64,000 bases of DNA from Enorma burkinafasonensis (GTDB taxonomy: Bacteria; Actinomycetota; Coriobacteriia; Coriobacteriales; Coriobacteriaceae). Positions 1-64,000 of the stretch are shown here, piece after piece. How positions within the stretch are numbered: the stretch's first letter is position 1; each line of letters begins with the position of its first letter. The notes beneath the pieces are model-generated. The model was not told where the DNA came from, did not search any database, and saw only the letters and a program-made list of their open reading frames with translations. The translations under genes were made by a program, and so were the position numbers. The DNA lies in assembly GCF_902150035.1 (NCBI RefSeq), contig NZ_LR597501.1:1-64000 (forward strand). Direction: 5' to 3'.

Positions 1-1
1 G

Positions 2-109
2 CTGCTGGACGCCTACGGCGTGGAGGACGTGCCGCTCGGCGATCTCGACCTGACGCCGGGGCTCATCGAGAGGGCGCGCGCAGAGAGGGGCGATGCCCCG
101 CTGGCCTAG
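2..109 (+). CDS. C-terminal end of an unrecognised protein (partial)
   Basis: An open frame enters from the left edge and ends at TAG 107-109, giving the last 35 residues, which finish in ...RGDAPLA. The tail is acidic and matches no family I recognise. Codon use is GC-rich like the neighbouring genes, so it is probably the end of a real gene. About 260 bases separate it from the ABC exporter, so a shared operon is unlikely. No function is proposed. Confidence 0.5.
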   Translation: MLDAYGVEDVPLGDLDLTPGLIERARAERGDAPLA

Positions 110-240
110 CCTAGGAGAAAAACGGAATAGACGGACCGACCGTCCGGCTGAGTCTGGGAAGAGGTGCCGGGCGGCGGGCGGAGCATGGCCACCGGACCCA
201 TCGAAACACATCTCCACCATTCCTTCAACTGGGAAAATGC

Positions 241-273
241 CGCCCCCGGGGCCCGGATAGGACCTCGGGGGCG
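241..273 (+). terminator. Possible terminator hairpin before the ABC exporter
   Basis: CGCCCCCG at 241-248 can pair with CGGGGGCG at 266-273, leaving a 17-base loop. The sequence TTCGGTT follows, which is a poor U-tract. It may end transcription of the partial upstream gene. The rest of the 110-367 gap shows only the -10-like site described separately. Confidence 0.35.
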
Positions 274-352
274 TTCGGTTAACTGCGGGAGCGTGCCGTC
301 AGCTCAATGTGTTCGGTTGGGATCGGAAATCAACCCGATAGGTTCGCTCTGA

Positions 353-358
353 TAGAAT
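353..358 (+). promoter_or_regulatory. -10-like element for the ABC exporter
   Basis: TAGAAT at 353-358 resembles the -10 elements seen before other genes here (TAGACT, TACAAT). No convincing -35 is visible. It lies 9 bases before the ATG at 368, so a transcript starting near 366 would have almost no leader. Confidence 0.35.
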
Positions 359-367
359 GTCCTGCGT

Positions 368-1228
368 ATGGTCAACCGCTGTCGTTTGGATCAACCTGTG
401 TCCGAAGCACTCAAGAGCAACGCCGTGACGCATGCACGGTCGAAGATGGAGAAGGACCTCTTCATCCTCCAGCAGCTCGTTTCCAAGGATTTCAAGATCA
501 AGTACCGCCGCTCGGTCCTCGGTGTCGCGTGGAGCGTCCTTAACCCGCTGCTCATGATGGTGGTCATGGCGGTCGTGTTCAGCACCATCTTCGCGCAGGG
601 GCGCAACGGCTCCATCACGCCCGAGATGTACCCGCTCTACCTGATCGTCGGCAACATCACGTTCAGCCTCATGTCCGAGTCGACCTCCACGGCCCTGAGT
701 TCGATCATCGACGCGGCATCGCTGCTCAAGAAGGTGAAGGTTCACCGCTTCGTGTTCCCGGTGCAGAAGGCGCTCTTCGCCCTCGTGAACTTCGCCTTCT
801 CGCTCATCGCGGTCGCGATCGTCATGCTGTGGTTCCGCGTCGTGCCCACTTGGCACCTCATCTGGTTGCCGGTCTGCCTGCTGCTGCTCATGGGGTTCTG
901 CACGGGGCTCGGCCTTCTGCTGAGCGCGCTCACGGTCTTCTTCCGCGACATCCGCCATCTCTGGAGCGTGGTCATCACCGCGTGGATGTACTTCACGCCC
1001 ATCTTCTGGACCACCGACTTCATCGCCATGATGCCGCGCGCGCTGCAGCTGTTCATCTACGCCAACCCCATGTACAACTACCTGCAGTTCATGCGCGACA
1101 TCTTCCTGTTCCAGGTCAACCCGTCCGCCTACACGCTCATCATGTGCGCCGGCTGGGCGGTCGTCGCCCTGGTCTTGGGCTACGTGGTCTTCCACAAGAC
1201 CGAGCACAAGTTCATCCTGTACATCTAG
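368..1228 (+). CDS. ABC-2 type polysaccharide exporter, permease subunit
   Basis: This is an integral membrane permease of the ABC-2 (Wzm/TagG/RfbA-like) family, which moves lipid-linked polysaccharide or teichoic-acid-type polymers out across the membrane. A cytoplasmic N-terminal segment contains the family-typical KDFKIKYRRSVLG region near residues 40-53, followed by about six hydrophobic segments between residues 55 and 280. The length of 286 residues fits the family. The ATG at 368 has no clear ribosome site; an in-frame GTG at 398 and an ATG at 446 are alternatives, and the conserved part starts near the latter. The matching ATPase follows after 63 bases, so the pair forms one transporter. 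The substrate cannot be read from these two genes. Confidence 0.88.
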   Translation: MVNRCRLDQPVSEALKSNAVTHARSKMEKDLFILQQLVSKDFKIKYRRSVLGVAWSVLNPLLMMVVMAVVFSTIFAQGRNGSITPEMYPLYLIVGNITFSLMSESTSTALSSIIDAASLLKKVKVHRFVFPVQKALFALVNFAFSLIAVAIVMLWFRVVPTWHLIWLPVCLLLLMGFCTGLGLLLSALTVFFRDIRHLWSVVITAWMYFTPIFWTTDFIAMMPRALQLFIYANPMYNYLQFMRDIFLFQVNPSAYTLIMCAGWAVVALVLGYVVFHKTEHKFILYI

Positions 1229-1291
1229 TGCCCCGCGCCGGGCGGCACCCGGCAGGCAGGGGAGACGAGCTTTGAGGGACGAGGACGTTCA

Positions 1292-2050
1292 ATGGCCGAT
1301 ACCGCAACCGCGCAGAAGCACGCCATCGAGGTCGATGACGTCACCATGATCTTCAACATGGCTTCCGAGCAGCTGAACAACCTGAAGGAGTACTTCATCA
1401 AGCTCGCCAAGCACGAGCTCTTCTTCACGGAGTTCCGCGCGCTCAAGCACATCTCGTTCACGGTGGACCCCGGCGAGACCGTGGGTCTGGTGGGCACCAA
1501 CGGCTCGGGCAAGTCGACCATGCTCAAGATCATCGCGGGCGTGCTCGAGCCGAGCGAGGGCTCCTGCACCGTGCACGGCAACATCGCCCCGCTCATCGAG
1601 CTCGGCGCCGGCTTCGACATGGAGCTCACGGCACGCGAGAACATCTACCTCAACGGCTCGCTTCTGGGCTACACGAAGGAGTTCATCAAGGACCACTTCG
1701 ACGAGATCGTCGAGTTCGCCGAGCTTCGCGACTTCCTGGACATGCCCCTCAAGAACTACTCGAGCGGCATGGTCGCACGCATCGCCTTCGCCATCGCGAC
1801 CATCACCGAGCCCGACGTGCTGATCGTCGACGAGACGCTTTCGGTTGGCGACGTGTTCTTCCAGCACAAGTGCGAGGAGCGCATCCGCCACTTCATCGAG
1901 AGCGGGTCGGTGACCGTGCTCTTCGTGAGCCACGATATCGAGCAGGTCGAGCGCATCTGCGACCGCGCCATCTGGATCGAGAAGGGCGACCTGCGCATGG
2001 ACGGCCCGGTCGGCGAGGTGTGCGAGGCGTACCGCAACCAGTTCAACTGA
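1292..2050 (+). CDS. ABC-type polysaccharide exporter, ATP-binding subunit
   Basis: This is the ATPase partner of the permease just upstream, of the Wzt/TagH/RfbB type. Walker A GTNGSGKST lies at residues 68-76, the signature YSSGM at 156-160, Walker B DVLIVDE at 175-181 and the H-loop histidine at 214. The residues just before Walker A form the extended N-terminus typical of polysaccharide exporters. The protein has 252 residues and lacks the long C-terminal carbohydrate-binding domain found in some Wzt proteins, so it is likely the short TagH/RfbE-like form. The ATG at 1292 is preceded by a weak purine stretch (GAGGGACGAGG). Transcription probably ends before the pyr leader. Confidence 0.92.
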   Translation: MADTATAQKHAIEVDDVTMIFNMASEQLNNLKEYFIKLAKHELFFTEFRALKHISFTVDPGETVGLVGTNGSGKSTMLKIIAGVLEPSEGSCTVHGNIAPLIELGAGFDMELTARENIYLNGSLLGYTKEFIKDHFDEIVEFAELRDFLDMPLKNYSSGMVARIAFAIATITEPDVLIVDETLSVGDVFFQHKCEERIRHFIESGSVTVLFVSHDIEQVERICDRAIWIEKGDLRMDGPVGEVCEAYRNQFN

Positions 2051-2127
2051 GTTATGCAGGCTTCGCGGATATCCGCCGCTTAAGGGAACTTCGCGACCGC
2101 TCGTCCCCATGGGCCGGGCGGTCGTGC

Positions 2128-2133
2128 TACACT
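2128..2133 (+). promoter_or_regulatory. -10-like element of the pyr operon
   Basis: TACACT at 2128-2133 precedes a structured leader of about 160 bases ahead of pyrR. No good -35 hexamer is seen at the usual spacing. Transcription would begin near 2140. Confidence 0.45.
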
Positions 2134-2135
2134 AG

Positions 2136-2277
2136 GCCCGACCTTTAAGCGCGTACGAGATACCCGCAAGGACCCACATAGCACCCAGCGTGCCTTTCTT
2201 GCGATGTCTCTCCGCGCAGCGGTCGGGCATCTTTTTTGTGCCGCTTCCGGGCGGCGACGGTGCGCCGGTGGCGCACC
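2136..2277 (+). promoter_or_regulatory. Structured pyr operon leader, possible PyrR attenuator
   Basis: The leader contains nested complementary arms: CGCAAG 2165-2170 with CTTGCG 2198-2203, and GCAC 2181-2184 with GTGC 2190-2193. An outer pair GCCCGACC 2136-2143 with GGTCGGGC 2221-2228 is followed at once by ATCTTTTTT, as in an intrinsic terminator. A strong hairpin, GGTGCGCC 2259-2266 with GGCGCACC 2270-2277, sits directly before the pyrR ribosome site. PyrR controls pyr operons through leader RNA in related bacteria, so attenuation or translational control here is a reasonable inference. The PyrR-binding loop itself was not pinned down. Confidence 0.5.
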
Positions 2278-2297
2278 GGGAGCGAGGAAGGAGTGCG

Positions 2298-2876
2298 ATG
2301 GGCACTACGCCTAAGGCGATCATCATGGATGAGGTCGCCATCAACCGTGCGATCACGCGCATCGCGCACGAGATCCTCGAGCGCAACGAGGGCTGTGAGA
2401 ACCTCGCGCTCGTGGGCATCGTGACGCGCGGCGACCTGCTCGCAAAGCAGCTTGTCGAGAAGATCGAGGAGATCGAGGGCGTCCGGGTCCCGCTGGGCAG
2501 CCTCGACATCAGCTTCTACCGCGACGACTTCGCCACGTTCGCGCCGGAGGTCCATGCCAGCAGGATCGACTTCGACGTCGACGGCAAGCGCATCGTGCTC
2601 GTGGACGACATCCTCTATACGGGCCGCACCATCCGCGCCGCGCTCGACGCCATCATGGACCTGGGCCGTCCGAGCCGCGTCGAGCTGGCCGTGCTCGTCG
2701 ACCGCGGCCATCGCGAGCTCCCTATCTGCCCCGATTTCGTGGGCAAGAACGTTCCCTCGTCGCACGAGGAGAACGTCCGCCTGTATCTGCAGGAAGTCGA
2801 CGGTCGCAGCACCGTCGAGATCTTCGACGTCGAGCCGGGCGCCCGCGTGGGCTCCGCGCCGCTGGGAGGCGAGTAG
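2298..2876 (+). CDS. pyrR: Bifunctional pyr operon regulator / uracil phosphoribosyltransferase PyrR
   Basis: PyrR binds pyr leader mRNA in response to UMP and also has some uracil phosphoribosyltransferase activity. The PRPP-binding loop IVLVDDILYTGRT is at about residues 99-111, and the 192-residue length is normal. The ATG at 2298 is chosen because GGAAGGAG lies just upstream; an in-frame ATG at 2190 would add 36 residues encoded by the leader RNA and is rejected. pyrB begins 3 bases after the stop, so the genes are cotranscribed. The preceding leader has a terminator-like structure that PyrR may act on. Confidence 0.95.
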   Translation: MGTTPKAIIMDEVAINRAITRIAHEILERNEGCENLALVGIVTRGDLLAKQLVEKIEEIEGVRVPLGSLDISFYRDDFATFAPEVHASRIDFDVDGKRIVLVDDILYTGRTIRAALDAIMDLGRPSRVELAVLVDRGHRELPICPDFVGKNVPSSHEENVRLYLQEVDGRSTVEIFDVEPGARVGSAPLGGE

Positions 2877-2879
2877 CCC

Positions 2880-3824
2880 ATGTTCAACAACCATAAGCAC
2901 CTGATCGACATCTCGGAGTACTCCGATTCCGAGCTCATGACGATCCTCACCACCGCCAAGGCCTTCTCGCAGGTCAACGAGCGCGCGATCAAGAAGGTCC
3001 CCACGCTCAAGGGCAAGACGATCGTCAACATGTTCAACGAGCCGTCCACGCGCACCCGCAGCTCCTTCGAGCTCGCCGAGAAGCGCCTCTCCGCGGACAC
3101 GCTCAACTTCGGCGGCTCCTCCACCTCCACGGTGAAGGGCGAGAGCCTCATCGACACCGTCATGACGCTCGACGCCTACAAGATCGACTGCATCGTCGTG
3201 CGCGACAAGCACGCCGGCGCGCCGTACATCGTGAGCCAGTCGAGTCCCGCGGTCGTCATCGACGCCGGCGACGGCAAGCACGGCCATCCCACCCAGGCCC
3301 TGCTCGACCTGTACTCCATCTGGGAGCGCAAGCACGACTTCAACGGCCTCAAGGTGGGCATCGTGGGCGACATCGCGCACTCGCGCGTCTGCGGCTCGCT
3401 CATCCCCGCGCTCAAGATCATGGGCGCCGAGGTCACGGTCGTGGCTCCCGGCACGCTCATCCCCGCGGCGCCCGAGGTCCTCGGCGCCGACCACGTGAGC
3501 TACAGTCTCGACGACGTCTTGCCCGAGCTCGATGTCGTCTACATGCTCCGCATCCAGCGCGAGCGCCTCGAGGGAGCGCCGTTCCCGAGCCTGCGCGAGT
3601 ACCATCAGCTCTTCGGCCTCACCAAGAAGCGCGAGAAGCTCATGAAGCCCGACGCGATCATCTGCCACCCGGGCCCGATCAACCGCGGCGTGGAGTTCGA
3701 CTCCTACATGGCCGACCACCCGGAGCGCTCCGTGATCCTCGACCAGGTGTACGCAGGCATCTGCGTGCGCATGGCTGCCCTGTACCTGCTGCTTGGAGGT
3801 GCCGACAATGGCCTTTCTGCTTAA
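2880..3824 (+). CDS. pyrB: Aspartate carbamoyltransferase catalytic subunit
   Basis: PyrB joins carbamoyl phosphate and L-aspartate to make N-carbamoyl-aspartate, the committed step of pyrimidine synthesis. The carbamoyl-phosphate loop STRTRSSFE is at residues 56-64, and HPTQALLDL near residue 138 and the CHPGPINRG region near the C-terminus are also present. At 314 residues it is a standard catalytic chain. No regulatory pyrI gene is present, so control is likely at the RNA level by PyrR. The last 17 bases overlap the start of pyrC in another frame, implying translational coupling. Confidence 0.96.
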   Translation: MFNNHKHLIDISEYSDSELMTILTTAKAFSQVNERAIKKVPTLKGKTIVNMFNEPSTRTRSSFELAEKRLSADTLNFGGSSTSTVKGESLIDTVMTLDAYKIDCIVVRDKHAGAPYIVSQSSPAVVIDAGDGKHGHPTQALLDLYSIWERKHDFNGLKVGIVGDIAHSRVCGSLIPALKIMGAEVTVVAPGTLIPAAPEVLGADHVSYSLDDVLPELDVVYMLRIQRERLEGAPFPSLREYHQLFGLTKKREKLMKPDAIICHPGPINRGVEFDSYMADHPERSVILDQVYAGICVRMAALYLLLGGADNGLSA

Positions 3825-5097
3825 GAACGCACACGTCGTCGACCCTGAGGGCGCCCTCGACGGCTGCATGGACGTGAAGATCGACGGCGAGCTCATCGCC
3901 GAGGTGGGCGAGAACCTCGCCGCCGACGGATGCGAGGTCATCGACCTCTCCGGTAAGTACCTCGTCCCCGGCCTCGTGGACATGCACGTCCACCTGCGCG
4001 AGCCCGGCTACGAGCACAAGGGGACCATCGAGAGCGAGACCCGTGCCGCCGCGAAGGGCGGCTTCACCGGCGTCTGCTCCATGCCCAACACCGACCCCGT
4101 CGCCGACAACGGCACGGTCATCGAGTACGTGAAGTCCGTCGCCGCGCGCGACGGCCACTGCCGCGTGTACCCCGCCGGCGCCTGCTCGAAGGGCCTCAAG
4201 GGCGAGATCATCTCCGAGATGGGCGATATGGTCGCCCACGGCGCCGTCGCCTTCACCGATGACGGCCGCGGCGTGCAGGGCGCGGGCATGATGCGCCGCT
4301 GCATGGACTACGGCAAGATGTTCGGCAAGACGTTCCTGTCGCACTGCCAGGACGAGGACCTCGTCGGCGAGGGCATGGTCAACGAGGGCGTCGTCTCCAC
4401 GCGCCTCGGCCTGCTCGGCTGGCCGGCTGAGGGCGAGGAGCTCCAGATCGCCCGCGACATCGCGCTCGCGCGCCTGACCGGGGCCAAGCTCCACATCCAG
4501 CACATCTCGACCGCCCGCGGTCTCGAGATGGTCCGCGCCGCCAAGGCCGAGGGGCTGCCCGTGACCTGCGAGGCCACGCCGCATCACCTCTTCCTCACCG
4601 AGGACGCGCTCGACGGCACCTATGACACGCGCCTCAAGATGAACCCGCCGCTGCGCACGGCCGCCGACGCCGAGGCGCTCATCGCCGGCGTCATCGACGG
4701 CACGGTTGACGCCATCGTCACCGACCACGCGCCTCATGCCGCGTGGGAGAAGGCCCGCGAGTTCGAGCTCGCCCCGTTCGGCACGACGGGCATCGAGTGC
4801 TCGCTCGCGCTCGTCCTCACCGAGCTCGTGAAGACCGGCATGATCGGCTACGGCCGCATGGTCGAGCTCATGTCGCTCAAGCCGCGCGAGATCCTCGGCG
4901 TCGAGCAGGTGCGCATCGCCGCCGGCTCCACCGCCGACCTCACGGTCTTCGACCCCGAGGCCACCTGGACCGTGGGCGAAGAGGGCTACGAGTCGCAGGC
5001 CGCCAACTGCGCGTTCGAGGGCCGCGAGCTCACCGGCCGCGCCACGGACGTCTTCGTGGGCGGCGAGCGCGTGCTCGCGGACGGCGTCGTCTGCTAG
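3808..5097 (+). CDS. pyrC: Dihydroorotase
   Basis: PyrC is a zinc amidohydrolase that cyclises carbamoyl-aspartate to dihydroorotate. Metal ligands are visible in DMHVHLREPGYEHKG (His60 and His62), in the EATPHHL segment, and in TDHAPH near residue 304. The 429-residue length fits class I dihydroorotase. ATG 3808 is preferred because GGAGGT at 3795-3800 lies 7 bases upstream; a TTG at 3793 would overlap that ribosome site. It overlaps the end of pyrB. A hairpin follows and separates it from pyrK. Confidence 0.95.
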   Translation: MAFLLKNAHVVDPEGALDGCMDVKIDGELIAEVGENLAADGCEVIDLSGKYLVPGLVDMHVHLREPGYEHKGTIESETRAAAKGGFTGVCSMPNTDPVADNGTVIEYVKSVAARDGHCRVYPAGACSKGLKGEIISEMGDMVAHGAVAFTDDGRGVQGAGMMRRCMDYGKMFGKTFLSHCQDEDLVGEGMVNEGVVSTRLGLLGWPAEGEELQIARDIALARLTGAKLHIQHISTARGLEMVRAAKAEGLPVTCEATPHHLFLTEDALDGTYDTRLKMNPPLRTAADAEALIAGVIDGTVDAIVTDHAPHAAWEKAREFELAPFGTTGIECSLALVLTELVKTGMIGYGRMVELMSLKPREILGVEQVRIAAGSTADLTVFDPEATWTVGEEGYESQAANCAFEGRELTGRATDVFVGGERVLADGVVC

Positions 5098-5116
5098 CCT
5101 CGGGCTCACCCGATCT

Positions 5117-5168
5117 GCGGGGACGGGCGCGCTCGCCGCTTGGGCGGGCGTCCCGTCCCCGCTTTGTA
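5117..5168 (+). terminator. Terminator-like hairpin between pyrC and pyrK
   Basis: GCGGGGACGGG 5117-5127 pairs perfectly with CCCGTCCCCGC 5152-5162 across a 24-base loop, and TTTGTA follows. The U-tract is short, so termination may be partial. GACAAT at 5196-5201 could be a -10 for a separate pyrK-pyrD-pyrF transcript. Confidence 0.55.
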
Positions 5169-5238
5169 TAGCATGTGCAGCGCCCCCGGCTGTGAGACAA
5201 TGGGGGCACAATCGAACGTCAGCACGATCGGAGGGACT

Positions 5239-6030
5239 ATGCCAACTCCTTCACCGGCCAGGCTCCATGGGTTCGAGGTGGTGCGCAACGACCGCATCGC
5301 CGAGGGCGTCTTCTCGCTCGTGATCCATGCGCCCGCGCTCGCCGCCGAGCTCAAGCCCGGCCAGTTCGTCAACATCGCCGTCCCCGGCAACGCCATGTCG
5401 CTGCTGCGCATCCCGCTGAGCTACGCCGCGGCGGACCCTGAGGCCGGTACCGTCGAGATCTGGTACGCGGTCGTGGGGGAGGGGACCGAGCGGCTTTCCC
5501 GCATGGCCCCCGGCGACACCTCCGATCTTCTGGGCCCCGGCGGCAACGGCTGGCACATCCCCGAGGGATGCTCCCGTGCGCTCGTCGTCGGAGGCGGCAT
5601 CGGCGTGCCGCCCGTGCTCTGCCTCGCCCGCGAGCTCGCCGCGCGCGGCATCGCGTTCGACGCGTGCGTGGGCGCCGCGACCTCGGCGAGCCTGGTCGGG
5701 CCCGAGGACCTCGAGGCGCTCGGTGCGGATGCCGTGCGCATCGCGACCGACGACGGCAGCCGGGGGCACTGCGGCTTCTGCACCGAACCCGCCTCCGAGC
5801 TCATCGCCGCAGGCGCCTACGACTACATCGCGACCTGCGGCCCCGAGCCCATGATGGCCAAGGTCGCGGCTGCCGCCGCCGACGCGGGCGTCTTCTGCGA
5901 GGCCTCCGTCGAGCGCATGATGAGCTGCGGCTTCGGTGCGTGCTCCACCTGCGCCGTCGAGACCGTGAACGGCATGAAGGGCGCCTGCATGTGCGGCCCC
6001 GTCTTCGATGCGAAGGAGGTCGTGTGGTAA
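5239..6030 (+). CDS. pyrK: Dihydroorotate dehydrogenase B, electron transfer subunit
   Basis: PyrK carries FAD and a [2Fe-2S] cluster and passes electrons from PyrD to NAD+. A ferredoxin-reductase-like FAD domain (RIPLSY near residue 54) is followed by a nucleotide-binding region (VVGGGIGVPP). The C-terminal cluster motif has cysteines in MSCGFGACSTC and in GACMCG, roughly residues 230-254. ATG 5239 has GGAGGGA just upstream; an in-frame ATG at 5140 lies in the hairpin region and is rejected. Length is 263 residues. Its stop overlaps the start of pyrD (TAATG), as expected for the heterotetramer pair. Confidence 0.94.
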   Translation: MPTPSPARLHGFEVVRNDRIAEGVFSLVIHAPALAAELKPGQFVNIAVPGNAMSLLRIPLSYAAADPEAGTVEIWYAVVGEGTERLSRMAPGDTSDLLGPGGNGWHIPEGCSRALVVGGGIGVPPVLCLARELAARGIAFDACVGAATSASLVGPEDLEALGADAVRIATDDGSRGHCGFCTEPASELIAAGAYDYIATCGPEPMMAKVAAAAADAGVFCEASVERMMSCGFGACSTCAVETVNGMKGACMCGPVFDAKEVVW

Positions 6031-6953
6031 TGGGCAAGGTATCCATGGCCGTGGATTTCTGCGGCATCCACCTGAAGAACCCCATCAACACCGCAGCCGG
6101 CACGTTCGGCCAGGGCTGGCAGTTCCAGAACTTCATCGACGTGTCGCGCCTGGGCGCCATCACGACGAAGGGCTGCGCCGCCGAGCCGTGGCCCGGCAAC
6201 CCCAAGCCCCGCATGGCTGAGGTCCCCGGCGGCATGATGAACTCCGTGGGCCTGCAGAACCCCGGCGTGCGCGCGTTCGCCGAGGAGTCCGGCCCCTATC
6301 TCGCCGACCTCACCGACAAGGGTACCGCGGTCATCTGCCAGGTCGCCGGGCACTCCATCGAGGAGTACGTCGCCGCGCTCGAGCTCTTCGACGAGCTCTG
6401 CCCGTGGGCCGCGGCCTTCGAGATCAACGTGAGCTGCCCCAACATCGCGTGCGGTGGCGCCGCCATGGGCTCCACGCCTGAGGGCGCCGCCGAGGTCATG
6501 CGCGCCTGCCGTCCGGTCACGGAGAAGCCGCTTCTCGTCAAGATGGCCCCGGTGCGCCTGCCCGAGATCGCCCGCGCGCTCGCGGCGGAGGGCGCCGACG
6601 GCCTCACCGTCATCAACTCGATCCCGGGCATGGCGATCGACGTCCATACGCGCCGCTCCAAGATCTCGCGCCCCACGGGCGGCCTCTCAGGCCCGCTTCT
6701 GCACCCCATTGCCGTGCGCATGGTCTGGGAGGTCTGCCAGGCCGTCGACATCCCGGTCTGCGGCGTGGGCGGCGTCATGACGGGCGAGGACGCGGCTGAG
6801 TTCATCCTTGCCGGCGCGACCTCGGTCGCTGTCGGCATGGCCAACTTCGTCGACCCAACCGCGACCGTCCGCATCCTCGAGGAGCTCGAGGCGTGGGCGG
6901 AGTCGCAGGGCGTGAAGAGCATCACCGAGCTGATCGGAGCGTTCGAATGCTAG
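6030..6953 (+). CDS. pyrD: Dihydroorotate dehydrogenase B, catalytic subunit
   Basis: PyrD oxidises dihydroorotate to orotate with FMN. The active-site segment NVSCPNIACGG places the catalytic cysteine at residue 136; cysteine rather than serine at this position is typical of class 1 enzymes, and the adjacent pyrK marks class 1B. FMN-binding glycine-rich segments (GVGGVMTGEDA, VAVGMANF) are near the C-terminus. Length is 307 residues. ATG 6030 shares a base with the pyrK stop and is served by GGAGGT inside the pyrK end. The last codons overlap pyrF. Confidence 0.95.
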   Translation: MGKVSMAVDFCGIHLKNPINTAAGTFGQGWQFQNFIDVSRLGAITTKGCAAEPWPGNPKPRMAEVPGGMMNSVGLQNPGVRAFAEESGPYLADLTDKGTAVICQVAGHSIEEYVAALELFDELCPWAAAFEINVSCPNIACGGAAMGSTPEGAAEVMRACRPVTEKPLLVKMAPVRLPEIARALAAEGADGLTVINSIPGMAIDVHTRRSKISRPTGGLSGPLLHPIAVRMVWEVCQAVDIPVCGVGGVMTGEDAAEFILAGATSVAVGMANFVDPTATVRILEELEAWAESQGVKSITELIGAFEC

Positions 6954-7669
6954 AGAATGAAGCGCGCGACCGCATCATCGTCGCGATCGACTGCGGCCGC
7001 GAGGAAGCCCTGGAGCTCGCCGGTGCCCTTTCCGGCCACGCCGGCTGGCTCAAGGTCGGCATGACCCTCTACTACGCAGAGGGCCCCGCCATCGTGCGCG
7101 AGTTCAAGGAGCGCGGGTTCAAGGTCTTCCTCGACCTCAAGTTCCACGACATCCCGCACCAGGTGCGCGGAGCCGCCCGCTCGGCGGCGCTCGCCGGGGC
7201 CGACCTGCTGTCGGTCCATGGGAGCGGCGGCGCGGCCATGCTCGCCGCCGCCCGCGAGGGCGCGGAGCTTGCCGCCGAGGCCACCGGCGCCTCGCGTGCG
7301 CGCCTCGTCGCCATCACCGTGCTCACGAGCATGGACCAGGCAGCGCTCGAGCAGGTCGGCGTCGACGCGCCGGTCGCCGAGCAGGCGGCGCGCCTCGCGA
7401 CGCTCGCACGCGGCAACGGCATCGACGGCATCGTCTGCTCCCCGCAGGAGGCCGCGGCCATGCGTGAACTTTTGGGTGAGGATGCGCTCATCGTCACGCC
7501 CGGTGTGCGCCCCGCGGGCGCCGAGATCGGGGACCAGAGCAGGGTCGCCACGCCTGCCTCGGCCATCGCGGCGGGCGCGAGCCACCTCGTCATCGGACGG
7601 CCGATTACCAGCGCTTCCGATCCCGTCGCCGCCTACGAGGACATCGTCCGCGAATTGACGGGGGCATAG
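6947..7669 (+). CDS. pyrF: Orotidine 5'-phosphate decarboxylase
   Basis: PyrF decarboxylates OMP to UMP, the last step of the pathway. The catalytic DxKxxD set is Asp63, Lys65 and Asp68 in LDLKFHDIP. The 240-residue length fits the bacterial type 1 enzyme. The start ATG 6947 overlaps the pyrD stop by 7 bases; a longer in-frame start at 6893 would lie deep in pyrD and is rejected. pyrE, needed for the previous step, is not adjacent and must lie elsewhere in the genome. Confidence 0.94.
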   Translation: MLENEARDRIIVAIDCGREEALELAGALSGHAGWLKVGMTLYYAEGPAIVREFKERGFKVFLDLKFHDIPHQVRGAARSAALAGADLLSVHGSGGAAMLAAAREGAELAAEATGASRARLVAITVLTSMDQAALEQVGVDAPVAEQAARLATLARGNGIDGIVCSPQEAAAMRELLGEDALIVTPGVRPAGAEIGDQSRVATPASAIAAGASHLVIGRPITSASDPVAAYEDIVRELTGA

Positions 7670-7763
7670 GAGCCCTCGCGCCCGATGGGCCCCTCACGTG
7701 CGGAAACTTCGAGGTCGTTATGTGAATTACCCGTCATACCCTGCATTCTTGGGATGAACGTGC

Positions 7764-7836
7764 TTGAACTTTGAAACCGTATCGACTAACCTAGTACGGC
7801 GGTCAGGCGCGGGAACTGTGTTTCCTAAGCTAGACT
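7764..7836 (+). promoter_or_regulatory. Candidate promoters for mihF
   Basis: Two candidates are visible. TTGAAC 7764-7769 and TAACCT 7787-7792 are 17 bases apart. TAGACT 7831-7836 is a second -10-like element without a clear -35. Either would give a leader of roughly 40 to 80 bases ahead of mihF. The remainder of the 7670-7879 gap shows nothing else that I can support. Confidence 0.35.
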
Positions 7837-7879
7837 GCTTGTTTTCGGTAGTAATCACCTTATGTATTTGGAGGTTCTA

Positions 7880-8188
7880 ATGGCGCTTCCCCAGCTCACC
7901 GATGAGCAGCGCAAGGCCGCTCTCGAGAAGGCCGCTGCCGCCCGCCATGCCCGTGCCGAGCTTCGCGAGAAGATCAAGAAGGGCGAGGTTTCCCTCGAGT
8001 CCGTTCTCAACTCCGATGATCCCATCGCTTCCCGCATGAAGGTCTCCACCCTCATCGAGTCGCTCCCCGGCTACGGCAAGGCCAAGGCCGCCAAGATCAT
8101 GGATGAGCTGGGCATCTCCGCCACCCGTCGCGTTCAGGGCCTCGGCGTCCGTCAGCGCGAGCAGCTCCTCGAGGCCCTCACCAAGTAA
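7880..8188 (+). CDS. mihF: Actinobacterial integration host factor (mIHF)
   Basis: This small basic nucleoid protein binds DNA through a helix-two-turn-helix fold and is the actinobacterial counterpart of IHF. The N-terminal half is a charged helix rich in Ala, Lys, Arg and Glu. The C-terminal half contains the H2TH-like LPGYGKAKAAKIMDELGI and a RRVQGLG segment. Length is 102 residues. ATG 7880 follows GGAGGT at 7870-7875; an in-frame ATG at 7862 would include the ribosome site as coding and is rejected. The neighbours gmk and rpoZ match the order seen across Actinomycetota, which supports the assignment. Confidence 0.93.
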   Translation: MALPQLTDEQRKAALEKAAAARHARAELREKIKKGEVSLESVLNSDDPIASRMKVSTLIESLPGYGKAKAAKIMDELGISATRRVQGLGVRQREQLLEALTK

Positions 8189-8758
8189 GTGGCCTGCCTC
8201 GAACCAAAGCTCTTCGTAATTTCCGGACCGTCAGGTGTGGGCAAGGGGACCATGGTGGCGCGCGTGCGCGCCGCCCTCCCTGGCCTGGGCCTGACGGTTT
8301 CGGCTACCACGCGCCCGCCGCGCGAGGGCGAGGTCGACGGCGTCAGCTACCACTTCATGTCGCATGATGAGTTCATGCGGCGCGTCGAGGCGGGCGAGTT
8401 CGTCGAGTGGGCCCATGTGCACGGGAACTGCTACGGGACGCTCCGCAGCGAGGTCGACCGCAACCTCGCGGCCGGGTCCTCGCTCATCCTGGAGATCGAC
8501 GTGCAAGGCGCCCTCCAGGTGCGCGAGCGGGTGCCCGAGGCGGTCCTCGTGTTCATCAAGCCGCCCTCGATGGAGGCGCTGCGCGACCGGCTCGCCAAGC
8601 GCGGTACCGAGAGCGCCGAGTCGCTCGAGCTGCGTCTCGCCAACGCCGAGTGCGAGATCGCGCTCGCGGACCGCTACGACGAGGTCGTGGTGAACGATGA
8701 CCTCGACCGCGCCTGCGAAGAGCTTCTCACCATCATCGAGAACCATGAAAGGAACTGA
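8189..8758 (+). CDS. gmk: Guanylate kinase
   Basis: Gmk phosphorylates GMP to GDP using ATP. The P-loop GPSGVGKGT is at residues 13-21, followed by the GMP-binding TTRPPREGEVDGVSYHF region and the EWAHVHGNCYGT segment. The 189-residue length is standard. It begins with GTG directly after the mihF stop (TAA then GTG) and is probably translationally coupled to it. rpoZ follows after 5 bases. Confidence 0.95.
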   Translation: MACLEPKLFVISGPSGVGKGTMVARVRAALPGLGLTVSATTRPPREGEVDGVSYHFMSHDEFMRRVEAGEFVEWAHVHGNCYGTLRSEVDRNLAAGSSLILEIDVQGALQVRERVPEAVLVFIKPPSMEALRDRLAKRGTESAESLELRLANAECEIALADRYDEVVVNDDLDRACEELLTIIENHERN

Positions 8759-8763
8759 GTTCA

Positions 8764-9051
8764 GTGTCTGTCATTAAGCCTCAGATCGACTCACTGCTCG
8801 AGAAGACCGATAACAACCGGTTCCTTCTCGCCGCGCTCGCCTCAAAGCGCGCGTGCGACATCAACAACATGCTGCGCGGTCAGCACTCGCGCGTCCTGCA
8901 GGTCCAGGAGGTCGACGACATCACCATCGCGCTCTCCGGCAAGGACACCATCTCCATGGCCATGGAGGAGATCGTCGACGGCGACATCTCCTACGACCAC
9001 GACCGCTACGAGGCGGCCCTCGGCCACACCAAGGCCGCCGGTACCGAGTAG
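8764..9051 (+). CDS. rpoZ: RNA polymerase omega subunit
   Basis: Omega binds the beta-prime subunit and helps RNA polymerase assemble and stay stable. The conserved core NNRFLLAALASKRACDIN is at residues 17-34, and a downstream ITIALSGKDTISMAMEEI helix is present. The protein has 95 residues. The start is GTG 8764 with AAAGGAAC just upstream, inside the end of gmk. The gmk-rpoZ pairing is widely conserved in bacteria. Confidence 0.92.
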   Translation: MSVIKPQIDSLLEKTDNNRFLLAALASKRACDINNMLRGQHSRVLQVQEVDDITIALSGKDTISMAMEEIVDGDISYDHDRYEAALGHTKAAGTE

Positions 9052-10281
9052 ATGGGCAGTCGCGTCTGCCTGGTCCACTATCACGAGGTGGGCCTCAAGG
9101 GAAAGAACCGCGCCCATTTCGAGCGCATCCTCATGGAGACGATCAAGGCGGCCTGTGCCGCCTTTTCCGTTGCGAGCTGCGTGAGGATCTCGGGCCATAT
9201 CCTCGTCACCTTCTCGCGCCCGGGCGAGGCGGAGCGGGCGTTCGACGTCATCCGCCGCGTGCCCGGCGTCGCGCGCGTGTCGCTCGCGTTCCACACCAAC
9301 CGTGAACCCGCCGAGTACCATCGCGCCGCCATCGCCGCGCTGGCGGAGTTCGGCCCGTTCGAGTCCTTCAAGGTTGCCGCGAAGCGCTCCAACACCGATT
9401 ACCCCATCGGCTCGATGGAGCTCAACGCCCAGGTGGGCGAGGCGCTCTGCGAGGCGTATCCCGACAAGAAGGTGCGCATGCACCATCCCGACGCCGTGGT
9501 GCACGTGCTCGTCGCCCAGGGCAGCGTCTACGTCTACGCGCGCTCCGAGCGCGGCGTGGGCGGGCTTCCCGTGGGTAGCGCCGGCAAGGTCGTGACCCTG
9601 CTCTCGTCGGGCATCGACTCGCCGGTCGCGACCTGGATGATCGCCCGCCGCGGCGCCGTCTGCGTGCCGGTGCACTTCTCCGGCCGCCCGCAGACCGCCG
9701 ACACGAGCGAGTACCTCTGCCAGGATATCGTCGGCGCGCTCGCACCGGCGGTCCAGATCGGCCGCCTGTATGTGGTGCCCTTCGGCGACGCGCAGCGCGA
9801 GATCTCGCTTGCGTGCCCGAGCAGCCTGCGCGTCATCATGTACCGGCGCGTCATGTACGCCGTCGCCGAGCGCATCGGGCGCCTCGAGGGGGCCAAGGCG
9901 CTCGTCACGGGCGAGTCGCTCGGGCAGGTCGCCTCGCAGACCCTCGAGAACATCTCCGCAGTAAACGAGATGGTCTCGATGCCGGTCCTCCGCCCGCTCA
10001 TCGGCTCAGACAAGCAGGAGATCATCGCCCGGGCGCAGGAGATCGGCACCTACGACATCTCCTGCGAGACCGCGCCCGACTGCTGCACGCTCTTCATGCC
10101 GCGCGCGCCCGAGACGCATGCGAAGCTCGACGTCGTCCACGAGGCATGGGACGCGTTCGACCATGACGCCATGATCGAGGAGCTCGTGCGCAACGTCGAG
10201 TACATCGATTTCGAGAGCTCGTCGTACCGTCCGCCGCGCGCCCTCAAGGAGCGCCACGAGGCGCTCTCGCCGCGGTCCTAG
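9052..10281 (+). CDS. thiI: tRNA 4-thiouridine synthase ThiI
   Basis: ThiI activates U8 of tRNA with ATP and inserts sulphur to form 4-thiouridine; the family also supplies sulphur for thiamine synthesis. An N-terminal ferredoxin-like and THUMP region spans about residues 1-165. The PP-loop SSGIDSPVATWM follows, with SGIDS at about residues 186-190. The C-terminal region includes APDCCTLFMP. At 409 residues it has no rhodanese domain, so it is the short type found in Firmicutes and many others, and sulphur must come from a separate desulphurase. The ATG directly follows the rpoZ stop. Confidence 0.93.
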   Translation: MGSRVCLVHYHEVGLKGKNRAHFERILMETIKAACAAFSVASCVRISGHILVTFSRPGEAERAFDVIRRVPGVARVSLAFHTNREPAEYHRAAIAALAEFGPFESFKVAAKRSNTDYPIGSMELNAQVGEALCEAYPDKKVRMHHPDAVVHVLVAQGSVYVYARSERGVGGLPVGSAGKVVTLLSSGIDSPVATWMIARRGAVCVPVHFSGRPQTADTSEYLCQDIVGALAPAVQIGRLYVVPFGDAQREISLACPSSLRVIMYRRVMYAVAERIGRLEGAKALVTGESLGQVASQTLENISAVNEMVSMPVLRPLIGSDKQEIIARAQEIGTYDISCETAPDCCTLFMPRAPETHAKLDVVHEAWDAFDHDAMIEELVRNVEYIDFESSSYRPPRALKERHEALSPRS

Positions 10282-10376
10282 CTCGCGTGCACGCCCGCGA
10301 CGCGTCTCCGGTCGCTTCGGAGGCCGCTATGCGCGTTGCATACTCTGACGTAAGAACTGCATAGCGAATTCGCTGC

Positions 10377-10399
10377 GAGCCGCGGGGACACCGCGGCTC
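10377..10399 (+). terminator. Perfect hairpin between thiI and comEA
   Basis: GAGCCGCGG 10377-10385 and CCGCGGCTC 10391-10399 form a perfect 9-bp stem with loop GGACA. No T-run follows, so it is a weak or factor-assisted terminator at best. The rest of the gap from 10282 to 10546 shows no convincing promoter. Confidence 0.4.
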
Positions 10400-10546
10400 G
10401 TCCTCTATGGTTCGCATGGATGCATAGGCGCGGCGCGGTCCGGGAAGATTCGGGGAAGCATTCTGTTGGATGGCGCGCGGGAAATCGAGAACGCCGGGAG
10501 CGACGGGCCCATCCTGCCCCACGATAGGGGTAGGGAGGAGGGGCCT

Positions 10547-11278
10547 ATGGCGCAGATGGCTCAGGGTTCACGGGGAATTTCGGGATTCAGGCGGCTCGGG
10601 CTCGTATTGAGGCAGCGCCCCATACTCGCGCTCGTCTCGGTGCTCTTGTTGGGGATGGCGATCGGGGCGTTCGTGCTCGGGTCCGGCACGGCGCAAGGGG
10701 AGACCTTCGCCATCGAGCGGGCGCAGGCGGGCGCGGATGGGTCATCCGTGGCTGGCGGCGCGGAGTCCGCAGACGAAGGGGCGGCGCCGGCACCGGACGC
10801 CGACGGTGGGGAGGGGCCGTCCGGAGGCGAGCGTGAACCCGCCGATGACGGTCCACTCGTCGTGGACGTCGATGGTGCGGTGGCATCGCCGGGCGTGGTC
10901 GAGGTACCCGCGGGATCGCGCGTGGCGGACGCCATCGACGCCGCGGGCGGGCTCGCCGAGGACGCGGACGTCTCCGGTGTCAACCGTGCGGCGCCGCTCG
11001 CCGACGGCGAGAAGGTCTACATCCCCCGTGCGGGGGAGGCCTCGCAGGCACCTGCTGCTGCCGGATCCCCGCCGGGTGAGGAGGCAGCGCTCGTGAACAT
11101 CAACACGGCGGACCTCTCGGAGCTCGACGAGCTCCCCGGGATCGGGCCCGCCACGGCGCAGGCCATCATCGACGAGCGCGAGGCGAACGGACCCTTCACG
11201 TCCATCGAGGACATCATGCGCGTCAGCGGCATCGGCGAGAAGAAGTTCGAGAAGCTCGCCGACCGCATCTGCGTATGA
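10547..11278 (+). CDS. comEA: Competence DNA receptor ComEA
   Basis: ComEA is a membrane-anchored DNA-binding protein of the transformation machinery. One membrane segment lies at about residues 25-47, followed by an acidic Ala/Gly/Asp-rich linker. A SLBB domain (VVDVDGAVASPGVVEVP) comes next, and the C-terminus has two helix-hairpin-helix motifs (NINTADLSELDELPGIGP and IMRVSGIGEKK). The 243-residue length fits. ATG 10547 is preceded by GGGAGGAGGGG. An in-frame ATG at 10466 is rejected because it would place the ribosome site within coding sequence. It overlaps the next frame by 4 bases (ATGA). Confidence 0.93.
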   Translation: MAQMAQGSRGISGFRRLGLVLRQRPILALVSVLLLGMAIGAFVLGSGTAQGETFAIERAQAGADGSSVAGGAESADEGAAPAPDADGGEGPSGGEREPADDGPLVVDVDGAVASPGVVEVPAGSRVADAIDAAGGLAEDADVSGVNRAAPLADGEKVYIPRAGEASQAPAAAGSPPGEEAALVNINTADLSELDELPGIGPATAQAIIDEREANGPFTSIEDIMRVSGIGEKKFEKLADRICV

Positions 11279-11634
11279 GCGCGCGTGAGGCGCCCGAGCT
11301 GCCCGCGCGGCCGTATGTGCCTCCCACGGCAGCCGCCGCGCTCGCCTGCTGCGCAGCCGCCGCGGCCTTCATGGAGGCTGGCTGGAGTGCGTATCTCGTC
11401 TCCGGGCAGGGCGAAGACGTCGTGCGCACGACCCTCGCTGCCCTCGCACCCTGCACCGCCGCGACCCTCGCGTGCATAGCGGGGATCGCGGCGGCGTCCA
11501 CGTTCATCGCGCGGAAGTCACGCGGGGCCCGGGCCCGCGTCCTGTGCAGGTGGCTCGCGTTCGCCGCCGGTGGGCTCGCCATCGGGGCCCTTGCAGGGTG
11601 CATGGGGGTGGTGGGGCGCGCGGGCGCCGCGTAG
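11275..11634 (+). CDS. comEC: ComEC N-terminal fragment (before an in-frame TAG)
   Basis: This frame overlaps the comEA stop and encodes 119 residues with three hydrophobic segments (about residues 16-41, 50-76 and 88-114). This is what the N-terminus of ComEC (DUF4131 region) looks like. It ends at TAG 11632-11634. The same frame stays open beyond the TAG and runs into the OB-like and competence domains of ComEC at 11665. The simplest reading is one comEC gene of about 785 codons broken by a single nonsense codon, for example CAG to TAG. A real separate small protein, or a sequencing error, are alternatives. Confidence 0.7.
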   Translation: MSAREAPELPARPYVPPTAAAALACCAAAAAFMEAGWSAYLVSGQGEDVVRTTLAALAPCTAATLACIAGIAAASTFIARKSRGARARVLCRWLAFAAGGLAIGALAGCMGVVGRAGAA

Positions 11635-11664
11635 GTCCTTGCCGGTAGGCCAGCGAGCTCGCTC

Positions 11665-13632
11665 GTGTTCGCCATCGAGGGCGATGCGAGCGTCTCGGCG
11701 TACGGGGCCACGATGGATGCCGTCGCGCACGACGCCACTGGGACCGCCATCGCGCGGGTCTCCCTTGCCGCGCCTGCCTCGTATGCGGATGGGACCTCCC
11801 TCGAGCTCGTGGGCAGGGTGGGGGCGCTTGAGAACGACCCCTGGGACCGGAGGGCTTACCTGGCCGGCCGGGTCGCGCGCGTTCAGGTGGTCAAGGTGAC
11901 CGCTGAGGCAGAAACGGGTGGTGGCGTCATCGCCGGTCTGCGCAGCCGTGCGCTCGAGGTCATCGCGCCTGAACGGAGCGCGGCTCGGGCCCTCATCGCC
12001 GGCATCGTGTGCGGGCGCACCACCGAGCTCAACGGCGCGGAAGAGGCCGAATGGTTCTCGGCGACGGGCACGACGCACCTCATCGCGGTCTCGGGCAGCC
12101 ATCTCGCCCTCATCTCCTCGATCGCCCTCGTGCTTCTCCGGCAGCTGGGTGCCGGCCCCGGCGCACGCTGCGCGGTGCTGCTCATGCTCATGGCGGCCTA
12201 CGTCGTCTTCACGGGGTCCGCTCCCTCGGCGGCGCGCTCCTTCTGCATGGTCGGTATGGCGCTGGCGTCGACGCTCGCGGGCCGTCGCGGCCACGGCATC
12301 TCCGCCCTCTCGCTCGCCGCCGTGGCGCTCGTGGTCCTCGACGCGGGGGTCGTCTTCGACCTCGGGTTTGAGCTCTCGGCCCTGAGCGTGCTCTTCATCC
12401 AGGTCTTCGGCTCGTACGGAACGAGCGTCATCGCAGGTGCCGGCGCACCGCGTCCGCTTGCGGAGGCCCTGTCGCTCACGCTGTGTGCGCAATGGGCTAC
12501 CCTCCCGGTGACGCTGCCCGTCTTCGGCGAGCTCTCGGTGGCGGCACCGCTCGCCAACCTGGTGCTCGGGCCGCTCATGAGCGCGCTTCTGGTGGTCGGG
12601 ATCATCGCGGTCGGCCTGGCGGTCGCCATCCCTGCGCTTGCGTGGGCGGTCGCCTTGCCCGAGGCCCTGGCGCAGGTGTCGCTGTTCTCCGCCGAGCTCA
12701 TGGCAGATCTGCCCTGGGCGTCGCTGCCGCTCACCTCGCCGGAATGGCTCTGCCCGGTGTCCTATGGCCTTGCGGTTGCCGTCTACCTCCTCTGGGCACG
12801 GCCACGTGTCGCGCATCTGGGGGCGGCTCTCGCGGTCGCGCTCGCCGCGGTCGCCATCCCGCTGGTCTGCGCACGGTGGTTCGCTCCCGCAGAGGTGGTG
12901 GTGCTCGACGTCGGGCAAGCGGATGCGATCCTCATCCGCGAGGGCGGAAGCACTCTGCTCGTCGACGCGGGTGTGGATGACGAGGTGGTCCGGGCGCTTC
13001 TGCGGCAGGGCGTCACGCATCTGGATGCGGTCGCGATCACGCACTGGGACGCGGACCACTATGGGGGCCTTGAGGACGTGCTCACCACCTTCGCGGTCGA
13101 CCGGCTACTCGTGGCCGAGGGAGCGCTCGCCGGCATGCCCGACGAGGTGCGACGACTCGCGCTGCCCGAGACCGTCGAGCTCGGTCCGGGAGACATCATC
13201 GAGGTCGCCGGCTTTGCCTGCCGCGTCGTATGGCCGCAGGTTCCCGTGACCGGCGAGGGCAACGCCGCCTCGCTTTCGCTCGCGGTCGATTACAGGGTCG
13301 GGGAGCGGTCCCTCACGGCGCTGCTCACGGGCGACACCGAGGTAAGCGAGCTCGAGCGGTACCGTGATGCGGTCGGCGACATCGACGTGCTGAAGGTCGG
13401 GCACCATGGGTCCGCCGCCTCCGTCGACAGGGAGTCGCTCGCCATCCTCGACCCCGAGCTCGCTATCGCGAGCGCGGGGGAGGGAAACCGCTACGGGCAC
13501 CCTTCCGAGGAGTGCATCGACCAGCTTCATGAGGCGGGCGTCCCGTTTCTGTGCACGATCGAGGCGGGCGACGTGTCGGTCGCGCCCGGATGCGACGGCT
13601 TCACGGTGGCGACCTCGCGCGCGGGCGGGTAG
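11665..13632 (+). CDS. comEC: ComEC C-terminal fragment: DNA channel and metallo-beta-lactamase domain
   Basis: ComEC forms the inner-membrane channel for DNA uptake. This piece starts with an OB-like region (about residues 1-85), continues with the Competence domain of many membrane helices (about 95-400) and ends in a beta-lactamase-like domain. The last has VLDVGQADAIL, the metal motif HWDADHYGG and KVGHHGSA. Length is 655 residues. It is in frame with the 119-residue fragment upstream and separated from it only by TAG and nine sense codons. GTG 11665 has no good ribosome site (GCGAG at best), so independent translation may be poor. Competence is uncertain in this strain. Confidence 0.85.
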   Translation: MFAIEGDASVSAYGATMDAVAHDATGTAIARVSLAAPASYADGTSLELVGRVGALENDPWDRRAYLAGRVARVQVVKVTAEAETGGGVIAGLRSRALEVIAPERSAARALIAGIVCGRTTELNGAEEAEWFSATGTTHLIAVSGSHLALISSIALVLLRQLGAGPGARCAVLLMLMAAYVVFTGSAPSAARSFCMVGMALASTLAGRRGHGISALSLAAVALVVLDAGVVFDLGFELSALSVLFIQVFGSYGTSVIAGAGAPRPLAEALSLTLCAQWATLPVTLPVFGELSVAAPLANLVLGPLMSALLVVGIIAVGLAVAIPALAWAVALPEALAQVSLFSAELMADLPWASLPLTSPEWLCPVSYGLAVAVYLLWARPRVAHLGAALAVALAAVAIPLVCARWFAPAEVVVLDVGQADAILIREGGSTLLVDAGVDDEVVRALLRQGVTHLDAVAITHWDADHYGGLEDVLTTFAVDRLLVAEGALAGMPDEVRRLALPETVELGPGDIIEVAGFACRVVWPQVPVTGEGNAASLSLAVDYRVGERSLTALLTGDTEVSELERYRDAVGDIDVLKVGHHGSAASVDRESLAILDPELAIASAGEGNRYGHPSEECIDQLHEAGVPFLCTIEAGDVSVAPGCDGFTVATSRAGG

Positions 13633-13713
13633 AATATGCCAGAACCGAGGGTCCGTCCCGTCGCCGCCCGGCGGCATGAAGGGACCCGAGCTAGTCTGAA
13701 GGAGGCTGTGCCC

Positions 13714-14670
13714 GTGGCGATGGCGCCCCTGCTGCCGGCATATCTGATCGTCGGAACGGACGAGGTCAAGCGCGATGCCGCGATCGAGCGCCTCAAGGGC
13801 AGGCTCGCCGCGAGCGGGATGCTCGACTTCAACTTCGACGAGCGCGACATGCGCAAGGACCAGGAGCCCGACGAGGTGCTCTCCTCGCTCAACACGTTCC
13901 CCATGGGTTCCGACTTCCGCCTCGTCATCTTGAGGGGCTGCGATCGGTTGCCCAAGCACCTCTCGGAGCCGCTCGTCTCCTATCTCGAGGACCCTGCTCC
14001 CACCACGGTCGCCCTCGTCGTCGCCGACTCCCTCGCCAAGAACACCCGCCTGTACAAGGCGCTCGCGAAGCTCGGGGCCAAGGCGGTCATCGACTGCGCG
14101 CCCAAGAAGCGCTGGGAGCTGCCCAAGCAGGTGCAGGGCATGGCGCGCCGCCACGGGCGCGAGCTCTCGCTTTCCGCCGCCGAGGCGCTCGTCGCGCGCG
14201 CCGGTACCTCGACCCGCATGCTCGACAACGAGCTCAAGAAGCTCGCGGCCATGGTGCCCAGCACCCATATCGATGTCGAGGACGTCGAGCGCCATGTCGT
14301 GCGCACGGCCGAGGTGCAGCCGTGGGACTTCCTCGACGCGCTCTCCGCCCGCGACCTCCCGCGGGCCCTCGAGCTCTACGGGTGCCTGCCCGCTCACAGC
14401 GAGGTGCGCATCTACTCGCTCATGGTCACGCGCATCCGCGAGCTCATCGTCGCCAAGGCGCTCGACGGCCGCGGCCAGGGCCGCGAGCTCGCCAGTGCGC
14501 TCGGCGTCAAGGACTGGCAGGTCAAGAACCACATCCGCTGGGCACGGCGCTTCAAGATGGAGCGGCTCGTAGGGGCGCTCCGCGAGGCGGTCGAGGTCGA
14601 GCAGGCGCTCAAGGGGTCGCGCGACGCCGGGGTGGCGATGACCCGCTGGATCGCGCATATCGCCGGCTGA
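13714..14670 (+). CDS. holA: DNA polymerase III delta subunit
   Basis: HolA is the clamp-loader delta subunit, which opens the beta sliding clamp. The YLIVGTDEVKRDAAIERLK start is typical, with an AAA+-like N-terminal domain and a helical C-terminal collar (GVKDWQVKNHIRWAR). Length is 318 residues. GTG 13714 is chosen because GGAGG at 13701-13705 is 8 bases away; GTG 13708 and ATG 13720 are close alternatives. TAGAAT at 13630-13635, overlapping the comEC stop, could be its own -10. comEC-holA-rpsT is a common order in Gram-positive genomes. Confidence 0.9.
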   Translation: MAMAPLLPAYLIVGTDEVKRDAAIERLKGRLAASGMLDFNFDERDMRKDQEPDEVLSSLNTFPMGSDFRLVILRGCDRLPKHLSEPLVSYLEDPAPTTVALVVADSLAKNTRLYKALAKLGAKAVIDCAPKKRWELPKQVQGMARRHGRELSLSAAEALVARAGTSTRMLDNELKKLAAMVPSTHIDVEDVERHVVRTAEVQPWDFLDALSARDLPRALELYGCLPAHSEVRIYSLMVTRIRELIVAKALDGRGQGRELASALGVKDWQVKNHIRWARRFKMERLVGALREAVEVEQALKGSRDAGVAMTRWIAHIAG

Positions 14671-14746
14671 CCCTCCCGTGCGGCGTTCGGGGCCGCCGCG
14701 CGTCGCGTGGCGGGGACCCTGCTTCGCGATTTCACAAGGTCACCAC

Positions 14747-14775
14747 TTCACCTACCGGAAACATCGTGCTAGACT
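14747..14775 (+). promoter_or_regulatory. Promoter of rpsT
   Basis: TTCACC 14747-14752 and TAGACT 14770-14775 are separated by 17 bases. They would produce a leader of about 67 bases before the GTG start of rpsT. Confidence 0.5.
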
Positions 14776-14848
14776 ACCTTTTTGTGTGACCTCACCGTGT
14801 CTCAGAGGCCGGATAGTTGATAGCTATCTATTGAAAGGAACTGCACCA

Positions 14849-15112
14849 GTGGCAAACATCAAGTCGCAGAAGAAGCGCATCCGCACCAACGAGAAGGCGC
14901 GCATCCGCAACCGCGCCGTGCGCTCTGAGCTCAAGACGCTCATCAAGCATGTCCACGAGGCCGTCGAGGAGGGCAACGCCGAGGCCGCCAAGACCGCCGC
15001 GAGCCGCGCCTACAAGCGCCTTGACCAGGCTGCCGCCAAGGGCATCATCCACAAGAACCAGGCTTCCAACCGCAAGTCCGGCGTCCAGAAGCTCGTGAAC
15101 ACCCTGAACTAA
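14849..15112 (+). CDS. rpsT: 30S ribosomal protein S20
   Basis: S20 binds 16S rRNA early in 30S assembly. The N-terminus [21 protein letters not shown] is nearly diagnostic, and the 87-residue length is normal. The start is GTG 14849 with GAAAGGAAC upstream. A non-AUG start on rpsT also occurs in E. coli, where it contributes to autoregulation; the same may apply here but was not shown. A strong terminator follows, making this a single-gene unit. Confidence 0.96.
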
Positions 15113-15136
15113 CCCATCGGGGACATCGATTCATCG

Positions 15137-15162
15137 GGGCTCCATCCGGGGCCCTTTTCTTT
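15137..15162 (+). terminator. Intrinsic terminator of rpsT
   Basis: GGGCTCC 15137-15143 pairs with GGGGCCC 15148-15154 (one G-U pair, loop ATCC), and TTTTCTTT follows. Confidence 0.85.
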
Positions 15163-15178
15163 ACGGCTGCGGATTGGA

Positions 15179-15184
15179 TACAAT
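15179..15184 (+). promoter_or_regulatory. -10 element placing lepA on a leaderless transcript
   Basis: TACAAT 15179-15184, in the context TTGGATACAAT, lies 7 bases before the ATG at 15192. Transcription from it would start at or next to the A of the start codon. No ribosome site is present. The -35 is not clear. Confidence 0.5.
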
Positions 15185-15191
15185 ACGCCTC

Positions 15192-17000
<1,809 letters not shown>

Positions 17001-17037
17001 GGCCGCCCGATCCGCCGGGTCGCCACCTGCAGGCACC

Positions 17038-17098
17038 GGCATCGCATGAGCGTCAAAACGCGTCGATCTGGGCGAGAGTTTGACGCTCGTGCGATGCC
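17038..17098. repeat. 20-bp inverted repeat downstream of lepA
   Basis: The arms at 17038-17057 and 17079-17098 are complementary over 20 bases with one G-U type mismatch; the loop is 21 bases. The first arm starts GGCATCGCAT and the second ends GCGATGCC. It is followed by TTTCTGG. It may terminate lepA transcription, though the U-tract is poor, or act as an operator for dusB, which starts 20 bases later. Confidence 0.6.
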
Positions 17099-17118
17099 TT
17101 TCTGGAACTGGTTTTACT

Positions 17119-18180
17119 ATGAGCGCATTTGCCGAACAGCTACGCACGTTCTATAGCGAGCACCCCTTCATCATGGCGCCCATGGCGGGCGTCACCGATG
17201 GCGCCTACCGCGTCATGATGCGTCGGCACGGCGCGCCGCTCGCGTTCAGCGAGATGGTGAGCGTCGCGGGGCTCCACTACGCGAGCGAGCGCACCTGGGA
17301 GCTCGTCCTGCCGGCGGCGGAGGAGCCCTCGATCGCCGTACAGCTCTTCGGCAGCAAGCCCGAGCAGTTCGCCGAGGCCGTCGAGGCGGTCGAGGAGCGC
17401 GTGGGCGACAGGCTCGCGCTCATCGACATCAACATGGCGTGCCCTGCGCGCAAGGTCATCACGAAAGGGGAGGGGTCGGCCCTCATGGACGACCCGCTCA
17501 CCGCCGAGCGCATCGTACGCGCCGCGGTCTCGCGCGCCCACGTGCCCGTGACCGTGAAGATCCGCACCGGGTTCCATACCGGCGAGCGCGTGGCGCCCGC
17601 CTTCGCCGAGATGCTCGAGGGAGCCGGCGCTGCCGCCGTGGCCGTGCACGGCAGGACCGCCAAGCAGCTCTATACCGGCACCGCCGACTGGACGGTCATC
17701 GACGAGGTGGCGCGCGCCGTCACGATCCCGGTCATCGGGTCGGGCGACGTGTTCACAGCCGCGGCCGCCGCGCGCATGCTCGGCGAGACGGCCGCGAGCG
17801 CGGTCTTCATCGCGCGCGGGTCCTACGGCAACCCCTGGATCTTCCGCGACGCGCGGGCGCTCGCGTACGAGGGGGCGCCCGTGCCGGAGCACGATGCGCG
17901 CGAGCGCTTGGCGGCGCTCCGCGAGCACCTGGCGCTCACGCACGAGCTCGTGCCCCGCGCGATGGCGCGCGCCCGCACGTACGCCACGTGGTACCTGAAG
18001 GGTCTACCTCATGCGGCGACCTGGCGCGGGCGAGTGGTGAAGTGCTCGACCTACGAGGAGTTCCGCGCACTCATCGACGAGATCGAGCGGGATGTCGAGG
18101 CGCATGAGGAGACCCTGAGTGGCCTTGTGCCCCCGGCGGCGCGCGCAAGCGCCCCGAACGGCGCCGATCCGCTCCGGTAG
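17119..18180 (+). CDS. dusB: tRNA-dihydrouridine synthase
   Basis: This flavoenzyme reduces uridine to dihydrouridine in the tRNA D-loop. The FMN-barrel start IMAPMAGVTDGAYR, the catalytic Cys108 in NMACPARKV, the KIRTGF segment and VAVHGRTAKQLYTG are all visible. Length is 353 residues, matching DusB-type enzymes. ATG 17119 is favoured over the in-frame TTG at 17080, which falls inside the inverted repeat. There is no clear ribosome site. The B-type naming rests on overall similarity only. The C-terminal 30 residues are Ala/Pro-rich and unconserved-looking. Confidence 0.9.
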   Translation: MSAFAEQLRTFYSEHPFIMAPMAGVTDGAYRVMMRRHGAPLAFSEMVSVAGLHYASERTWELVLPAAEEPSIAVQLFGSKPEQFAEAVEAVEERVGDRLALIDINMACPARKVITKGEGSALMDDPLTAERIVRAAVSRAHVPVTVKIRTGFHTGERVAPAFAEMLEGAGAAAVAVHGRTAKQLYTGTADWTVIDEVARAVTIPVIGSGDVFTAAAAARMLGETAASAVFIARGSYGNPWIFRDARALAYEGAPVPEHDARERLAALREHLALTHELVPRAMARARTYATWYLKGLPHAATWRGRVVKCSTYEEFRALIDEIERDVEAHEETLSGLVPPAARASAPNGADPLR

Positions 18181-18282
18181 GCCCCCTCTGCCACCGCCAA
18201 GACGCACGAGTTTCCGCGTATCCTGCGCGAACTGTGAAGTTCGCCTATCATGGCGGTGGGTCCATCACGTATAAGGCCGCGC

Positions 18283-19461
18283 ATGTCCATCGAAGCCCTC
18301 TACATCCACATACCGTTCTGCCATGCGAAGTGCGCCTACTGCGACTTCGACTCGCGCGCGTGCCGGGGGGTAGCGCTCGAGCGTGCGGCAGGCGCGTACG
18401 TCGCCCTGCTCGAGGAGCGCATCGACGCGTTCGGTGCCGCGGGGGCACTCGCCGCCGTCTCAACGGTCTACATCGGTGGCGGCACGCCCACGACGCTCGG
18501 TGCGCGCCTTCCCGAGCTTATCCGCCGCGCGCGGGGCTGGTGCGATCCCGTGGAGCTCACGGTCGAGGCGAACCCCGAGTCGTTCGACGACGTCATGGCG
18601 GCATCCCTGGCCCGCGCGGGGGCCACGCGCATCTCGCTCGGCGTGCAGAGCTTCGACGACGGTGAGCTTTCCGCCATCGGGCGGCTTCATGACTCGGCCG
18701 GTGCCCGTTCGGCGTTCGCGCGGGCTCGCGCATGCGGCTTCGACGTCTCCCTCGACCTCATGTGCGGACTGCCGGGGCAGACGGCGGCGAGCTGGGAGGA
18801 CACGCTCGAGCATGCGATCGCCTGCGCTCCCGACCACATCTCGGTCTACCCGCTGACCATCGAGGAGGGCACGCCGCTCGCGCGGAGCGTCGAGCGCGAC
18901 CCTGCGCTCGAGCCCGATGAGGACTTCCAGGCGGCGTGCATGGAGCGAGCGCGCGACCGCCTCGCCGCCGCGGGCCTCTCTCGCTACGAGGTGGCAAGCT
19001 ACGCTCGGCCGGGCATGGCGTGCCGGCACAACCGCGCGTACTGGACCGGGGTGAGCTATCTCGGGGTGGGGCGCTCGGCGGCGAGCATGCTTACCGCCGG
19101 TGAGTACCGTGAGCTCTCGGGCCTGCTTGGCGGGCGCGCATGCGGCCATGGCACGGCGCGCGTCCGTGCGGTCCAGCGCGACGACGCGGGCCGCACATTC
19201 GATATCGAGCTCCTGGATGCGCGCGAGGCCGTGGCAGAGGACCTGATGCTCGCCATGAGGATGGCGGTAGGCGCCCCGGCCGCGCTCATCGAGCGGGCCC
19301 GCTCCGTCATCGGCGCCGCCGAGGTCGACCGCGCCATCGGGACCGCCCTCGCCGAGGGGCTCGCCCGCCGCGACGGGGCGCGCGGTGCGCTCGTGCCCAC
19401 CGAGCGCGGGTGGCTCATGGGCAACGAGCTCTACGGCCTCATGTGGGACCTCGCCGGATAG
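18283..19461 (+). CDS. hemW: HemW-like radical SAM protein (coproporphyrinogen III oxidase-like)
   Basis: HemW proteins are radical SAM enzymes now regarded as heme chaperones rather than coproporphyrinogen oxidases. The cluster motif CHAKCAYC has cysteines at residues 13, 17 and 20. GGGTPT, the EANPE segment and the C-terminal HemN_C region are also present. Length is 392 residues. ATG 18283 is chosen because it gives the normal N-terminus; the in-frame ATG at 18250 would add 11 unconserved residues. TATAAG 18270-18275 sits 7 bases before the start, so this may be another leaderless message. lepA-hemW proximity is common in Gram-positive bacteria. Confidence 0.92.
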   Translation: MSIEALYIHIPFCHAKCAYCDFDSRACRGVALERAAGAYVALLEERIDAFGAAGALAAVSTVYIGGGTPTTLGARLPELIRRARGWCDPVELTVEANPESFDDVMAASLARAGATRISLGVQSFDDGELSAIGRLHDSAGARSAFARARACGFDVSLDLMCGLPGQTAASWEDTLEHAIACAPDHISVYPLTIEEGTPLARSVERDPALEPDEDFQAACMERARDRLAAAGLSRYEVASYARPGMACRHNRAYWTGVSYLGVGRSAASMLTAGEYRELSGLLGGRACGHGTARVRAVQRDDAGRTFDIELLDAREAVAEDLMLAMRMAVGAPAALIERARSVIGAAEVDRAIGTALAEGLARRDGARGALVPTERGWLMGNELYGLMWDLAG

Positions 19462-19558
19462 GGGGCCGTGCCCGCCGTTCACGAGGTGCCGGCGCCGCGC
19501 GCCCCCGTCGTGGGTATACGTAAGCCAAGCTGCCGGGTGGGACTTTCCAGGAGGGGCC

Positions 19559-20107
19559 ATGGGCATCATCGGCGATGTGCGCCGCGGCTGGGCGGCGCTC
19601 GGTGGCGACGTTCGCCGCAGGATCCGGGTCGTCATGATCATCAGCTTCGTCACGCAGGTGGCGATGCTCTTCTATCCCGCCGACAGGATCGCGTACAGCT
19701 TCAGCTCGGAAGAGGCGTACTTGGCCTCGCTCGACTACCTGAACGGCGTGGTGCTCCCGCTTCTGGCCTTCCTGATCGTTGCGGGCATCGTGCTCACCGC
19801 CGTGCAGATCTTCCAGCTGGTGAAGGCGTACTCGTCCATCAAGTGGGCCTACCTGGAGCGCGCCTTCCCCGGCGTGGCGGCACCGGACCGCGCGCAATGG
19901 CCGCTCATCCCCGCGATCGGGCTCTTCATCGCCCTGTTCAAGCTCGCGGGCTTCCTGCCGGGCATCCTCGCGCTCGCGGTGGATGCCGTCGAAGTCGACG
20001 TAACGGGCATCGCGTCCGACGTCTTCTCGCTCGCGCTCGCCGTCGTGCTGGTGCCCTGGATGTTCCGGAGGTTCGTGCTCGCCGCCGGCGGAGACGCTCC
20101 CCGATAG
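19559..20107 (+). CDS. Small integral membrane protein of unknown function
   Basis: I do not recognise this gene. It encodes 182 residues with a basic N-terminus (GDVRRRIRVV), then about four hydrophobic segments (near 24-42, 62-86, 118-142 and 152-175). Between the second and third is a soluble stretch, KAYSSIKWAYLERAFPG. ATG 19559 follows AGGAGGGG. In many Gram-positive genomes hrcA sits between hemW and dnaJ; here this membrane protein holds that place. Given that the next gene is a DnaJ with its own membrane helices, a shared role at the membrane is possible but is only a guess from position. Confidence 0.75.
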   Translation: MGIIGDVRRGWAALGGDVRRRIRVVMIISFVTQVAMLFYPADRIAYSFSSEEAYLASLDYLNGVVLPLLAFLIVAGIVLTAVQIFQLVKAYSSIKWAYLERAFPGVAAPDRAQWPLIPAIGLFIALFKLAGFLPGILALAVDAVEVDVTGIASDVFSLALAVVLVPWMFRRFVLAAGGDAPR

Positions 20108-20277
20108 GTGCCATGTGCCGTGTCGGGCCCGGGCGCGCTCGCCCGGCGGTAGCGCGACCGGCCATGTTGGGCCCAGGCGGGGCGCATCGATCGACGCTCG
20201 GCGTGGAGCCTCCATGTTGACGTTTGCGGGGGAGCCGTTCTATCGCGACGAGGGGTATACGGGCGCCGGCAGTCCGG

Positions 20278-20283
20278 TACAAT
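20278..20283 (+). promoter_or_regulatory. -10-like element before the first dnaJ
   Basis: TACAAT 20278-20283 precedes the gene by about 37 bases, and AGGAGG at 20303-20308 is the ribosome site. No CIRCE or HAIR heat-shock operator is visible around it. Confidence 0.45.
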
Positions 20284-20320
20284 ACGTATGCTCGCGACTA
20301 GCAGGAGGTATACCCGCCCC

Positions 20321-21433
20321 ATGGCAGGCATGAACGAGAAAGACTACTACGCGATCCTCGGCGTGTCCAAGGACGCCACCGCCAAGGAGATCCAGAAGGC
20401 CTTCCAGCAGAAGGCGCGTAAGCTCCATCCCGATGTCAACAAGGAGCCCGATGCCGAGGAGCGCTTCAAGGAGGTCTCGGAGGCCTACGCCGTGCTCTCC
20501 GACGAGCAGAAGCGCGCCCGCTACGACGCGATGCGCTCCGGCAACCCCTATGCCGCCTACTCGGGATCCCCGCGCCAGAACCCCTACGCCGGCTCCTCGA
20601 GCGGGTTCTACACGAGCGGCTTCGGCGGCTTCCCCTTCGGCGGGGTGTGGACCTCGCAGGGCTCGGGGGGGCGCGGGGGCGCGCAGGCCTATAACCCCGA
20701 GGAGGGCGCCGACGTCCTCGTCGATATCGACCTCACGCCCGAGGAGGTGCGCGCCGGCGCGCGCAAGGCCGTGAAGTACCGCAGGTACGAACCGTGCTCG
20801 CACTGCCATGGCTCCGGGTCGGTCTCGGCTGAGCACGCGCACACATGCCCCAGCTGCGGCGGCACCGGCGCCATGGACGTCGACATGTCGTTCCTGTTCG
20901 GGGCGGGCGTTTTCCAGATGGTCTGCCCGGAATGCGGCGGCTCGGGCAAGGTCATCAACGACCCGTGCCCCGACTGCGCCGGTTCCGGCCGCAGCCAGGT
21001 GATATCCGAGGCGGTCGTCGAGTTCCCCGAAGGGTCCCACGACGGCACCTGCGTGCGCATCAAGGGCCTCGGCAACGCAGGCACCAACGGCGCCGCGGCG
21101 GGCGACCTCGTGGGACGGGCCCGCGTGGCCGCCGAGCGCTTGGGCGACCAGGCGCGCCAGGGCTTCAGGATCGTCGGCTTCGCGCTGCCCTTCGTGATCT
21201 TGGGGCTCGTGGTGCCGTCGTTCAGGCTGCTCGCGCTCGTGGCCCTCATCCCGCTCGCGATGGGGGTCGTCGCCGTGGGCCGCGAGGCGATCTCGCACCG
21301 CTCGCTCACCTGGTGGCGCCGCGGCGCCAACATGCTCCTGAGCGGCTTCGGGAACGCCGTCTTCTACGCGGTCCTTCTGGGCTGGCTCTCAAGCTGCATG
21401 ATGTACCCGCGCATGCCGTACGGGTACTGGTAG
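20321..21433 (+). CDS. DnaJ-like co-chaperone with C-terminal membrane segments
   Basis: The N-terminal J-domain is intact, with HPD at residues 36-38, so it should stimulate a DnaK ATPase. A Gly/Phe-rich linker follows (about 75-125). The zinc-finger region has four CxxCxGxG-type repeats: [24 protein letters not shown] and CPDCAGSG, about residues 158-228. After only about 40 residues of the substrate-binding C-terminal domain the sequence changes into hydrophobic segments near 283-300, 303-322 and 345-362, ending in PYGYW. Length is 370 residues. ATG 20321 was taken because AGGAGG is upstream; ATG 20288 precedes the ribosome site. It is not the housekeeping DnaJ, which follows directly, and looks like a membrane-anchored paralogue. 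Confidence 0.85.
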
Positions 21434-21565
21434 GCCGCGCCCGCCTCGGCCGGCGCCGCCCTGCGCGCGGTTTAGCGGCCTGCGAGGAGGGGTACCATCT
21501 TTGCTGTCGGCCCAGGGCCGATATCTGTATGCACATCGTGTGTCCCATGGGGAGAGGTTTTCAAC

Positions 21566-22714
21566 GTGCCGGGTTCGAAAGACTACTACGAGGTACTGGG
21601 TGTCGACCGCGATGCGGACCAGCGCACCATCAAGCGGGCGTTCCTCAAGAAGGCGCGCAAGGTGCACCCGGACGTCTCGGACGACCCCGATGCCGAGCAG
21701 AAGTTCAAGGAGCTGAACGAGGCGTACTCCGTCCTCTCGGATGAGCAGAAGCGCGCCAACTACGACCGGTTCGGCACGGCCGAGGGTCCCGGCGGCCAGG
21801 GCTACGTCGACTTCAGCGACATCTTCGGCGGCATGGGCATGGACGACATCTTCTCGTCGTTCTTCGGGGGCGGCATGGGGGGCCGCTCCGCGTCGAACCG
21901 CTCGGCGCGCCGCCGCGGACGCGACATGGCCGTCACGGTCACCATCACGCTCGAGGAGGCCGCGCTCGGCTGCACCAAGACGGTCACCTACGACCGCCTC
22001 GCCCCCTGCGATGACTGCCACGGCACCGGTGCCGCCGAGGGCGCGCACGAGAAGACCTGCGAGCGCTGCCACGGCACCGGCTTCGTGACCACGGTCCAGC
22101 GCTCCATCTTCGGGCAGATGCAGTCGTCCTCGCCGTGTCCCGACTGCAACGGCGAGGGCACGGTCATCGACCATCCCTGCGAGATGTGCGGCGGCCAGGG
22201 CCGCACGCCCAACCACGAGAAGATCGAGATCAAGATCCCCGCCGGCATCGCCTCGGGCAGGCAGATGCGCGTGAGCGGGTACGGCGAGGCGGGGTACCGC
22301 GGCGAGGCCTCGGGCGACCTGCTCGTGACCGTCATGGTCGAGGAGCACGAGCGGTTCCAGCGCTCCGGCGACGATTTGCTGTGCGAGGTCGCGGTCTCGA
22401 TCGCCCAGGCGGCGCTCGGCTGCTCCGTCAAGGTCGCGGGCATCATGCCCGACGAGGAGATCGCCTTCGAGATCCCCGCCGGGACGCAGTTCGGCGACGC
22501 CGTTGAGTGCCCGGGCATGGGCATGCCGTCGGTGCGCGACGGCGCGCGCGGGCGGGCCATCGCGCGGGTCCGAGTCGAGGTCCCGCGCAAGCTCAACGGG
22601 GAGGCGCGCTCGCTGCTCGAGCGCTATGCCGACGCGATGGGGGAGCCCTACGCGCCGGGCCGTCGCTCCGTGGGCGACCGCATCCGCGATGCCATCGACG
22701 ACATCCTCGACTAG
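21566..22714 (+). CDS. dnaJ: Chaperone DnaJ
   Basis: This is a full-length type I DnaJ that delivers clients to DnaK. The J-domain has HPD at residues 34-36, then a Gly-rich linker (FGGGMGG). The zinc finger has four motifs, CDDCHGTG, CERCHGTG, CPDCNGEG and CEMCGGQG, and both C-terminal substrate-binding domains are present. Length is 382 residues. It starts with GTG 21566 after GGGGAGAGG. It lies 132 bases after the paralogue; mtaB begins 33 bases later. dnaK and grpE are not in the window. Confidence 0.94.
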   Translation: MPGSKDYYEVLGVDRDADQRTIKRAFLKKARKVHPDVSDDPDAEQKFKELNEAYSVLSDEQKRANYDRFGTAEGPGGQGYVDFSDIFGGMGMDDIFSSFFGGGMGGRSASNRSARRRGRDMAVTVTITLEEAALGCTKTVTYDRLAPCDDCHGTGAAEGAHEKTCERCHGTGFVTTVQRSIFGQMQSSSPCPDCNGEGTVIDHPCEMCGGQGRTPNHEKIEIKIPAGIASGRQMRVSGYGEAGYRGEASGDLLVTVMVEEHERFQRSGDDLLCEVAVSIAQAALGCSVKVAGIMPDEEIAFEIPAGTQFGDAVECPGMGMPSVRDGARGRAIARVRVEVPRKLNGEARSLLERYADAMGEPYAPGRRSVGDRIRDAIDDILD

Positions 22715-22747
22715 CGCCCCGGCGCCCGACCCACGAGAGAGGACAGC

Positions 22748-24037
22748 GTGGCCAACCCGTTCGTCTCCGTCATCAACCTCGGCTGCCGCGTGAACCGCGT
22801 CGAGAGCGACCATATCGAGCGCGAGCTCATGCAGGAGGGCTTCTCGCTCGTCGATCCCGACGAGGCCGAGCTCATCATCGTGAACACCTGCGCCGTTACC
22901 GGCGAGGCCGAGGCGAAGACCAGAAAGGCGGTGCGCCACGCCCTCGCGCGCGAGCGCTCGCCCTGGGTCATCGCCACGGGCTGCGCCGCGAACCTGCACC
23001 CAGACGCGCTGCGCGAGCTCTCCGACCGCGTGCGCGTCGAGCCCTCGAAGGTGAACGTCGTGGCGCGTGCGGCCGACCTTCTGGGCCTCACTATCGAGCC
23101 GGGGTCGGACGGGGCGCCGGCGCGCTTCAGGCAGGCGCGCGTGGGCGTCAAGATCCAGGACGGATGCAACAACCGCTGCACCTACTGCATCGTGTGGAAA
23201 GCCCGCGGGCCCGAGCGCTCCGTGCCGGTGGAGGCGGTCCTCGACCAGGTGCGTGCCGTCGAGGCGGCGGGCCTTCCCGAGGTCGTGCTCACGGGCGTGA
23301 ACCTGGGGGCCTACGACGGCGTCGGGCCGCGCGACGAGCACGTCGAGATCGACGAGCTCGTATCGACCATCCTGCGCGAGACCGGCATCCCCCAGGTCAG
23401 GCTCTCCTCCATCGAGCCCATGGACGTGAGCGATCGGCTCATCGACGTCATGGCCGCGTCCGCGGGCCGTGTCGCCCCGTATCTCCACCTGCCCCTGCAG
23501 TCCGGCTCGACAGACACGCTCGAGCGCATGGGCAGGCCCTACAGCGCAGAGTCGTTTATCGAGCTCACGGACCGCATCAGGGAGCGGCTCCCTCGCGCCT
23601 CGCTCTCCTGCGACCTCATCGTCGGGTTTCCCGGCGAGACGGAAGGAGACTTCCAGGCGTCGCTCGACCTCTGCGAGCGCGTGGGCTTCTCGCGCATGCA
23701 CGTCTTCCGCTACAGCGCCCGGCCGGGCACCGTCGCCTGCGATATGCCCGACCAGATCGACCCGCGCGTGAAGGAGGAGCGCGGACGGCGCGCCCGCGAG
23801 CTCGCCTCGGCGCTCGCGCGCCGCGACGCCCTCGCGCGCGTGGGCACCGTCGAGCGCACCGTGATCGAGCGTGGCTCGCGCGGGACGACCTCGTCGTTCC
23901 ATGCCATCGGCGTGGAGGGGGCCCAAGGGCTCGCGCCCGCGATCGCCGACGTTGCTATCATGGGTGTCGAGGACGGCGGGTCGCTCGTCGGCCGCATCGT
24001 CGACGGCGGCCCTGCCGACAAGCGGAAAGGGGCATGA
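22748..24037 (+). CDS. mtaB: tRNA t6A37 methylthiotransferase MtaB
   Basis: MtaB adds a methylthio group to t6A at position 37 of tRNAs, using two [4Fe-4S] clusters. The N-terminal UPF0004 domain includes Cys13 in NLGCRVN, the NTCAVT cysteine and the ATGCAA cysteine. The radical SAM motif CNNRCTYC has cysteines at residues 140, 144 and 147, and a TRAM-like tail follows. The NLGCRVN opening and the genomic place near dnaJ and phoH favour MtaB over MiaB. Length is 429 residues, start GTG 22748 with GAGAGAGGA upstream. The stop overlaps phoH. Confidence 0.92.
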   Translation: MANPFVSVINLGCRVNRVESDHIERELMQEGFSLVDPDEAELIIVNTCAVTGEAEAKTRKAVRHALARERSPWVIATGCAANLHPDALRELSDRVRVEPSKVNVVARAADLLGLTIEPGSDGAPARFRQARVGVKIQDGCNNRCTYCIVWKARGPERSVPVEAVLDQVRAVEAAGLPEVVLTGVNLGAYDGVGPRDEHVEIDELVSTILRETGIPQVRLSSIEPMDVSDRLIDVMAASAGRVAPYLHLPLQSGSTDTLERMGRPYSAESFIELTDRIRERLPRASLSCDLIVGFPGETEGDFQASLDLCERVGFSRMHVFRYSARPGTVACDMPDQIDPRVKEERGRRARELASALARRDALARVGTVERTVIERGSRGTTSSFHAIGVEGAQGLAPAIADVAIMGVEDGGSLVGRIVDGGPADKRKGA

Positions 24038-25032
24038 TGGACACGGCTAGCGTGAGGCTCGGCATCCCCGAGGGCGTGGACGAGGCCCGCATCGTCGGCG
24101 GCGGCGACGCGCTGCTGCGCCAGATCGAGCAGCTCACCTCCGCCCGCATCGTCGTGCGCGGCGGCCAGATCGCCATCAAGGGCACCTCCGAGGAGGTCGA
24201 GATCCTCACAAGGCTCTTCACCTACCTCATCCGCGAGGTCCGCGACGGCGGCGCTCCCACCGAGGACGAGGTCGTGCGCGCGCTCTCGACCCTGCGCGAG
24301 AGCGTGATGGACATCTCGGGCTTTCGCGACGACATCCTGCTCACCTACCGTGGCAAGGCGATCCGCCCCAAGACGGTGGGGCAGAAGCGCTACATCGACG
24401 CCATCAGGTCCAACACCGTGACGTTCTGCCTGGGCCCCGCGGGCACGGGCAAGACCTACCTCGCCATGGCCATGGCCGTGGCGGCGCTCAAGCGCCATGA
24501 GGTGGGCCGCATCGTGCTCACGCGCCCGGTCGTCGAGGCGGGGGAGAGCCTGGGGTATCTGCCCGGCACCCTGCAGGAGAAGATCGACCCCTACGTGAGG
24601 CCGCTTTTCGACGCGCTCTTCGACATGACCGACATGGAGCGCGGCGGCGAGCTCATCGAGCAGGGCGTGATCGAGATCGCTCCGCTCGCCTATATGCGCG
24701 GCCGCACCCTGAACGACGCCTTCGTGGTGCTCGACGAGGCACAGAACACCACGCCCGAGCAGATGAAGATGTTCCTCACGCGCCTGGGCTTCAACTCCAA
24801 GTTCATCATTACCGGCGACATGACCCAGCGCGACCTCATGGGGCGCAAGGGCGGTCTCACCGATATCGAGGACATCCTCTCGGGCGTGCGCGACATCGCC
24901 TTCATCCACCTGGATCGCGCCGACGTCGTGCGGCACGCCCTCGTGGGGCGCATCGTCGAGGCCTACGATGCCTACGACCGCGCGCATGGAGACGCCGAGA
25001 GGCGCGGGCACGATGGAAAGGCGGCGAGGTAG
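24034..25032 (+). CDS. phoH: PhoH-like ATPase
   Basis: PhoH proteins are P-loop ATPases linked to RNA metabolism, often next to ybeY. An N-terminal KH-like region is followed by Walker A GPAGTGKT near residue 134, the ILTRPVVEAGE segment, and Walker B VVLDEAQNTT. Length is 332 residues. The gene starts at ATG 24034 within the mtaB stop (ATGATG; the second ATG at 24037 is equally possible). The same frame is open far upstream inside mtaB, but that part is only a reading-frame shadow. ybeY follows at once. Confidence 0.93.
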   Translation: MMDTASVRLGIPEGVDEARIVGGGDALLRQIEQLTSARIVVRGGQIAIKGTSEEVEILTRLFTYLIREVRDGGAPTEDEVVRALSTLRESVMDISGFRDDILLTYRGKAIRPKTVGQKRYIDAIRSNTVTFCLGPAGTGKTYLAMAMAVAALKRHEVGRIVLTRPVVEAGESLGYLPGTLQEKIDPYVRPLFDALFDMTDMERGGELIEQGVIEIAPLAYMRGRTLNDAFVVLDEAQNTTPEQMKMFLTRLGFNSKFIITGDMTQRDLMGRKGGLTDIEDILSGVRDIAFIHLDRADVVRHALVGRIVEAYDAYDRAHGDAERRGHDGKAAR

Positions 25033-25033
25033 C

Positions 25034-25546
25034 ATGGCGGTTCTGGTATCCGTGGCGGACGGCGTCGAGCCGCTGCTCGATGCGAGCGAGGTCGAGGCGG
25101 CTTGCGCGGCCGTGCTCGACGCCGAGGGGGTCGCGTGCCCGGTCGAGGTCTCGGTGGCGTTCGTCGACGACGAGACCATGCGCGAACTCAACGCGACCTG
25201 GCGCGGCATCGATGCGCCGACGGACGTGCTCTCCTTCGAGTGCGATGCGCCCGGCGACCCGGACCTGCCGGAAGGCGAGCCGGTGGAGCTCGGCGACATC
25301 ATGCTCGCGCCCGCGGTGATCGCGCGTCAGGCGCCCACCTTCGATGCCACGCCGGTCGAGGAGTGCCGCCTCATGCTCGTCCACGGCATGCTGCACCTGC
25401 TCGGCTACGACCACCTTGCCGAGGATGAGGCGAAGATGATGGAGGCCCGCGAGCTCGAGATCTTGCGCGCGCTCGCCGCCAGCCGCGGCGACGACCCGGA
25501 TGCGGTGCGCATCGGTCCCACGACGCGCCACGAGGATGAAGGGTAG
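25034..25546 (+). CDS. ybeY: Endoribonuclease YbeY
   Basis: YbeY is a single-strand-specific, zinc-dependent endoribonuclease that takes part in 16S rRNA 3'-end maturation and 70S quality control. The metal motif HGMLHLLGYDH is at residues 117-127, with the family feature TDVLSFE before it. The 170-residue length fits. ATG 25034 starts one base after the phoH stop, with GAGGT upstream; the in-frame start at 24968 lies inside phoH. The phoH-ybeY-dgkA-era order is strongly conserved. Confidence 0.94.
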   Translation: MAVLVSVADGVEPLLDASEVEAACAAVLDAEGVACPVEVSVAFVDDETMRELNATWRGIDAPTDVLSFECDAPGDPDLPEGEPVELGDIMLAPAVIARQAPTFDATPVEECRLMLVHGMLHLLGYDHLAEDEAKMMEARELEILRALAASRGDDPDAVRIGPTTRHEDEG

Positions 25547-25554
25547 GGAAGGCC

Positions 25555-25932
25555 ATGATCCCCGGTTCGAATAGGGAGCATCCCACGTTCCTGCGCTCGT
25601 TCGGCTACGCCTTCGAGGGCTTCAAGACCGCGGTCGCGACCGAGCGCAACATCAAGGTGCAGCTCTGCGTGGGCGCCGCTGCCGTCGTCGCCGGCATCGT
25701 CCTGCGCATCGACGCCCTCTCCTGGGTGCTCATCGCGCTTTGCATCGGGCTCGTGATCTTCGGCGAGCTCGTCAACACCTCCATCGAGGCCATCGTCGAC
25801 CTCGCGACCCAGGAGCTGCATCCGCTCGCCAAGCGCGCGAAGGACATCGCCGCCGCGAGCGTGTTCACGCTCTCCGTGACCGCCGCGATCGTGGGCATCA
25901 TCGTCTTCGCTCGCGCCTTCATGCTGCTTTAG
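25555..25932 (+). CDS. dgkA: Diacylglycerol / undecaprenol kinase (DgkA family)
   Basis: DgkA-family proteins phosphorylate membrane lipids; in Gram-positive bacteria the substrate is mainly undecaprenol. Three membrane segments are visible in 125 residues, with the active-site motif GELVNTSIEAIVDL in the middle. ATG 25555 follows a GGGAAGG site 8 bases after the ybeY stop. The kinase type is assigned by family and context; substrate preference is not visible. Confidence 0.9.
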   Translation: MIPGSNREHPTFLRSFGYAFEGFKTAVATERNIKVQLCVGAAAVVAGIVLRIDALSWVLIALCIGLVIFGELVNTSIEAIVDLATQELHPLAKRAKDIAAASVFTLSVTAAIVGIIVFARAFMLL

Positions 25933-26022
25933 CCCGGAAGAACGTAAACGGGTTCGAATGCCCCGCATCTGGGGCCGTCGATCCCGCCCCACCGCCCCAT
26001 CGACGCACAGAGGAGTGCAACC

Positions 26023-27015
26023 ATGACCGATATCGTCGAGAACGACCCGTTCGCCGACCTTTCCGACGAGGAGCTCGACGCCCTCGCCGCGTGCGCGCCG
26101 GCAGACGCCGCCCCCGGGGCGGCAAGCGGCCTGCGCAGCGGCTTCGTCGCCCTCGTGGGCAGGCCCAACGCCGGCAAGTCCACGCTCATGAACGCCTGCA
26201 TGGGCACCAAGATGGCCATCACCTCGCCGGTGGCCCAGACCACGCGGCGGCGCATGTGCGGCGTGGTGCGCCGCGAGGGCCTGCAGATCGTCTTCGTCGA
26301 CACGCCTGGCATCCACAAGCCGCAGGACTCGCTCGGCAGCGAGCTCAACAAGAGCGCGCTCTCCGAGCTCTCAGACGTCGACGTGCTGTGCTTCCTCATC
26401 GACGCGTCGAAGCCCGTGGGCAAAGGCGACGCCTGGATCGCCGAGCGCGTGGCCAAGAGCCCCGCGAAGCGCATCCTCGTGCTCACGAAGGCCGACCTCG
26501 CCTCGCCGGAGCTCGTGGCCAAGCAGGTCGAGGCGGCCCGCGCGCTCTGCGCATTCGACGACGTGATCGTCCTCTCGGCGACCGAGGGCTTCAACGTCGA
26601 CGGCTTCATCGACCTCGTCGCGAGCTACCTGCCCGAGGGCCCCGAGTGGTTCCCCGAGGGCATGGCGACCGACATCCCCGACGAGACGGTCGTCGCCGAG
26701 TTCGTGCGCGAGAAGGTGCTTCTGCGCACGCGCGAGGAGGTGCCGCACTCCGTTGGAGTCGTCTGCGACGAGTTCGAGCGCAAGCGCGACCTGCTGCGAC
26801 TTCACTGCACGATCTACGTCGAGCGTGACGGGCAGAAGGGCATCATCATCGGCAAGAAGGGGGCGCTGCTCAAGGCCATCGGCACCGATGCGCGCCGCGA
26901 CCTCGAGCAGATCTTCGGGTGCCGCGTCTACCTCGAGCTCGACGTTCGAGTCCAGAAGAACTGGCGCACCGACGTGCGCGAGATCAGGCGCCTGGGCTAC
27001 AGCGCCGATGACTAG
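26023..27015 (+). CDS. era: GTPase Era
   Basis: Era binds the 3' end of 16S rRNA and monitors 30S maturation. Its P-loop GRPNAGKST is at residues 46-54. DTPGIH and the LTKAD guanine-specificity motif follow, and the C-terminal KH domain includes IIIGKKGALLKAIG. Length is 330 residues, slightly longer than usual because of an acidic N-terminal extension of about 38 residues (ENDPFADLSDEELDALA). ATG 26023 has GAGGAGTG upstream and fits that extension. A 90-base gap separates it from dgkA. Confidence 0.95.
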   Translation: MTDIVENDPFADLSDEELDALAACAPADAAPGAASGLRSGFVALVGRPNAGKSTLMNACMGTKMAITSPVAQTTRRRMCGVVRREGLQIVFVDTPGIHKPQDSLGSELNKSALSELSDVDVLCFLIDASKPVGKGDAWIAERVAKSPAKRILVLTKADLASPELVAKQVEAARALCAFDDVIVLSATEGFNVDGFIDLVASYLPEGPEWFPEGMATDIPDETVVAEFVREKVLLRTREEVPHSVGVVCDEFERKRDLLRLHCTIYVERDGQKGIIIGKKGALLKAIGTDARRDLEQIFGCRVYLELDVRVQKNWRTDVREIRRLGYSADD

Positions 27016-27061
27016 CGCCGAGGCCCCGGCGGGCGCGTGCCGGTAGGGGAGGTGCCGCGGC

Positions 27062-27820
27062 ATGGCGGGAAGCAGGACCTATCGCACGAGGGCGATCGTC
27101 CTCGACAAGACCAAGCTCAAGGAGACCGACCTCATCTACACCCTGCTCGACGAGAGCGGGCGCGAGGTGCGCGCCGTCGGCAAGGGCGCCCGCAAGCCGG
27201 GCAGCCGTCTTGCGGCGCGCTGCGAGGTGGGCTGTTCGGTCGACCTGCTGCTCGCCCGCGGTCGCTCGCTCGACGTCATCGCCGAGGCGCGCCTCATCGC
27301 CGCCCCGCTCGGCCCCGCGCCCACGATGGAGCTGCTCTCCGCCGCGAGCGCGCTCGCCGACGTGTGCCGTGCCTGCATCTTCGAGGACGCCCGGGACCCC
27401 TTCGTCTACCCGATCACCGAGCGCGCCCTCGAGGTGCTCGGCGGCCTTGCGGGCGAGGACGCGGGGGCGCACCTCGACGTGCTCGTGGCCGCCTACATCA
27501 TGAAACTCCTCGCGCACATCGGCTACCGTCCCGATTACCGCGGCTGCGTGCTCTGCGGGGATGCGGACGTCACCTACTTCTCGGCTGCCGCCGGCGGGCT
27601 CCTCTGCGCGTCGTGCGCGTCGAGCATCGCCGGTGCCGAGGAGGTCGACGCCACGGTCGTCGGCTGGCTCCGCTCGCTCATGACGCTCAAGCTCGACGAG
27701 CTCGCCAGCGCCCCCATCGACCCCATGACGGCGACCTTCCTGCTCGCGCTCGCGCACGTGTGGGCGGCGACGCACCTCGACGTGCGCCTGCGCGGCCTCG
27801 AGTTCATGCTCGGCGTGTAG
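27062..27820 (+). CDS. recO: DNA repair protein RecO
   Basis: RecO loads RecA onto gapped single-stranded DNA with RecR and RecF. The N-terminal OB-fold starts TYRTRAIVLDKTKLKETD. A zinc-binding cysteine cluster (CVLCGD and CASC) lies at about residues 162-183, and the rest is helical. The 252-residue length is typical. ATG 27062 has GGGGAGG upstream. It follows era by 46 bases, the common order. Confidence 0.93.
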   Translation: MAGSRTYRTRAIVLDKTKLKETDLIYTLLDESGREVRAVGKGARKPGSRLAARCEVGCSVDLLLARGRSLDVIAEARLIAAPLGPAPTMELLSAASALADVCRACIFEDARDPFVYPITERALEVLGGLAGEDAGAHLDVLVAAYIMKLLAHIGYRPDYRGCVLCGDADVTYFSAAAGGLLCASCASSIAGAEEVDATVVGWLRSLMTLKLDELASAPIDPMTATFLLALAHVWAATHLDVRLRGLEFMLGV

Positions 27821-27894
27821 GGCCGCTCGTGCCTTACCCCGACCTCCCCGCATCTTATGACTTGTGCAGGTTACGAGGACGTTCGCAGTTGTGG

Positions 27895-27900
27895 TACCAT
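27895..27900 (+). promoter_or_regulatory. -10-like element of rpsO
   Basis: TACCAT 27895-27900 in the context GTGGTACCAT precedes rpsO by about 86 bases. The leader includes CCGGC and GCCGG arms around 27941-27959, which could form a small hairpin of the sort used in S15 autoregulation. That use is not demonstrated here. Confidence 0.4.
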
Positions 27901-27986
27901 TACGAGCTGTTGGTTTACCCGCACTTGGAGGTTCGCTGCACCGGCGGCTTCCCAGTGCCGGGCGGATACGAGAGAAAGGTGTGAAC

Positions 27987-28265
27987 ATGACCGTATCCAA
28001 GGAGCGCAAGGCGGAGCTCACCGCCGAGTTCGGCAAGAACGCCCAGGACACCGGCAACCCCAAGGTCCAGGTCGCCATCGCGACCGAGCGCATCCGCGAG
28101 CTCACCGAGCACATGAAGACCCACCCGAAGGACTTCCACACCCGCCGCGGCCTGCTCATGATCGTCGGTCGCCGTCGTCGTCTTCTGTCCTACATCAAGA
28201 AGAACGACATCGTCGAGTACCGTGAACTCATCGCGAAGCTCGGTATCCGCGACAACATCCAGTAA
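27987..28265 (+). CDS. rpsO: 30S ribosomal protein S15
   Basis: S15 binds the central domain of 16S rRNA. The family core (GSPxVQ-like, here TGNPKVQVAIATERI) and the C-terminal RRGLLMIVGRRRRLL and YRELIAKLGIR are clear. Length is 92 residues, a few more than average. ATG 27987 has GAGAAAGGTG upstream; in-frame starts further upstream belong to the leader. A terminator follows, then pnp, the usual partner. Confidence 0.96.
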   Translation: MTVSKERKAELTAEFGKNAQDTGNPKVQVAIATERIRELTEHMKTHPKDFHTRRGLLMIVGRRRRLLSYIKKNDIVEYRELIAKLGIRDNIQ

Positions 28266-28277
28266 GTTGTGCATGCA

Positions 28278-28301
28278 GGAGCCCCGACGCGGGCTCCTTT
28301 T
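28278..28301 (+). terminator. Terminator between rpsO and pnp
   Basis: GGAGCCC 28278-28284 pairs with GGGCTCC 28291-28297 around loop CGACGC, followed by TTTT. The U-tract is short, so some readthrough into pnp is likely. Confidence 0.75.
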
Positions 28302-28332
28302 CATGTGAGGGCCGAAAAATCGGTCCTACGCC

Positions 28333-28383
28333 GTCCGGTCCCACGCCGGACCCGAAGAAGCCCGTACGCAACGGGGCGTACGG
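28333..28383 (+). promoter_or_regulatory. Two-hairpin leader of pnp
   Basis: GTCCGG 28333-28338 pairs with CCGGAC 28346-28351. CCGTACGC 28362-28369 pairs with GCGTACGG 28376-28383. The second hairpin ends 15 bases before the pnp start. Structured pnp leaders are processed by RNase III and control PNPase levels in E. coli; similar autocontrol here is an inference. Confidence 0.5.
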
Positions 28384-28398
28384 AGATGAAGGAGAGAA

Positions 28399-30636
28399 AT
28401 GTCACTCGTTAGCAAAACATTCGAGCTCTACGGCAAGACCTACACGCTCGAGGCGGGCGAGCTCGCCAAGCAGGCCACCGGCGCCACCCTCGTCAAGCAG
28501 GGCGACACCACCGCGCTCGTGACCGTCGTCGTCTCGAAGGAGCGCAAGAACTACGACTTCTTCCCGCTCACGGTCGACTTCAACGAGAAGCTCTACGCCG
28601 CCGGCCGCATCCCGGGCGGGTACCTCAAGCGCGAGGGCCGTCCCACCGAGAAGGCCACCCTCACCGCGCGCATGATCGACCGCCCCATCCGCCCGAGCTT
28701 CCCGGACGGCTTCCGCAACGAGGTCCAGATCGTCGCGACCTCGCTCGTCGCCGACCAGGTGAACCCCATCGACGTCATCTGCACCATGGGCGCCTCGCTG
28801 TCGCTCACCTTGGGCGGCGTGCCCTTCGAGGGCCCCTTGGCCTGCGTGCGCATCGGCCGCGACAAGGAGACGGGCGAGTTCATCGTGAACCCCACCTATG
28901 AGGAGCGCGAGAACTCCGACCTCGATCTCGAGCTCGCCGGCACGCGCGACTTCATCTCGATGGTCGAGGCGGGCGCCGACGAGGTTACCGAGGACGACAT
29001 GCTCGCCGCCATGCGCGTTGGCCAGGAGGCCATCGGCGCGTTCTGCGACGCCCAGCTCGAGTTCGTCAAGGAGTGGGAGCAGGTCAACGGCGCGATCGCC
29101 CCAAAGGAGTACGAGCTCGACCAGCCTGTACCCGAGGTCGAGGAGCGCATCTTCGCCCACTACGACGAGATGTACGCCGCGCTCTCCGATGCCGACAAGC
29201 TCAGCCGCATCGCGCACGTCGAGGAGCTTAAACAGCGCATCCGCGCCGAGTTCACCGAGGAGGAGCAGCTCGCCTGGGAGCGCGAGATCCCGGTGAACCT
29301 CAGGAAGCTTGAGAAGAAGGCCATGCGCACCATGGTCGTTGAGACCGGCGAGCGCGTCGACGGCCGCACGGCCGACGAGATCCGCCCCATCATGGTCAAG
29401 GACTCCTACCTGCCGCTCGTGCACGGTTCCGGCCTGTTCCAGCGCGGCCAGACCCAGGTGCTCTCCGTCCTCTCGCTCGGCATGCTCAACGAGGCGCAGC
29501 GCCTCGACACCATCGAGCCCGTCGACGGCAAGCGCTACATGCACCAGTACAACTTCCCGCCGTTCTGCACCGGCGAGACCGGCCGCATCGGCGCGCCCAA
29601 GCGCCGCGAGATCGGCCACGGCAACCTCGCCGAGCGCGCCCTTCTGCCCGTGCTGCCCGACGAGAACGAGTTCCCCTACGCGATCCGCGTGGTCTCCGAG
29701 GTCATGGAGTCCAACGGCTCCTCGTCGATGGCGTCCACCTGCGCGAGCTGCCTGGCGCTCATGGACGGCGGCGTGCCGCTCAAGCGCCCCGTCTCCGGTA
29801 TCGCCATGGGCCTCATCCAGGAGGAGGGCAAGACCGTCGTCCTCTCCGACATCCAGGGCATCGAGGACTTCCTCGGCGACATGGACTTCAAGGTCACCGG
29901 CACCGAGAAGGGCATCACCGCGCTCCAGATGGACAACAAGGCCACCGGCCTCACGTTCGAGATCCTCGCGACTGCGCTCCAGCAGGCCAAGGAGGGCCGC
30001 GCGTTCATCCTCGGCAAGATGCTCGACGTCATCCCCGCCCCGCGCGAGGAGATGCGTCCGACCGCGCCGCGCATCACCACGGTCACCGTGCCCGTCGAGA
30101 AGATCCGCGAGGTCATCGGCAAGGGCGGCGAGACCATCCGCGGCATCCAGGACGAGACCGGCGCCTCCGTGGACATCCAGGAGGACGGCACCGTCTACGT
30201 CGGCGGCGTGGGCGACTCGGTCGACCAGGCCATCGAGCGCATCAAGCTCATCGTCAAGGAGCCCGAGGTGGGCGAGGTCTACGACGGCCGCGTCGTCACC
30301 ATCCAGTCCTTCGGCGCGTTCGTGCGTCTGTTCGGCAACAAGGACGGTCTCCTGCACATCTCCCGCGTGGCCGAGGGCCGCGTGGAGCGCGTCGAGGACG
30401 TGCTGAACGTCGGCGACGAGGTCAAGGTCAAGGTCATCGAGATCGATGACAAGGGCAAGGTCTCGCTCGACCGCCTCGACAAGCCCAAGGCGCCCGAGGG
30501 CTCCGGTCGCGGCGACGACGAAGGCCGTCCCCGTCGCGAGTCGCGCGATCGCGCCGGCCGCGGCCACGGCGACCGTCCGCGCCGCCGTCCCGGCGACAAC
30601 GGCAACCGCGCTCCCCGCCGTCATCACGAGGCATAG
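28399..30636 (+). CDS. pnp: Polyribonucleotide nucleotidyltransferase (PNPase)
   Basis: PNPase degrades RNA 3' to 5' by phosphorolysis. Two RNase PH-like domains are present, the second near residues 320-540 with RGQTQVLSV and GRIGAPKRREIGHG. They are followed by a KH domain (IREVIGKGGETIRG) and an S1 domain (GAFVRLFGNKDGLLHISR). The tail after the S1 domain, about 50 residues, is rich in Arg, Gly and Asp and resembles RNA-binding RGG-like tails. Length is 745 residues. ATG 28399 follows GAAGGAGAG. Confidence 0.96.
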   Translation: MSLVSKTFELYGKTYTLEAGELAKQATGATLVKQGDTTALVTVVVSKERKNYDFFPLTVDFNEKLYAAGRIPGGYLKREGRPTEKATLTARMIDRPIRPSFPDGFRNEVQIVATSLVADQVNPIDVICTMGASLSLTLGGVPFEGPLACVRIGRDKETGEFIVNPTYEERENSDLDLELAGTRDFISMVEAGADEVTEDDMLAAMRVGQEAIGAFCDAQLEFVKEWEQVNGAIAPKEYELDQPVPEVEERIFAHYDEMYAALSDADKLSRIAHVEELKQRIRAEFTEEEQLAWEREIPVNLRKLEKKAMRTMVVETGERVDGRTADEIRPIMVKDSYLPLVHGSGLFQRGQTQVLSVLSLGMLNEAQRLDTIEPVDGKRYMHQYNFPPFCTGETGRIGAPKRREIGHGNLAERALLPVLPDENEFPYAIRVVSEVMESNGSSSMASTCASCLALMDGGVPLKRPVSGIAMGLIQEEGKTVVLSDIQGIEDFLGDMDFKVTGTEKGITALQMDNKATGLTFEILATALQQAKEGRAFILGKMLDVIPAPREEMRPTAPRITTVTVPVEKIREVIGKGGETIRGIQDETGASVDIQEDGTVYVGGVGDSVDQAIERIKLIVKEPEVGEVYDGRVVTIQSFGAFVRLFGNKDGLLHISRVAEGRVERVEDVLNVGDEVKVKVIEIDDKGKVSLDRLDKPKAPEGSGRGDDEGRPRRESRDRAGRGHGDRPRRRPGDNGNRAPRRHHEA

Positions 30637-30667
30637 AGCGTATACTTCCTTTAAGGGAGCATGACTG

Positions 30668-30706
30668 AAGGCACATGGATGCTGCTCCATGTGCCTTCTC
30701 GCTTTT
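30668..30706 (+). terminator. Intrinsic terminator of pnp
   Basis: AAGGCACATGGA 30668-30679 pairs perfectly with TCCATGTGCCTT 30686-30697 (loop TGCTGC), and CTCGCTTTT follows. Confidence 0.85.
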
Positions 30707-30716
30707 CGGGGGAGTT

Positions 30717-31688
30717 ATGGCAACAAAGCGTATCGGGTGGGTCGATGCTGCAAAGGGCATCGCGATCATTGCCGTCATCATTTACCACACCAATTGCTCT
30801 CCTGCGATTATCCATTCATTGATGGGCTCATTTCAGATCCCGTTGTTCTTCTTTCTTGCGGGTTATACCTTTCACGTGCGTTCTGTAGGCGAGACTGCGC
30901 GTCGATCGATGCCGCGGCTGCTCATTCCCTGGGCGGTCCTCTCGGCGTACGGCTCGATGGCCTATAACTTGGCAGGAATGGGCTACGCAGCTCCGGACCT
31001 GGTCTTGACGACGTTCAAGGCGATGCTCCTCAATGTGAGCTACAGCGTGACGGGCCAGCTCGTCGTGGGGGCGAGCTGGTTTCTGCTCGCCCTCTTCGGC
31101 GCACGCCTCATGCTCGCCTTCGTTGCCGGTAGGCTCGACGGTTCCGGGCATCCCGACCTCATACTCCTCGTGGCGAGCGTCGCGGCGGGAGCGGTATCGA
31201 TCGCGCTCTCGCGTTGGTCTAAGGTTGCGATCCCGTTGAACCTGCCGGCGGTCCTCATGGGATTCGCCTTCATGGGTTGCGGGCATTGCGCCCGCAGGAT
31301 GGGCCTCTTCGACTTTGAGGAACGGTCCTGGGGCGTCTCGCTACGCTTTGTCTTTGCCTTGGCGCTGTGGGTGGCCTGCATGCCGCTATCGGATATGGAC
31401 CTCGGATACGGGTACTACCGGGGTCTCGCGGTCGCGGCGCCCCTGGGCGCCCTCGCGGCGAGCGTCGCGATATGTACCGCCTGCGTCGAGTTCGAACGGC
31501 GTGTCCCCGCGCTCTCACATGTGCTCGAGGCCGTGGGCCAGAGGTCGATGGCAATCTATTGTGTCCACGCCGTCGAGATCGTCGGTCCTTGGAGCGTCCT
31601 CGACCCGGTCGCCGCGCTCCCCATGGGCTGGGTCTTGGTGCTCGCGTTCAGGGTAGCATTAGACTTCTGCCTCGCCTTGCATGTCTAG
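30717..31688 (+). CDS. Acyltransferase family 3 membrane protein
   Basis: This is an integral membrane O-acyltransferase of the OafA/YrhL (Acyl_transf_3) type, which modifies cell-surface glycans or other exported molecules. The N-terminus has the family-like WVDAAKGIAIIAVIIYH, where the His would be catalytic, and FFFLAGYTF follows. About nine or ten hydrophobic segments fill 323 residues. ATG 30717 has GGGGGAG upstream; an earlier in-frame ATG at 30675 lies within the pnp terminator. Its first third uses more A/T-ending codons than its neighbours, which suggests a different history. The substrate is unknown. Confidence 0.82.
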   Translation: MATKRIGWVDAAKGIAIIAVIIYHTNCSPAIIHSLMGSFQIPLFFFLAGYTFHVRSVGETARRSMPRLLIPWAVLSAYGSMAYNLAGMGYAAPDLVLTTFKAMLLNVSYSVTGQLVVGASWFLLALFGARLMLAFVAGRLDGSGHPDLILLVASVAAGAVSIALSRWSKVAIPLNLPAVLMGFAFMGCGHCARRMGLFDFEERSWGVSLRFVFALALWVACMPLSDMDLGYGYYRGLAVAAPLGALAASVAICTACVEFERRVPALSHVLEAVGQRSMAIYCVHAVEIVGPWSVLDPVAALPMGWVLVLAFRVALDFCLALHV

Positions 31689-31765
31689 CTGAGGGCCTGC
31701 TTCCCATCGCTTCCGTTATTCCTGTGGTAACGGCAAGAGCGGCGGGCAGCGCGGTGAACTCTGGA

Positions 31766-31828
31766 TACAATACCAATACTTATGACTAATCTGCACGTTT
31801 CGCGGGCGCGCAGTTCGCTATGCCCGCG
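31766..31828 (+). promoter_or_regulatory. Promoter element and leader hairpin of rnj
   Basis: TACAAT 31766-31771, in the same GGATACAAT context as lepA, is a likely -10. The leader of about 90 bases includes CGCGGGC 31801-31807, which can pair with GCCCGCG 31822-31828. AAAGGAGC at about 31851-31858 is the ribosome site. Whether RNase J acts on its own leader is unknown. Confidence 0.45.
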
Positions 31829-31867
31829 TTTGGTTCGCTCAATCAGCTTGAAAGGAGCTTATCCTAT

Positions 31868-33535
31868 ATGGCGAAGAAAACCCCGCCCTTAAGGGTCATC
31901 CCCCTGGGAGGCCTTGATGGCATTGGCAAGAATATGACCGTTATCGAATGCGGTGCCGACATGGTGCTCATCGACGCGGGCCTCATGTTCCCCGATGATT
32001 CCCAGCCCGGCATCGACCTGGTGCTGCCCGACTACACCTATGTCCTCGAGAACGAAGACAAGCTGCGCGGTATTATCGTCACACATGGTCATGAGGACCA
32101 CACTGGTGCGCTTCCGTACCTCTTGCAGGACCTCAACAACAAGGTGCCCATCTTTTCGAGTAAGCTCACACTCGGCTTTATCGAGGGCAAGCTCGCCGAG
32201 TTTCGCATCAAGGCGCCCAAGTTCCGCGAGGTTAAGAGCGGATCGCATATCAACCTGGGTGGGATTTCCGTCGACTTCTTCTCGATGACTCATTCCATCC
32301 CTGGTGCGCTTGGCGTCTATATCAAGACCCAGCAGGGCACCATTATGCACACGGGCGACTTCAAGCTCGACCAGACGCCCATCGATGGTGTCACGCCCGA
32401 TTACGCCGCGATTTCTCGCTTTGCTAAGCAGGGCGTCGATCTGCTGCTTTCTGACTCCACCAACGCGACGGTGCCCGGATTTACCAAGTCCGAGGCCGAG
32501 GTTGGCCCTACGCTGAACGACGTCATCAAGAATGCTCCCGGTCGCGTTTTCGTTGCTTCGTTCTCGAGCCACATTCATCGTTTGCAGCAGATCTGCAACG
32601 CTGCCAAGGCCTGCGGCCGCAAGATCGTGGTCACCGGTCGCTCCATGCTTACCAACACGCGCGTTGCACGCGAGCTCGGCTACCTCAAGATCGACGAGCA
32701 GGACATCATCGATGCGTACGAGGTCAACGGCATTCCCGACGATCGCATCGTGGTCATGTGCACCGGTTCGCAGGGTGAACCGCTCTCGGCGCTTTCGCGT
32801 ATGGCCAACGGCGAGCACAAGACGCTCTCCATCCATCAAGGAGACACGGTCATCATCTCCGCCACGCCCGTCCCCGGCAACGAGAAGGCCGTCCAGCAGG
32901 TCATCAACAGCCTGGCGAAGCTCGAGTGCACCGTGGTGGACAAGTCCACCAAGCTCGTGCACGTCTCGGGTCACGGCAGCCAGGAGGAGCTCAAGCTCAT
33001 GCTCACCATGGCCAAGCCGACCTACTTCATGCCGGTTCACGGCGAGGCCGTACACCTGCGCGCGCATGCGAACCTCGCCCGCAAGGTCGGCATCGCCGAC
33101 GACCATATCTTCATCCTCGACAACGGCGACACGCTCGAGATGCGCGGCGGCATCGTGCGCCGCGGGCCCGCGGTCGAGTCCGGTGTGGTCTACGTCGACG
33201 GCCTGCGCATCGGCGACACCGACCCCATCGTACTGCGCGACCGCCAGAAGCTCGCCAACGACGGCATGGTGACGGTTGTCGCCACCGTCTCGCTCAAGCG
33301 CAAGAAGATCGACGCGGTCGAGCTCTCGAGCCGCGGCGTCTCCTTCAACATCGACGACGAGTTCAGCGCGGACGCTGCGGCGTCCGTCATCAAGGCCATC
33401 GAGAAGGGCAAGTTCGACTACACCCGCAACGGCACGGGCGCGCTCAACAAGGCCGTGCGCGACTCCATCTCCAACTTCATCTGGAACCGCACGCGCACGC
33501 GCCCGATGATCATCCCCGTGGTAATGGAGGTCTAG
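31868..33535 (+). CDS. rnj: Ribonuclease J
   Basis: RNase J is a 5'-3' exonuclease and endonuclease of the metallo-beta-lactamase / beta-CASP group that matures and degrades RNA. The zinc motif THGHEDHTG has HGHEDH at residues 73-78. HTGDFKLDQTP, the SDSTNA segment and the beta-CASP region SFSSHIHRLQQI follow. Length is 555 residues. ATG 31868 has AAAGGAGC upstream; an in-frame start at 31820 precedes that site. The first roughly 320 codons use many T-ending codons, whereas from about 32830 onward codons are nearly all G/C-ending like the rest of the window. ftsK starts one base after its stop. Confidence 0.95.
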   Translation: MAKKTPPLRVIPLGGLDGIGKNMTVIECGADMVLIDAGLMFPDDSQPGIDLVLPDYTYVLENEDKLRGIIVTHGHEDHTGALPYLLQDLNNKVPIFSSKLTLGFIEGKLAEFRIKAPKFREVKSGSHINLGGISVDFFSMTHSIPGALGVYIKTQQGTIMHTGDFKLDQTPIDGVTPDYAAISRFAKQGVDLLLSDSTNATVPGFTKSEAEVGPTLNDVIKNAPGRVFVASFSSHIHRLQQICNAAKACGRKIVVTGRSMLTNTRVARELGYLKIDEQDIIDAYEVNGIPDDRIVVMCTGSQGEPLSALSRMANGEHKTLSIHQGDTVIISATPVPGNEKAVQQVINSLAKLECTVVDKSTKLVHVSGHGSQEELKLMLTMAKPTYFMPVHGEAVHLRAHANLARKVGIADDHIFILDNGDTLEMRGGIVRRGPAVESGVVYVDGLRIGDTDPIVLRDRQKLANDGMVTVVATVSLKRKKIDAVELSSRGVSFNIDDEFSADAAASVIKAIEKGKFDYTRNGTGALNKAVRDSISNFIWNRTRTRPMIIPVVMEV

Positions 33536-33536
33536 G

Positions 33537-36269
33537 GTGGCATCTCGTCGGGGTACAGCTCAGACGGGCTCGAAGGCCAAGGCGCGTTCGGGCAAGGGCA
33601 CGGCGTCCAAGCAGGCGCCCGCCCACCTGAGGGCCAACGCCAAGGCCGCCGAGGAGGCGCCGGTCGAGACGCTCATGACGGGCTCGACCGCCCACGACAT
33701 CTTCGGCGTCGCCCTCGCCGTCTTCGCCGTCGCGTCGTTCATCGCGGTCGTGGCGCCCGCCACCGCGCCCATCACCGCTGCGCTCGCTGGGTTCTACCAC
33801 CTGGGCTTCGGCCTCGGCGGCTATGTGCTGCCGCTCGCGCTGCTGCTCGTCTCCGCGCTCTTCTTCGTCCATGCCGAGCAGCTCCTCAAGGTCCGCACGG
33901 TCCTGGGGTCGCTCCTCATCTTCTTGGCCATCATCGCCTTCCTCACGCTCGTGGGCACGCCCGAGCGCATGGTGCTCGGGGTGACCGTCGGCGATGCCGA
34001 GCTCGCGCGGACCGGGGGCCATGTCGGTTTCTGGATCGCATCGGTCCTCGCGGCGGGGCTCGGCAAGGCGATCGCCGGGGTCGTGCTCATCGGCTTGGTC
34101 GTCGCGGGCGCCGTGATCATCGGCTTCTCGATCTCCGCGTTCACCGAGGCGTTGCGCGAGCGCGCCTACGACCTGCGCGAGCGGCGTCTCGTGCCGGTGA
34201 ACGAGAGCCCGTGGGGCGATGAGGACGCGCTTTCGCAGGAGGAGGCGCCCCGTGCGGGCGGCGCCCGCCGCGCCGCCGCTCCCGATCCCCGCCAGCTGGA
34301 GCTCCTCGATGAGGACGGGGAGGCGCCGACCACCTATCTCGGCGACCGCGCGAAGACGACGCTCATCGCCGACGAGGCCGATGAGCCCGATGAGGACCCC
34401 TTCGTGGACCTCTCCGCGCAGATCGCCGCCGAGCAGGCCAAGACCACGCTCATCCCGGTTGCCGACCGCTATGTGGACGACACCGCTGACCATGGCACTG
34501 AGGCCTCAGACGACGAGGCGCCTTTCGAGGGCGCCGTCCTCGAGGCCGGGCGCGCCGCCGCGCCCGCCCAGGTTCCCGCAGCGGCGGAGGCTCCCGCGAG
34601 CGCCGCGCCGGCCATCCCCGCGTTCCTGCTGAACCCGCGCTCTCGCGCCACCGACCAAGCGGGCGGGGCGGGGGAGGGTGATGCCGCCGCCGAGAGCGTC
34701 TCCGCGCCCGGGAAGACCGAGGCTGCCGAGGACGCGCCGGCCAAGACCGCCGAGGACGCCGAAGAGCCCGAGGAGGGCGCGCGTGTCCTGCCCCCGCTCT
34801 CGATGCTCAGGCACAACCCGCATTCGGCGAGCTCCGCCTCCTCGGAGAAGGAGCTCCGCCAGACCGCCGAGTCGCTGCAGTCGACCCTGAACGAGTTCGG
34901 CCTGCATTCCCGTGTGGTGGGCTGGATCAGCGGCCCTACGGTCACGACCTTCAAGGTGCAGCCCGGCGAGGGCGAGCGCGTGAGCCGCATCTCCAACCTC
35001 GAGGACGACATCGCGCTCTCGCTCGCCGCGCAGTCGGTCCGCATCTTCGCGCCCATCCCGGGCACGTCGCTCGTGGGCATCGAGATCCCCAACCGCAAGC
35101 GCCAGAACGTGAACCTCGGCGATGTCCTGCCCTACGTGCAGGGCGGTCCGCTCGAGCTCGCCATCGGCCGCGACGCCGAGGGCGCCCCGATCGTGGCCGA
35201 CCTCGCGAAGATGCCGCACCTGCTCATCGCCGGCACCACGGGCTCCGGTAAGTCCGTCATGATCAACTCCATCGTCATGGCGCTGCTCATGCGGAGCTTC
35301 CCCGAGGACGTGCGCCTCATCATGGTCGACCCCAAGCGCGTCGAGCTGGCGGGCTACAACGGACTGCCGCACCTCTACGTGCCCGTGGTCACCGAGCCCA
35401 AGCAGGCGGCGAGCGCCCTGCAGTGGGCCGTCTCCGAGATGGAGCGGCGCCTCAAGGTGTTCGAGCGCGTGGGCGTGCGCAAGATCTCGACCTTCAACGA
35501 GAAGCAGGCCGCCGGCGCCTTCGAGCACTACGACAACCCGCCGCAGAAGATGCCCTACCTGGTCATCATCATCGACGAGCTCTCAGACCTCATGATGGTC
35601 GCCGGCAAGGACGTCGAGGCGTCGATCGTGCGCATCGCGCAGCTCGGCCGCGCCGCCGGCATCCACCTGATCGTGGCCACGCAGCGCCCGAGCTCGAACG
35701 TCGTCACGGGCCTCATCAAGGCGAATATCACCAACCGCATCGCCTTCAATGTGGCCACCGGCATCGACAGCCGCGTCATCATCGACCAGATGGGCGCCGA
35801 GAAGCTCACCGGCTACGGCGACATGCTGTTCAGCAAGGTCGACTGGGGCAAGCCCAAGCGCATCCAGGGCTGCTTCGTCTCCGACGACGAGATCGCCCAG
35901 GTCACCGAGTTCGTGAAGGCGCAGGGCGAGGCCGACTACCACGAGGAGATCCTCTCCGCCGTGGCGCCTGCCATGATGTCCGGCGGAGGAGGCGGCGCGG
36001 CGGCGCCCCAGGACGACGACCCCCTCATCTGGGAGGCGGCGCGCCTGGTCGTCGAGTCGGGGCTCGGTTCGACCTCGGGTCTCCAGCGGCGCCTCAAGGT
36101 GGGTTACGCCCGCGCGGGCCGCATCATGGACATGCTCGAGGAGAAGGGCGTGGTGGGCCCGCCCGACGGCTCCAAGCCGCGCGAGGTGCTCCTCGATGAG
36201 GATGGCCTGGCCGAGCTCGAGGCCGTCGAGGCCCGCATGGCCGCCGACGACGAGTTTGGAGGGTACTGA
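33537..36269 (+). CDS. ftsK: DNA translocase FtsK/SpoIIIE
   Basis: FtsK pumps chromosomal DNA through the division septum. A basic N-terminal tail precedes four membrane segments (about residues 58-200). A long Ala/Pro/Glu-rich acidic linker runs from about 220 to 420. The motor domain has Walker A GTTGSGKS at 566-573 and Walker [12 protein letters not shown], and the C-terminal gamma winged helix ([21 protein letters not shown]) recognises KOPS-like sites. Length is 910 residues. It starts with GTG 33537, one base after the rnj stop, with GGAGGT inside rnj. Its stop overlaps the next gene. Confidence 0.95.
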
Positions 36270-37663
36270 TGTCCGCCAGGTTCGGCACCATGCTCCTCGA
36301 GCGGCGTCGCCAGCGGGGCATGTCCATCCAGCAGGTAGCCAACACCATCAAGATCCGCCCGCAGATCATCGAGTACTTCGAGCAGGGTGATTTCACGGCT
36401 ATGCCGCCGCGCGGCTACGCCCAGGGCATGATCGCGAGCTACGCGCGGTTTCTCGGCCTCAATCCGAGGACGGTGGTCGCGGCCTATTTCGAGGATCTCG
36501 ACGCCTACGAGCGCGCGACCTCGCATACCGGCGGCCAGCTCCAGGACGCCGCGGGCATGGTCTCCGCCCGCTCGGAGAACCCCACGGGGCGCTTCATGGC
36601 GCTCGACGGCGGATCGCGGTTCGCGCAGCGGCCCCCGCAGGCGGGCTACGTGCCGGAGTCGCGCTCGGGGCATGAGCCGATTCGCGTGACCAACAACCCC
36701 TACCAGCGGCGCCTTCTCGGAAGCGGCGAGGGGCCCGCGGGTCGCAGGGAGCCTTCCGCGCCCTACGGCGCCGACCGGCTTCGCTCCCGTGGGCCCCAGG
36801 ACCGGTACGGATCGTACCGGGGGCAGGATGGCTTCCGGCCCCGCACGCCCGACCGCGGCACGCGCGGCGGCATCGAGCGCACGCCCGGCAGGGGGCCTGA
36901 GCGCCCGCGGTACGGGACCGGCCGCCCGGACGCCCGCATGCGCCAGACCGGCAACGAGATCAGGAGGCGCTCGGCCGACATGCGGCGCGGCTACGACCGC
37001 CGGGAGCGCGACCGCTACCCCGAGGCGGATCGGCGCCGCAGCCAGGGCGCTCCGCGTGGCGGGCGCACGCCCGGGCGGGGAGGGGCGGCCTCCGCGATTG
37101 CCGGTCTCGACCCCAAGATCCTGCTCGGTGCCGTGGGCCTCATCGTCGTCCTCATGCTTGTGGTCGCCCTGCTCTTCGTGCGCAGCTGCTCGGCGCGTTC
37201 GACCGACGAGCAGGATCCCGCCTCCTCCACGGTCGAGACCGTCGAGGCCGTGACCTCACCGGAGGCGACGAGCCCCACCACGGATGAGCCCGCCTCGGCC
37301 GAGACGCCCGCCACCGACGAGGCCGCGAGCCCGGTGACCGAGCCCCAAGAGACCGTCGTCGCCGTCCACGTGGACGAGGGCGATACCTCGTGGGTCGAGA
37401 TCAAGCTCGACGGCGCCTCGGTCTTCGCCGACAACGTCGTGGGCCCCTTCGACCGCGAGTTCACGGTCGAGCAGTCGATCGAAATCACCGTGACGAGCCC
37501 CGCCGATGTCGACGTCACGCGCAACGGCGAGGCGGTGAGCTGGGACACCCGTACCTCGGGCGTCGCGCGCGTCACCATCACCGCACCGCAGCCGGTGACG
37601 ACCCCCGCCACCGACAAGGGCGCCGACTCCGATACGGACGACTCGGCCGCCGCGACCCAGTAA
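36269..37663 (+). CDS. RodZ-like helix-turn-helix membrane protein
   Basis: The N-terminal HTH_25 domain (about residues 1-80, [26 protein letters not shown]) resembles RodZ, a cytoskeletal partner of MreB. A linker of about 200 residues is very rich in Arg, Gly and Pro. One membrane segment sits near residues 284-305. A Thr/Glu/Pro-rich outer stretch and a DUF4115 beta domain at the C-terminus complete the 464 residues. The start overlaps the ftsK stop (TGATG). The domain order fits RodZ, but the long basic linker is unusual, and no MreB gene is in view. Confidence 0.82.
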
Positions 37664-37687
37664 ACGCAGACCCCAAGGAGGTTACCC

Positions 37688-38185
37688 ATGGCCAAGGATT
37701 CCAGCTTCGACGTCGTGTCGCAGATCGACATGCAGGAGGTCGACAACGCCTATCAGCAGACGGTGCGCGAGATCTCGCAGCGCTACGACCTCAAGGACTC
37801 GGGCTCCACGATCGCGCTCTCCAAGCCCGAGCGCACGCTCACCATCTCGGCGCCCGCCGACTTCGTCGCGCGCCAGATCACCGATGTCCTGAACTCCAAG
37901 CTCATCAAGCGCGGCGTGGACATCAAGGCGGTCCGGTGGGACGCGCCGCAGGCGGCCTCGGGTGGCACGGTGCGCGTGCTTGGCCACCTCATCGACGGCA
38001 TCGACCAGGAGACCGCCAAGAAGATCAACAAGGACATCAAGGCCCTGAAGCTCAAGGCCAAGGTCACGATCGAGTCCGACAAGCTCCGCGTGACGAGCGC
38101 CTCCAAGGACACCCTGCAGGAGGTCATCGCGTTTTTGCGTGACCAGGACTACGGCCAGCCCCTGCAGTTCACCAACTACCGCTAA
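37688..38185 (+). CDS. yajQ: YajQ family nucleotide-binding protein
   Basis: YajQ proteins are small two-domain RNA-recognition-like proteins; some bind cyclic di-GMP and act with transcription factors. The family start DSSFDVVSQIDMQEVDNAY and the C-terminal VTSASKDTLQEVIAFLR are clear. Length is 165 residues. ATG 37688 follows AAGGAGG. The molecular role in this lineage is not known. Confidence 0.93.
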   Translation: MAKDSSFDVVSQIDMQEVDNAYQQTVREISQRYDLKDSGSTIALSKPERTLTISAPADFVARQITDVLNSKLIKRGVDIKAVRWDAPQAASGGTVRVLGHLIDGIDQETAKKINKDIKALKLKAKVTIESDKLRVTSASKDTLQEVIAFLRDQDYGQPLQFTNYR

Positions 38186-38212
38186 GCCCCTCGGCTGCGA
38201 AAGGATCGCCTC

Positions 38213-39559
38213 ATGCCCGCTTTGGGTTCCATCCTCTACATCACCTTGGGATGCGCCAAGAACGAGGTCGACACCGACCGCATGCGCTCCTTGCTCAACG
38301 CCGCCGGATACTCCGAGGCCGATTCGGTCGACGGCTGCGACGCGGTGATCATCAACACGTGCTCGTTTCTCGCCTCGGCGACCTCCGAGAGCATCGAGTG
38401 CACGCTCCAGCTCGCCGACGAGGTTGAGGAGGGGGTGCGCCGGGCGCCCATCGTCATGTGCGGCTGCGTGCCCTCGCGCTACGGCGACGACCTTCCCGCG
38501 GAGCTGCCTGAGGTCGCTCGCTTCGTCAGGACCGACGAGGAGGACGGCATCGTCCAGGTGATCGATGGGCTGCTCGGGGTCGAGCGCTCCGTCCCCGCCC
38601 ACGTGCCCGAGGTCAAGCGCACGGTCGAGAGCGCCGTGGCCTACCTCAAGATCTCGGACGGCTGCGACCGCTTCTGCAGCTTCTGCGCGATCCCCTTCAT
38701 CCGCGGTAGGTACCGGTCGCGTCCGGCCGAGCGCCTGATCGCCGAGGCCCGCGAGCTCGTCGCCGGCGGCGTGCGCGAGCTCGTGCTCATCGGCCAGGAC
38801 ACCGGCGTGTGGGGATGCGACTTCGAAGACGCCGCCCCCGGCCCGAGGAACCTCGCCGGGCTCCTCGTGGCGCTCGCCGAGGCCGTGCGGCCGGAGCGCG
38901 TCTGGATCCGCGTCCTCTACCTGCAGCCCGAGGGCATGACCGACGAGCTCGTGTCCGCCATACGCGATACGCCCGAGGTCCTGCCCTACATCGATATCCC
39001 CGTGCAGCACTGTGACGCGCGCGTGCTCGCCGCCATGAACCGGAGCGGCTCCGAGGCCGAGCTCGACGCCCTCTTCGAGCGCCTGCGCACCGAGATCCCC
39101 GGCATGATCCTGCGCACCACGTACCTCGTCGGCTTCCCCGGCGAGACCGACGAGGAGCACGAGCGCATGATGGCGTTCCTCGACCGCACCGGGTTCGACT
39201 ACACGAGCGTCTTCGCGTACTCGCCCGAGGAGGGCACCCGCGCGGCGAAGATGGAGTGCCAGGTCGACGAGGACGTCAAGCTCGAGCGCACGCAGGCGGC
39301 GATGGACCTCGCCGAGGCGCTCGGCTTCGCGGCGACCGCGGCGCATGTGGGCACCACGGCGGACGTGATCGTCGACGGCATCGAGGAGACCGAGGACGGT
39401 CCCGAGCTCATCGGCCACGCCTGGTTCCAGGCGCCCGATTGCGACGGCGCGGTGCATCTCGACGCCACCGAGGCCTCCGTTGGTGATATCGTACAGGTTA
39501 GGTTCACCGACAGCTTCTGCTACGAGCTCGTCGGGCACGTCATCGATAGCGAGGGGTAA
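38213..39559 (+). CDS. rimO: Ribosomal protein S12 methylthiotransferase RimO
   Basis: RimO adds a methylthio group to an aspartate of ribosomal protein S12. The UPF0004 domain begins ITLGCAKNEVDTDRM, the form typical of RimO, with INTCSF and CGCVPSRY cysteines. The radical SAM motif CDRFCSFC has cysteines at residues 151, 155 and 158. A TRAM domain follows. Length is 448 residues. ATG 38213 has GAAAGGA upstream. The rimO-pgsA-cinA-recA order is common in Gram-positive bacteria. Confidence 0.94.
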   Translation: MPALGSILYITLGCAKNEVDTDRMRSLLNAAGYSEADSVDGCDAVIINTCSFLASATSESIECTLQLADEVEEGVRRAPIVMCGCVPSRYGDDLPAELPEVARFVRTDEEDGIVQVIDGLLGVERSVPAHVPEVKRTVESAVAYLKISDGCDRFCSFCAIPFIRGRYRSRPAERLIAEARELVAGGVRELVLIGQDTGVWGCDFEDAAPGPRNLAGLLVALAEAVRPERVWIRVLYLQPEGMTDELVSAIRDTPEVLPYIDIPVQHCDARVLAAMNRSGSEAELDALFERLRTEIPGMILRTTYLVGFPGETDEEHERMMAFLDRTGFDYTSVFAYSPEEGTRAAKMECQVDEDVKLERTQAAMDLAEALGFAATAAHVGTTADVIVDGIEETEDGPELIGHAWFQAPDCDGAVHLDATEASVGDIVQVRFTDSFCYELVGHVIDSEG

Positions 39560-39562
39560 CCC

Positions 39563-40189
39563 ATGGCATCTAGTTCAGGCTCGCCCGCTCAGGCGCCCTG
39601 CGGCGTCTGGACGCCGGCGAACATCGTGACCTGCGTCCGCATTGTGTTCATCCCCGTGTTCATGGTGCTCGCCGAGCTCTCCTGCGACGTGCCCGGGGCG
39701 TCCTACCTCGCCGGTCCCGCCGTCGCCGCCTGCGTCCTCTATATCGTGTTGAGCCTCACCGACAAGCTCGACGGCTACCTGGCGCGCTCGCGCGGCGAGA
39801 TCACCGACTTCGGCAAGTTCCTCGATCCCATCGCCGATAAGCTCCTGGTTTTCTCGGCGCTGCTCATCCTGCTCGAGCAGGGGCTCGTGAGCGTCTGGGT
39901 CGTGTTCATCATCCTACTGCGCGAGTTTTTGGTGAGTGCCCTCCGCATGGTCGCCGGTGCCCAGGGCGTCGTCATCGCCGCCGACCAGCTCGGCAAGGCC
40001 AAGACCGCGGTCACGATGGTGTCGCTCTGCGGCTACTTCGTCGCCTTCGCCGCGTCCTCGCTCGGTTTCGCGTTTGTCGCCGCGTGGCTTCTGCTCATCT
40101 CGGGCGCGCTCATGATCGCCGCCGTCGTGCTCACCGTCGTCTCGGGCGTCCAGTACTTCTGGAACGGGCGCACCGTCATCTTCTCGTAG
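39563..40189 (+). CDS. pgsA: CDP-diacylglycerol-glycerol-3-phosphate 3-phosphatidyltransferase
   Basis: PgsA makes phosphatidylglycerol phosphate from CDP-diacylglycerol. The CDP-alcohol phosphotransferase motif is complete: DKLDGYLAR, then G and two aspartates in GKFLDPIADK (about residues 67-95). Four to six hydrophobic segments surround it in 208 residues. ATG 39563 has GAGGGG upstream, 3 bases after the rimO stop. A second member of this family lies at 61419 on the other strand; this one fits the housekeeping PgsA position. Confidence 0.93.
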   Translation: MASSSGSPAQAPCGVWTPANIVTCVRIVFIPVFMVLAELSCDVPGASYLAGPAVAACVLYIVLSLTDKLDGYLARSRGEITDFGKFLDPIADKLLVFSALLILLEQGLVSVWVVFIILLREFLVSALRMVAGAQGVVIAADQLGKAKTAVTMVSLCGYFVAFAASSLGFAFVAAWLLLISGALMIAAVVLTVVSGVQYFWNGRTVIFS

Positions 40190-40192
40190 GGG

Positions 40193-40693
40193 ATGGGTCG
40201 CATGGCAGCGGATGCCGAGGCGATCGCGCGCGGGCTCGTCGAGCGGTGCGCCCTCGCGGGCGTGACCGTCGGCTGCGCCGAGTCCTGCACGGCTGGCCTC
40301 GTCGCCGCGACGATCGCCGATATCCCCGGCGCCTCCTCCGTGCTCATGGGAGGCATCGTGAGCTATACCGAGGACGTGAAGCACCGCGTGCTTGGGGTTT
40401 TGCAGGAGACGCTCGACACCGTCGGTGCCGTCTCGGAGCGCTGCGCGAGCGAGATGGCCGCAGGCGCCCGTGACGTTCTTCGCTGCGATGCCGCCGTGAG
40501 CGTAACGGGGTTCGCGGGCCCCGGGGGCGGCACGGAAGCCGATCCCGTGGGGACGGTCTACATCGGCGTCTCGACGGCAGGGGAGACGCGCGCCCAGCGC
40601 TTCCGCTTCGAGGGGGACCGCTCGTCCATCCGACATGCCGCCTGTAGGGAGGCTCTCGCTTTGCTCGCTGAGGCCGTCGAGACCCTGAGCTAG
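40193..40693 (+). CDS. CinA C-terminal domain protein (nicotinamide-nucleotide amidase type)
   Basis: This 166-residue protein is the stand-alone CinA C-terminal (PncC) domain, which deamidates NMN in the pyridine-nucleotide cycle. The motifs CAESCTAGLVAATIADIPGAS and TGFAGPGGGTEADPVGTVY are characteristic. The N-terminal CinA (MoCF-like) domain is absent. Starts at ATG 40193 or ATG 40202 are equally usable. It directly follows pgsA and precedes recA, as in many Gram-positive genomes. Confidence 0.92.
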   Translation: MGRMAADAEAIARGLVERCALAGVTVGCAESCTAGLVAATIADIPGASSVLMGGIVSYTEDVKHRVLGVLQETLDTVGAVSERCASEMAAGARDVLRCDAAVSVTGFAGPGGGTEADPVGTVYIGVSTAGETRAQRFRFEGDRSSIRHAACREALALLAEAVETLS

Positions 40694-40705
40694 GTCAGTT
40701 GTCGA

Positions 40706-40729
40706 GGTTCCGTGCATTTTCACGGGACC
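40706..40729 (+). terminator. Hairpin downstream of the cinA-type gene
   Basis: GGTTCCGTG 40706-40714 pairs with CACGGGACC 40721-40729 (one G-U pair, loop CATTTT). No T-run follows. The stretch from 40730 to about 40940 shows no gene or further element that I can support. Confidence 0.4.
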
Positions 40730-40946
40730 TGTGCCGTCTACTTGTTCACCCGCAGCCGCTGCTCCTTGCGCCCGGAGGGTCCATGGAGGCATTTCTGGAA
40801 CCGCTACCTGCGGCTATGCACAGGCTCTATTCGGTCCGCCGGTTCTGTTACCTTCGGGGAAGGTTCCGGTGAGGTTCCCGTTTGATGTGCGGAAGAATCT
40901 CTTGGATTCCCGTTGGATGCGCCGCGTATCATTCTGGCCAGAAGGC

Positions 40947-40975
40947 TTGACCGCGAACAGCTGTTCGCATATGAT
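40947..40975 (+). promoter_or_regulatory. recA promoter with embedded SOS box
   Basis: TTGACC 40947-40952 and TATGAT 40970-40975 are 17 bases apart. The palindrome CGAACAGCTGTTCG 40954-40967 lies exactly in the spacer and matches the Gram-positive LexA consensus CGAAC-N4-GTTCG. LexA bound there would block RNA polymerase. Confidence 0.85.
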
Positions 40976-41003
40976 AGTCGCACTATGATACAAGGAGGAT
41001 TCA

Positions 41004-42098
<1,095 letters not shown>

Positions 42099-42116
42099 GG
42101 CTCGCCGCCCCAGGCC

Positions 42117-42794
42117 ATGGATGAACCCCGCATCGTAGAGGATATCGAGTTCCAGTTCCCCTCGCGCGCCACGCAGGGCTTCTCGGCGCCGACCCGCAAG
42201 AAGCCGCGCGCGAGGGTCCGATTCGTCCTCGAGGGAGGGCGCGAGCGCGACGCCTGGGTGCCCGCCCGCGTCGCCCGGCTCTTCAACAAGAATCTGCCGG
42301 AGGAGCCCTGCACGCTCGAGCACGCGCTCGGTGAGCTCTCGGCCCTCGAGGAGCGCCAGTGCTTCGTCGCGCTGACGGAGATGCTCTCCCGGAGGGACCA
42401 TTCCGTGCACGAGGCGCGCGACAAGCTCCTCTGCGCCGGCTTCAAGCCCGCTTCGGTGGACCGCGCCGTCAAGCGCGCCGAGGACCTACGGTTCCTGAAC
42501 GACGCCCGGTTCACCGAATCCTTCATCGAGGAGCGCATACGCCGCGGATGGGGGAGGCGCAAGGTCGAGCTCGAGCTCGCGCGACGCGGTGTCGACCCCG
42601 CGCGTGTCGAGGGCTGGCCCGAGCGCTTCTTCAACCGCGACGACGACCTCGAGCGCGCCTGCGCCCTGCTTGCCAAGAAGTCGGTCCCAGCCGCGAACCC
42701 GTACCAGAAGCTCGTCCGCCACCTCATGTCCAAGGGCTTCCCCTATGACATCGCATCCGATGCCGTGAAGAGGCGCCTTGCCGAAGACGATTGA
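42117..42794 (+). CDS. recX: Regulatory protein RecX
   Basis: RecX binds and modulates RecA filaments. The protein is helical with three-helix RecX repeats (SRRDHSVHEARDKLLCAGF, LNDARFTESFIEERIRRGWGRRKVELEL, KLVRHLMSKGFPYDIASDAVKRR regions). Length is 225 residues. An N-terminal extension of about 90 residues has no clear family match. The start is ATG 42117. It is cotranscribed with recA. Confidence 0.88.
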   Translation: MDEPRIVEDIEFQFPSRATQGFSAPTRKKPRARVRFVLEGGRERDAWVPARVARLFNKNLPEEPCTLEHALGELSALEERQCFVALTEMLSRRDHSVHEARDKLLCAGFKPASVDRAVKRAEDLRFLNDARFTESFIEERIRRGWGRRKVELELARRGVDPARVEGWPERFFNRDDDLERACALLAKKSVPAANPYQKLVRHLMSKGFPYDIASDAVKRRLAEDD

Positions 42795-42852
42795 GGCGTT
42801 TGCACCTGTTGTAGTTCCTCGATGGACTCACGACCGACGAGCCCTGCATCAA

Positions 42853-42881
42853 TTGACATGCTTCATGCATACTCGTAGGAT
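42853..42881 (+). promoter_or_regulatory. Promoter of rny
   Basis: TTGACA 42853-42858 and TAGGAT 42876-42881 are 17 bases apart. The resulting leader is about 145 bases long and AT-richer than the neighbouring genes. Confidence 0.65.
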
Positions 42882-42909
42882 GAAGGGGTCATTTGTAATG
42901 AGATGCGCA

Positions 42910-42934
42910 CTCATCTTCGATGAGGTTCATTTTT
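42910..42934 (+). terminator. Possible attenuator hairpin in the rny leader
   Basis: CTCATC 42910-42915 pairs with GATGAG 42919-42924 (loop TTC), followed by GTTCATTTTT. It resembles a weak intrinsic terminator located inside the rny leader and could attenuate transcription. Confidence 0.35.
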
Positions 42935-43032
42935 GATAGTTCAACTTCATAATGGGTGTCCATACCGCACAAATGTCTGGCGCGCTCGAGGCGCGTTACT
43001 GTTTTGATGCTTGAATTTGAAAGAGGTAGGGC

Positions 43033-44586
43033 ATGGAAATCGTGATCGGCATCGTTGTCGGCCTCCTCGTGGGCGCCGGCATCGCCGTCATCGTCCTGCG
43101 CAACGCCAAGCAGGGTAGCCTCCGTGAGGCCGACTCGCGGCTCGAGTCGGCGCGCGCCGAGGCCAACCAGGTGATCGGCGATGCGCAGCGTCAGGCCGAG
43201 ACGCTCAAGAAGGAAGCGCTTCTCGAGGCCAAGGAAGAGATCATCCAGAACAAGCAGGCCGCCGAGGCCGAGGAGAAGCAGCGCAAGCGCGAGCTCCGCG
43301 CGCTCGAGAACCGCGTCATGCAGCGCGAGGAGTCGCTCGACCGACGCAACGACGCCCTCGACAAGCGCGAGCACCAGCTGTCGAGCCAGGCCGGCCAGGT
43401 CGAGAAGCGCAGCCGCGAGCTCGAGCAGCTCTACGCCAAGCAGACCGAGGAGCTCGAGCGCATCTCCGAGCTCACGCGCGATGACGCCCACAAGGAGCTC
43501 CTCGACAAGGTGCGCGGCGAGGTCACGCACGAGGCCGCGACCATCATCCGCGACTCCGAGCAGCGCGTGAAGTCCGAGTGCCACAAGACCGCCCAGAAGA
43601 TCATCTCGCTCGCCATCCAGCGCTGCGCGGCCGATCACACCGCCGAGGTCACGGTGACCTCCGTCCATATCCCCTCCGATGACCTCAAGGGCCGCATCAT
43701 CGGCCGCGAGGGGCGCAACATCCGCACCTTCGAGCAGGTGTCCGGCGTGAACCTCGTCATCGACGACACGCCCGAGACCGTCGTCCTCTCGAGCTTCGAC
43801 CCGGTGCGCCGCGAGACCGCCCGCGTCGCCCTCGAGAACCTCATCGCCGACGGGCGCATCCACCCTGCGCGCATCGAGGAGATGTACCAGAAGGCCTCTG
43901 ACCTCGTCCAGCAGCGCGTGCGCGAGGCGGGCGAGCAGGCCGCGTTCGACACCGGTATCCACGACCTGCATCCCGAGATCGTGAAGACGCTCGGTGCGCT
44001 CAGGTACCGCACCTCCTTCGGCCAGAACGTCCTCAACCACTCGCGCGAGGTCGCCGAGCTTTCCGGCATCATGGCCTCCGAGCTCGGCATTGACCCGGTG
44101 CCTGCGCGACGCGCCGGCCTCCTGCACGACCTCGGCAAGGCCATCGACCACGAGGTCGAGGGCCCGCACGCGGTCATCGGCGCCGACCTCGCCCGCCGCT
44201 ACGGCGAGAAGCCCGCGATCGTGCACGCCATCGAGGCGCACCACAACGACGTCGAGCCCAACTCGATCATCGCCGTGCTCGTGATGGCGGCCGACGCCAT
44301 CTCCGCCTCGCGTCCGGGCGCCCGCCGCGAGTCCGCCGAGAACTACATCAAGCGCCTCGAGAAGCTCGAGGAGATCGCGAACGCGCACGAGGGCGTCGAG
44401 CGCACCTACGCCATGCAGGCGGGTCGCGAGGTCCACGTCATGGTGCAGCCCGACAAGATCTCGGACGCCCAGGCGACCGTCCTCGCGCACGATATCGCCC
44501 ATCAGATCGAGGACGAGATGGAGTACCCCGGTCAGGTGCGCGTCGTCGTCATCCGCGAGAGCCGCGCCGTCGATATCGCGAAGTAG
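43033..44586 (+). CDS. rny: Ribonuclease Y
   Basis: RNase Y is a membrane-anchored endoribonuclease that starts mRNA decay. One N-terminal membrane helix (residues 2-22) is followed by a long charged coiled coil (about 30-180). A KH domain includes [14 protein letters not shown] from about residue 221, and the HD domain includes [12 protein letters not shown] from about residue 364. Length is 517 residues. ATG 43033 follows AAAGAGG. The next two genes start within a few bases or about 1.2 kb and may form one unit. Confidence 0.96.
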
Positions 44587-44589
44587 CCC

Positions 44590-45672
44590 ATGGCCGAGTC
44601 GCAGGAGCTCATCTCGTTCATCGCGTCCATGACGGGGGAGGGTTCCCTCCGCGTCGAGGAGAACCTCGGTGAGGGCTTCGTGCGCCTGCGCGTGGCCGAG
44701 GCCGAGCGCCGTCAGGCGAAGCACGACATCCAGCATGTCGAGGACATCGTCATCGAGATGCTGCGCAACGCCCGCGACGCCCACGCCACCAAGATCTATA
44801 TCGCCACAGCGAAGGAGGAGGGTGTCCGCACCCTCCTTTTCCTCGATAACGGCAGCGGCATACCCGAGGACATGTTCGAGCGCATCTTCGACGCGCGCGT
44901 GACCTCCAAGCTCGAGTCGATGAAGATGGACCGCTGGGGCGTGCACGGACGCGGCATGGCCCTCTACTCGATCCGCGAGAACACGGAGGACGCGCGCGTC
45001 GTGGCCTCAGGCCCGGGCAAGGGTTCGTCGCTCAGCGTCACCGTCGACTGCGCGCGCCTACCGGAACGCGCCGACCAGTCTACCTGGCCGCAGGCGGTCC
45101 GCGACGACGACGGGACGTGGGTCTGCGCGCGCGGCCCCCACAACATCATCCGCGCGACCTGCGAGTTCGCGCTCGAGGAGCGCCACGGGTGCGACGTCTA
45201 CCTCGGCAGCCCCGCCGAGATCGCGGCGACGCTCTACGCCCACGCCTCGGGCGAGCTCGACGCCTCGCGCCTGCTCTTCCTCGACGACGAGGAGGGGCTC
45301 CCCGTCGTCGAGCGGCTGGGGTACGCCGCCGATGCCGCCGACGTCATGCGCATCGCCGCCTCCCTCGGCATCACGATCTCCGAGCGCACCGCGCACCGCA
45401 TCCTGAGCGGCCAGGTCAAGCCGGTACGCAGCGTCACCTCGCGCATCCTGCGCGAGCGCAAGCGCACCTCCGCGCCCGCGGAGGTCGATCTCACGCGCGA
45501 CCGCCGCGGGCTCAAGATCTCCCGTGACGACCTCGACGCGTTCTCGCGTCTTCTTGAGCGCGATTTCGACGACCTGGCCGCCAAGTACTACCTCACGCTC
45601 GCCCGCGAGCCCAAGATCAAGGTGTCGCGCGACGCCATCACGGTGACGTTCGAGGTCGGCAAGGGAGACTAG
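44590..45672 (+). CDS. GHKL-type ATP-binding protein of unknown function
   Basis: I do not recognise a named family. The N-terminal third carries the Bergerat ATP-binding fold: N-box EMLRNARDAHA (about residues 57-67), G1 DNGSGIP (about 90-96) and G2 GVHGRGMALYS (about 118-128). No dimerisation/phosphoacceptor domain, sensor domain or membrane helix is visible, so it is not an ordinary histidine kinase. The C-terminal half has a helix-turn-helix-like ITISERTAHRILSGQV segment and ends in beta-prone VSRDAITVTFEV. Length is 360 residues. It starts 3 bases after rny and precedes spoVS, so it is probably made together with RNase Y. Confidence 0.8.
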   Translation: MAESQELISFIASMTGEGSLRVEENLGEGFVRLRVAEAERRQAKHDIQHVEDIVIEMLRNARDAHATKIYIATAKEEGVRTLLFLDNGSGIPEDMFERIFDARVTSKLESMKMDRWGVHGRGMALYSIRENTEDARVVASGPGKGSSLSVTVDCARLPERADQSTWPQAVRDDDGTWVCARGPHNIIRATCEFALEERHGCDVYLGSPAEIAATLYAHASGELDASRLLFLDDEEGLPVVERLGYAADAADVMRIAASLGITISERTAHRILSGQVKPVRSVTSRILRERKRTSAPAEVDLTRDRRGLKISRDDLDAFSRLLERDFDDLAAKYYLTLAREPKIKVSRDAITVTFEVGKGD

Positions 45673-45756
45673 CGCCTCATCTCTTGCCGTGACGTGCCGG
45701 TTAGGATAAAGTCAAAGAGCTGCATATTCGCACTAGAACCGCAGGAGCAAACGTCA

Positions 45757-46077
45757 ATGGATTATCTGAAGGTATCGAGCAAGTCCTCGCCGGCTTCCGT
45801 CGCGGGCGCCATCGCCGGCATGGTCAAGGACGGCGTCCCCGTGAACATCCAATGCGTCGGCGCCGGTGCGGTCAACCAGGCCATCAAGGCCATGGCCATC
45901 GCGCGCGGCTTCCTGATCCCCACGGGCTTCGATATCTCCTGCGCGCCCACGTTCTCGGATATCCTCATCAACGGCGAGTCCCGTACCGCGATCAGGCTCG
46001 CGGTCTTCGTCCATCCGCTTTCCTACCAGGGTGCGGAGATGGATGAATCCGGCGCCGAGATGCTGACGGTGCACTGA
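45757..46077 (+). CDS. spoVS: Stage V sporulation protein S (SpoVS)
   Basis: SpoVS is a small Alba-like protein that affects sporulation in Bacillus and occurs in many non-sporulating bacteria. The start MDYLKVSSKSSPASVAGAIA and the QCVGAGAVNQAIKA segment are diagnostic. Length is 106 residues, about 20 more than B. subtilis SpoVS, with an extra C-terminal tail. ATG 45757 has CAGGAGC upstream; an earlier in-frame start at 45694 precedes that site. rny-proximal spoVS is also seen in Bacillus. No other sporulation gene is in the window. Confidence 0.93.
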   Translation: MDYLKVSSKSSPASVAGAIAGMVKDGVPVNIQCVGAGAVNQAIKAMAIARGFLIPTGFDISCAPTFSDILINGESRTAIRLAVFVHPLSYQGAEMDESGAEMLTVH

Positions 46078-46078
46078 T

Positions 46079-47449
46079 ATGGATAGCCGCGAGATCTCAT
46101 CCGTCCTTTCCGGCAAAACGTACTTCATCCGCACCTTCGGCTGCCAGATGAACCTGCATGACTCCGAGCGGGTGTCGGGCCTGCTCGATTCCCTGGGCTG
46201 CTCGCTTGTCGCGGAACCCGCCGACGCCGATATCGTCATCTTCATGACCTGCTGCGTGCGCGAGGCCGCGGACCAGCGTCTCTACGGCCAGTGCAACTCC
46301 TGCAAGAGCCTGCCCACCCCGCCCTCGGGCCGCCGCGTGATCGCGGTGGGCGGCTGCATCGCGCAGCGCGACGGCGAGGGGCTCCTCACCAATGTCGACA
46401 ACGTCGACGTCATCTTCGGCACGCACGCGATCGCCCATGTGGGCGAGCTCATCGCGCAGGCCTTCGGCGACGAGGAGCGCCATATCCTCACCGAGGAGGG
46501 GGAGACCCTTGGCGCCCTCACCATGCCCTGGCATCGCGAACAGAGCTACCATGCGTGGGTGCCCATCATGACGGGCTGCAACAACTTCTGCTCCTACTGC
46601 ATCGTGCCCTACGTGCGCGGCCGCGAGAAGAGCCGCACGATCGAGGAGGTCGTCGACGAGGTGACGGGCCTCGTGCGAACCGGCGTGCGCGAGGTGACGC
46701 TGCTTGGCCAGAACGTGAACTCGTTCGGCCGCGACCGCTACGGGGCGCCGCGCTTCGCCGAGCTCTTGCGCGAGGTCGGCGAGACCGGCATCGAGCGCAT
46801 CCGTTTCACCTCATCGCACCCCAAGGACCTGCTTCCCGAGACCATAGACGCCATGGCGGATGTCCCGGCCGTCATGCCGCATCTCCACCTCGCGGTCCAG
46901 TCCGGCTCGTCGCGCATCCTGAAGCTCATGAACCGCAGGTACACGCGAGAGGACTACCTGGCTCTGGTCGATGCCGTCCGTGCTCGCATCCCCGGCATCG
47001 CCCTCACCACCGATATCATCGTCGGTTTCCCCGGCGAGACCGAGGAGGACTTCCAGGAGACCTTGAGCCTCGCCGAGACCGTCGGGTACGCCCAGGCCTT
47101 CACGTTCATCTACTCGCGGCGCGCGGGCACCCCCGCCGCAGAGATCCCCGACGACACGCCGCGCGAGGTCATCCAGGACCGCTTCGACCGTCTGGTCAAG
47201 GTCATCGAGCGGACCGCCTTCGACTTCAACCAGCATGAGCTCGGCTGCATCGTCCCCGTGCTCGTCGAGGGGTCCTCCAAGAAGGACGCGGCAATCCTGC
47301 AGGGCAAGAGCCCCAAGAACCAGACCGTCCACGCGCCGGTGCCCGAGGGCGCCTGCGTCGAGGGCCTCATCGGCAAGATCGTCGACGTGCACATCGACCG
47401 CGCCCGCACCTGGTACCTCTCCGGAACGGTTGTCGGCGAGGCCCGATGA
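46079..47449 (+). CDS. miaB: tRNA-2-methylthio-N6-dimethylallyladenosine synthase MiaB
   Basis: MiaB adds the methylthio group to i6A37 of tRNA. The UPF0004 start TFGCQMNLHDSERVSG is typical of MiaB. The usual NTCxVRE motif reads MTCCVREAA, keeping the cysteine but replacing Asn with Met. The radical SAM motif CNNFCSYC has cysteines at residues 167, 171 and 174, and a TRAM domain ends the protein. Length is 456 residues. ATG 46079 starts one base after spoVS. miaA, which makes the i6A substrate, overlaps its stop. Confidence 0.94.
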   Translation: MDSREISSVLSGKTYFIRTFGCQMNLHDSERVSGLLDSLGCSLVAEPADADIVIFMTCCVREAADQRLYGQCNSCKSLPTPPSGRRVIAVGGCIAQRDGEGLLTNVDNVDVIFGTHAIAHVGELIAQAFGDEERHILTEEGETLGALTMPWHREQSYHAWVPIMTGCNNFCSYCIVPYVRGREKSRTIEEVVDEVTGLVRTGVREVTLLGQNVNSFGRDRYGAPRFAELLREVGETGIERIRFTSSHPKDLLPETIDAMADVPAVMPHLHLAVQSGSSRILKLMNRRYTREDYLALVDAVRARIPGIALTTDIIVGFPGETEEDFQETLSLAETVGYAQAFTFIYSRRAGTPAAEIPDDTPREVIQDRFDRLVKVIERTAFDFNQHELGCIVPVLVEGSSKKDAAILQGKSPKNQTVHAPVPEGACVEGLIGKIVDVHIDRARTWYLSGTVVGEAR

Positions 47450-48366
47450 GTGAGGTGGTCCTCGCCGTCGTGGGGCCGACTGCGGTCGGCAAGAGCGCGG
47501 TCGCAGACATCGTCGCGTCGCGCCTCTCTTCAGAGGTGGTCTCGGCTGATGCCATGCAGGTGTACCGCGGCATGGATATCGGCACGGCGAAGACGCCAGT
47601 CGCCGATCGGCCGGTCCCCCTGCGCATGGTCGATGTCACCGATCCGGACGTCGCCTACTCGGCGGCGCTCTTCCAGCGCGACGCGCGCGCCATCATCGAC
47701 GGCCTGCTCGCGGACGGCAGGACGCCGGTCGTTTGCGGCGGCACCGGGCTCTACGTGCGCGCCGTCCTCGATGAGATGGATTTCCCCGCCGGTGAGGTAG
47801 GCGGCTCGAGCCGTGAGCGCTACGAGCACATCGCCGCGTCTGAAGGGGAGGACGCCCTCTACCGACTCCTCGCCGAGCGCGACCCCGAGAGTGCCGCGTG
47901 TATCCACCCGCATAACGTGCGCCGCGTCGTCCGGGCGCTCGAGATGCTCGACGAGGGGACGTCGTATGCCCGGCAGCGTGCCGGTTTCTCCACGCCGCGC
48001 GAGCACTACCCGACGCGCTACTTCGGGCTCACGATGGAACGGTCCCGCCTCTACGAGCGCATCGACCGCCGCGTGGACGCCATGATGGATGCCGGCCTTC
48101 TCGACGAGGTCCGCGGCCTCATGGAGCAGGGCGCCGGACCCGCGCTCACGGCGCGGCAGGCCATCGGCTACAAGGAGCTCATCGACGTGCTCGAGGGCCA
48201 CGCGAACCTCGACGACGCCGTCGAGCTCATCAAGCGACGCAGCCGTCGCTATGCGAAGCGGCAGCTCACCTGGTTCAGACGTGACCGGCGCATCACCTGG
48301 CTCGACCTCGATGAGCTGACCGTCGAGGACGCAGCCATGCGCATACTCGATTCGATGGGGGAGTAG
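47446..48366 (+). CDS. miaA: tRNA dimethylallyltransferase
   Basis: MiaA transfers a dimethylallyl group to A37 of tRNAs that read codons starting with U. The P-loop GPTAVGKSA is at residues 10-18, with the DAMQVYRGMDIGTAK segment after it. Length is 306 residues. The start overlaps the miaB stop (ATGA), so the two enzymes that act in sequence on i6A are coupled. hflX begins directly after its stop. Confidence 0.95.
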   Translation: MSEVVLAVVGPTAVGKSAVADIVASRLSSEVVSADAMQVYRGMDIGTAKTPVADRPVPLRMVDVTDPDVAYSAALFQRDARAIIDGLLADGRTPVVCGGTGLYVRAVLDEMDFPAGEVGGSSRERYEHIAASEGEDALYRLLAERDPESAACIHPHNVRRVVRALEMLDEGTSYARQRAGFSTPREHYPTRYFGLTMERSRLYERIDRRVDAMMDAGLLDEVRGLMEQGAGPALTARQAIGYKELIDVLEGHANLDDAVELIKRRSRRYAKRQLTWFRRDRRITWLDLDELTVEDAAMRILDSMGE

Positions 48367-49656
48367 ATGGGTCGGTTCCCGTTCGTCACGACCGAGCTCG
48401 AACCCGAGCGCGCCGTCCTCGTGGGCGTAGAGCAGCGCGATACCCGCTGGCCCCTCGAGCGCTCCCTCGACGAGCTCGAGCGCCTCGCCGATACCGCGGG
48501 TGCCGTCGTGGTCGCGCGCCTCACCCAACGGCTCGAGAAGCCGAACCCCCGGTCCTTCATCGGTTCCGGCAAGCTTGAGGAGCTCGTGGGCCTTGTCCAT
48601 AGACTCGACGCAGACGTGGTCATCTTCGACGACGACCTCACGCCCTCGCAGCAGACCGTTCTCGAGAAGGCCGTCGGCTCACCGGTCAAGATCATCGACC
48701 GCACGGCGCTCATCCTCGACATCTTCGGCCTCCATGCCCAGACGCGCGAGGGCAGGTTGCAGGTTCAGCTCGCTCAGCTCCAGTACCTCCTTCCTCGCCT
48801 GCGGGGCATGTGGAGCCATCTAGCTAAAGAGCAGACGCGCGGCGGCATCGGGAGCCGTTTCGGGCAGGGCGAGACGCAGCTCGAAGTCGACCGGCGCCTG
48901 GTGAGGAGCAGGATCGCCGTCGTGAAGCGCGAACTCCGCGAGGTCGAGAAGCGCCGCGGGGTGCAATCCAAGGAACGCGTCGCCTCGCCGGCGTTCCGCG
49001 TCGCCTTTGCCGGGTACACCAACGCGGGCAAGTCGTCGCTTTTGAACCGCCTCACCGGATCGGACGTTCTCGCCCAGGACAAGCTCTTCGCCACGCTCGA
49101 TCCCACCACGCGCTCCTACCGGCTGCCGGGCGGCCGCGCCATGACCATCACCGATACCGTCGGCTTCATCCAGAAGCTGCCGCATGGGCTCGTCAACGCG
49201 TTCAAGTCGACGCTCTCCGAGGTTCGTGATGCCGATCTGCTCCTCAAGGTCGCCGATGCGTCCGACGCCAACCTCACGCGCCAGCTGGAGGCGGTCGACC
49301 GCGTCCTCGATGAGATCGACGCGGACGAGGTCCGCTCCTGCGTGGTGCTCAACAAGGTCGACCTCATCGACGACCTTCAGCGGGTCGAGCTCAAGCGGCT
49401 CTATCCCGATGCCGTCTTCGTTTCGGCTGCCACCGGTGAGGGCATCGATGAGCTCGTAGCGCGCATCGGTCTCGAGGCGGCCGCGCTCGACGTCCTCGTG
49501 GACGTCTTGATCCCGTATCGCGAGGGGAAGCTCCTGAAGGTCCTGCACGAGTGCGGGACGATCCTCAACGAGAGCTACGAGGAGTCCGGCACGCACGTCC
49601 TCGCCAAGCTGCCCCAGCGTCTCGCGGCCCGCGTCTCGGATTTCCGGGTCTCTTAA
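48367..49656 (+). CDS. hflX: GTPase HflX
   Basis: HflX is a ribosome-associated GTPase that splits stalled 70S ribosomes. The N-terminal HflX domain includes FIGSGKLEEL and DDDLTPSQQTVLEKA. A coiled linker precedes the G domain, with P-loop GYTNAGKSS at residues 216-224, then DTVGFIQKLP and NKVDL. Length is 429 residues. The ATG follows the miaA stop without a gap. It converges with the minus-strand gene only 6 bases beyond its stop, with no terminator visible between them. Confidence 0.95.
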   Translation: MGRFPFVTTELEPERAVLVGVEQRDTRWPLERSLDELERLADTAGAVVVARLTQRLEKPNPRSFIGSGKLEELVGLVHRLDADVVIFDDDLTPSQQTVLEKAVGSPVKIIDRTALILDIFGLHAQTREGRLQVQLAQLQYLLPRLRGMWSHLAKEQTRGGIGSRFGQGETQLEVDRRLVRSRIAVVKRELREVEKRRGVQSKERVASPAFRVAFAGYTNAGKSSLLNRLTGSDVLAQDKLFATLDPTTRSYRLPGGRAMTITDTVGFIQKLPHGLVNAFKSTLSEVRDADLLLKVADASDANLTRQLEAVDRVLDEIDADEVRSCVVLNKVDLIDDLQRVELKRLYPDAVFVSAATGEGIDELVARIGLEAAALDVLVDVLIPYREGKLLKVLHECGTILNESYEESGTHVLAKLPQRLAARVSDFRVS

Positions 49657-49662
49657 AACCCA

Positions 49663-50400
49663 TCACGGCGCGATGAGGCGAATCCCCTCGAAGAGCACGA
49701 TGAGCAACGGCTGATGGACCAGGTAGATCTCCAGGCTGTGCCTACCGATCAAGGCGAGGGGCCCGCAATGGGATGAGATCATCGCCGCGGGCGGCTCGCT
49801 ACCGTACCGTTCCATGAACAGACGCTGGCAGAACGCCCCAGCGAGATACATGAAGAGATAGGGGAGCAGCGGATAGTAATCTCCCGAAGAGAAGGTAGGG
49901 GAGGGGAAGCCCAGCCAGGCGAGGCCCTCCACCGCGTAGCGCGCGTGAGGCACGGCATAGGTGATGCCGAAGAGCGCGAGCGTACCGAACAGCCCGAGTG
50001 CAGGCGGCACGCGCTTGAGCACGGGCTCGGCGACGCAGTACACGGCGGTGCTCGCTGCCATGCAGAACAGGATTCCGAACGTGACAGCGGTGTCCACGCC
50101 AGCCAGAGCCGTCGCCGCGAAGACGAGAAGGGCGCAGAGGGCATAGCGCACCGCCCTTCTCGCATTGCTTCTGCTGTAGGCGGTCATCCATCCGGCAAGC
50201 AGGAGGAACACCCAGCTGATCGAGCAGCGCCATACGTTTTGGATGATCGGCTCCTGGAACCAAGCGAGGTCATAGCCGTAAAGATAGGCTGCGTCGTAGG
50301 CGGCATGGAAGAGCACCATCGAGACGATGGTTAACCCGCGAACCTCATCCAACAGCACCAGGCGGGCCGTTGCTTCCTGCTTGTTCGTGCTCTGCGGCAT
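49663..50400 (-). CDS. DUF1624 / heparan-alpha-glucosaminide acetyltransferase-like membrane protein
   Basis: The protein has about seven hydrophobic segments in 245 residues. The N-terminal [21 protein letters not shown] and C-terminal GRHSLEIYLVHQPLL motifs are those of the DUF1624 / HGSNAT-related acyltransferase group. These proteins are thought to move acyl groups across membranes for surface glycan modification; no substrate is known here. It begins 14 bases after the lexA stop on the same strand and is probably transcribed with it, so it might be drawn into the SOS response. Confidence 0.8.
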   Translation of the reverse strand: MPQSTNKQEATARLVLLDEVRGLTIVSMVLFHAAYDAAYLYGYDLAWFQEPIIQNVWRCSISWVFLLLAGWMTAYSRSNARRAVRYALCALLVFAATALAGVDTAVTFGILFCMAASTAVYCVAEPVLKRVPPALGLFGTLALFGITYAVPHARYAVEGLAWLGFPSPTFSSGDYYPLLPYLFMYLAGAFCQRLFMERYGSEPPAAMISSHCGPLALIGRHSLEIYLVHQPLLIVLFEGIRLIAP

Positions 50401-50414
50401 GAGATGGGGTGCCC

Positions 50415-51056
50415 CTATCCGAGGCGACGCATCAGGGCGACGACTTTACCGAGGATCTGCGGGTTGTCGGCGTAGATGGGCTCCATGGCGTCGTTCTCGG
50501 GCTGGAGGCGCACACGGCCGCGCTCCTTGTAGAACGTCTTGACCGTCGCCTCGCCGTCGATCATCGCCACGACGATCTCGCCGTTCATGGCGCTCTTCTG
50601 CTCGCGGACGATGAGGTAGTCGCCGTTGTAGATGCCGACGTTGATCATCGAGTCACCATGGACCTCGAGGACGAACGAGGAGGAATCGGTTGCGATCTCG
50701 GTGGGGAGCGTGAAGGTGTCCTCGACGTTCTGCTCGGCGAGGATCGGCATGCCGGCGGCGACGCGGCCGACCAGCGGGAGCGATACGGTGCCGCGCTCGG
50801 GTGACTCCTTGACCTCGGCGAGGTTGACCGAGGAACCGTCCTCGTTGAAGAGCTCGAGGGCGCGCGGCTTGGTGGCATCGCGCTTGATGAGACCGCGCTC
50901 CTCCAGGGCGCTCAGATGGGCATGCACCGTGGAGGGGGAGGAGAGGCCGACGGCTGCAGCCATCTCGCGCACACTGGGCGGATAACCCTTCTCCAGCTGA
51001 TACGAACGGATGAAGTCGTAGATCTGCTGCTGGCGCTTCGAGATCTTGCGTGCCAT
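50415..51056 (-). CDS. lexA: SOS repressor LexA
   Basis: LexA represses SOS genes and cleaves itself when RecA filaments form. The N-terminal winged helix covers about residues 1-70. The cleavage site Ala-Gly is at 101-102 in GRVAAGMP, and the catalytic pair is Ser136 in HGDSM and Lys173 in ATVKTFY. Length is 213 residues. The start codon at 51056-51054 has AAAGGAGC upstream and gives MARKISKRQQ; a start 24 bases further upstream is rejected. SOS boxes fill the gap to the divergent LysM gene. Confidence 0.96.
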   Translation of the reverse strand: MARKISKRQQQIYDFIRSYQLEKGYPPSVREMAAAVGLSSPSTVHAHLSALEERGLIKRDATKPRALELFNEDGSSVNLAEVKESPERGTVSLPLVGRVAAGMPILAEQNVEDTFTLPTEIATDSSSFVLEVHGDSMINVGIYNGDYLIVREQKSAMNGEIVVAMIDGEATVKTFYKERGRVRLQPENDAMEPIYADNPQILGKVVALMRRLG

Positions 51057-51073
51057 CGGAGCTCCTTTCAAAC

Positions 51074-51143
51074 CAAACATTTGTTCGATTTCTTCTTGAC
51101 AGGAACAACTGTTCGAAGATAATGATATACGAACATCCGTTCT
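51074..51143. promoter_or_regulatory. Three SOS (LexA) boxes in the lexA / LysM intergenic region
   Basis: CAAACATTTGTTCG 51074-51087, GGAACAACTGTTCG 51102-51115 and CGAACATCCGTTCT 51130-51143 each match CGAAC-N4-GTTCG with one or two differences. On the plus strand TTGACA 51096-51101 and GATAAT 51118-51123 (16-base spacer) form a promoter for the LysM gene. The second box lies in its spacer and the third over its start point. The first box lies within about 30 bases of the lexA start codon and should control lexA itself. Confidence 0.85.
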
Positions 51144-51210
51144 TGCGCCAGACCTTTTGTCCGGGCCGCACGGTATAACAGGTTCGACACAAGCAGAGAG
51201 GAGACGCGTT

Positions 51211-51672
51211 ATGTACCAGGATTGCCTTATCGACGGGAACCTCGCCCTTTCCGTCAGCCAGAACCCGTCTCAGGAACCGAGCCGTCGTTTCGAGACCAAG
51301 ATCTACGCGCTGCCGGCGCAACATGTCTCCAAGGCGTCCGCACCTCGCGTTTCCGCTAAGCATCAGGCATCCTCGCTGCCGAAGCTGGCTTTGTCCCTAA
51401 TCGCCGTGACCGCTATGGTCGCCGCATTGGTCTTTGTCGCCCATGCCGTCGTCGCCCACGAGTCGTCGGCGTTCGAGGAAGCTCTCGCCACCACGGCGAC
51501 GCAGAGCGTGGAGGTCCGCCCGGGCGATTCTCTCTGGGCGCTTGCGGAAGCGTATCCGGTAGAGGGCATGACGACACAGGATACCGCCGAGCTCATCCGT
51601 GCGTGGAACGGTCTCGAGTCGGCGACGCTGCAGCCCGGCATGGAGCTTTCGGTCGCCTCCCAGGCCGATTAA
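51211..51672 (+). CDS. LysM-domain membrane protein, likely SOS cell-division inhibitor (YneA-like)
   Basis: The protein has 153 residues: a cytoplasmic N-terminus of about 55 residues, one membrane helix (about 58-82) and a C-terminal LysM domain (SVEVRPGDSLWALAEAY, about 99-148) that should bind peptidoglycan outside. ATG 51211 has GAGAGGAG upstream. It is divergent from lexA and has LexA boxes in its promoter. In Bacillus subtilis the gene divergent from lexA is yneA, a LysM membrane protein that stops division during SOS. Same place, control and architecture suggest the same job, though the 55-residue N-terminal tail is longer than in YneA. Confidence 0.78.
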   Translation: MYQDCLIDGNLALSVSQNPSQEPSRRFETKIYALPAQHVSKASAPRVSAKHQASSLPKLALSLIAVTAMVAALVFVAHAVVAHESSAFEEALATTATQSVEVRPGDSLWALAEAYPVEGMTTQDTAELIRAWNGLESATLQPGMELSVASQAD

Positions 51673-51730
51673 GCGAGCGACATTCAGCTAAGCGTTTCTT
51701 CACTACAACATCTGGTGTCGCGAACTCCTT

Positions 51731-51753
51731 ATAGCATCGATATATGCTATCCT
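51731..51753 (+). promoter_or_regulatory. Inverted repeat overlapping a -10-like site before nrdR
   Basis: ATAGCAT 51731-51737 and ATGCTAT 51744-51750 are inverted copies, and the second overlaps TATCCT 51748-51753, a possible -10 for nrdR. It could be an operator. It does not match the usual NrdR box well. Confidence 0.35.
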
Positions 51754-51781
51754 GATTCGGTTGCCATAAGGAGGAGACATA

Positions 51782-52225
51782 ATGCGCTGTCCCAAATGCG
51801 GCGGCGATGACACCCGCGTGGTCGATTCGCGCATGCAGGATGCCACCAACGCCATCAAACGCCGTCGAGAGTGCCGTTCCTGCGGGTACCGGTTCACGAC
51901 GTTTGAGCGTTGCGAGGACCCCATCGAGGTCATCAAGAGCGATGGCACGACCCAGCCGTTCGACCGCAACAAGCTGCTCGTCGGCCTCATGAGGGCAACC
52001 TCGAAACGCGATATCGACCTCGCGCAGCTCAACGGCCTCATCGACGATATAGAGCTCGAGCTTCGCGGCAGGACGCTACGGGCTGTATCCTCCCATGAAC
52101 TCGGCGACATGGTACTTAAGCGCCTCGAGCGCATCGACAAGGTCGCGTACATCAGGTTCGCTTCCGTCTATCGCGATTTCAAGAACATCGAGGAGTTCCT
52201 CCAGGAACTCGACAAGCTGAGGTGA
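51782..52225 (+). CDS. nrdR: Transcriptional repressor NrdR
   Basis: NrdR senses ATP/dATP and represses ribonucleotide reductase genes. The zinc ribbon has CPKCGGDDT and CRSCGYRF, with RRRECRSCG before the latter. An ATP-cone (VIKSDGTTQPFDRNKLLVGL) follows. Length is 147 residues. ATG 51782 has AAGGAGGAGA upstream. Its stop overlaps the region used to start dut; both act on nucleotide pools. Confidence 0.96.
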   Translation: MRCPKCGGDDTRVVDSRMQDATNAIKRRRECRSCGYRFTTFERCEDPIEVIKSDGTTQPFDRNKLLVGLMRATSKRDIDLAQLNGLIDDIELELRGRTLRAVSSHELGDMVLKRLERIDKVAYIRFASVYRDFKNIEEFLQELDKLR

Positions 52226-52230
52226 TCTAC

Positions 52231-52674
52231 GTGAATAGGGTTTCAGTCAACATCAAACGGCTCGATCCTTCGGTCGAGCTGCCTTCCTACGCCTACGAGG
52301 GCGATGCCGGGCTCGATCTGCGCGCTAACGAGGATGTCACCATCGAGCCCCACGAGCGCGCCCTGGTCGGTACCGGCCTCGCCATCGCGCTTCCCGACGG
52401 GTACGCCGGCTTCGTCCAGCCCCGCAGCGGCATGGCCCTCAAGCGCGGCCTCTCCATCGCGAACACCCCAGGTCTTATCGATGCCCACTACCGGGGCGAG
52501 CTCAAGATCATCTGCGTCAATCTCGACGCCCATGAGCCCATTCACATCGAGCGCGGCGAGCGCATCGCCCAGCTCGTGATCCAGCAGGTTCCCATCGTGA
52601 ACCTCGTCGAGGTCGATGAACTCGATGAGACCGACAGGGGTTCCGGCGGCTTCGGCTCTAGTGGAACCAACTAG
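52231..52674 (+). CDS. dut: Deoxyuridine 5'-triphosphate nucleotidohydrolase
   Basis: Dut hydrolyses dUTP to dUMP, keeping uracil out of DNA and feeding dTMP synthesis. All trimeric dUTPase motifs are seen: AGLDLRA, PRSGMALKRG, NTPGLIDAHYRGE, ERIAQLVI and the C-terminal RGSGGFGSSG. Length is 147 residues from GTG 52231, which has GAGGTGA just upstream. GTG 52222 is in frame but overlaps that ribosome site. It is cotranscribed with nrdR. Confidence 0.95.
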   Translation: MNRVSVNIKRLDPSVELPSYAYEGDAGLDLRANEDVTIEPHERALVGTGLAIALPDGYAGFVQPRSGMALKRGLSIANTPGLIDAHYRGELKIICVNLDAHEPIHIERGERIAQLVIQQVPIVNLVEVDELDETDRGSGGFGSSGTN

Positions 52675-52725
52675 CGGTTCCTGAGCATAGGTAGTAGAAG
52701 AACAATCCAAGGAAAAGGGGAGTAT

Positions 52726-54069
52726 ATGGAATCGTTCTTCAAACTTGGTGAGCGTGGGTCTTCCACGGCTACGGAGATCCGTGCCGGCCTGACCACGTTC
52801 TTGGCGATGGCCTACATCATCATCGTGAACCCGAGCATCTTGTCTGCTGCTGGGATTCCCGAGACCGCGGCCGTCACCGCCACGTGCATCGGCGCCGCGA
52901 TCATGACGATCGCCATGGGCCTGTTCTCCAACCGCCCGCTCGCGTGCGCGTCGGGCATGGGCATCAATTCGATCGTCGCCTTCACGCTCTGCCTCAGCAT
53001 GGGCGTGAGCTGGCCGACCGCCATGGCCGTCATCTTCGTCGAGGGCATCGCCATCCTCATCCTTGTGCTTTGCGGCCTGCGCGAGGCCATCATGGACGCC
53101 ATCCCGGTCTCGCTGCGTCACGGCATCTCGATCGGCCTCGGCCTCTTCATCGCCATGATCGGCCTCAAGGACGGCGGCGTGATCGTCGCCAACTCCGACA
53201 CGCTCGTGTCTCTTGGCAAGGTCATCGGTGAGGACGGCGCCTACAACTTCACCTTCGTCATCGGCATCATCTCGATCGTGCTCACGGTCATCCTGTACTC
53301 GATGAAGGTCAAGGGCGCCCTGCTCTGGGGCATCATCATCTCCGCCGTCATCGGTATCCCGCTGGGCGTGACGCCGCTTCCCGCTGGTGTGGTCGCCCCG
53401 CTCGATTTCTCGACGTTCGCTGCTCCGTTCCAGGTCAGCGAAGCCTCCGGTGTCATGGGCGTCATCGAGGTCGTCACCACGCCGACCCTTCTGCTCATGG
53501 CGTTCTCGCTCATGATGAGCGACTTCTTCGACACGATGGGTACCGCCATGGCTGTCGCCAAGCAGGGTGACTTCCTTACCGAGGACGGCAAGGTCGAGGA
53601 CATCAAGCCCATCCTGATCGTGGATTCCTCTGCAGCCATCGCGGGCGGCTTCCTCGGCGCCTCCTCGATCACTACGTTCGTCGAGTCCGCCTCCGGTGCC
53701 GCCGACGGCGGCCGTACCGGCCTGACCTCGGTGTTTGCGGGTATCCTGTTCCTGCTCGCCGCGTTCTTCTCGCCGCTCATCAACTGCATTCCCTCCGCTG
53801 CCACCTGCGGCGCGCTTGTGTTCGTCGGCTTCCTCATGATGAGCGATGTCGTCGATATCGACTGGTCCGATCCGCTTGAGGCGTTCCCGGCGTTCATGAT
53901 CATCGCTGGCATCCCGTTCACGTACTCGATCTCCAACGGCATCGGCCTCGGCTTTATCACCTATGTGATCGTCTCCGTCGTCACCGGCAACATCAAGAAG
54001 GTCCGCCCGCTCATGTGGGTCGCCGCTCTTGCGTTCCTGGTGTACTTCCTCATGACCATCACTGCGTAG
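52726..54069 (+). CDS. NCS2 family purine permease (guanine/hypoxanthine type)
   Basis: This is a nucleobase:cation symporter of the AzgA-like NCS2 group (PbuG-like), importing guanine, hypoxanthine or adenine. About 12 to 14 hydrophobic segments fill 447 residues. The start (GLTTFLAMAYIIIVNPSIL), SDFFDTMGT and SSITTFVESASGAADGGRTGLTSV motifs are typical. ATG 52726 has AAGGGGAG upstream. No purine riboswitch fits in the 51 bases before it. A strong terminator follows. apt at 59507 would use imported adenine. Confidence 0.92.
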   Translation: MESFFKLGERGSSTATEIRAGLTTFLAMAYIIIVNPSILSAAGIPETAAVTATCIGAAIMTIAMGLFSNRPLACASGMGINSIVAFTLCLSMGVSWPTAMAVIFVEGIAILILVLCGLREAIMDAIPVSLRHGISIGLGLFIAMIGLKDGGVIVANSDTLVSLGKVIGEDGAYNFTFVIGIISIVLTVILYSMKVKGALLWGIIISAVIGIPLGVTPLPAGVVAPLDFSTFAAPFQVSEASGVMGVIEVVTTPTLLLMAFSLMMSDFFDTMGTAMAVAKQGDFLTEDGKVEDIKPILIVDSSAAIAGGFLGASSITTFVESASGAADGGRTGLTSVFAGILFLLAAFFSPLINCIPSAATCGALVFVGFLMMSDVVDIDWSDPLEAFPAFMIIAGIPFTYSISNGIGLGFITYVIVSVVTGNIKKVRPLMWVAALAFLVYFLMTITA

Positions 54070-54109
54070 GGGAGTACCGCTACCACGTCATATTATTTGT
54101 GACTGATTC

Positions 54110-54150
54110 AACGGCGCTGAATGATTTCGATCGTTCAGCGCCGTTATTTT
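54110..54150 (+). terminator. Intrinsic terminator of the permease gene
   Basis: AACGGCGCTGAA 54110-54121 pairs perfectly with TTCAGCGCCGTT 54134-54145, and ATTTTTGTTG follows. Confidence 0.9.
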
Positions 54151-54748
54151 TGTTGTTATTCTCGTGCTCAGCGTGAAGGCAGCATCTTCAGATTTCAGGT
54201 ACGTCGCGAGGGATGATTATCAATAAGAGTAATCCTATGAAAATTACCATAAGTTAGGTGCCTAAGTATTGTTGTAGTAGTCAGATAATTCAAAATTGTA
54301 CGATTGGTGCCCAAATCGGAGATTCAGTCAAAGTAGTTAGCTGCTATTTTGATGCCAGATATCCACCGTAAGGAGAATCACCACTGCTAAACACCGAGGT
54401 TACTATTCGCAAAATCGAAACATTTGTCTATCTCGTTGAGTCGATCTCGGAGAAGCACTATTTGAAGATGCTGGTTGCGATTTATAACTGCCTATACATA
54501 AGAGATTGCTTCGGGCTCCAAGCAGAATGATCTCATTGAGACTTGTGCCTCACTACATAATTCAGGATGCTTGTCGGGCATGCATGTAGAACAAGGGAAA
54601 TAAGCGCAATAGCTGTTGTAAACTCAAGAGATGAACAAAGGAATTAATTGCTGTTGCGTTTTGGAGCTCTGTCAAACCAGTTTCAAAGTGAAAGCTACTA
54701 ATCGTTTCAGGATAATATATCTTATGTAAAGTAGTAATGATTGAGCAA
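54151..54748. other. AT-rich intergenic stretch with no intact gene
   Basis: About 600 bases are visibly AT-rich compared with the rest of the window. No long open frame, RNA gene or repeat array is seen. A ribosome-site-like TAAGGAG at 54369-54375 is followed by a short frame without a normal start codon, described separately. Another short frame at 54562-54768 on the minus strand runs through the degV terminator and is not credible. The stretch looks like the remains of acquired or decayed DNA. Confidence 0.6.
54384..54530 (+). pseudogene. Possible remnant of a decayed gene
   Basis: A frame of 48 codons opens at CTG 54384, 8 bases after TAAGGAG, and ends at TGA 54528-54530. It reads LLNTEVTIRKIETFVYLVES and on, with a plausible helical composition. 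There is no ATG, GTG or TTG at the expected place. It may be the 5' end of a lost gene in the AT-rich stretch. No family is recognised and chance is a real possibility. Confidence 0.2.
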
Positions 54749-54768
54749 ATGGGGGCGCGAGCCCCCAT
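54749..54768 (-). terminator. Terminator of degV
   Basis: ATGGGGGC 54749-54756 and GCCCCCAT 54761-54768 form a perfect 8-bp stem with a 4-base loop, 15 bases after the degV stop on the minus strand. TTGCTC follows, so the U-tract is weak. Confidence 0.65.
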
Positions 54769-54783
54769 TCTTGATCAGATGTT

Positions 54784-55656
54784 TTAGAGAACGTCAGCTC
54801 CGGTTGCCGCTCCCCAACCGTAGCCGATAATGAGACCCTCGTTCTCTGCATAGTACGAGCAGAGCCCGCCGCACGGCATGCAGGTGACTTGAGCCTCAGG
54901 CCACTTCTCGACGATCTTCGCGGCGAGCGCGCTCGCGCCGGCCTCGTTGTTCGAGTGGTCGATGAATACCGGGCCGCCAGCGTAGCCCTGGCCCTCCATG
55001 GTGGCGATGATCTTCGTGAAGATCTTCTTCTGGCTACGAGACGGACCGAGCACCTTGATGGTCCCCTCGTCGCTCGCGATACCGAGTATCCTGATGCTCA
55101 GCTTGTTCGCGAGAATGCCGGCCATCTTGGGCATACGCCCCGACTTGGTCAGATTCTCGTAGGTGCAAAGCGAGAACAGCACCGTCGAGGACAGCTCGAC
55201 ATCAGAGATATAGGCCGTGACCTCGTTGAACGTTGCTTCGGGATGAACCGATAGGTACCTATCGAGCAGATACACCAGTAGCTCGAGCTTGCCGCCCGCG
55301 GCACGCGAGTTGACGATGAAGATGTTGCGCGGGCCCTCCTCGAGCACGATCTCGCGGGCCATGACGGCGGCCTCGTAGCTTCCTGAGAGGTTCGCCGAGA
55401 TGGTGATCGCGATCACATTGTCCGCGGTACGGAACCGCTCGGCCCACTCCCCGACGCTCGGGCACGCGCTCGACGTGGCGGATTCCTCGGCGGCGACGCG
55501 CCGGTTGAGCTCGTCCACATCGAGTTCTTCGTTATCGACGAACTCCTCGCCGCCCACGTTGATCTTGAGGGGCGCGAACAGATAGCTGGTATCGGGAGCT
55601 TGCGGCTGGTAGCCACGAAGGTTGCAGCTGGAATCGGCAACGATTGCCCAACTCAT
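54784..55656 (-). CDS. DegV family fatty-acid-binding protein
   Basis: DegV/FakB proteins bind fatty acids; in Firmicutes they present them to the FakA kinase. The N-terminal WAIVADSSCNL, the TSSACPSVGEW segment with its conserved Thr-Ser, and the ITISANLSGSYEAA and NSRAAGGKLELLV segments match the family. Length is 290 residues. The start has GAAAGGA upstream. It is divergent from the DUF1836 gene, sharing a regulatory gap of 166 bases. No fakA gene is in the window. Confidence 0.9.
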   Translation of the reverse strand: MSWAIVADSSCNLRGYQPQAPDTSYLFAPLKINVGGEEFVDNEELDVDELNRRVAAEESATSSACPSVGEWAERFRTADNVIAITISANLSGSYEAAVMAREIVLEEGPRNIFIVNSRAAGGKLELLVYLLDRYLSVHPEATFNEVTAYISDVELSSTVLFSLCTYENLTKSGRMPKMAGILANKLSIRILGIASDEGTIKVLGPSRSQKKIFTKIIATMEGQGYAGGPVFIDHSNNEAGASALAAKIVEKWPEAQVTCMPCGGLCSYYAENEGLIIGYGWGAATGADVL

Positions 55657-55690
55657 ATCGGGGTCCTTTCGACCGGAGTACGTCTACCCC

Positions 55691-55696
55691 ATTATA
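55691..55696 (-). promoter_or_regulatory. -10 element of degV
   Basis: On the minus strand TATAAT lies at 55696-55691, about 35 bases before the degV start. On the plus strand TTGACA 55719-55724 and TACAAT 55756-55761 are present in the same gap, but 31 bases apart, so they do not make one promoter. Confidence 0.45.
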
Positions 55697-55822
55697 GAAG
55701 TATGGTTATATGAAATCATTGACAACATGGTTTAGCGAACAAGATGACATAGTTCTACAATCTATGAGTGTACGTATGCGATACCTCGTGATAGGTCGCG
55801 CTTGTAGTTCAGAGGAGCGTCC

Positions 55823-56458
55823 ATGAGCACCAAGAAGACGGTCATCCCCATGTCCAGCAATGCTCCCGAGATCACGCAGGAGGATATCGCCCCCACGATA
55901 CTGCCGGACGCTTACCTGCAGTCCGATCTCGCAAAGCAGCTCGCCGCGTTCAGGATGCCCCGCTATCAGGAGCTATCTTCCGTGGAGCTCTATCGCGACC
56001 AGGTCATCGGTACCGTCGAGAAGACGCTTCAACCCCTCGACGCATGCACTGAGGGAGAGTGGCTCACGCCCTCGATGGTGAACAATTACGTCAAGGCAGG
56101 GCTCATCGCCCCTCCGGTGAAGAAGCTCTACGGCCGCGAGCAGATAGCGCGTTTACTCGTTATCTGCGTGTTCAAGCAGGTGCTCTCGATCCACGCGACC
56201 TCGTCGCTCTTCCGCATCCAGCGCGTAACCTACACCGCCGAGATGGCGTACGACTACGTCGCCCGCGAGTTGGAGGGCGCCATACGGGGCGTATTCGGCG
56301 ACGGGCCCTCCCCCGCTCCCGACTCCGCGACCATGGTGACCCGCGAGTCGCTGCTCGTGCGCAACGCAGTGATCGCCTTCGCCGCGAAGGCCTACCTCAT
56401 GGGCTACCTCAAGTTCATCGGCTATGACGAGGAGCACGACGGCAAGCACGGCAAGTGA
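55823..56458 (+). CDS. DUF1836 domain protein, probable MerR-like regulator
   Basis: The 211-residue protein contains the DUF1836 pattern: LTPSMVNNYVKAGLIAPPVKKLYGREQIARLL, at about residues 80-112, resembles a MerR-type helix-turn-helix. An N-terminal extension and a C-terminal helical region (RNAVIAFAAKAYLMGYLKF) flank it. ATG 55823 has GAGGAG upstream. It is divergent from degV, so control of degV is plausible, but its target and ligand are unknown. Confidence 0.8.
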   Translation: MSTKKTVIPMSSNAPEITQEDIAPTILPDAYLQSDLAKQLAAFRMPRYQELSSVELYRDQVIGTVEKTLQPLDACTEGEWLTPSMVNNYVKAGLIAPPVKKLYGREQIARLLVICVFKQVLSIHATSSLFRIQRVTYTAEMAYDYVARELEGAIRGVFGDGPSPAPDSATMVTRESLLVRNAVIAFAAKAYLMGYLKFIGYDEEHDGKHGK

Positions 56459-56485
56459 TCGGCGCGATCTTTAGCCCGATATGAG

Positions 56486-56519
56486 CGACGGTGCCTCCGT
56501 ACGAGCGGAGGCGCCGTCG
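56486..56519. terminator. Shared hairpin between the DUF1836 gene and pepV
   Basis: The arms at 56486-56499 (CGACGGTGCCTCCG) and 56506-56519 pair over 14 bases with one G-U pair and a 6-base loop. Neither side has a T-run. It lies between two converging genes and may slow transcription in both directions. Confidence 0.5.
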
Positions 56520-56548
56520 CGTTCAGCGGCCGTTAGCGGGCGAAAGCT

Positions 56549-57958
56549 CTAGTACTCGATCTCCATGATCTCCTTGATGCCCAAGATATAGCACTTGAGC
56601 GAGAGCTTGAGCGCGTCTTCGGAGATGCCCTCGTCGTCACCGTGCATGGGGCCGACCCAATCGGGGTCCTTGCGCCACGGCATCTCGACACCGAAGGCGG
56701 CTCCGCGCTCGAACTCGCGGCAGTACGTGCCGCCGCCGAGCGTGTAGCAGGAGCGGTTCTCGCCGGTGAGGTCGTTGTAGACCTTGGTGAGGCGCTGGAC
56801 TTCCTCGCCATTGGGGTCGATCCAGAACGGCACGGTGTCGTTATCGGTTTCGTAGGTGGCGCCGAACTTGGCAGCGGTGACCGTGAGGATCTCCTCGAGG
56901 CGTTCCTTGTTCATGGTCGTGGGATAGCGCGAGTCGCACGACTGGTGCAGCGTGCCGTCCTCGTCCTTCCAGCAGGTGCCGCCGATGATGGTGAGCGGCC
57001 CGAAGATCTCGTCCTCGGCCTTGACGCCCACGGCCTCGCCCGTGTAGTCATCGATGAGGGTCTTCTGGAGGTCCAGGAACCGGCGCTCGGAATCGGACAC
57101 GAGGTCGTTGTCGAGCATGTAGTCGACGAGCATGCCGATGGCGTTCATCGTGCCCTCGGGCTTGGCGGCATGCCCGCCCTTGCCCTTGGCGGTGATGCGG
57201 ACACAGCCGTCGCCCTCATCGGAGAGCGTGATGCCGTCGCGCGCGGGAAGCGCGGCCAGGTCGGCCTTCACGACGACGTGCGCATCCGAGGGGATGGCGT
57301 TCGGCGCCTCGCCGGCGTTCCAGGAGACGATCTTGCCGTCGGTGATGGGGCCGGAGGTGAAGATGCCCTCGTAGATGCCCTTCTCGCCTGCGGAGACCGG
57401 GAACTCGGCGTCAGGACTCAGGATGAACGCCGGCTGCTCGAAGTGCTCGTTGTAGTAGTACACGTCCTGGAAGCCGGTCTCCTCGTTGCACCCCAGGATA
57501 AGGCGGAGCGTATAGGGGAACTGGTAGCCCGCATCGTGCCAGTACTTCGCGGCGTAGGCGGAGACAACGAAGGGGCCCTTGTCATCGAGGGTGCCGCGGC
57601 CGATGAGGTAGCCCTCGCGGCGCGTCATCTTGTGCGGGTCCTGGGACCAGCCGGGGCCGCAGGGCACAGTGTCGAGATGCCCGATGATGGCGATCTTCTT
57701 CTCGTCGTTGTCGCCGACGTAGTCGGCGGTGCCGACGTAGCCCTCATGGTTCTCGGCCTTCATGCCCATGCGCTCGCACATGCTAAGACCGGCCTCGAGC
57801 GCCTCGGCGGGCCCGGGACCGTAGGGCTTGCCCTCGGTCGCGTGGTCGAGGTCCTCCTGGCTCGGGATGTTGACGAGCGTCTCGATGTCGGCGATGACAT
57901 CCTCCCAGTGGTCCTCGACCCACTGGTCGATCTGCTCCAGGGTCTTCGCGTCTGCCAT
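56549..57958 (-). CDS. pepV: M20 family dipeptidase (PepV-like)
   Basis: This is a dinuclear zinc peptidase that cleaves dipeptides with unspecific side chains. The metal-ligand segments are GHLDTVP, RGTLDDKGP, CNEETGFQD, SPDAEFP and the C-terminal GPMHGDDE. The lid domain between them includes KGKGGHAAKPEGT. Length is 469 residues, typical of PepV. The start at 57958 has GGAAAGGAAC upstream. The PepV name is by family; dipeptide preference is not visible. Confidence 0.9.
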   Translation of the reverse strand: MADAKTLEQIDQWVEDHWEDVIADIETLVNIPSQEDLDHATEGKPYGPGPAEALEAGLSMCERMGMKAENHEGYVGTADYVGDNDEKKIAIIGHLDTVPCGPGWSQDPHKMTRREGYLIGRGTLDDKGPFVVSAYAAKYWHDAGYQFPYTLRLILGCNEETGFQDVYYYNEHFEQPAFILSPDAEFPVSAGEKGIYEGIFTSGPITDGKIVSWNAGEAPNAIPSDAHVVVKADLAALPARDGITLSDEGDGCVRITAKGKGGHAAKPEGTMNAIGMLVDYMLDNDLVSDSERRFLDLQKTLIDDYTGEAVGVKAEDEIFGPLTIIGGTCWKDEDGTLHQSCDSRYPTTMNKERLEEILTVTAAKFGATYETDNDTVPFWIDPNGEEVQRLTKVYNDLTGENRSCYTLGGGTYCREFERGAAFGVEMPWRKDPDWVGPMHGDDEGISEDALKLSLKCYILGIKEIMEIEY

Positions 57959-58144
57959 GGTGTTCCTTTCCTCGAAGGTGCACTTCCCTACTGGATAGTA
58001 CTACCCAGTTTATGCAGAGGAAACCCGGGCTCATGCAGACGGCCATCCACGGTTGAAAACCGACCGTTTAGCGAACGTGATTAGTTTATTCAGGTAATCG
58101 TGGTCTACGCAGCGTGTTTGTCTATCTGCACGGGATAGGAATAC

Positions 58145-58173
58145 AAAAATGGAGCCCATTTACCATGGGCTCC
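58145..58173 (-). terminator. Terminator of the NlpC/P60 gene
   Basis: On the minus strand GGAGCCCAT (58173-58165) pairs with ATGGGCTCC (58159-58151), followed by ATTTTTGT. It lies 24 bases after the stop. The gap between this and pepV shows no other element that I can support. Confidence 0.85.
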
Positions 58174-58196
58174 ACAACGAACTACTATGCAGAAGA

Positions 58197-59330
58197 TCAG
58201 ATATTGCCGCCGCCGTAGGGGGTGCCGCATTCATAGACGCCACCGTAGCCGGCGGGTCGACCCTGGCGCCAGGCGCCGAAGACTTGGCCGTTGCCGACGT
58301 AGAACGCGACATGGCCGCTATAGAAGACGAGGTCACCGTACTGGAGCTCACTCACGTTCGTCGTCCAGCGCCCATGGCTCCTGATGTAGGAGGCCTGAGC
58401 GCCAGCGGTACGCGGCAAGTCGGTGACGCCGATCTGCCGGTAGGCCCAGTAGACAAGACCGGAGCAGTCAAACCCGGCAGACGGGCTCGAGCCGCCGTAG
58501 ACGTAGGGCTTCCCCTCCTGGCCGAGAGCGTATGCGAGCGCGCTGCCCCCGACGTTCGAGGTGCCGGAGGAACCCTGGTTCTGGTTGTCGTCGGCGGGCT
58601 GCTGCGGCGTGGAGGGAGCGCTGGGGGTCTCCTCCTCTTCCTCCTCCTCGTGCTGCGCGTTGCCGTTCTCGACGATCTGGTCGCGCAGGGAGTTCTCGTC
58701 CTCGGCGTCCTCGGCGGACTGGATGCCCGCGGCGAGCGCGGCGTTCTGCGCGGCCTCGGCCTCAAGCTGCGCGCGCACCTCGGCGGAGAGCGAGTTCACG
58801 AGCGCCTGCGCCGAGCTCTGGTTGTCGGCTGCCGCGTCGACCTGGCCCTGCAGGTCGTCGATCATCTGCTGCTCGTCGGTCTGCTGTTCGATGAGCTGGT
58901 CCTGGAGCGTGCGGACGTCCTCGATCGCCTCGGCCTGGGCCTCGGAGACCTTGTCCATGTAGAAGACGCGCGAGATGAGGTCGTCGAAGTCGTTGGAACC
59001 CAGGATGACCTCGAGGATCTGGTCGCCGCCGTTCTTGTAGTCGTTGGCGACGTTCTCGGCGAGGATGGCCTGGGCCTGCTCGAGTTCGATCTGGGTCTCC
59101 TCGATCTCGCCCTTGGTCACCTCGAGGTCGTTGGACGCGTTCTGGAGCGCATCCTGGAGGCTCTGGTACTCCTGACCGAGCCGCTCGAGCTCAGCCTTGG
59201 CTTCGGCGAGCTCGGACTCGAGATCGGCATATGCGGGAACGGCCGGGACGGCCGCGAGAACGATCGAACCGGAAAGAGCTGCCACGAGCGAGAACCGTGC
59301 GCACGCGCGTCCGAATTCCCTGATCTGCAT
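58197..59330 (-). CDS. Secreted NlpC/P60 peptidoglycan hydrolase with coiled-coil domain
   Basis: A signal peptide (about residues 1-35, ending PAYA) is followed by a long coiled coil (about 36-230), a low-complexity linker rich in Glu, Pro, Gln and Asn (about 231-265) and an NlpC/P60 catalytic domain. The nucleophile is Cys289 in GFDCSGLVYWAYRQIG and the histidine is His340 in GHVAFYVG. Length is 377 residues. This is the layout of PcsB/RipA-type division hydrolases, whose coiled coil is usually moved by FtsEX; that partnership is an inference. The start at 59330 follows GGAGGTTC; a start 27 bases further upstream is rejected. Confidence 0.9.
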   Translation of the reverse strand: MQIREFGRACARFSLVAALSGSIVLAAVPAVPAYADLESELAEAKAELERLGQEYQSLQDALQNASNDLEVTKGEIEETQIELEQAQAILAENVANDYKNGGDQILEVILGSNDFDDLISRVFYMDKVSEAQAEAIEDVRTLQDQLIEQQTDEQQMIDDLQGQVDAAADNQSSAQALVNSLSAEVRAQLEAEAAQNAALAAGIQSAEDAEDENSLRDQIVENGNAQHEEEEEEETPSAPSTPQQPADDNQNQGSSGTSNVGGSALAYALGQEGKPYVYGGSSPSAGFDCSGLVYWAYRQIGVTDLPRTAGAQASYIRSHGRWTTNVSELQYGDLVFYSGHVAFYVGNGQVFGAWRQGRPAGYGGVYECGTPYGGGNI

Positions 59331-59366
59331 GGAAGAACCTCCAAACGGTCTGAACAAACAGTAGCC

Positions 59367-59372
59367 ATTATA
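59367..59372 (-). promoter_or_regulatory. -10 element of the NlpC/P60 gene
   Basis: TATAAT on the minus strand at 59372-59367, 36 bases before the start codon. No clear -35 is seen. Confidence 0.5.
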
Positions 59373-59453
59373 GACGCTCGGCCCTAACGCCCTGCCCCCG
59401 CGACGCCGATTCGGGCGAACCTTCAGAAGCCGTCCATCAGCCTTTCATAAGAA

Positions 59454-59481
59454 GGGCGGTCCCGGATGCCCGGAACCGCCC
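59454..59481 (-). terminator. Terminator of apt
   Basis: The arms 59481-59470 and 59465-59454 pair over 12 bases with one G-U pair and loop GCAT on the minus strand, followed by TTCTTATG. It lies 25 bases after the apt stop. Confidence 0.75.
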
Positions 59482-59506
59482 GAATGCGCATGGCTGTGCG
59501 GTGCGC

Positions 59507-60040
59507 TTACGCGACCTGGATAAGGCTGAAGACGTCGTGGTCACCCTGCGCGGCGAGCTTCTTGCGCGGCTCCAGGAACGCGAGCTCCATGATGCAGCCA
59601 AAGCCCACGAGCGTCGCGCCCATCTGCTCGACGAGCGAGCCCGTGGCGGCGATGGTGCCGCCGGTTGCGATGAGGTCGTCGATTACGATGACGCGGTCGC
59701 CGGGCTCGAGCGCATCGGCGTGGATCTCGAGCGTGTCGCTGCCGTACTCGAGGTCGTAGCTGATCGAGACGGTCTCGCGCGGGAGCTTGCCGGGCTTGCG
59801 GGCAGGGATGAAGCCGGCGCCGAGCTCCAGGGCGACCGGGACGCCCACCATGAAGCCGCGGGCCTCGGGCCCGATGACCTTGGTGATGCCCTGGCCGCGG
59901 AAATGCCCCGCGATGGTGTCGATGGCCGCGCGCATGGCATGTGCGTCGGCGAAGAGCGGCGTGATGTCCTTGAAGACCACACCCGGCTCCGGATAGTCCG
60001 GGATGTCGGCTATGTAAGAGCTGAAATCGATATCGGCCAT
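59507..60040 (-). CDS. apt: Adenine phosphoribosyltransferase
   Basis: Apt makes AMP from adenine and PRPP. The PRPP loop VIVIDDLIATGGTIAAT (about residues 122-138) and the KDITPLFAD and GPEARGF segments identify it. Length is 177 residues. The start at 60040 has GGGAGGGACC upstream. It begins 11 bases after the MerR-like gene on the same strand, so FHA, MerR and apt probably share a transcript. Confidence 0.95.
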   Translation of the reverse strand: MADIDFSSYIADIPDYPEPGVVFKDITPLFADAHAMRAAIDTIAGHFRGQGITKVIGPEARGFMVGVPVALELGAGFIPARKPGKLPRETVSISYDLEYGSDTLEIHADALEPGDRVIVIDDLIATGGTIAATGSLVEQMGATLVGFGCIMELAFLEPRKKLAAQGDHDVFSLIQVA

Positions 60041-60051
60041 AGGTCCCTCCC

Positions 60052-60930
60052 CTAGTTCCGGCCGGTCCTTCTGGTGGCTCGTCGCGCCGCAGCGGGCGCG
60101 TTGCCCGAGGGCTTCTGGGCGGGCTCGTCGTCCCCATCGCGGCGTGCGCGCTCGCGCTCTGCCTCGGCACGGGTGATCTCGTCGTCGATCGAGTCGACGT
60201 CGGCGTCCTTCACGACGGCGTTCAGCGACTCGAAGACGCGGTTCTTGAGAAGCGCCGTGTGCACGCCGTCGGTGAGGTCGTGCAGCTTGTTGAAGGCGCG
60301 CTCGAGCTTGGCGTTGCGGTCCTCGTCGCTGTCGTCCATGCCGAGCATGCCGACGAGCACCTGCTCGAACATGGTGGACTCGCGGTTCGCGGAGAGCGCG
60401 TACTGGCGGAGGTTGCGCGGCTCGATATGGAAGCGAGAGAGCTCGGAGCAGTAGCGGATGATCTCGAACTCGCTGCCGTCCACGAGCTCGCGGTTCTTGG
60501 GGCTCTTGATGATGTGGACGAGGTCGTTCTGGGCGAGCTGCCGCACGAACGAGATGCTCACGCCCAGAAGGTCCGGGATGTCCTCGAGCGGATGGAGCTT
60601 CTGCTTGGTCTCCTTGGGCTGCGTCTTCATGGGTACGTCGGAGAGCAGGCCAACCTCGTAGGCGAGCGTGCGCAGGTCGTCGGCGCCCTCCAGGCGCTGC
60701 TTGATGACGTTCAGCGGCATGTAGCGGGTCTTCTGCAGGTGCAGGATGACCTCGAGGCGCTCCACGTCATCCATCGAGTACTGACGATAGCCCTTGGGCG
60801 TGCGGTGGGGCGTGATGAGCCCCTCGTCCTCGAGGAAGCGGATCTTCGAGTTGGATAGATCGGGATACGTGCCGCGGAGAAGGTTGACGACCTGGCCGAT
60901 ACTCAGATAGCTGCGCTCGGCCAAGCTCAC
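60052..60930 (-). CDS. MerR family transcriptional regulator (FtsR-like)
   Basis: The N-terminal MerR helix-turn-helix (SIGQVVNLLRGTYPDLSNSKIRFLEDEGLI, about residues 10-40) is followed by RTPKGYRQYSMDDVERL. A second MerR-like segment (PDLLGVSISFVRQLAQNDLV) lies near 120. The C-terminal 40 residues are Ala/Arg-rich and look disordered. Length is 292 residues. It starts with GTG overlapping the FHA gene stop. The FHA plus MerR pair matches the garA-Rv1828 locus of mycobacteria; the corynebacterial relative FtsR controls ftsZ. Its target here is unknown. Confidence 0.85.
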   Translation of the reverse strand: MSLAERSYLSIGQVVNLLRGTYPDLSNSKIRFLEDEGLITPHRTPKGYRQYSMDDVERLEVILHLQKTRYMPLNVIKQRLEGADDLRTLAYEVGLLSDVPMKTQPKETKQKLHPLEDIPDLLGVSISFVRQLAQNDLVHIIKSPKNRELVDGSEFEIIRYCSELSRFHIEPRNLRQYALSANRESTMFEQVLVGMLGMDDSDEDRNAKLERAFNKLHDLTDGVHTALLKNRVFESLNAVVKDADVDSIDDEITRAEAERERARRDGDDEPAQKPSGNAPAAARRATRRTGRN

Positions 60931-61334
60931 TCACCAGTCTCTATGCGCTCCGGCTGGCTCTCATGGTAGACGAGCGTGAACGTGCCGATCTGCACCGACG
61001 AGCCGTCGTGCAGGGGCGCTGAGTTGACGATGGCGCCGTCGACCCAGGTGCCGTTGAGCGAGCCGAGGTCCTCGATGACGACGTTGGCCCCGTCGCGCAG
61101 GATCTTGGCGTGCGCGCGCGAGACGGTCATGTCGTTCAGGAAGATCGTGTTCGCCGGGTCGCGGCCGATCGTGGTCTCGGCACCGTCGATCTGGAAGGTG
61201 TTGCCCGTCTGGGGCCCCTTGATGATCGAGAGCACCGGGTTGGAGATGCGCGCGCTCTTCATGAGGTCGGGCGCCGTCGCGTCATCGGACGGCATACGGA
61301 ACACGCGCGTGGAATCGATCGTCGGGTCGGACAT
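60927..61334 (-). CDS. FHA-domain protein (GarA/OdhI-like)
   Basis: The FHA domain binds phosphothreonine; core residues are Gly57-Arg58 in TIGRDPAN, Ser72 and His75 in SRAHAKI, and NGTWVDG. The 40-residue N-terminal tail has threonines (DSTRVFRM) where GarA and OdhI are phosphorylated to control 2-oxoglutarate metabolism, but the classic ETTS motif is not present. Length is 135 residues. The ATG lies at 61334, with a GGGGTTCCC stretch before it and no strong ribosome site. The adjacent MerR gene and nearby phosphatidyltransferase match the actinobacterial garA neighbourhood. Confidence 0.88.
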   Translation of the reverse strand: MSDPTIDSTRVFRMPSDDATAPDLMKSARISNPVLSIIKGPQTGNTFQIDGAETTIGRDPANTIFLNDMTVSRAHAKILRDGANVVIEDLGSLNGTWVDGAIVNSAPLHDGSSVQIGTFTLVYHESQPERIETGE

Positions 61335-61389
61335 GGGAACCCCAATCAGTCATACGTAAAGGCAGCGCCCGGGGACGCTTCTGTGGCCT

Positions 61390-61395
61390 ATTCTA
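61390..61395 (-). promoter_or_regulatory. -10-like element of the FHA-MerR-apt genes
   Basis: TAGAAT on the minus strand at 61395-61390, 55 bases before the FHA gene start. No clear -35. Confidence 0.4.
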
Positions 61396-61418
61396 CCGCA
61401 GGAACGAAAAGCGTGCGT

Positions 61419-62144
61419 CTAGAGCGCCGCGGCATCGTCACAATCCACGATTTCGGGGTTGAGGAAGTCCTCATCCTCCTCCTCGGGATGCTCGATGGCC
61501 CGCTTGCCCGCCCGGTAGCCCTTGACCGTGTAGACGACCGCGGTGATGAGCGAGAACACTACGCCGAGGTACACGAGCAGGATCCCCATGGGCACCGTGC
61601 GGCCGTCGAGCCCCGGGAAGGGCTCGCAGACCTCGCCGAGCCAGCCCAGGCCGTGCATGGTGGGAAGGCCGAGCAGCATGAACGAGAACCCGGTCATGAG
61701 CAGCGCCGTGGCGGCCTTGCCGGTGAGCACGACGTCGATCGGCCGCTTGTGGTAGCGGCGCACGATGGAGTTGCCGATGGCGAGGTAGACGTCGCGGCAG
61801 ATGATGACCACGCAGACCCACACGGGCAGCTCGGCGCGAGCGACGAGCCCGATCACGCCGGTGAAGAGCAGGGCGCGGTCGACCACCGGGTCCATCATCT
61901 TGCCGAGCCAGCTCACGGTGTGCGTACGGCGCGCGATCTGGCCGTCGAGCCAGTCGGTGCTCGCCGCGACGGCGTAGATGACGAGAGCGACATAGCGGTT
62001 GACGTCGGCGACGAACAGGTACAGGAAGACGAACGTCAGCACGAGGCGCAGGACCGTGATGAAGTTCGATATGGTGAAGATTTGGTTCGAGGGGTAATCG
62101 GGGGTGCCGATGAGGTCTTTGGTCACCCTCTTCTTACGTCTCAC
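61419..62144 (-). CDS. CDP-alcohol phosphatidyltransferase family protein
   Basis: The family motif is complete: DWLDGQIARR followed by GKMMDPVVDR, at about residues 63-91. Several membrane segments surround it, and an acidic C-terminal tail follows (HPEEEDEDF). Length is 241 residues. This is the second phosphatidyltransferase in the window besides pgsA at 39563. Its place beside FHA and MerR recalls mycobacterial pgsA2 near garA. Whether it makes phosphatidylglycerol, cardiolipin or another lipid cannot be told. The start is GTG at 62144 with a weak GTAGGT site upstream. Confidence 0.87.
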   Translation of the reverse strand: MRRKKRVTKDLIGTPDYPSNQIFTISNFITVLRLVLTFVFLYLFVADVNRYVALVIYAVAASTDWLDGQIARRTHTVSWLGKMMDPVVDRALLFTGVIGLVARAELPVWVCVVIICRDVYLAIGNSIVRRYHKRPIDVVLTGKAATALLMTGFSFMLLGLPTMHGLGWLGEVCEPFPGLDGRTVPMGILLVYLGVVFSLITAVVYTVKGYRAGKRAIEHPEEEDEDFLNPEIVDCDDAAAL

Positions 62145-62233
62145 GATGCAAACCTACGCTTCCTAACGAGTACACGCACGTTCTGCATGATACCCATCAT
62201 CGGGAAGTCTAGCCAACGGCCGGACCAGATATG

Positions 62234-62260
62234 AAAAAAGGCACCGGTGTAACCGGTGCC
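62234..62260 (-). terminator. Terminator of tRNA-Pro
   Basis: GGCACCGGT and ACCGGTGCC form a perfect 9-bp stem with a 3-base loop (62260-62240 on the minus strand), followed by TTTTTT. Confidence 0.92.
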
Positions 62261-62270
62261 CAGGCTGCTC

Positions 62271-62347
<77 letters not shown>

Positions 62348-62416
62348 AAGCAATGCCGTCTCATCTGACAGCAAAAGATACTTTACTCAACTCTTCCGCG
62401 TTGCGCAAGGCCCAAT

Positions 62417-63655
62417 CTAGAAAAAGCTGACGTCCGCTGTCACGGCCGCGGTGACGGGGCCGCGGAGGGCCTTCGCGCGCAGCAGGATCTCGCGGGCGAG
62501 CTCGCCCTTGGTGAGCAGCGGCAGCTCCTCGACGCCTCCGGCGGTGACCCACCAGGCCTTGTCCGTGTCGCTCCCGAAGCCCGAGTCGGCGCGCGAGACG
62601 TCGTTCGCCACGATGGCGTCGCATCCCTTGCGCGCGAGCTTCGCCTGCGCGTAGGCCACGGCCTCGTCCGTCTCGGCGGCGAACCCCACCACGACGCGCT
62701 CCCCCTTCGCGGCCGCGAGGTCGGCGAGGATATCGGCGGTCTGGGTGAGCTCGAGCGTATCGAGGACATCGATGCCCTTCTTGAGCTTGCGCTCGGCGGG
62801 GTGCGCCGGCGTGTAGTCCGCGACAGCGGCGGCGCAGACGGCCATGGTCGCGCCCTCGAAGGCGGCGAGCGCGGCGTCGTGCATCTCGCGCGCCGTCTCG
62901 ACGCGCACCACGGCCATGCCGGCGGGAGCGCTCGCCTCAACAGGGCCGAGCACGAGCGTGACCTCGGCACCCATGCGCCGGGCGGCACGCGCGAGCGCGC
63001 ACCCCATCTTGCCTGAGGAGCGGTTGGCGATGTAGCGCACGCTGTCGATGGGCTCGTGGGTGGGACCCGCCGTGATGACGATATGCTCGCCCGTGAGCTC
63101 ATCGGTCGACTCAAGCACGTCGAGCGCCCGGGCGGCGATGTCCTCCGGGTCCGCGAGGCGCCCCTCGGCGACGTCACCGCAGGCGAGGTAGCCCACGCCG
63201 GGGGCGACGACCTCGACGCCGCGGCGCACGAGCACGGCGAGGTTCTCCTGGGTGGCCGCCGCGCGCCACATGTTCACGTTCATCGCGGGCGCGACGAGGA
63301 TGGGCGCCGTCGTGGCGAGGAGCGTCGTCGAGAGCAGGTCGTCGGCGATGCCGTGGGCCATCTTGGCGATGACGTTCGCCGTCGCGGGCGCCACGAGCAC
63401 GATATCGGCCTCCTGCGCGAGCGAGATGTGGTGGATGGGGTCGCTCGGGTCGTCGAAGAGGCCCACCGCCACGGGCTCGTGCGTGAGCGCCCGGAACGTG
63501 AGCGGGTCGACGAAGTGCGTCGCGTGCTCGCTCATGAGCACCTTCACGCGCAGCCCCGCCTTCTGGAGGAGCCGCACGAGCTCGCAGGACTTGTACGCCG
63601 CGATGCAGCCCGTCACGCAGACGAGCGCCGTGCGGCTCGCGGTTGGCTCCCCCAT
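62417..63655 (-). CDS. coaBC: Bifunctional phosphopantothenoylcysteine decarboxylase / phosphopantothenate-cysteine ligase
   Basis: CoaBC carries out two consecutive steps of coenzyme A synthesis. The N-terminal flavoprotein CoaC domain has VTGCIAAYK, the catalytic histidine in PIHHISLAQ (His75 or His76) and PAMNVNMW at 123-130. The C-terminal CoaB domain has [30 protein letters not shown] and the KLKKG motif. Length is 412 residues. The start at 63655 has GAGGAGGA upstream; an in-frame start at 63700 lies in the previous gene. In many Actinomycetota coaBC follows rpoZ; here thiI holds that place and coaBC is about 53 kb away. Confidence 0.95.
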
Positions 63656-63657
63656 CG

Positions 63658-64000
63658 TCAGTCCTCCTCGAGGATCAGGATGCGGTGGCAGTAGGGGCAC
63701 TCGGTGATGGCGCCCGCGCCCTTGAGGTCGTTCATCGAGGACTCGGTGAGCGTCATGCGGCAGATCGAGGGGATCGAGCCCGCGAGCCGCTCGACCGCGA
63801 GGCCCTTGTGGCGCTCGAAGGCGCGCTCGTAGCGCTCCTTAAGATCTTGGGACAGCTCGGCCATGAGCTTCTGGCGCAGGCCCTCGCAGCGCTCGATATC
63901 GGCTTGGATGCCCGCGGCGTGGTCGCGCGCGGCCTGCGCGTCGGCGAGAATCGCCTTCTCGAGCCGCGCGATGAACGAGGTGCCCTTGGCCTCGCGCTCC
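63658..64000 (-). CDS. Coiled-coil / zinc-ribbon protein, C-terminal part (partial)
   Basis: The frame is open from the right edge of the window to TGA at 63660-63658, giving the last 113 residues. A charged coiled coil (KAILADAQAARDHAAGI and on) leads into a C-terminal segment with one cysteine in SICRMTL and a CPYC pair. This is the layout of C4-type zinc-ribbon proteins (DUF164/CT398-like). The first cysteine pair appears to have lost one cysteine (CRMT where CxxC is usual). Its stop is 2 bases before the coaBC start, so the two are coupled. The function is uncertain. Confidence 0.8.
   Translation of the reverse strand, partial: EREAKGTSFIARLEKAILADAQAARDHAAGIQADIERCEGLRQKLMAELSQDLKERYERAFERHKGLAVERLAGSIPSICRMTLTESSMNDLKGAGAITECPYCHRILILEED

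Follow-up and report, generated by a model that had tools for sequence, protein, structure and literature searches.

The gene at positions 51211 to 51672 of the window, by which we mean the whole 64,000-nucleotide stretch of Enorma burkinafasonensis DNA analysed here, probably encodes an SOS-induced division inhibitor, in which a single membrane helix would act on the late divisome, a motif of the cytoplasmic tail would form a second functional part, and the LysM domain would be accessory. Judged by its position and predicted architecture, the gene is the counterpart of mycobacterial ChiZ and of Bacillus YneA, and its kind is already known. The reading as an inhibitor is favored by LexA boxes at recA and at a Y-family DNA polymerase gene, by a gene block kept in all related loci compared, by a conserved promoter, and by a ChiZ-like architecture. 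The features on which the argument draws are collected in Table 1.

Table 1. Features of the lexA locus and of the recA box in the window
Feature	Positions	Strand	Basis and remarks
LexA box CGAACAGCTGTTCG before recA	40954-40967 (12-mer 40955-40966)	no strand	exact; 37 bp before recA (41004-42098)
lexA, SOS repressor	50415-51056	minus	start 51056, stop 50415; 213 residues, N-terminus MARKISK
LexA box 1 AAACATTTGTTC	51075-51086	no strand	one mismatch to GAACNNNNGTTC; 18 bp from lexA start
-35 element TTGACA of the LysM-protein promoter	51096-51101	+	sequence; position relative to box 2 conserved
LexA box 2 GAACAACTGTTC	51103-51114	no strand	exact 12-mer; within the 16-bp promoter spacer
-10 element GATAAT	51118-51123	+	sequence; conserved; spacer to -35 of 16 bp
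LexA box 3 GAACATCCGTTC	51131-51142	no strand	exact 12-mer; just past -10
Ribosome-binding site AGAGGAG	51197-51203	+	sequence; relatives agree on start choice
Putative SOS-controlled one-helix LysM protein, ChiZ/YneA type	51211-51672	+	ATG 51211; 153 residues
Tail motif GNLAL, residues 9-13	51235-51249	+	G, A and L invariant in 15-row tail alignment
Second tail element RFETKIYALP, residues 26-35	51286-51315	+	genus variant of FTVIEGG
Single membrane helix, about residues 59-82	51385-51456	+	sequence
LysM domain, residues 101-148	51511-51654	+	PF01476, 38.8 bits, cut-off 20.9
nrdR	51782-52225	+	TIGR00244, 179.7 bits; next gene downstream in 70/70 loci

The product of lexA scored 232 bits against TIGR00498 (cut-off 111; NCBIfam profile search) and matched the Pfam families LexA_DNA_bind (PF01726) and Peptidase_S24 (PF00717). 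Between this gene and the divergent LysM gene, two exact LexA boxes and one near match lie on and around the promoter, as in a LexA-repressed (SOS) gene. The boxes follow one another at 28 and 28 bp and, taken as 14-mers, cover exactly 70 bases (51074-51143), which bears out the sequence-only reading of lexA beside three LexA-like boxes in 70 bases. A triple of comparable tightness arose in one of 400 windows simulated under a first-order Markov model of the window, and a three-box array in none of 21,000 shuffled intergenic regions derived from 70 loci. One half-site of the lexA-side box is nearly always weakened: the box reads AAACNNNNGTTC in most families and GAACNNNNGTTT in Eggerthellaceae, and the weakened AAAC half-site of box 1 is common to nearly all relatives outside Eggerthellaceae. 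Such a conserved weakness suggests a tuned autoregulation of lexA.

Coriobacteriaceae-type (f1), Atopobiaceae-type (f2), and Eggerthellaceae (f3) loci retain the promoter and the placement of box 2 within its spacer, the first two family names being inferred assignments. Two boxes had been placed on a plus-strand promoter when the DNA was first read; the two promoter elements, their 16-base spacing, and the location of box 2 in the spacer stand, whereas box 3 begins 8 bases beyond the -10 element and thus lies over the likely start site and not on the promoter itself. With this geometry of boxes and promoter, LexA would occlude RNA polymerase directly.

Outside the locus, the box before recA independently attests this LexA motif within the window, and elsewhere in the genome a Y-family DNA polymerase gene has two exact boxes, 89 bp apart, at its start (G000:C13:303457 and 303546; L078, L079). 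The SOS regulon of the window genome was surveyed around exact boxes only, and these were not enriched genome-wide (28 vs 37 for a reversed-pattern control). Consequently, a lone box proves nothing, and the argument is carried by position and conservation. In this context, the proposal that LexA controls the LysM gene gains support from boxes and a promoter conserved across the class and from the recA box. A further exact box lies about 90 bp upstream of a P-loop ATPase gene (G000:C16:140099, L082), which could be either a member of the SOS response or a chance occurrence.

The predicted protein has the one helix and the outer LysM domain already recognized from the letters of the sequence, and its N-terminal cytoplasmic tail, then put at about 55 residues, measures about 57. 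The basic residues before the helix point to an orientation with the tail inside and LysM outside. The Pfam search found no catalytic domain in this protein, and a whole-genome search returned exactly one PF01476 match in the window genome, namely its LysM. A low-confidence structure model built from the single sequence (mean pLDDT 47.6, insufficient for fold searching) showed a helix at residues 58-93 and an unstructured tail, suggesting that the tail is disordered.

One-helix LysM genes divergent from lexA were widespread in Actinomycetota in our locus survey, and genes of the same kind are known from Bacillus and Mycobacterium, so that the locus, earlier read as the SOS division checkpoint of this actinobacterial lineage, is not special to it. 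Against the NCBIfam YneA model NF010723, the window protein scored 44.2 bits (E 1.4e-11), below the curated cut-off of 60, a failure which counts against the inhibitor reading; a ChiZ-type sequence likewise remained below the cut-off (35.6 bits). The alignment places residues 68-147 on model positions 9-84 of 87, spanning the helix and the outer LysM. The likeness to YneA that had been claimed therefore holds for the architecture of helix and LysM, while the subthreshold score, the long tail, and the lexA/nrdR setting fit ChiZ better. Indeed, sequence lengths agree with the ChiZ order of long tail, helix, linker, and LysM, disorder of the tail being only suggested, and the gene is divergent from lexA with nrdR next in all 70 class loci. 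The same order is found in mycobacterial-type loci; two of these, L214 and L215 (lexA divergent, nrdR next), we take to be of the mycobacterial ChiZ type.

In ChiZ of Mycobacterium tuberculosis (Rv2719c) the tail has 64 residues, compared with about 57 in the window protein, and in both it is followed by a helix, a linker, and LysM; ChiZ-type tails in the loci compared are rich in Arg and Pro and lack the GNLAL that the window protein has. ChiZ is induced by DNA damage and produces filaments upon overexpression (PMC3989709, PMC7355643); interaction with FtsI and FtsQ is a further trait of the ChiZ type. Bacillus subtilis YneA shares with the window protein a lexA neighbor, one helix, and an outer LysM, but has almost no cytoplasmic tail. 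Moreover, one-helix inhibitors adjacent to lexA are a recurring kind, of which DivS and SosA have no LysM (PMC6851548). DivS of Corynebacterium glutamicum, likened here by description, is induced in the SOS response and suppresses division; it is encoded near lexA, has a single membrane segment (PMC3989709, PMC6851548), and differs from the window protein in lacking LysM (PMC6851548). SosA of Staphylococcus aureus, which is divergent from lexA, LexA-controlled, and one-helix without LysM, resembles the Eggerthellaceae version described below, but requires its extracellular C-terminus, whereas the Eggerthellaceae proteins end almost at the predicted helix. SidA of Caulobacter crescentus, an SOS-induced tiny membrane inhibitor of 29 residues that binds FtsW (PMC4211646), belongs to the same size class as a 23-residue microprotein of the Adlercreutzia type, to which it is unrelated in lineage and locus.

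Within the class Coriobacteriia, the LysM protein was found in 111 of 149 genomes, and the block of lexA, boxes, LysM protein, and nrdR recurred in 70 of 70 related loci. Among LysM-type loci, the three-box array was present in 32/32 from the family of the window (f1), 12/13 from the Atopobiaceae-like family (f2), and 23/25 from outer families. Near residue 10, the tail has the motif G[NST]xAL, followed about 15 residues further by an FTVIEGG-like element in f1 and f2, which takes an FETKIYALP-like form in the genus of the window. This motif occurred in 29 of the 32 Coriobacteriaceae/Atopobiaceae-type proteins and in 37 of the 44 proteins of the Eggerthellaceae set (shuffled mean for that set, 0.28), and in none of 25 proteins from families outside Coriobacteriales, the apparent exception L063 belonging to f2. 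By its distribution, the motif is common to the order Coriobacteriales. Furthermore, in each of the genomes tried, the sole significant match to the tail profile was the SOS membrane gene.

In f3, the third family of the order, the 149-genome search yielded no match to the LysM protein except one weak hit interrupted by stops. The L101 stretch of this family is that of Adlercreutzia caecimuris (L116) and the L093 stretch that of Hugonella massiliensis (L136), and f3 falls with named Eggerthellaceae in one clade of the LexA tree. These identical named stretches and the single clade indicate that f3 is Eggerthellaceae, the sister family. In this family, the divergent neighbor of lexA retains the boxes and promoter in front of it and encodes a protein of mostly 73-188 residues that has the tail motif and a C-terminal helix and stops 0-6 residues past the latter. 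With a tail profile built from LysM-bearing proteins only, about 29 LysM-less proteins outranked every one of 880 shuffled decoys, and a tail motif beyond chance, together with the same position relative to lexA, boxes, and promoter, marks the Eggerthellaceae version as a homologue of the window protein. Both tail elements are kept in a Slackia locus (L147) and a relative (L284), as FTVLRG and LEVIPGG. The Eggerthellaceae proteins gave no convincing Pfam or NCBIfam family, and their alignment-based structure model (pLDDT 63.7) was confident for the C-terminal helix only.

In whole-genome searches, PF01476 had no match in 14 genomes of the Eggerthellaceae type or in two of f2. A LysM suggested by a loose text pattern in L104 and L279 was rejected, since both proteins end at the helix and the L104 genome has no PF01476 match. 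In the f2 locus L087 the tail motif is kept and LysM is gone, and on the LexA tree the absence of LysM requires at least two changes, in f3 and in f2 (L087). Since LysM is present in outer families, in other Actinomycetota, and in Bacillota, loss is the simpler reading, and LysM would have been lost at least twice. Because Eggerthellaceae keep tail and helix without LysM, these two parts, rather than LysM, look like the core in Coriobacteriales. The idea of the tail as a possible second functional part, raised in the sequence-only reading, is supported by its conserved motif and by its retention in LysM-less proteins.

These losses bear on the proposal that LysM is the effector of an SOS division inhibitor in the style of B. 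subtilis YneA, with the helix finding FtsW, LysM binding the new glycan strand, and the tail setting stability or level, for instance as a cytoplasmic protease site, a proposal that we regard as unlikely. In YneA, the helix binds the FtsW segment TM7 and LysM must bind peptidoglycan through its binding residues (PMC13396833); D46, the Asp with which YneA binds peptidoglycan, probably corresponds to D106 of the window protein (in GDSLW), whose LysM is the only one of its genome and is kept in Coriobacteriaceae- and Atopobiaceae-type genomes. However, the domain that is essential in YneA has been dropped across the Eggerthellaceae relatives, where the gene keeps tail and helix, and ChiZ reportedly works without it, its tail and helix being sufficient for filamentation in the account cited by PMC7355643 (Vadrevu 2011). 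Since YneA and ChiZ disagree on the need for LysM, neither mechanism is transferable whole. GNLAL could serve turnover, as a degron, instead of inhibition, which counts against the inhibitor reading favored here.

Smaller forms stand at the same locus. Short forms consisting of a juxtamembrane segment and a helix have 34-50 residues, the 34-residue form being that of genus g182. In an Adlercreutzia-type genus (g13), eight of the eight genomes read (L101, L231, L233-L238) have a 23-residue reading frame of the type MARYEFPIAFALSTIASFVIFFA, a helix only, with promoter and start position as in longer relatives; in most Eggerthellaceae, the start codon lies about 34-36 bp downstream of where box 3 begins. 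The 23-residue frame has 11, 5, and 19 variable columns of 23 at codon positions 1, 2, and 3, and its synonymous to nonsynonymous codon differences number 157:106, whereas the other two frames give 31:241 and 10:262; this contrast strongly indicates that the frame is translated, and it is under purifying selection. When its helix was compared with longer members, the best similarity score (34) equaled the largest of the shuffles, and the link is made by position and promoter rather than by sequence. These forms would represent one LexA-controlled Coriobacteriales locus with a fixed promoter, stripped stepwise from tail, helix, and LysM (Coriobacteriaceae and Atopobiaceae types) to tail and helix (Eggerthellaceae), then to the juxtamembrane segment and helix, and finally to the lone helix (Adlercreutzia-type genus). 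If all of them are division inhibitors, the helix would be the smallest effective part, the GNLAL tail would add a second contact particular to Coriobacteriales, and LysM could be dispensed with, a scheme to which we give an even chance.

The same series makes it improbable that the gene encodes an SOS-induced envelope or wall-stress protein, whose LysM anchor would protect or remodel the wall with no role in division: such a task is beyond the forms without LysM and the 23-residue form that stand behind the same promoter. The LysM family is known to bind peptidoglycan, and ChiZ was initially called a wall hydrolase, but work cited in PMC7355643 later deemed this probably a false positive; no hydrolase activity is claimed for the window protein, whose lack of a Pfam catalytic domain also speaks against the envelope reading.

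In some Eggerthellaceae and Atopobiaceae-type genomes of a few genera, the membrane gene is missing and the boxes directly face nrdR (L127, L133, L135, L267, L268, L270, L271, L275, L281, L289; L088, L089), an arrangement that may bring nrdR-dut under SOS control in these genomes. Such genomes would suit boxes serving lexA autoregulation and the nrdR-dut side, with the LysM protein as an operon passenger, an explanation that scarcely survives the fixed place of promoter and start codon for the membrane gene in most Eggerthellaceae and the purifying selection on its frame even at 23 residues.

According to the division-inhibitor reading, LexA bound to boxes 2 and 3 would block RNA polymerase directly in the undamaged cell, and box 1, with its one weak half-site, would tune lexA itself. 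Upon damage, RecA would provoke LexA self-cleavage and the promoter would open; the protein would then insert into the membrane, its tail in the cytoplasm and its LysM domain on the outer side. Guided by its helix, it would reach the late divisome (FtsW/FtsI), where septal wall synthesis would stall. Through its motif (GNLAL plus the FTVIEGG element), the tail would probably dock a divisome partner located in the cytoplasm or close to the membrane, with LysM as an accessory. We infer induction and the division block from regulation and homology, and FtsW as the presumptive target, like the tail partner, is suggested by ChiZ, YneA, SosA, and SidA.

Gram-positive SOS division inhibitors have a common address beside lexA and little common sequence. 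YneA needs LysM and ChiZ reportedly does not, and Coriobacteriia provide what amounts to a natural set of deletions behind a single promoter, spanning the gut genera Gordonibacter, Adlercreutzia, and Slackia together with relatives of the window genome. For these organisms, we found no SOS study in the open-access literature, and likewise no relevant paper on SOS in Coriobacteria or Eggerthella. The question of the minimal inhibitor becomes directly testable, with GNLAL/GTSAL as a short motif to mutate, and the loss of LysM in the sister family, in one genus down to a 23-residue helix, points to helix and inner tail as the working parts. The series may also bear on the response of gut bacteria to DNA-damaging drugs.

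In the families outside the order (L037-L070), the tails are rich in Arg and lack the motif, and most of the proteins end in A-x-R (such as ASR, AQR, and AMR), which a C-terminal protease may recognize.
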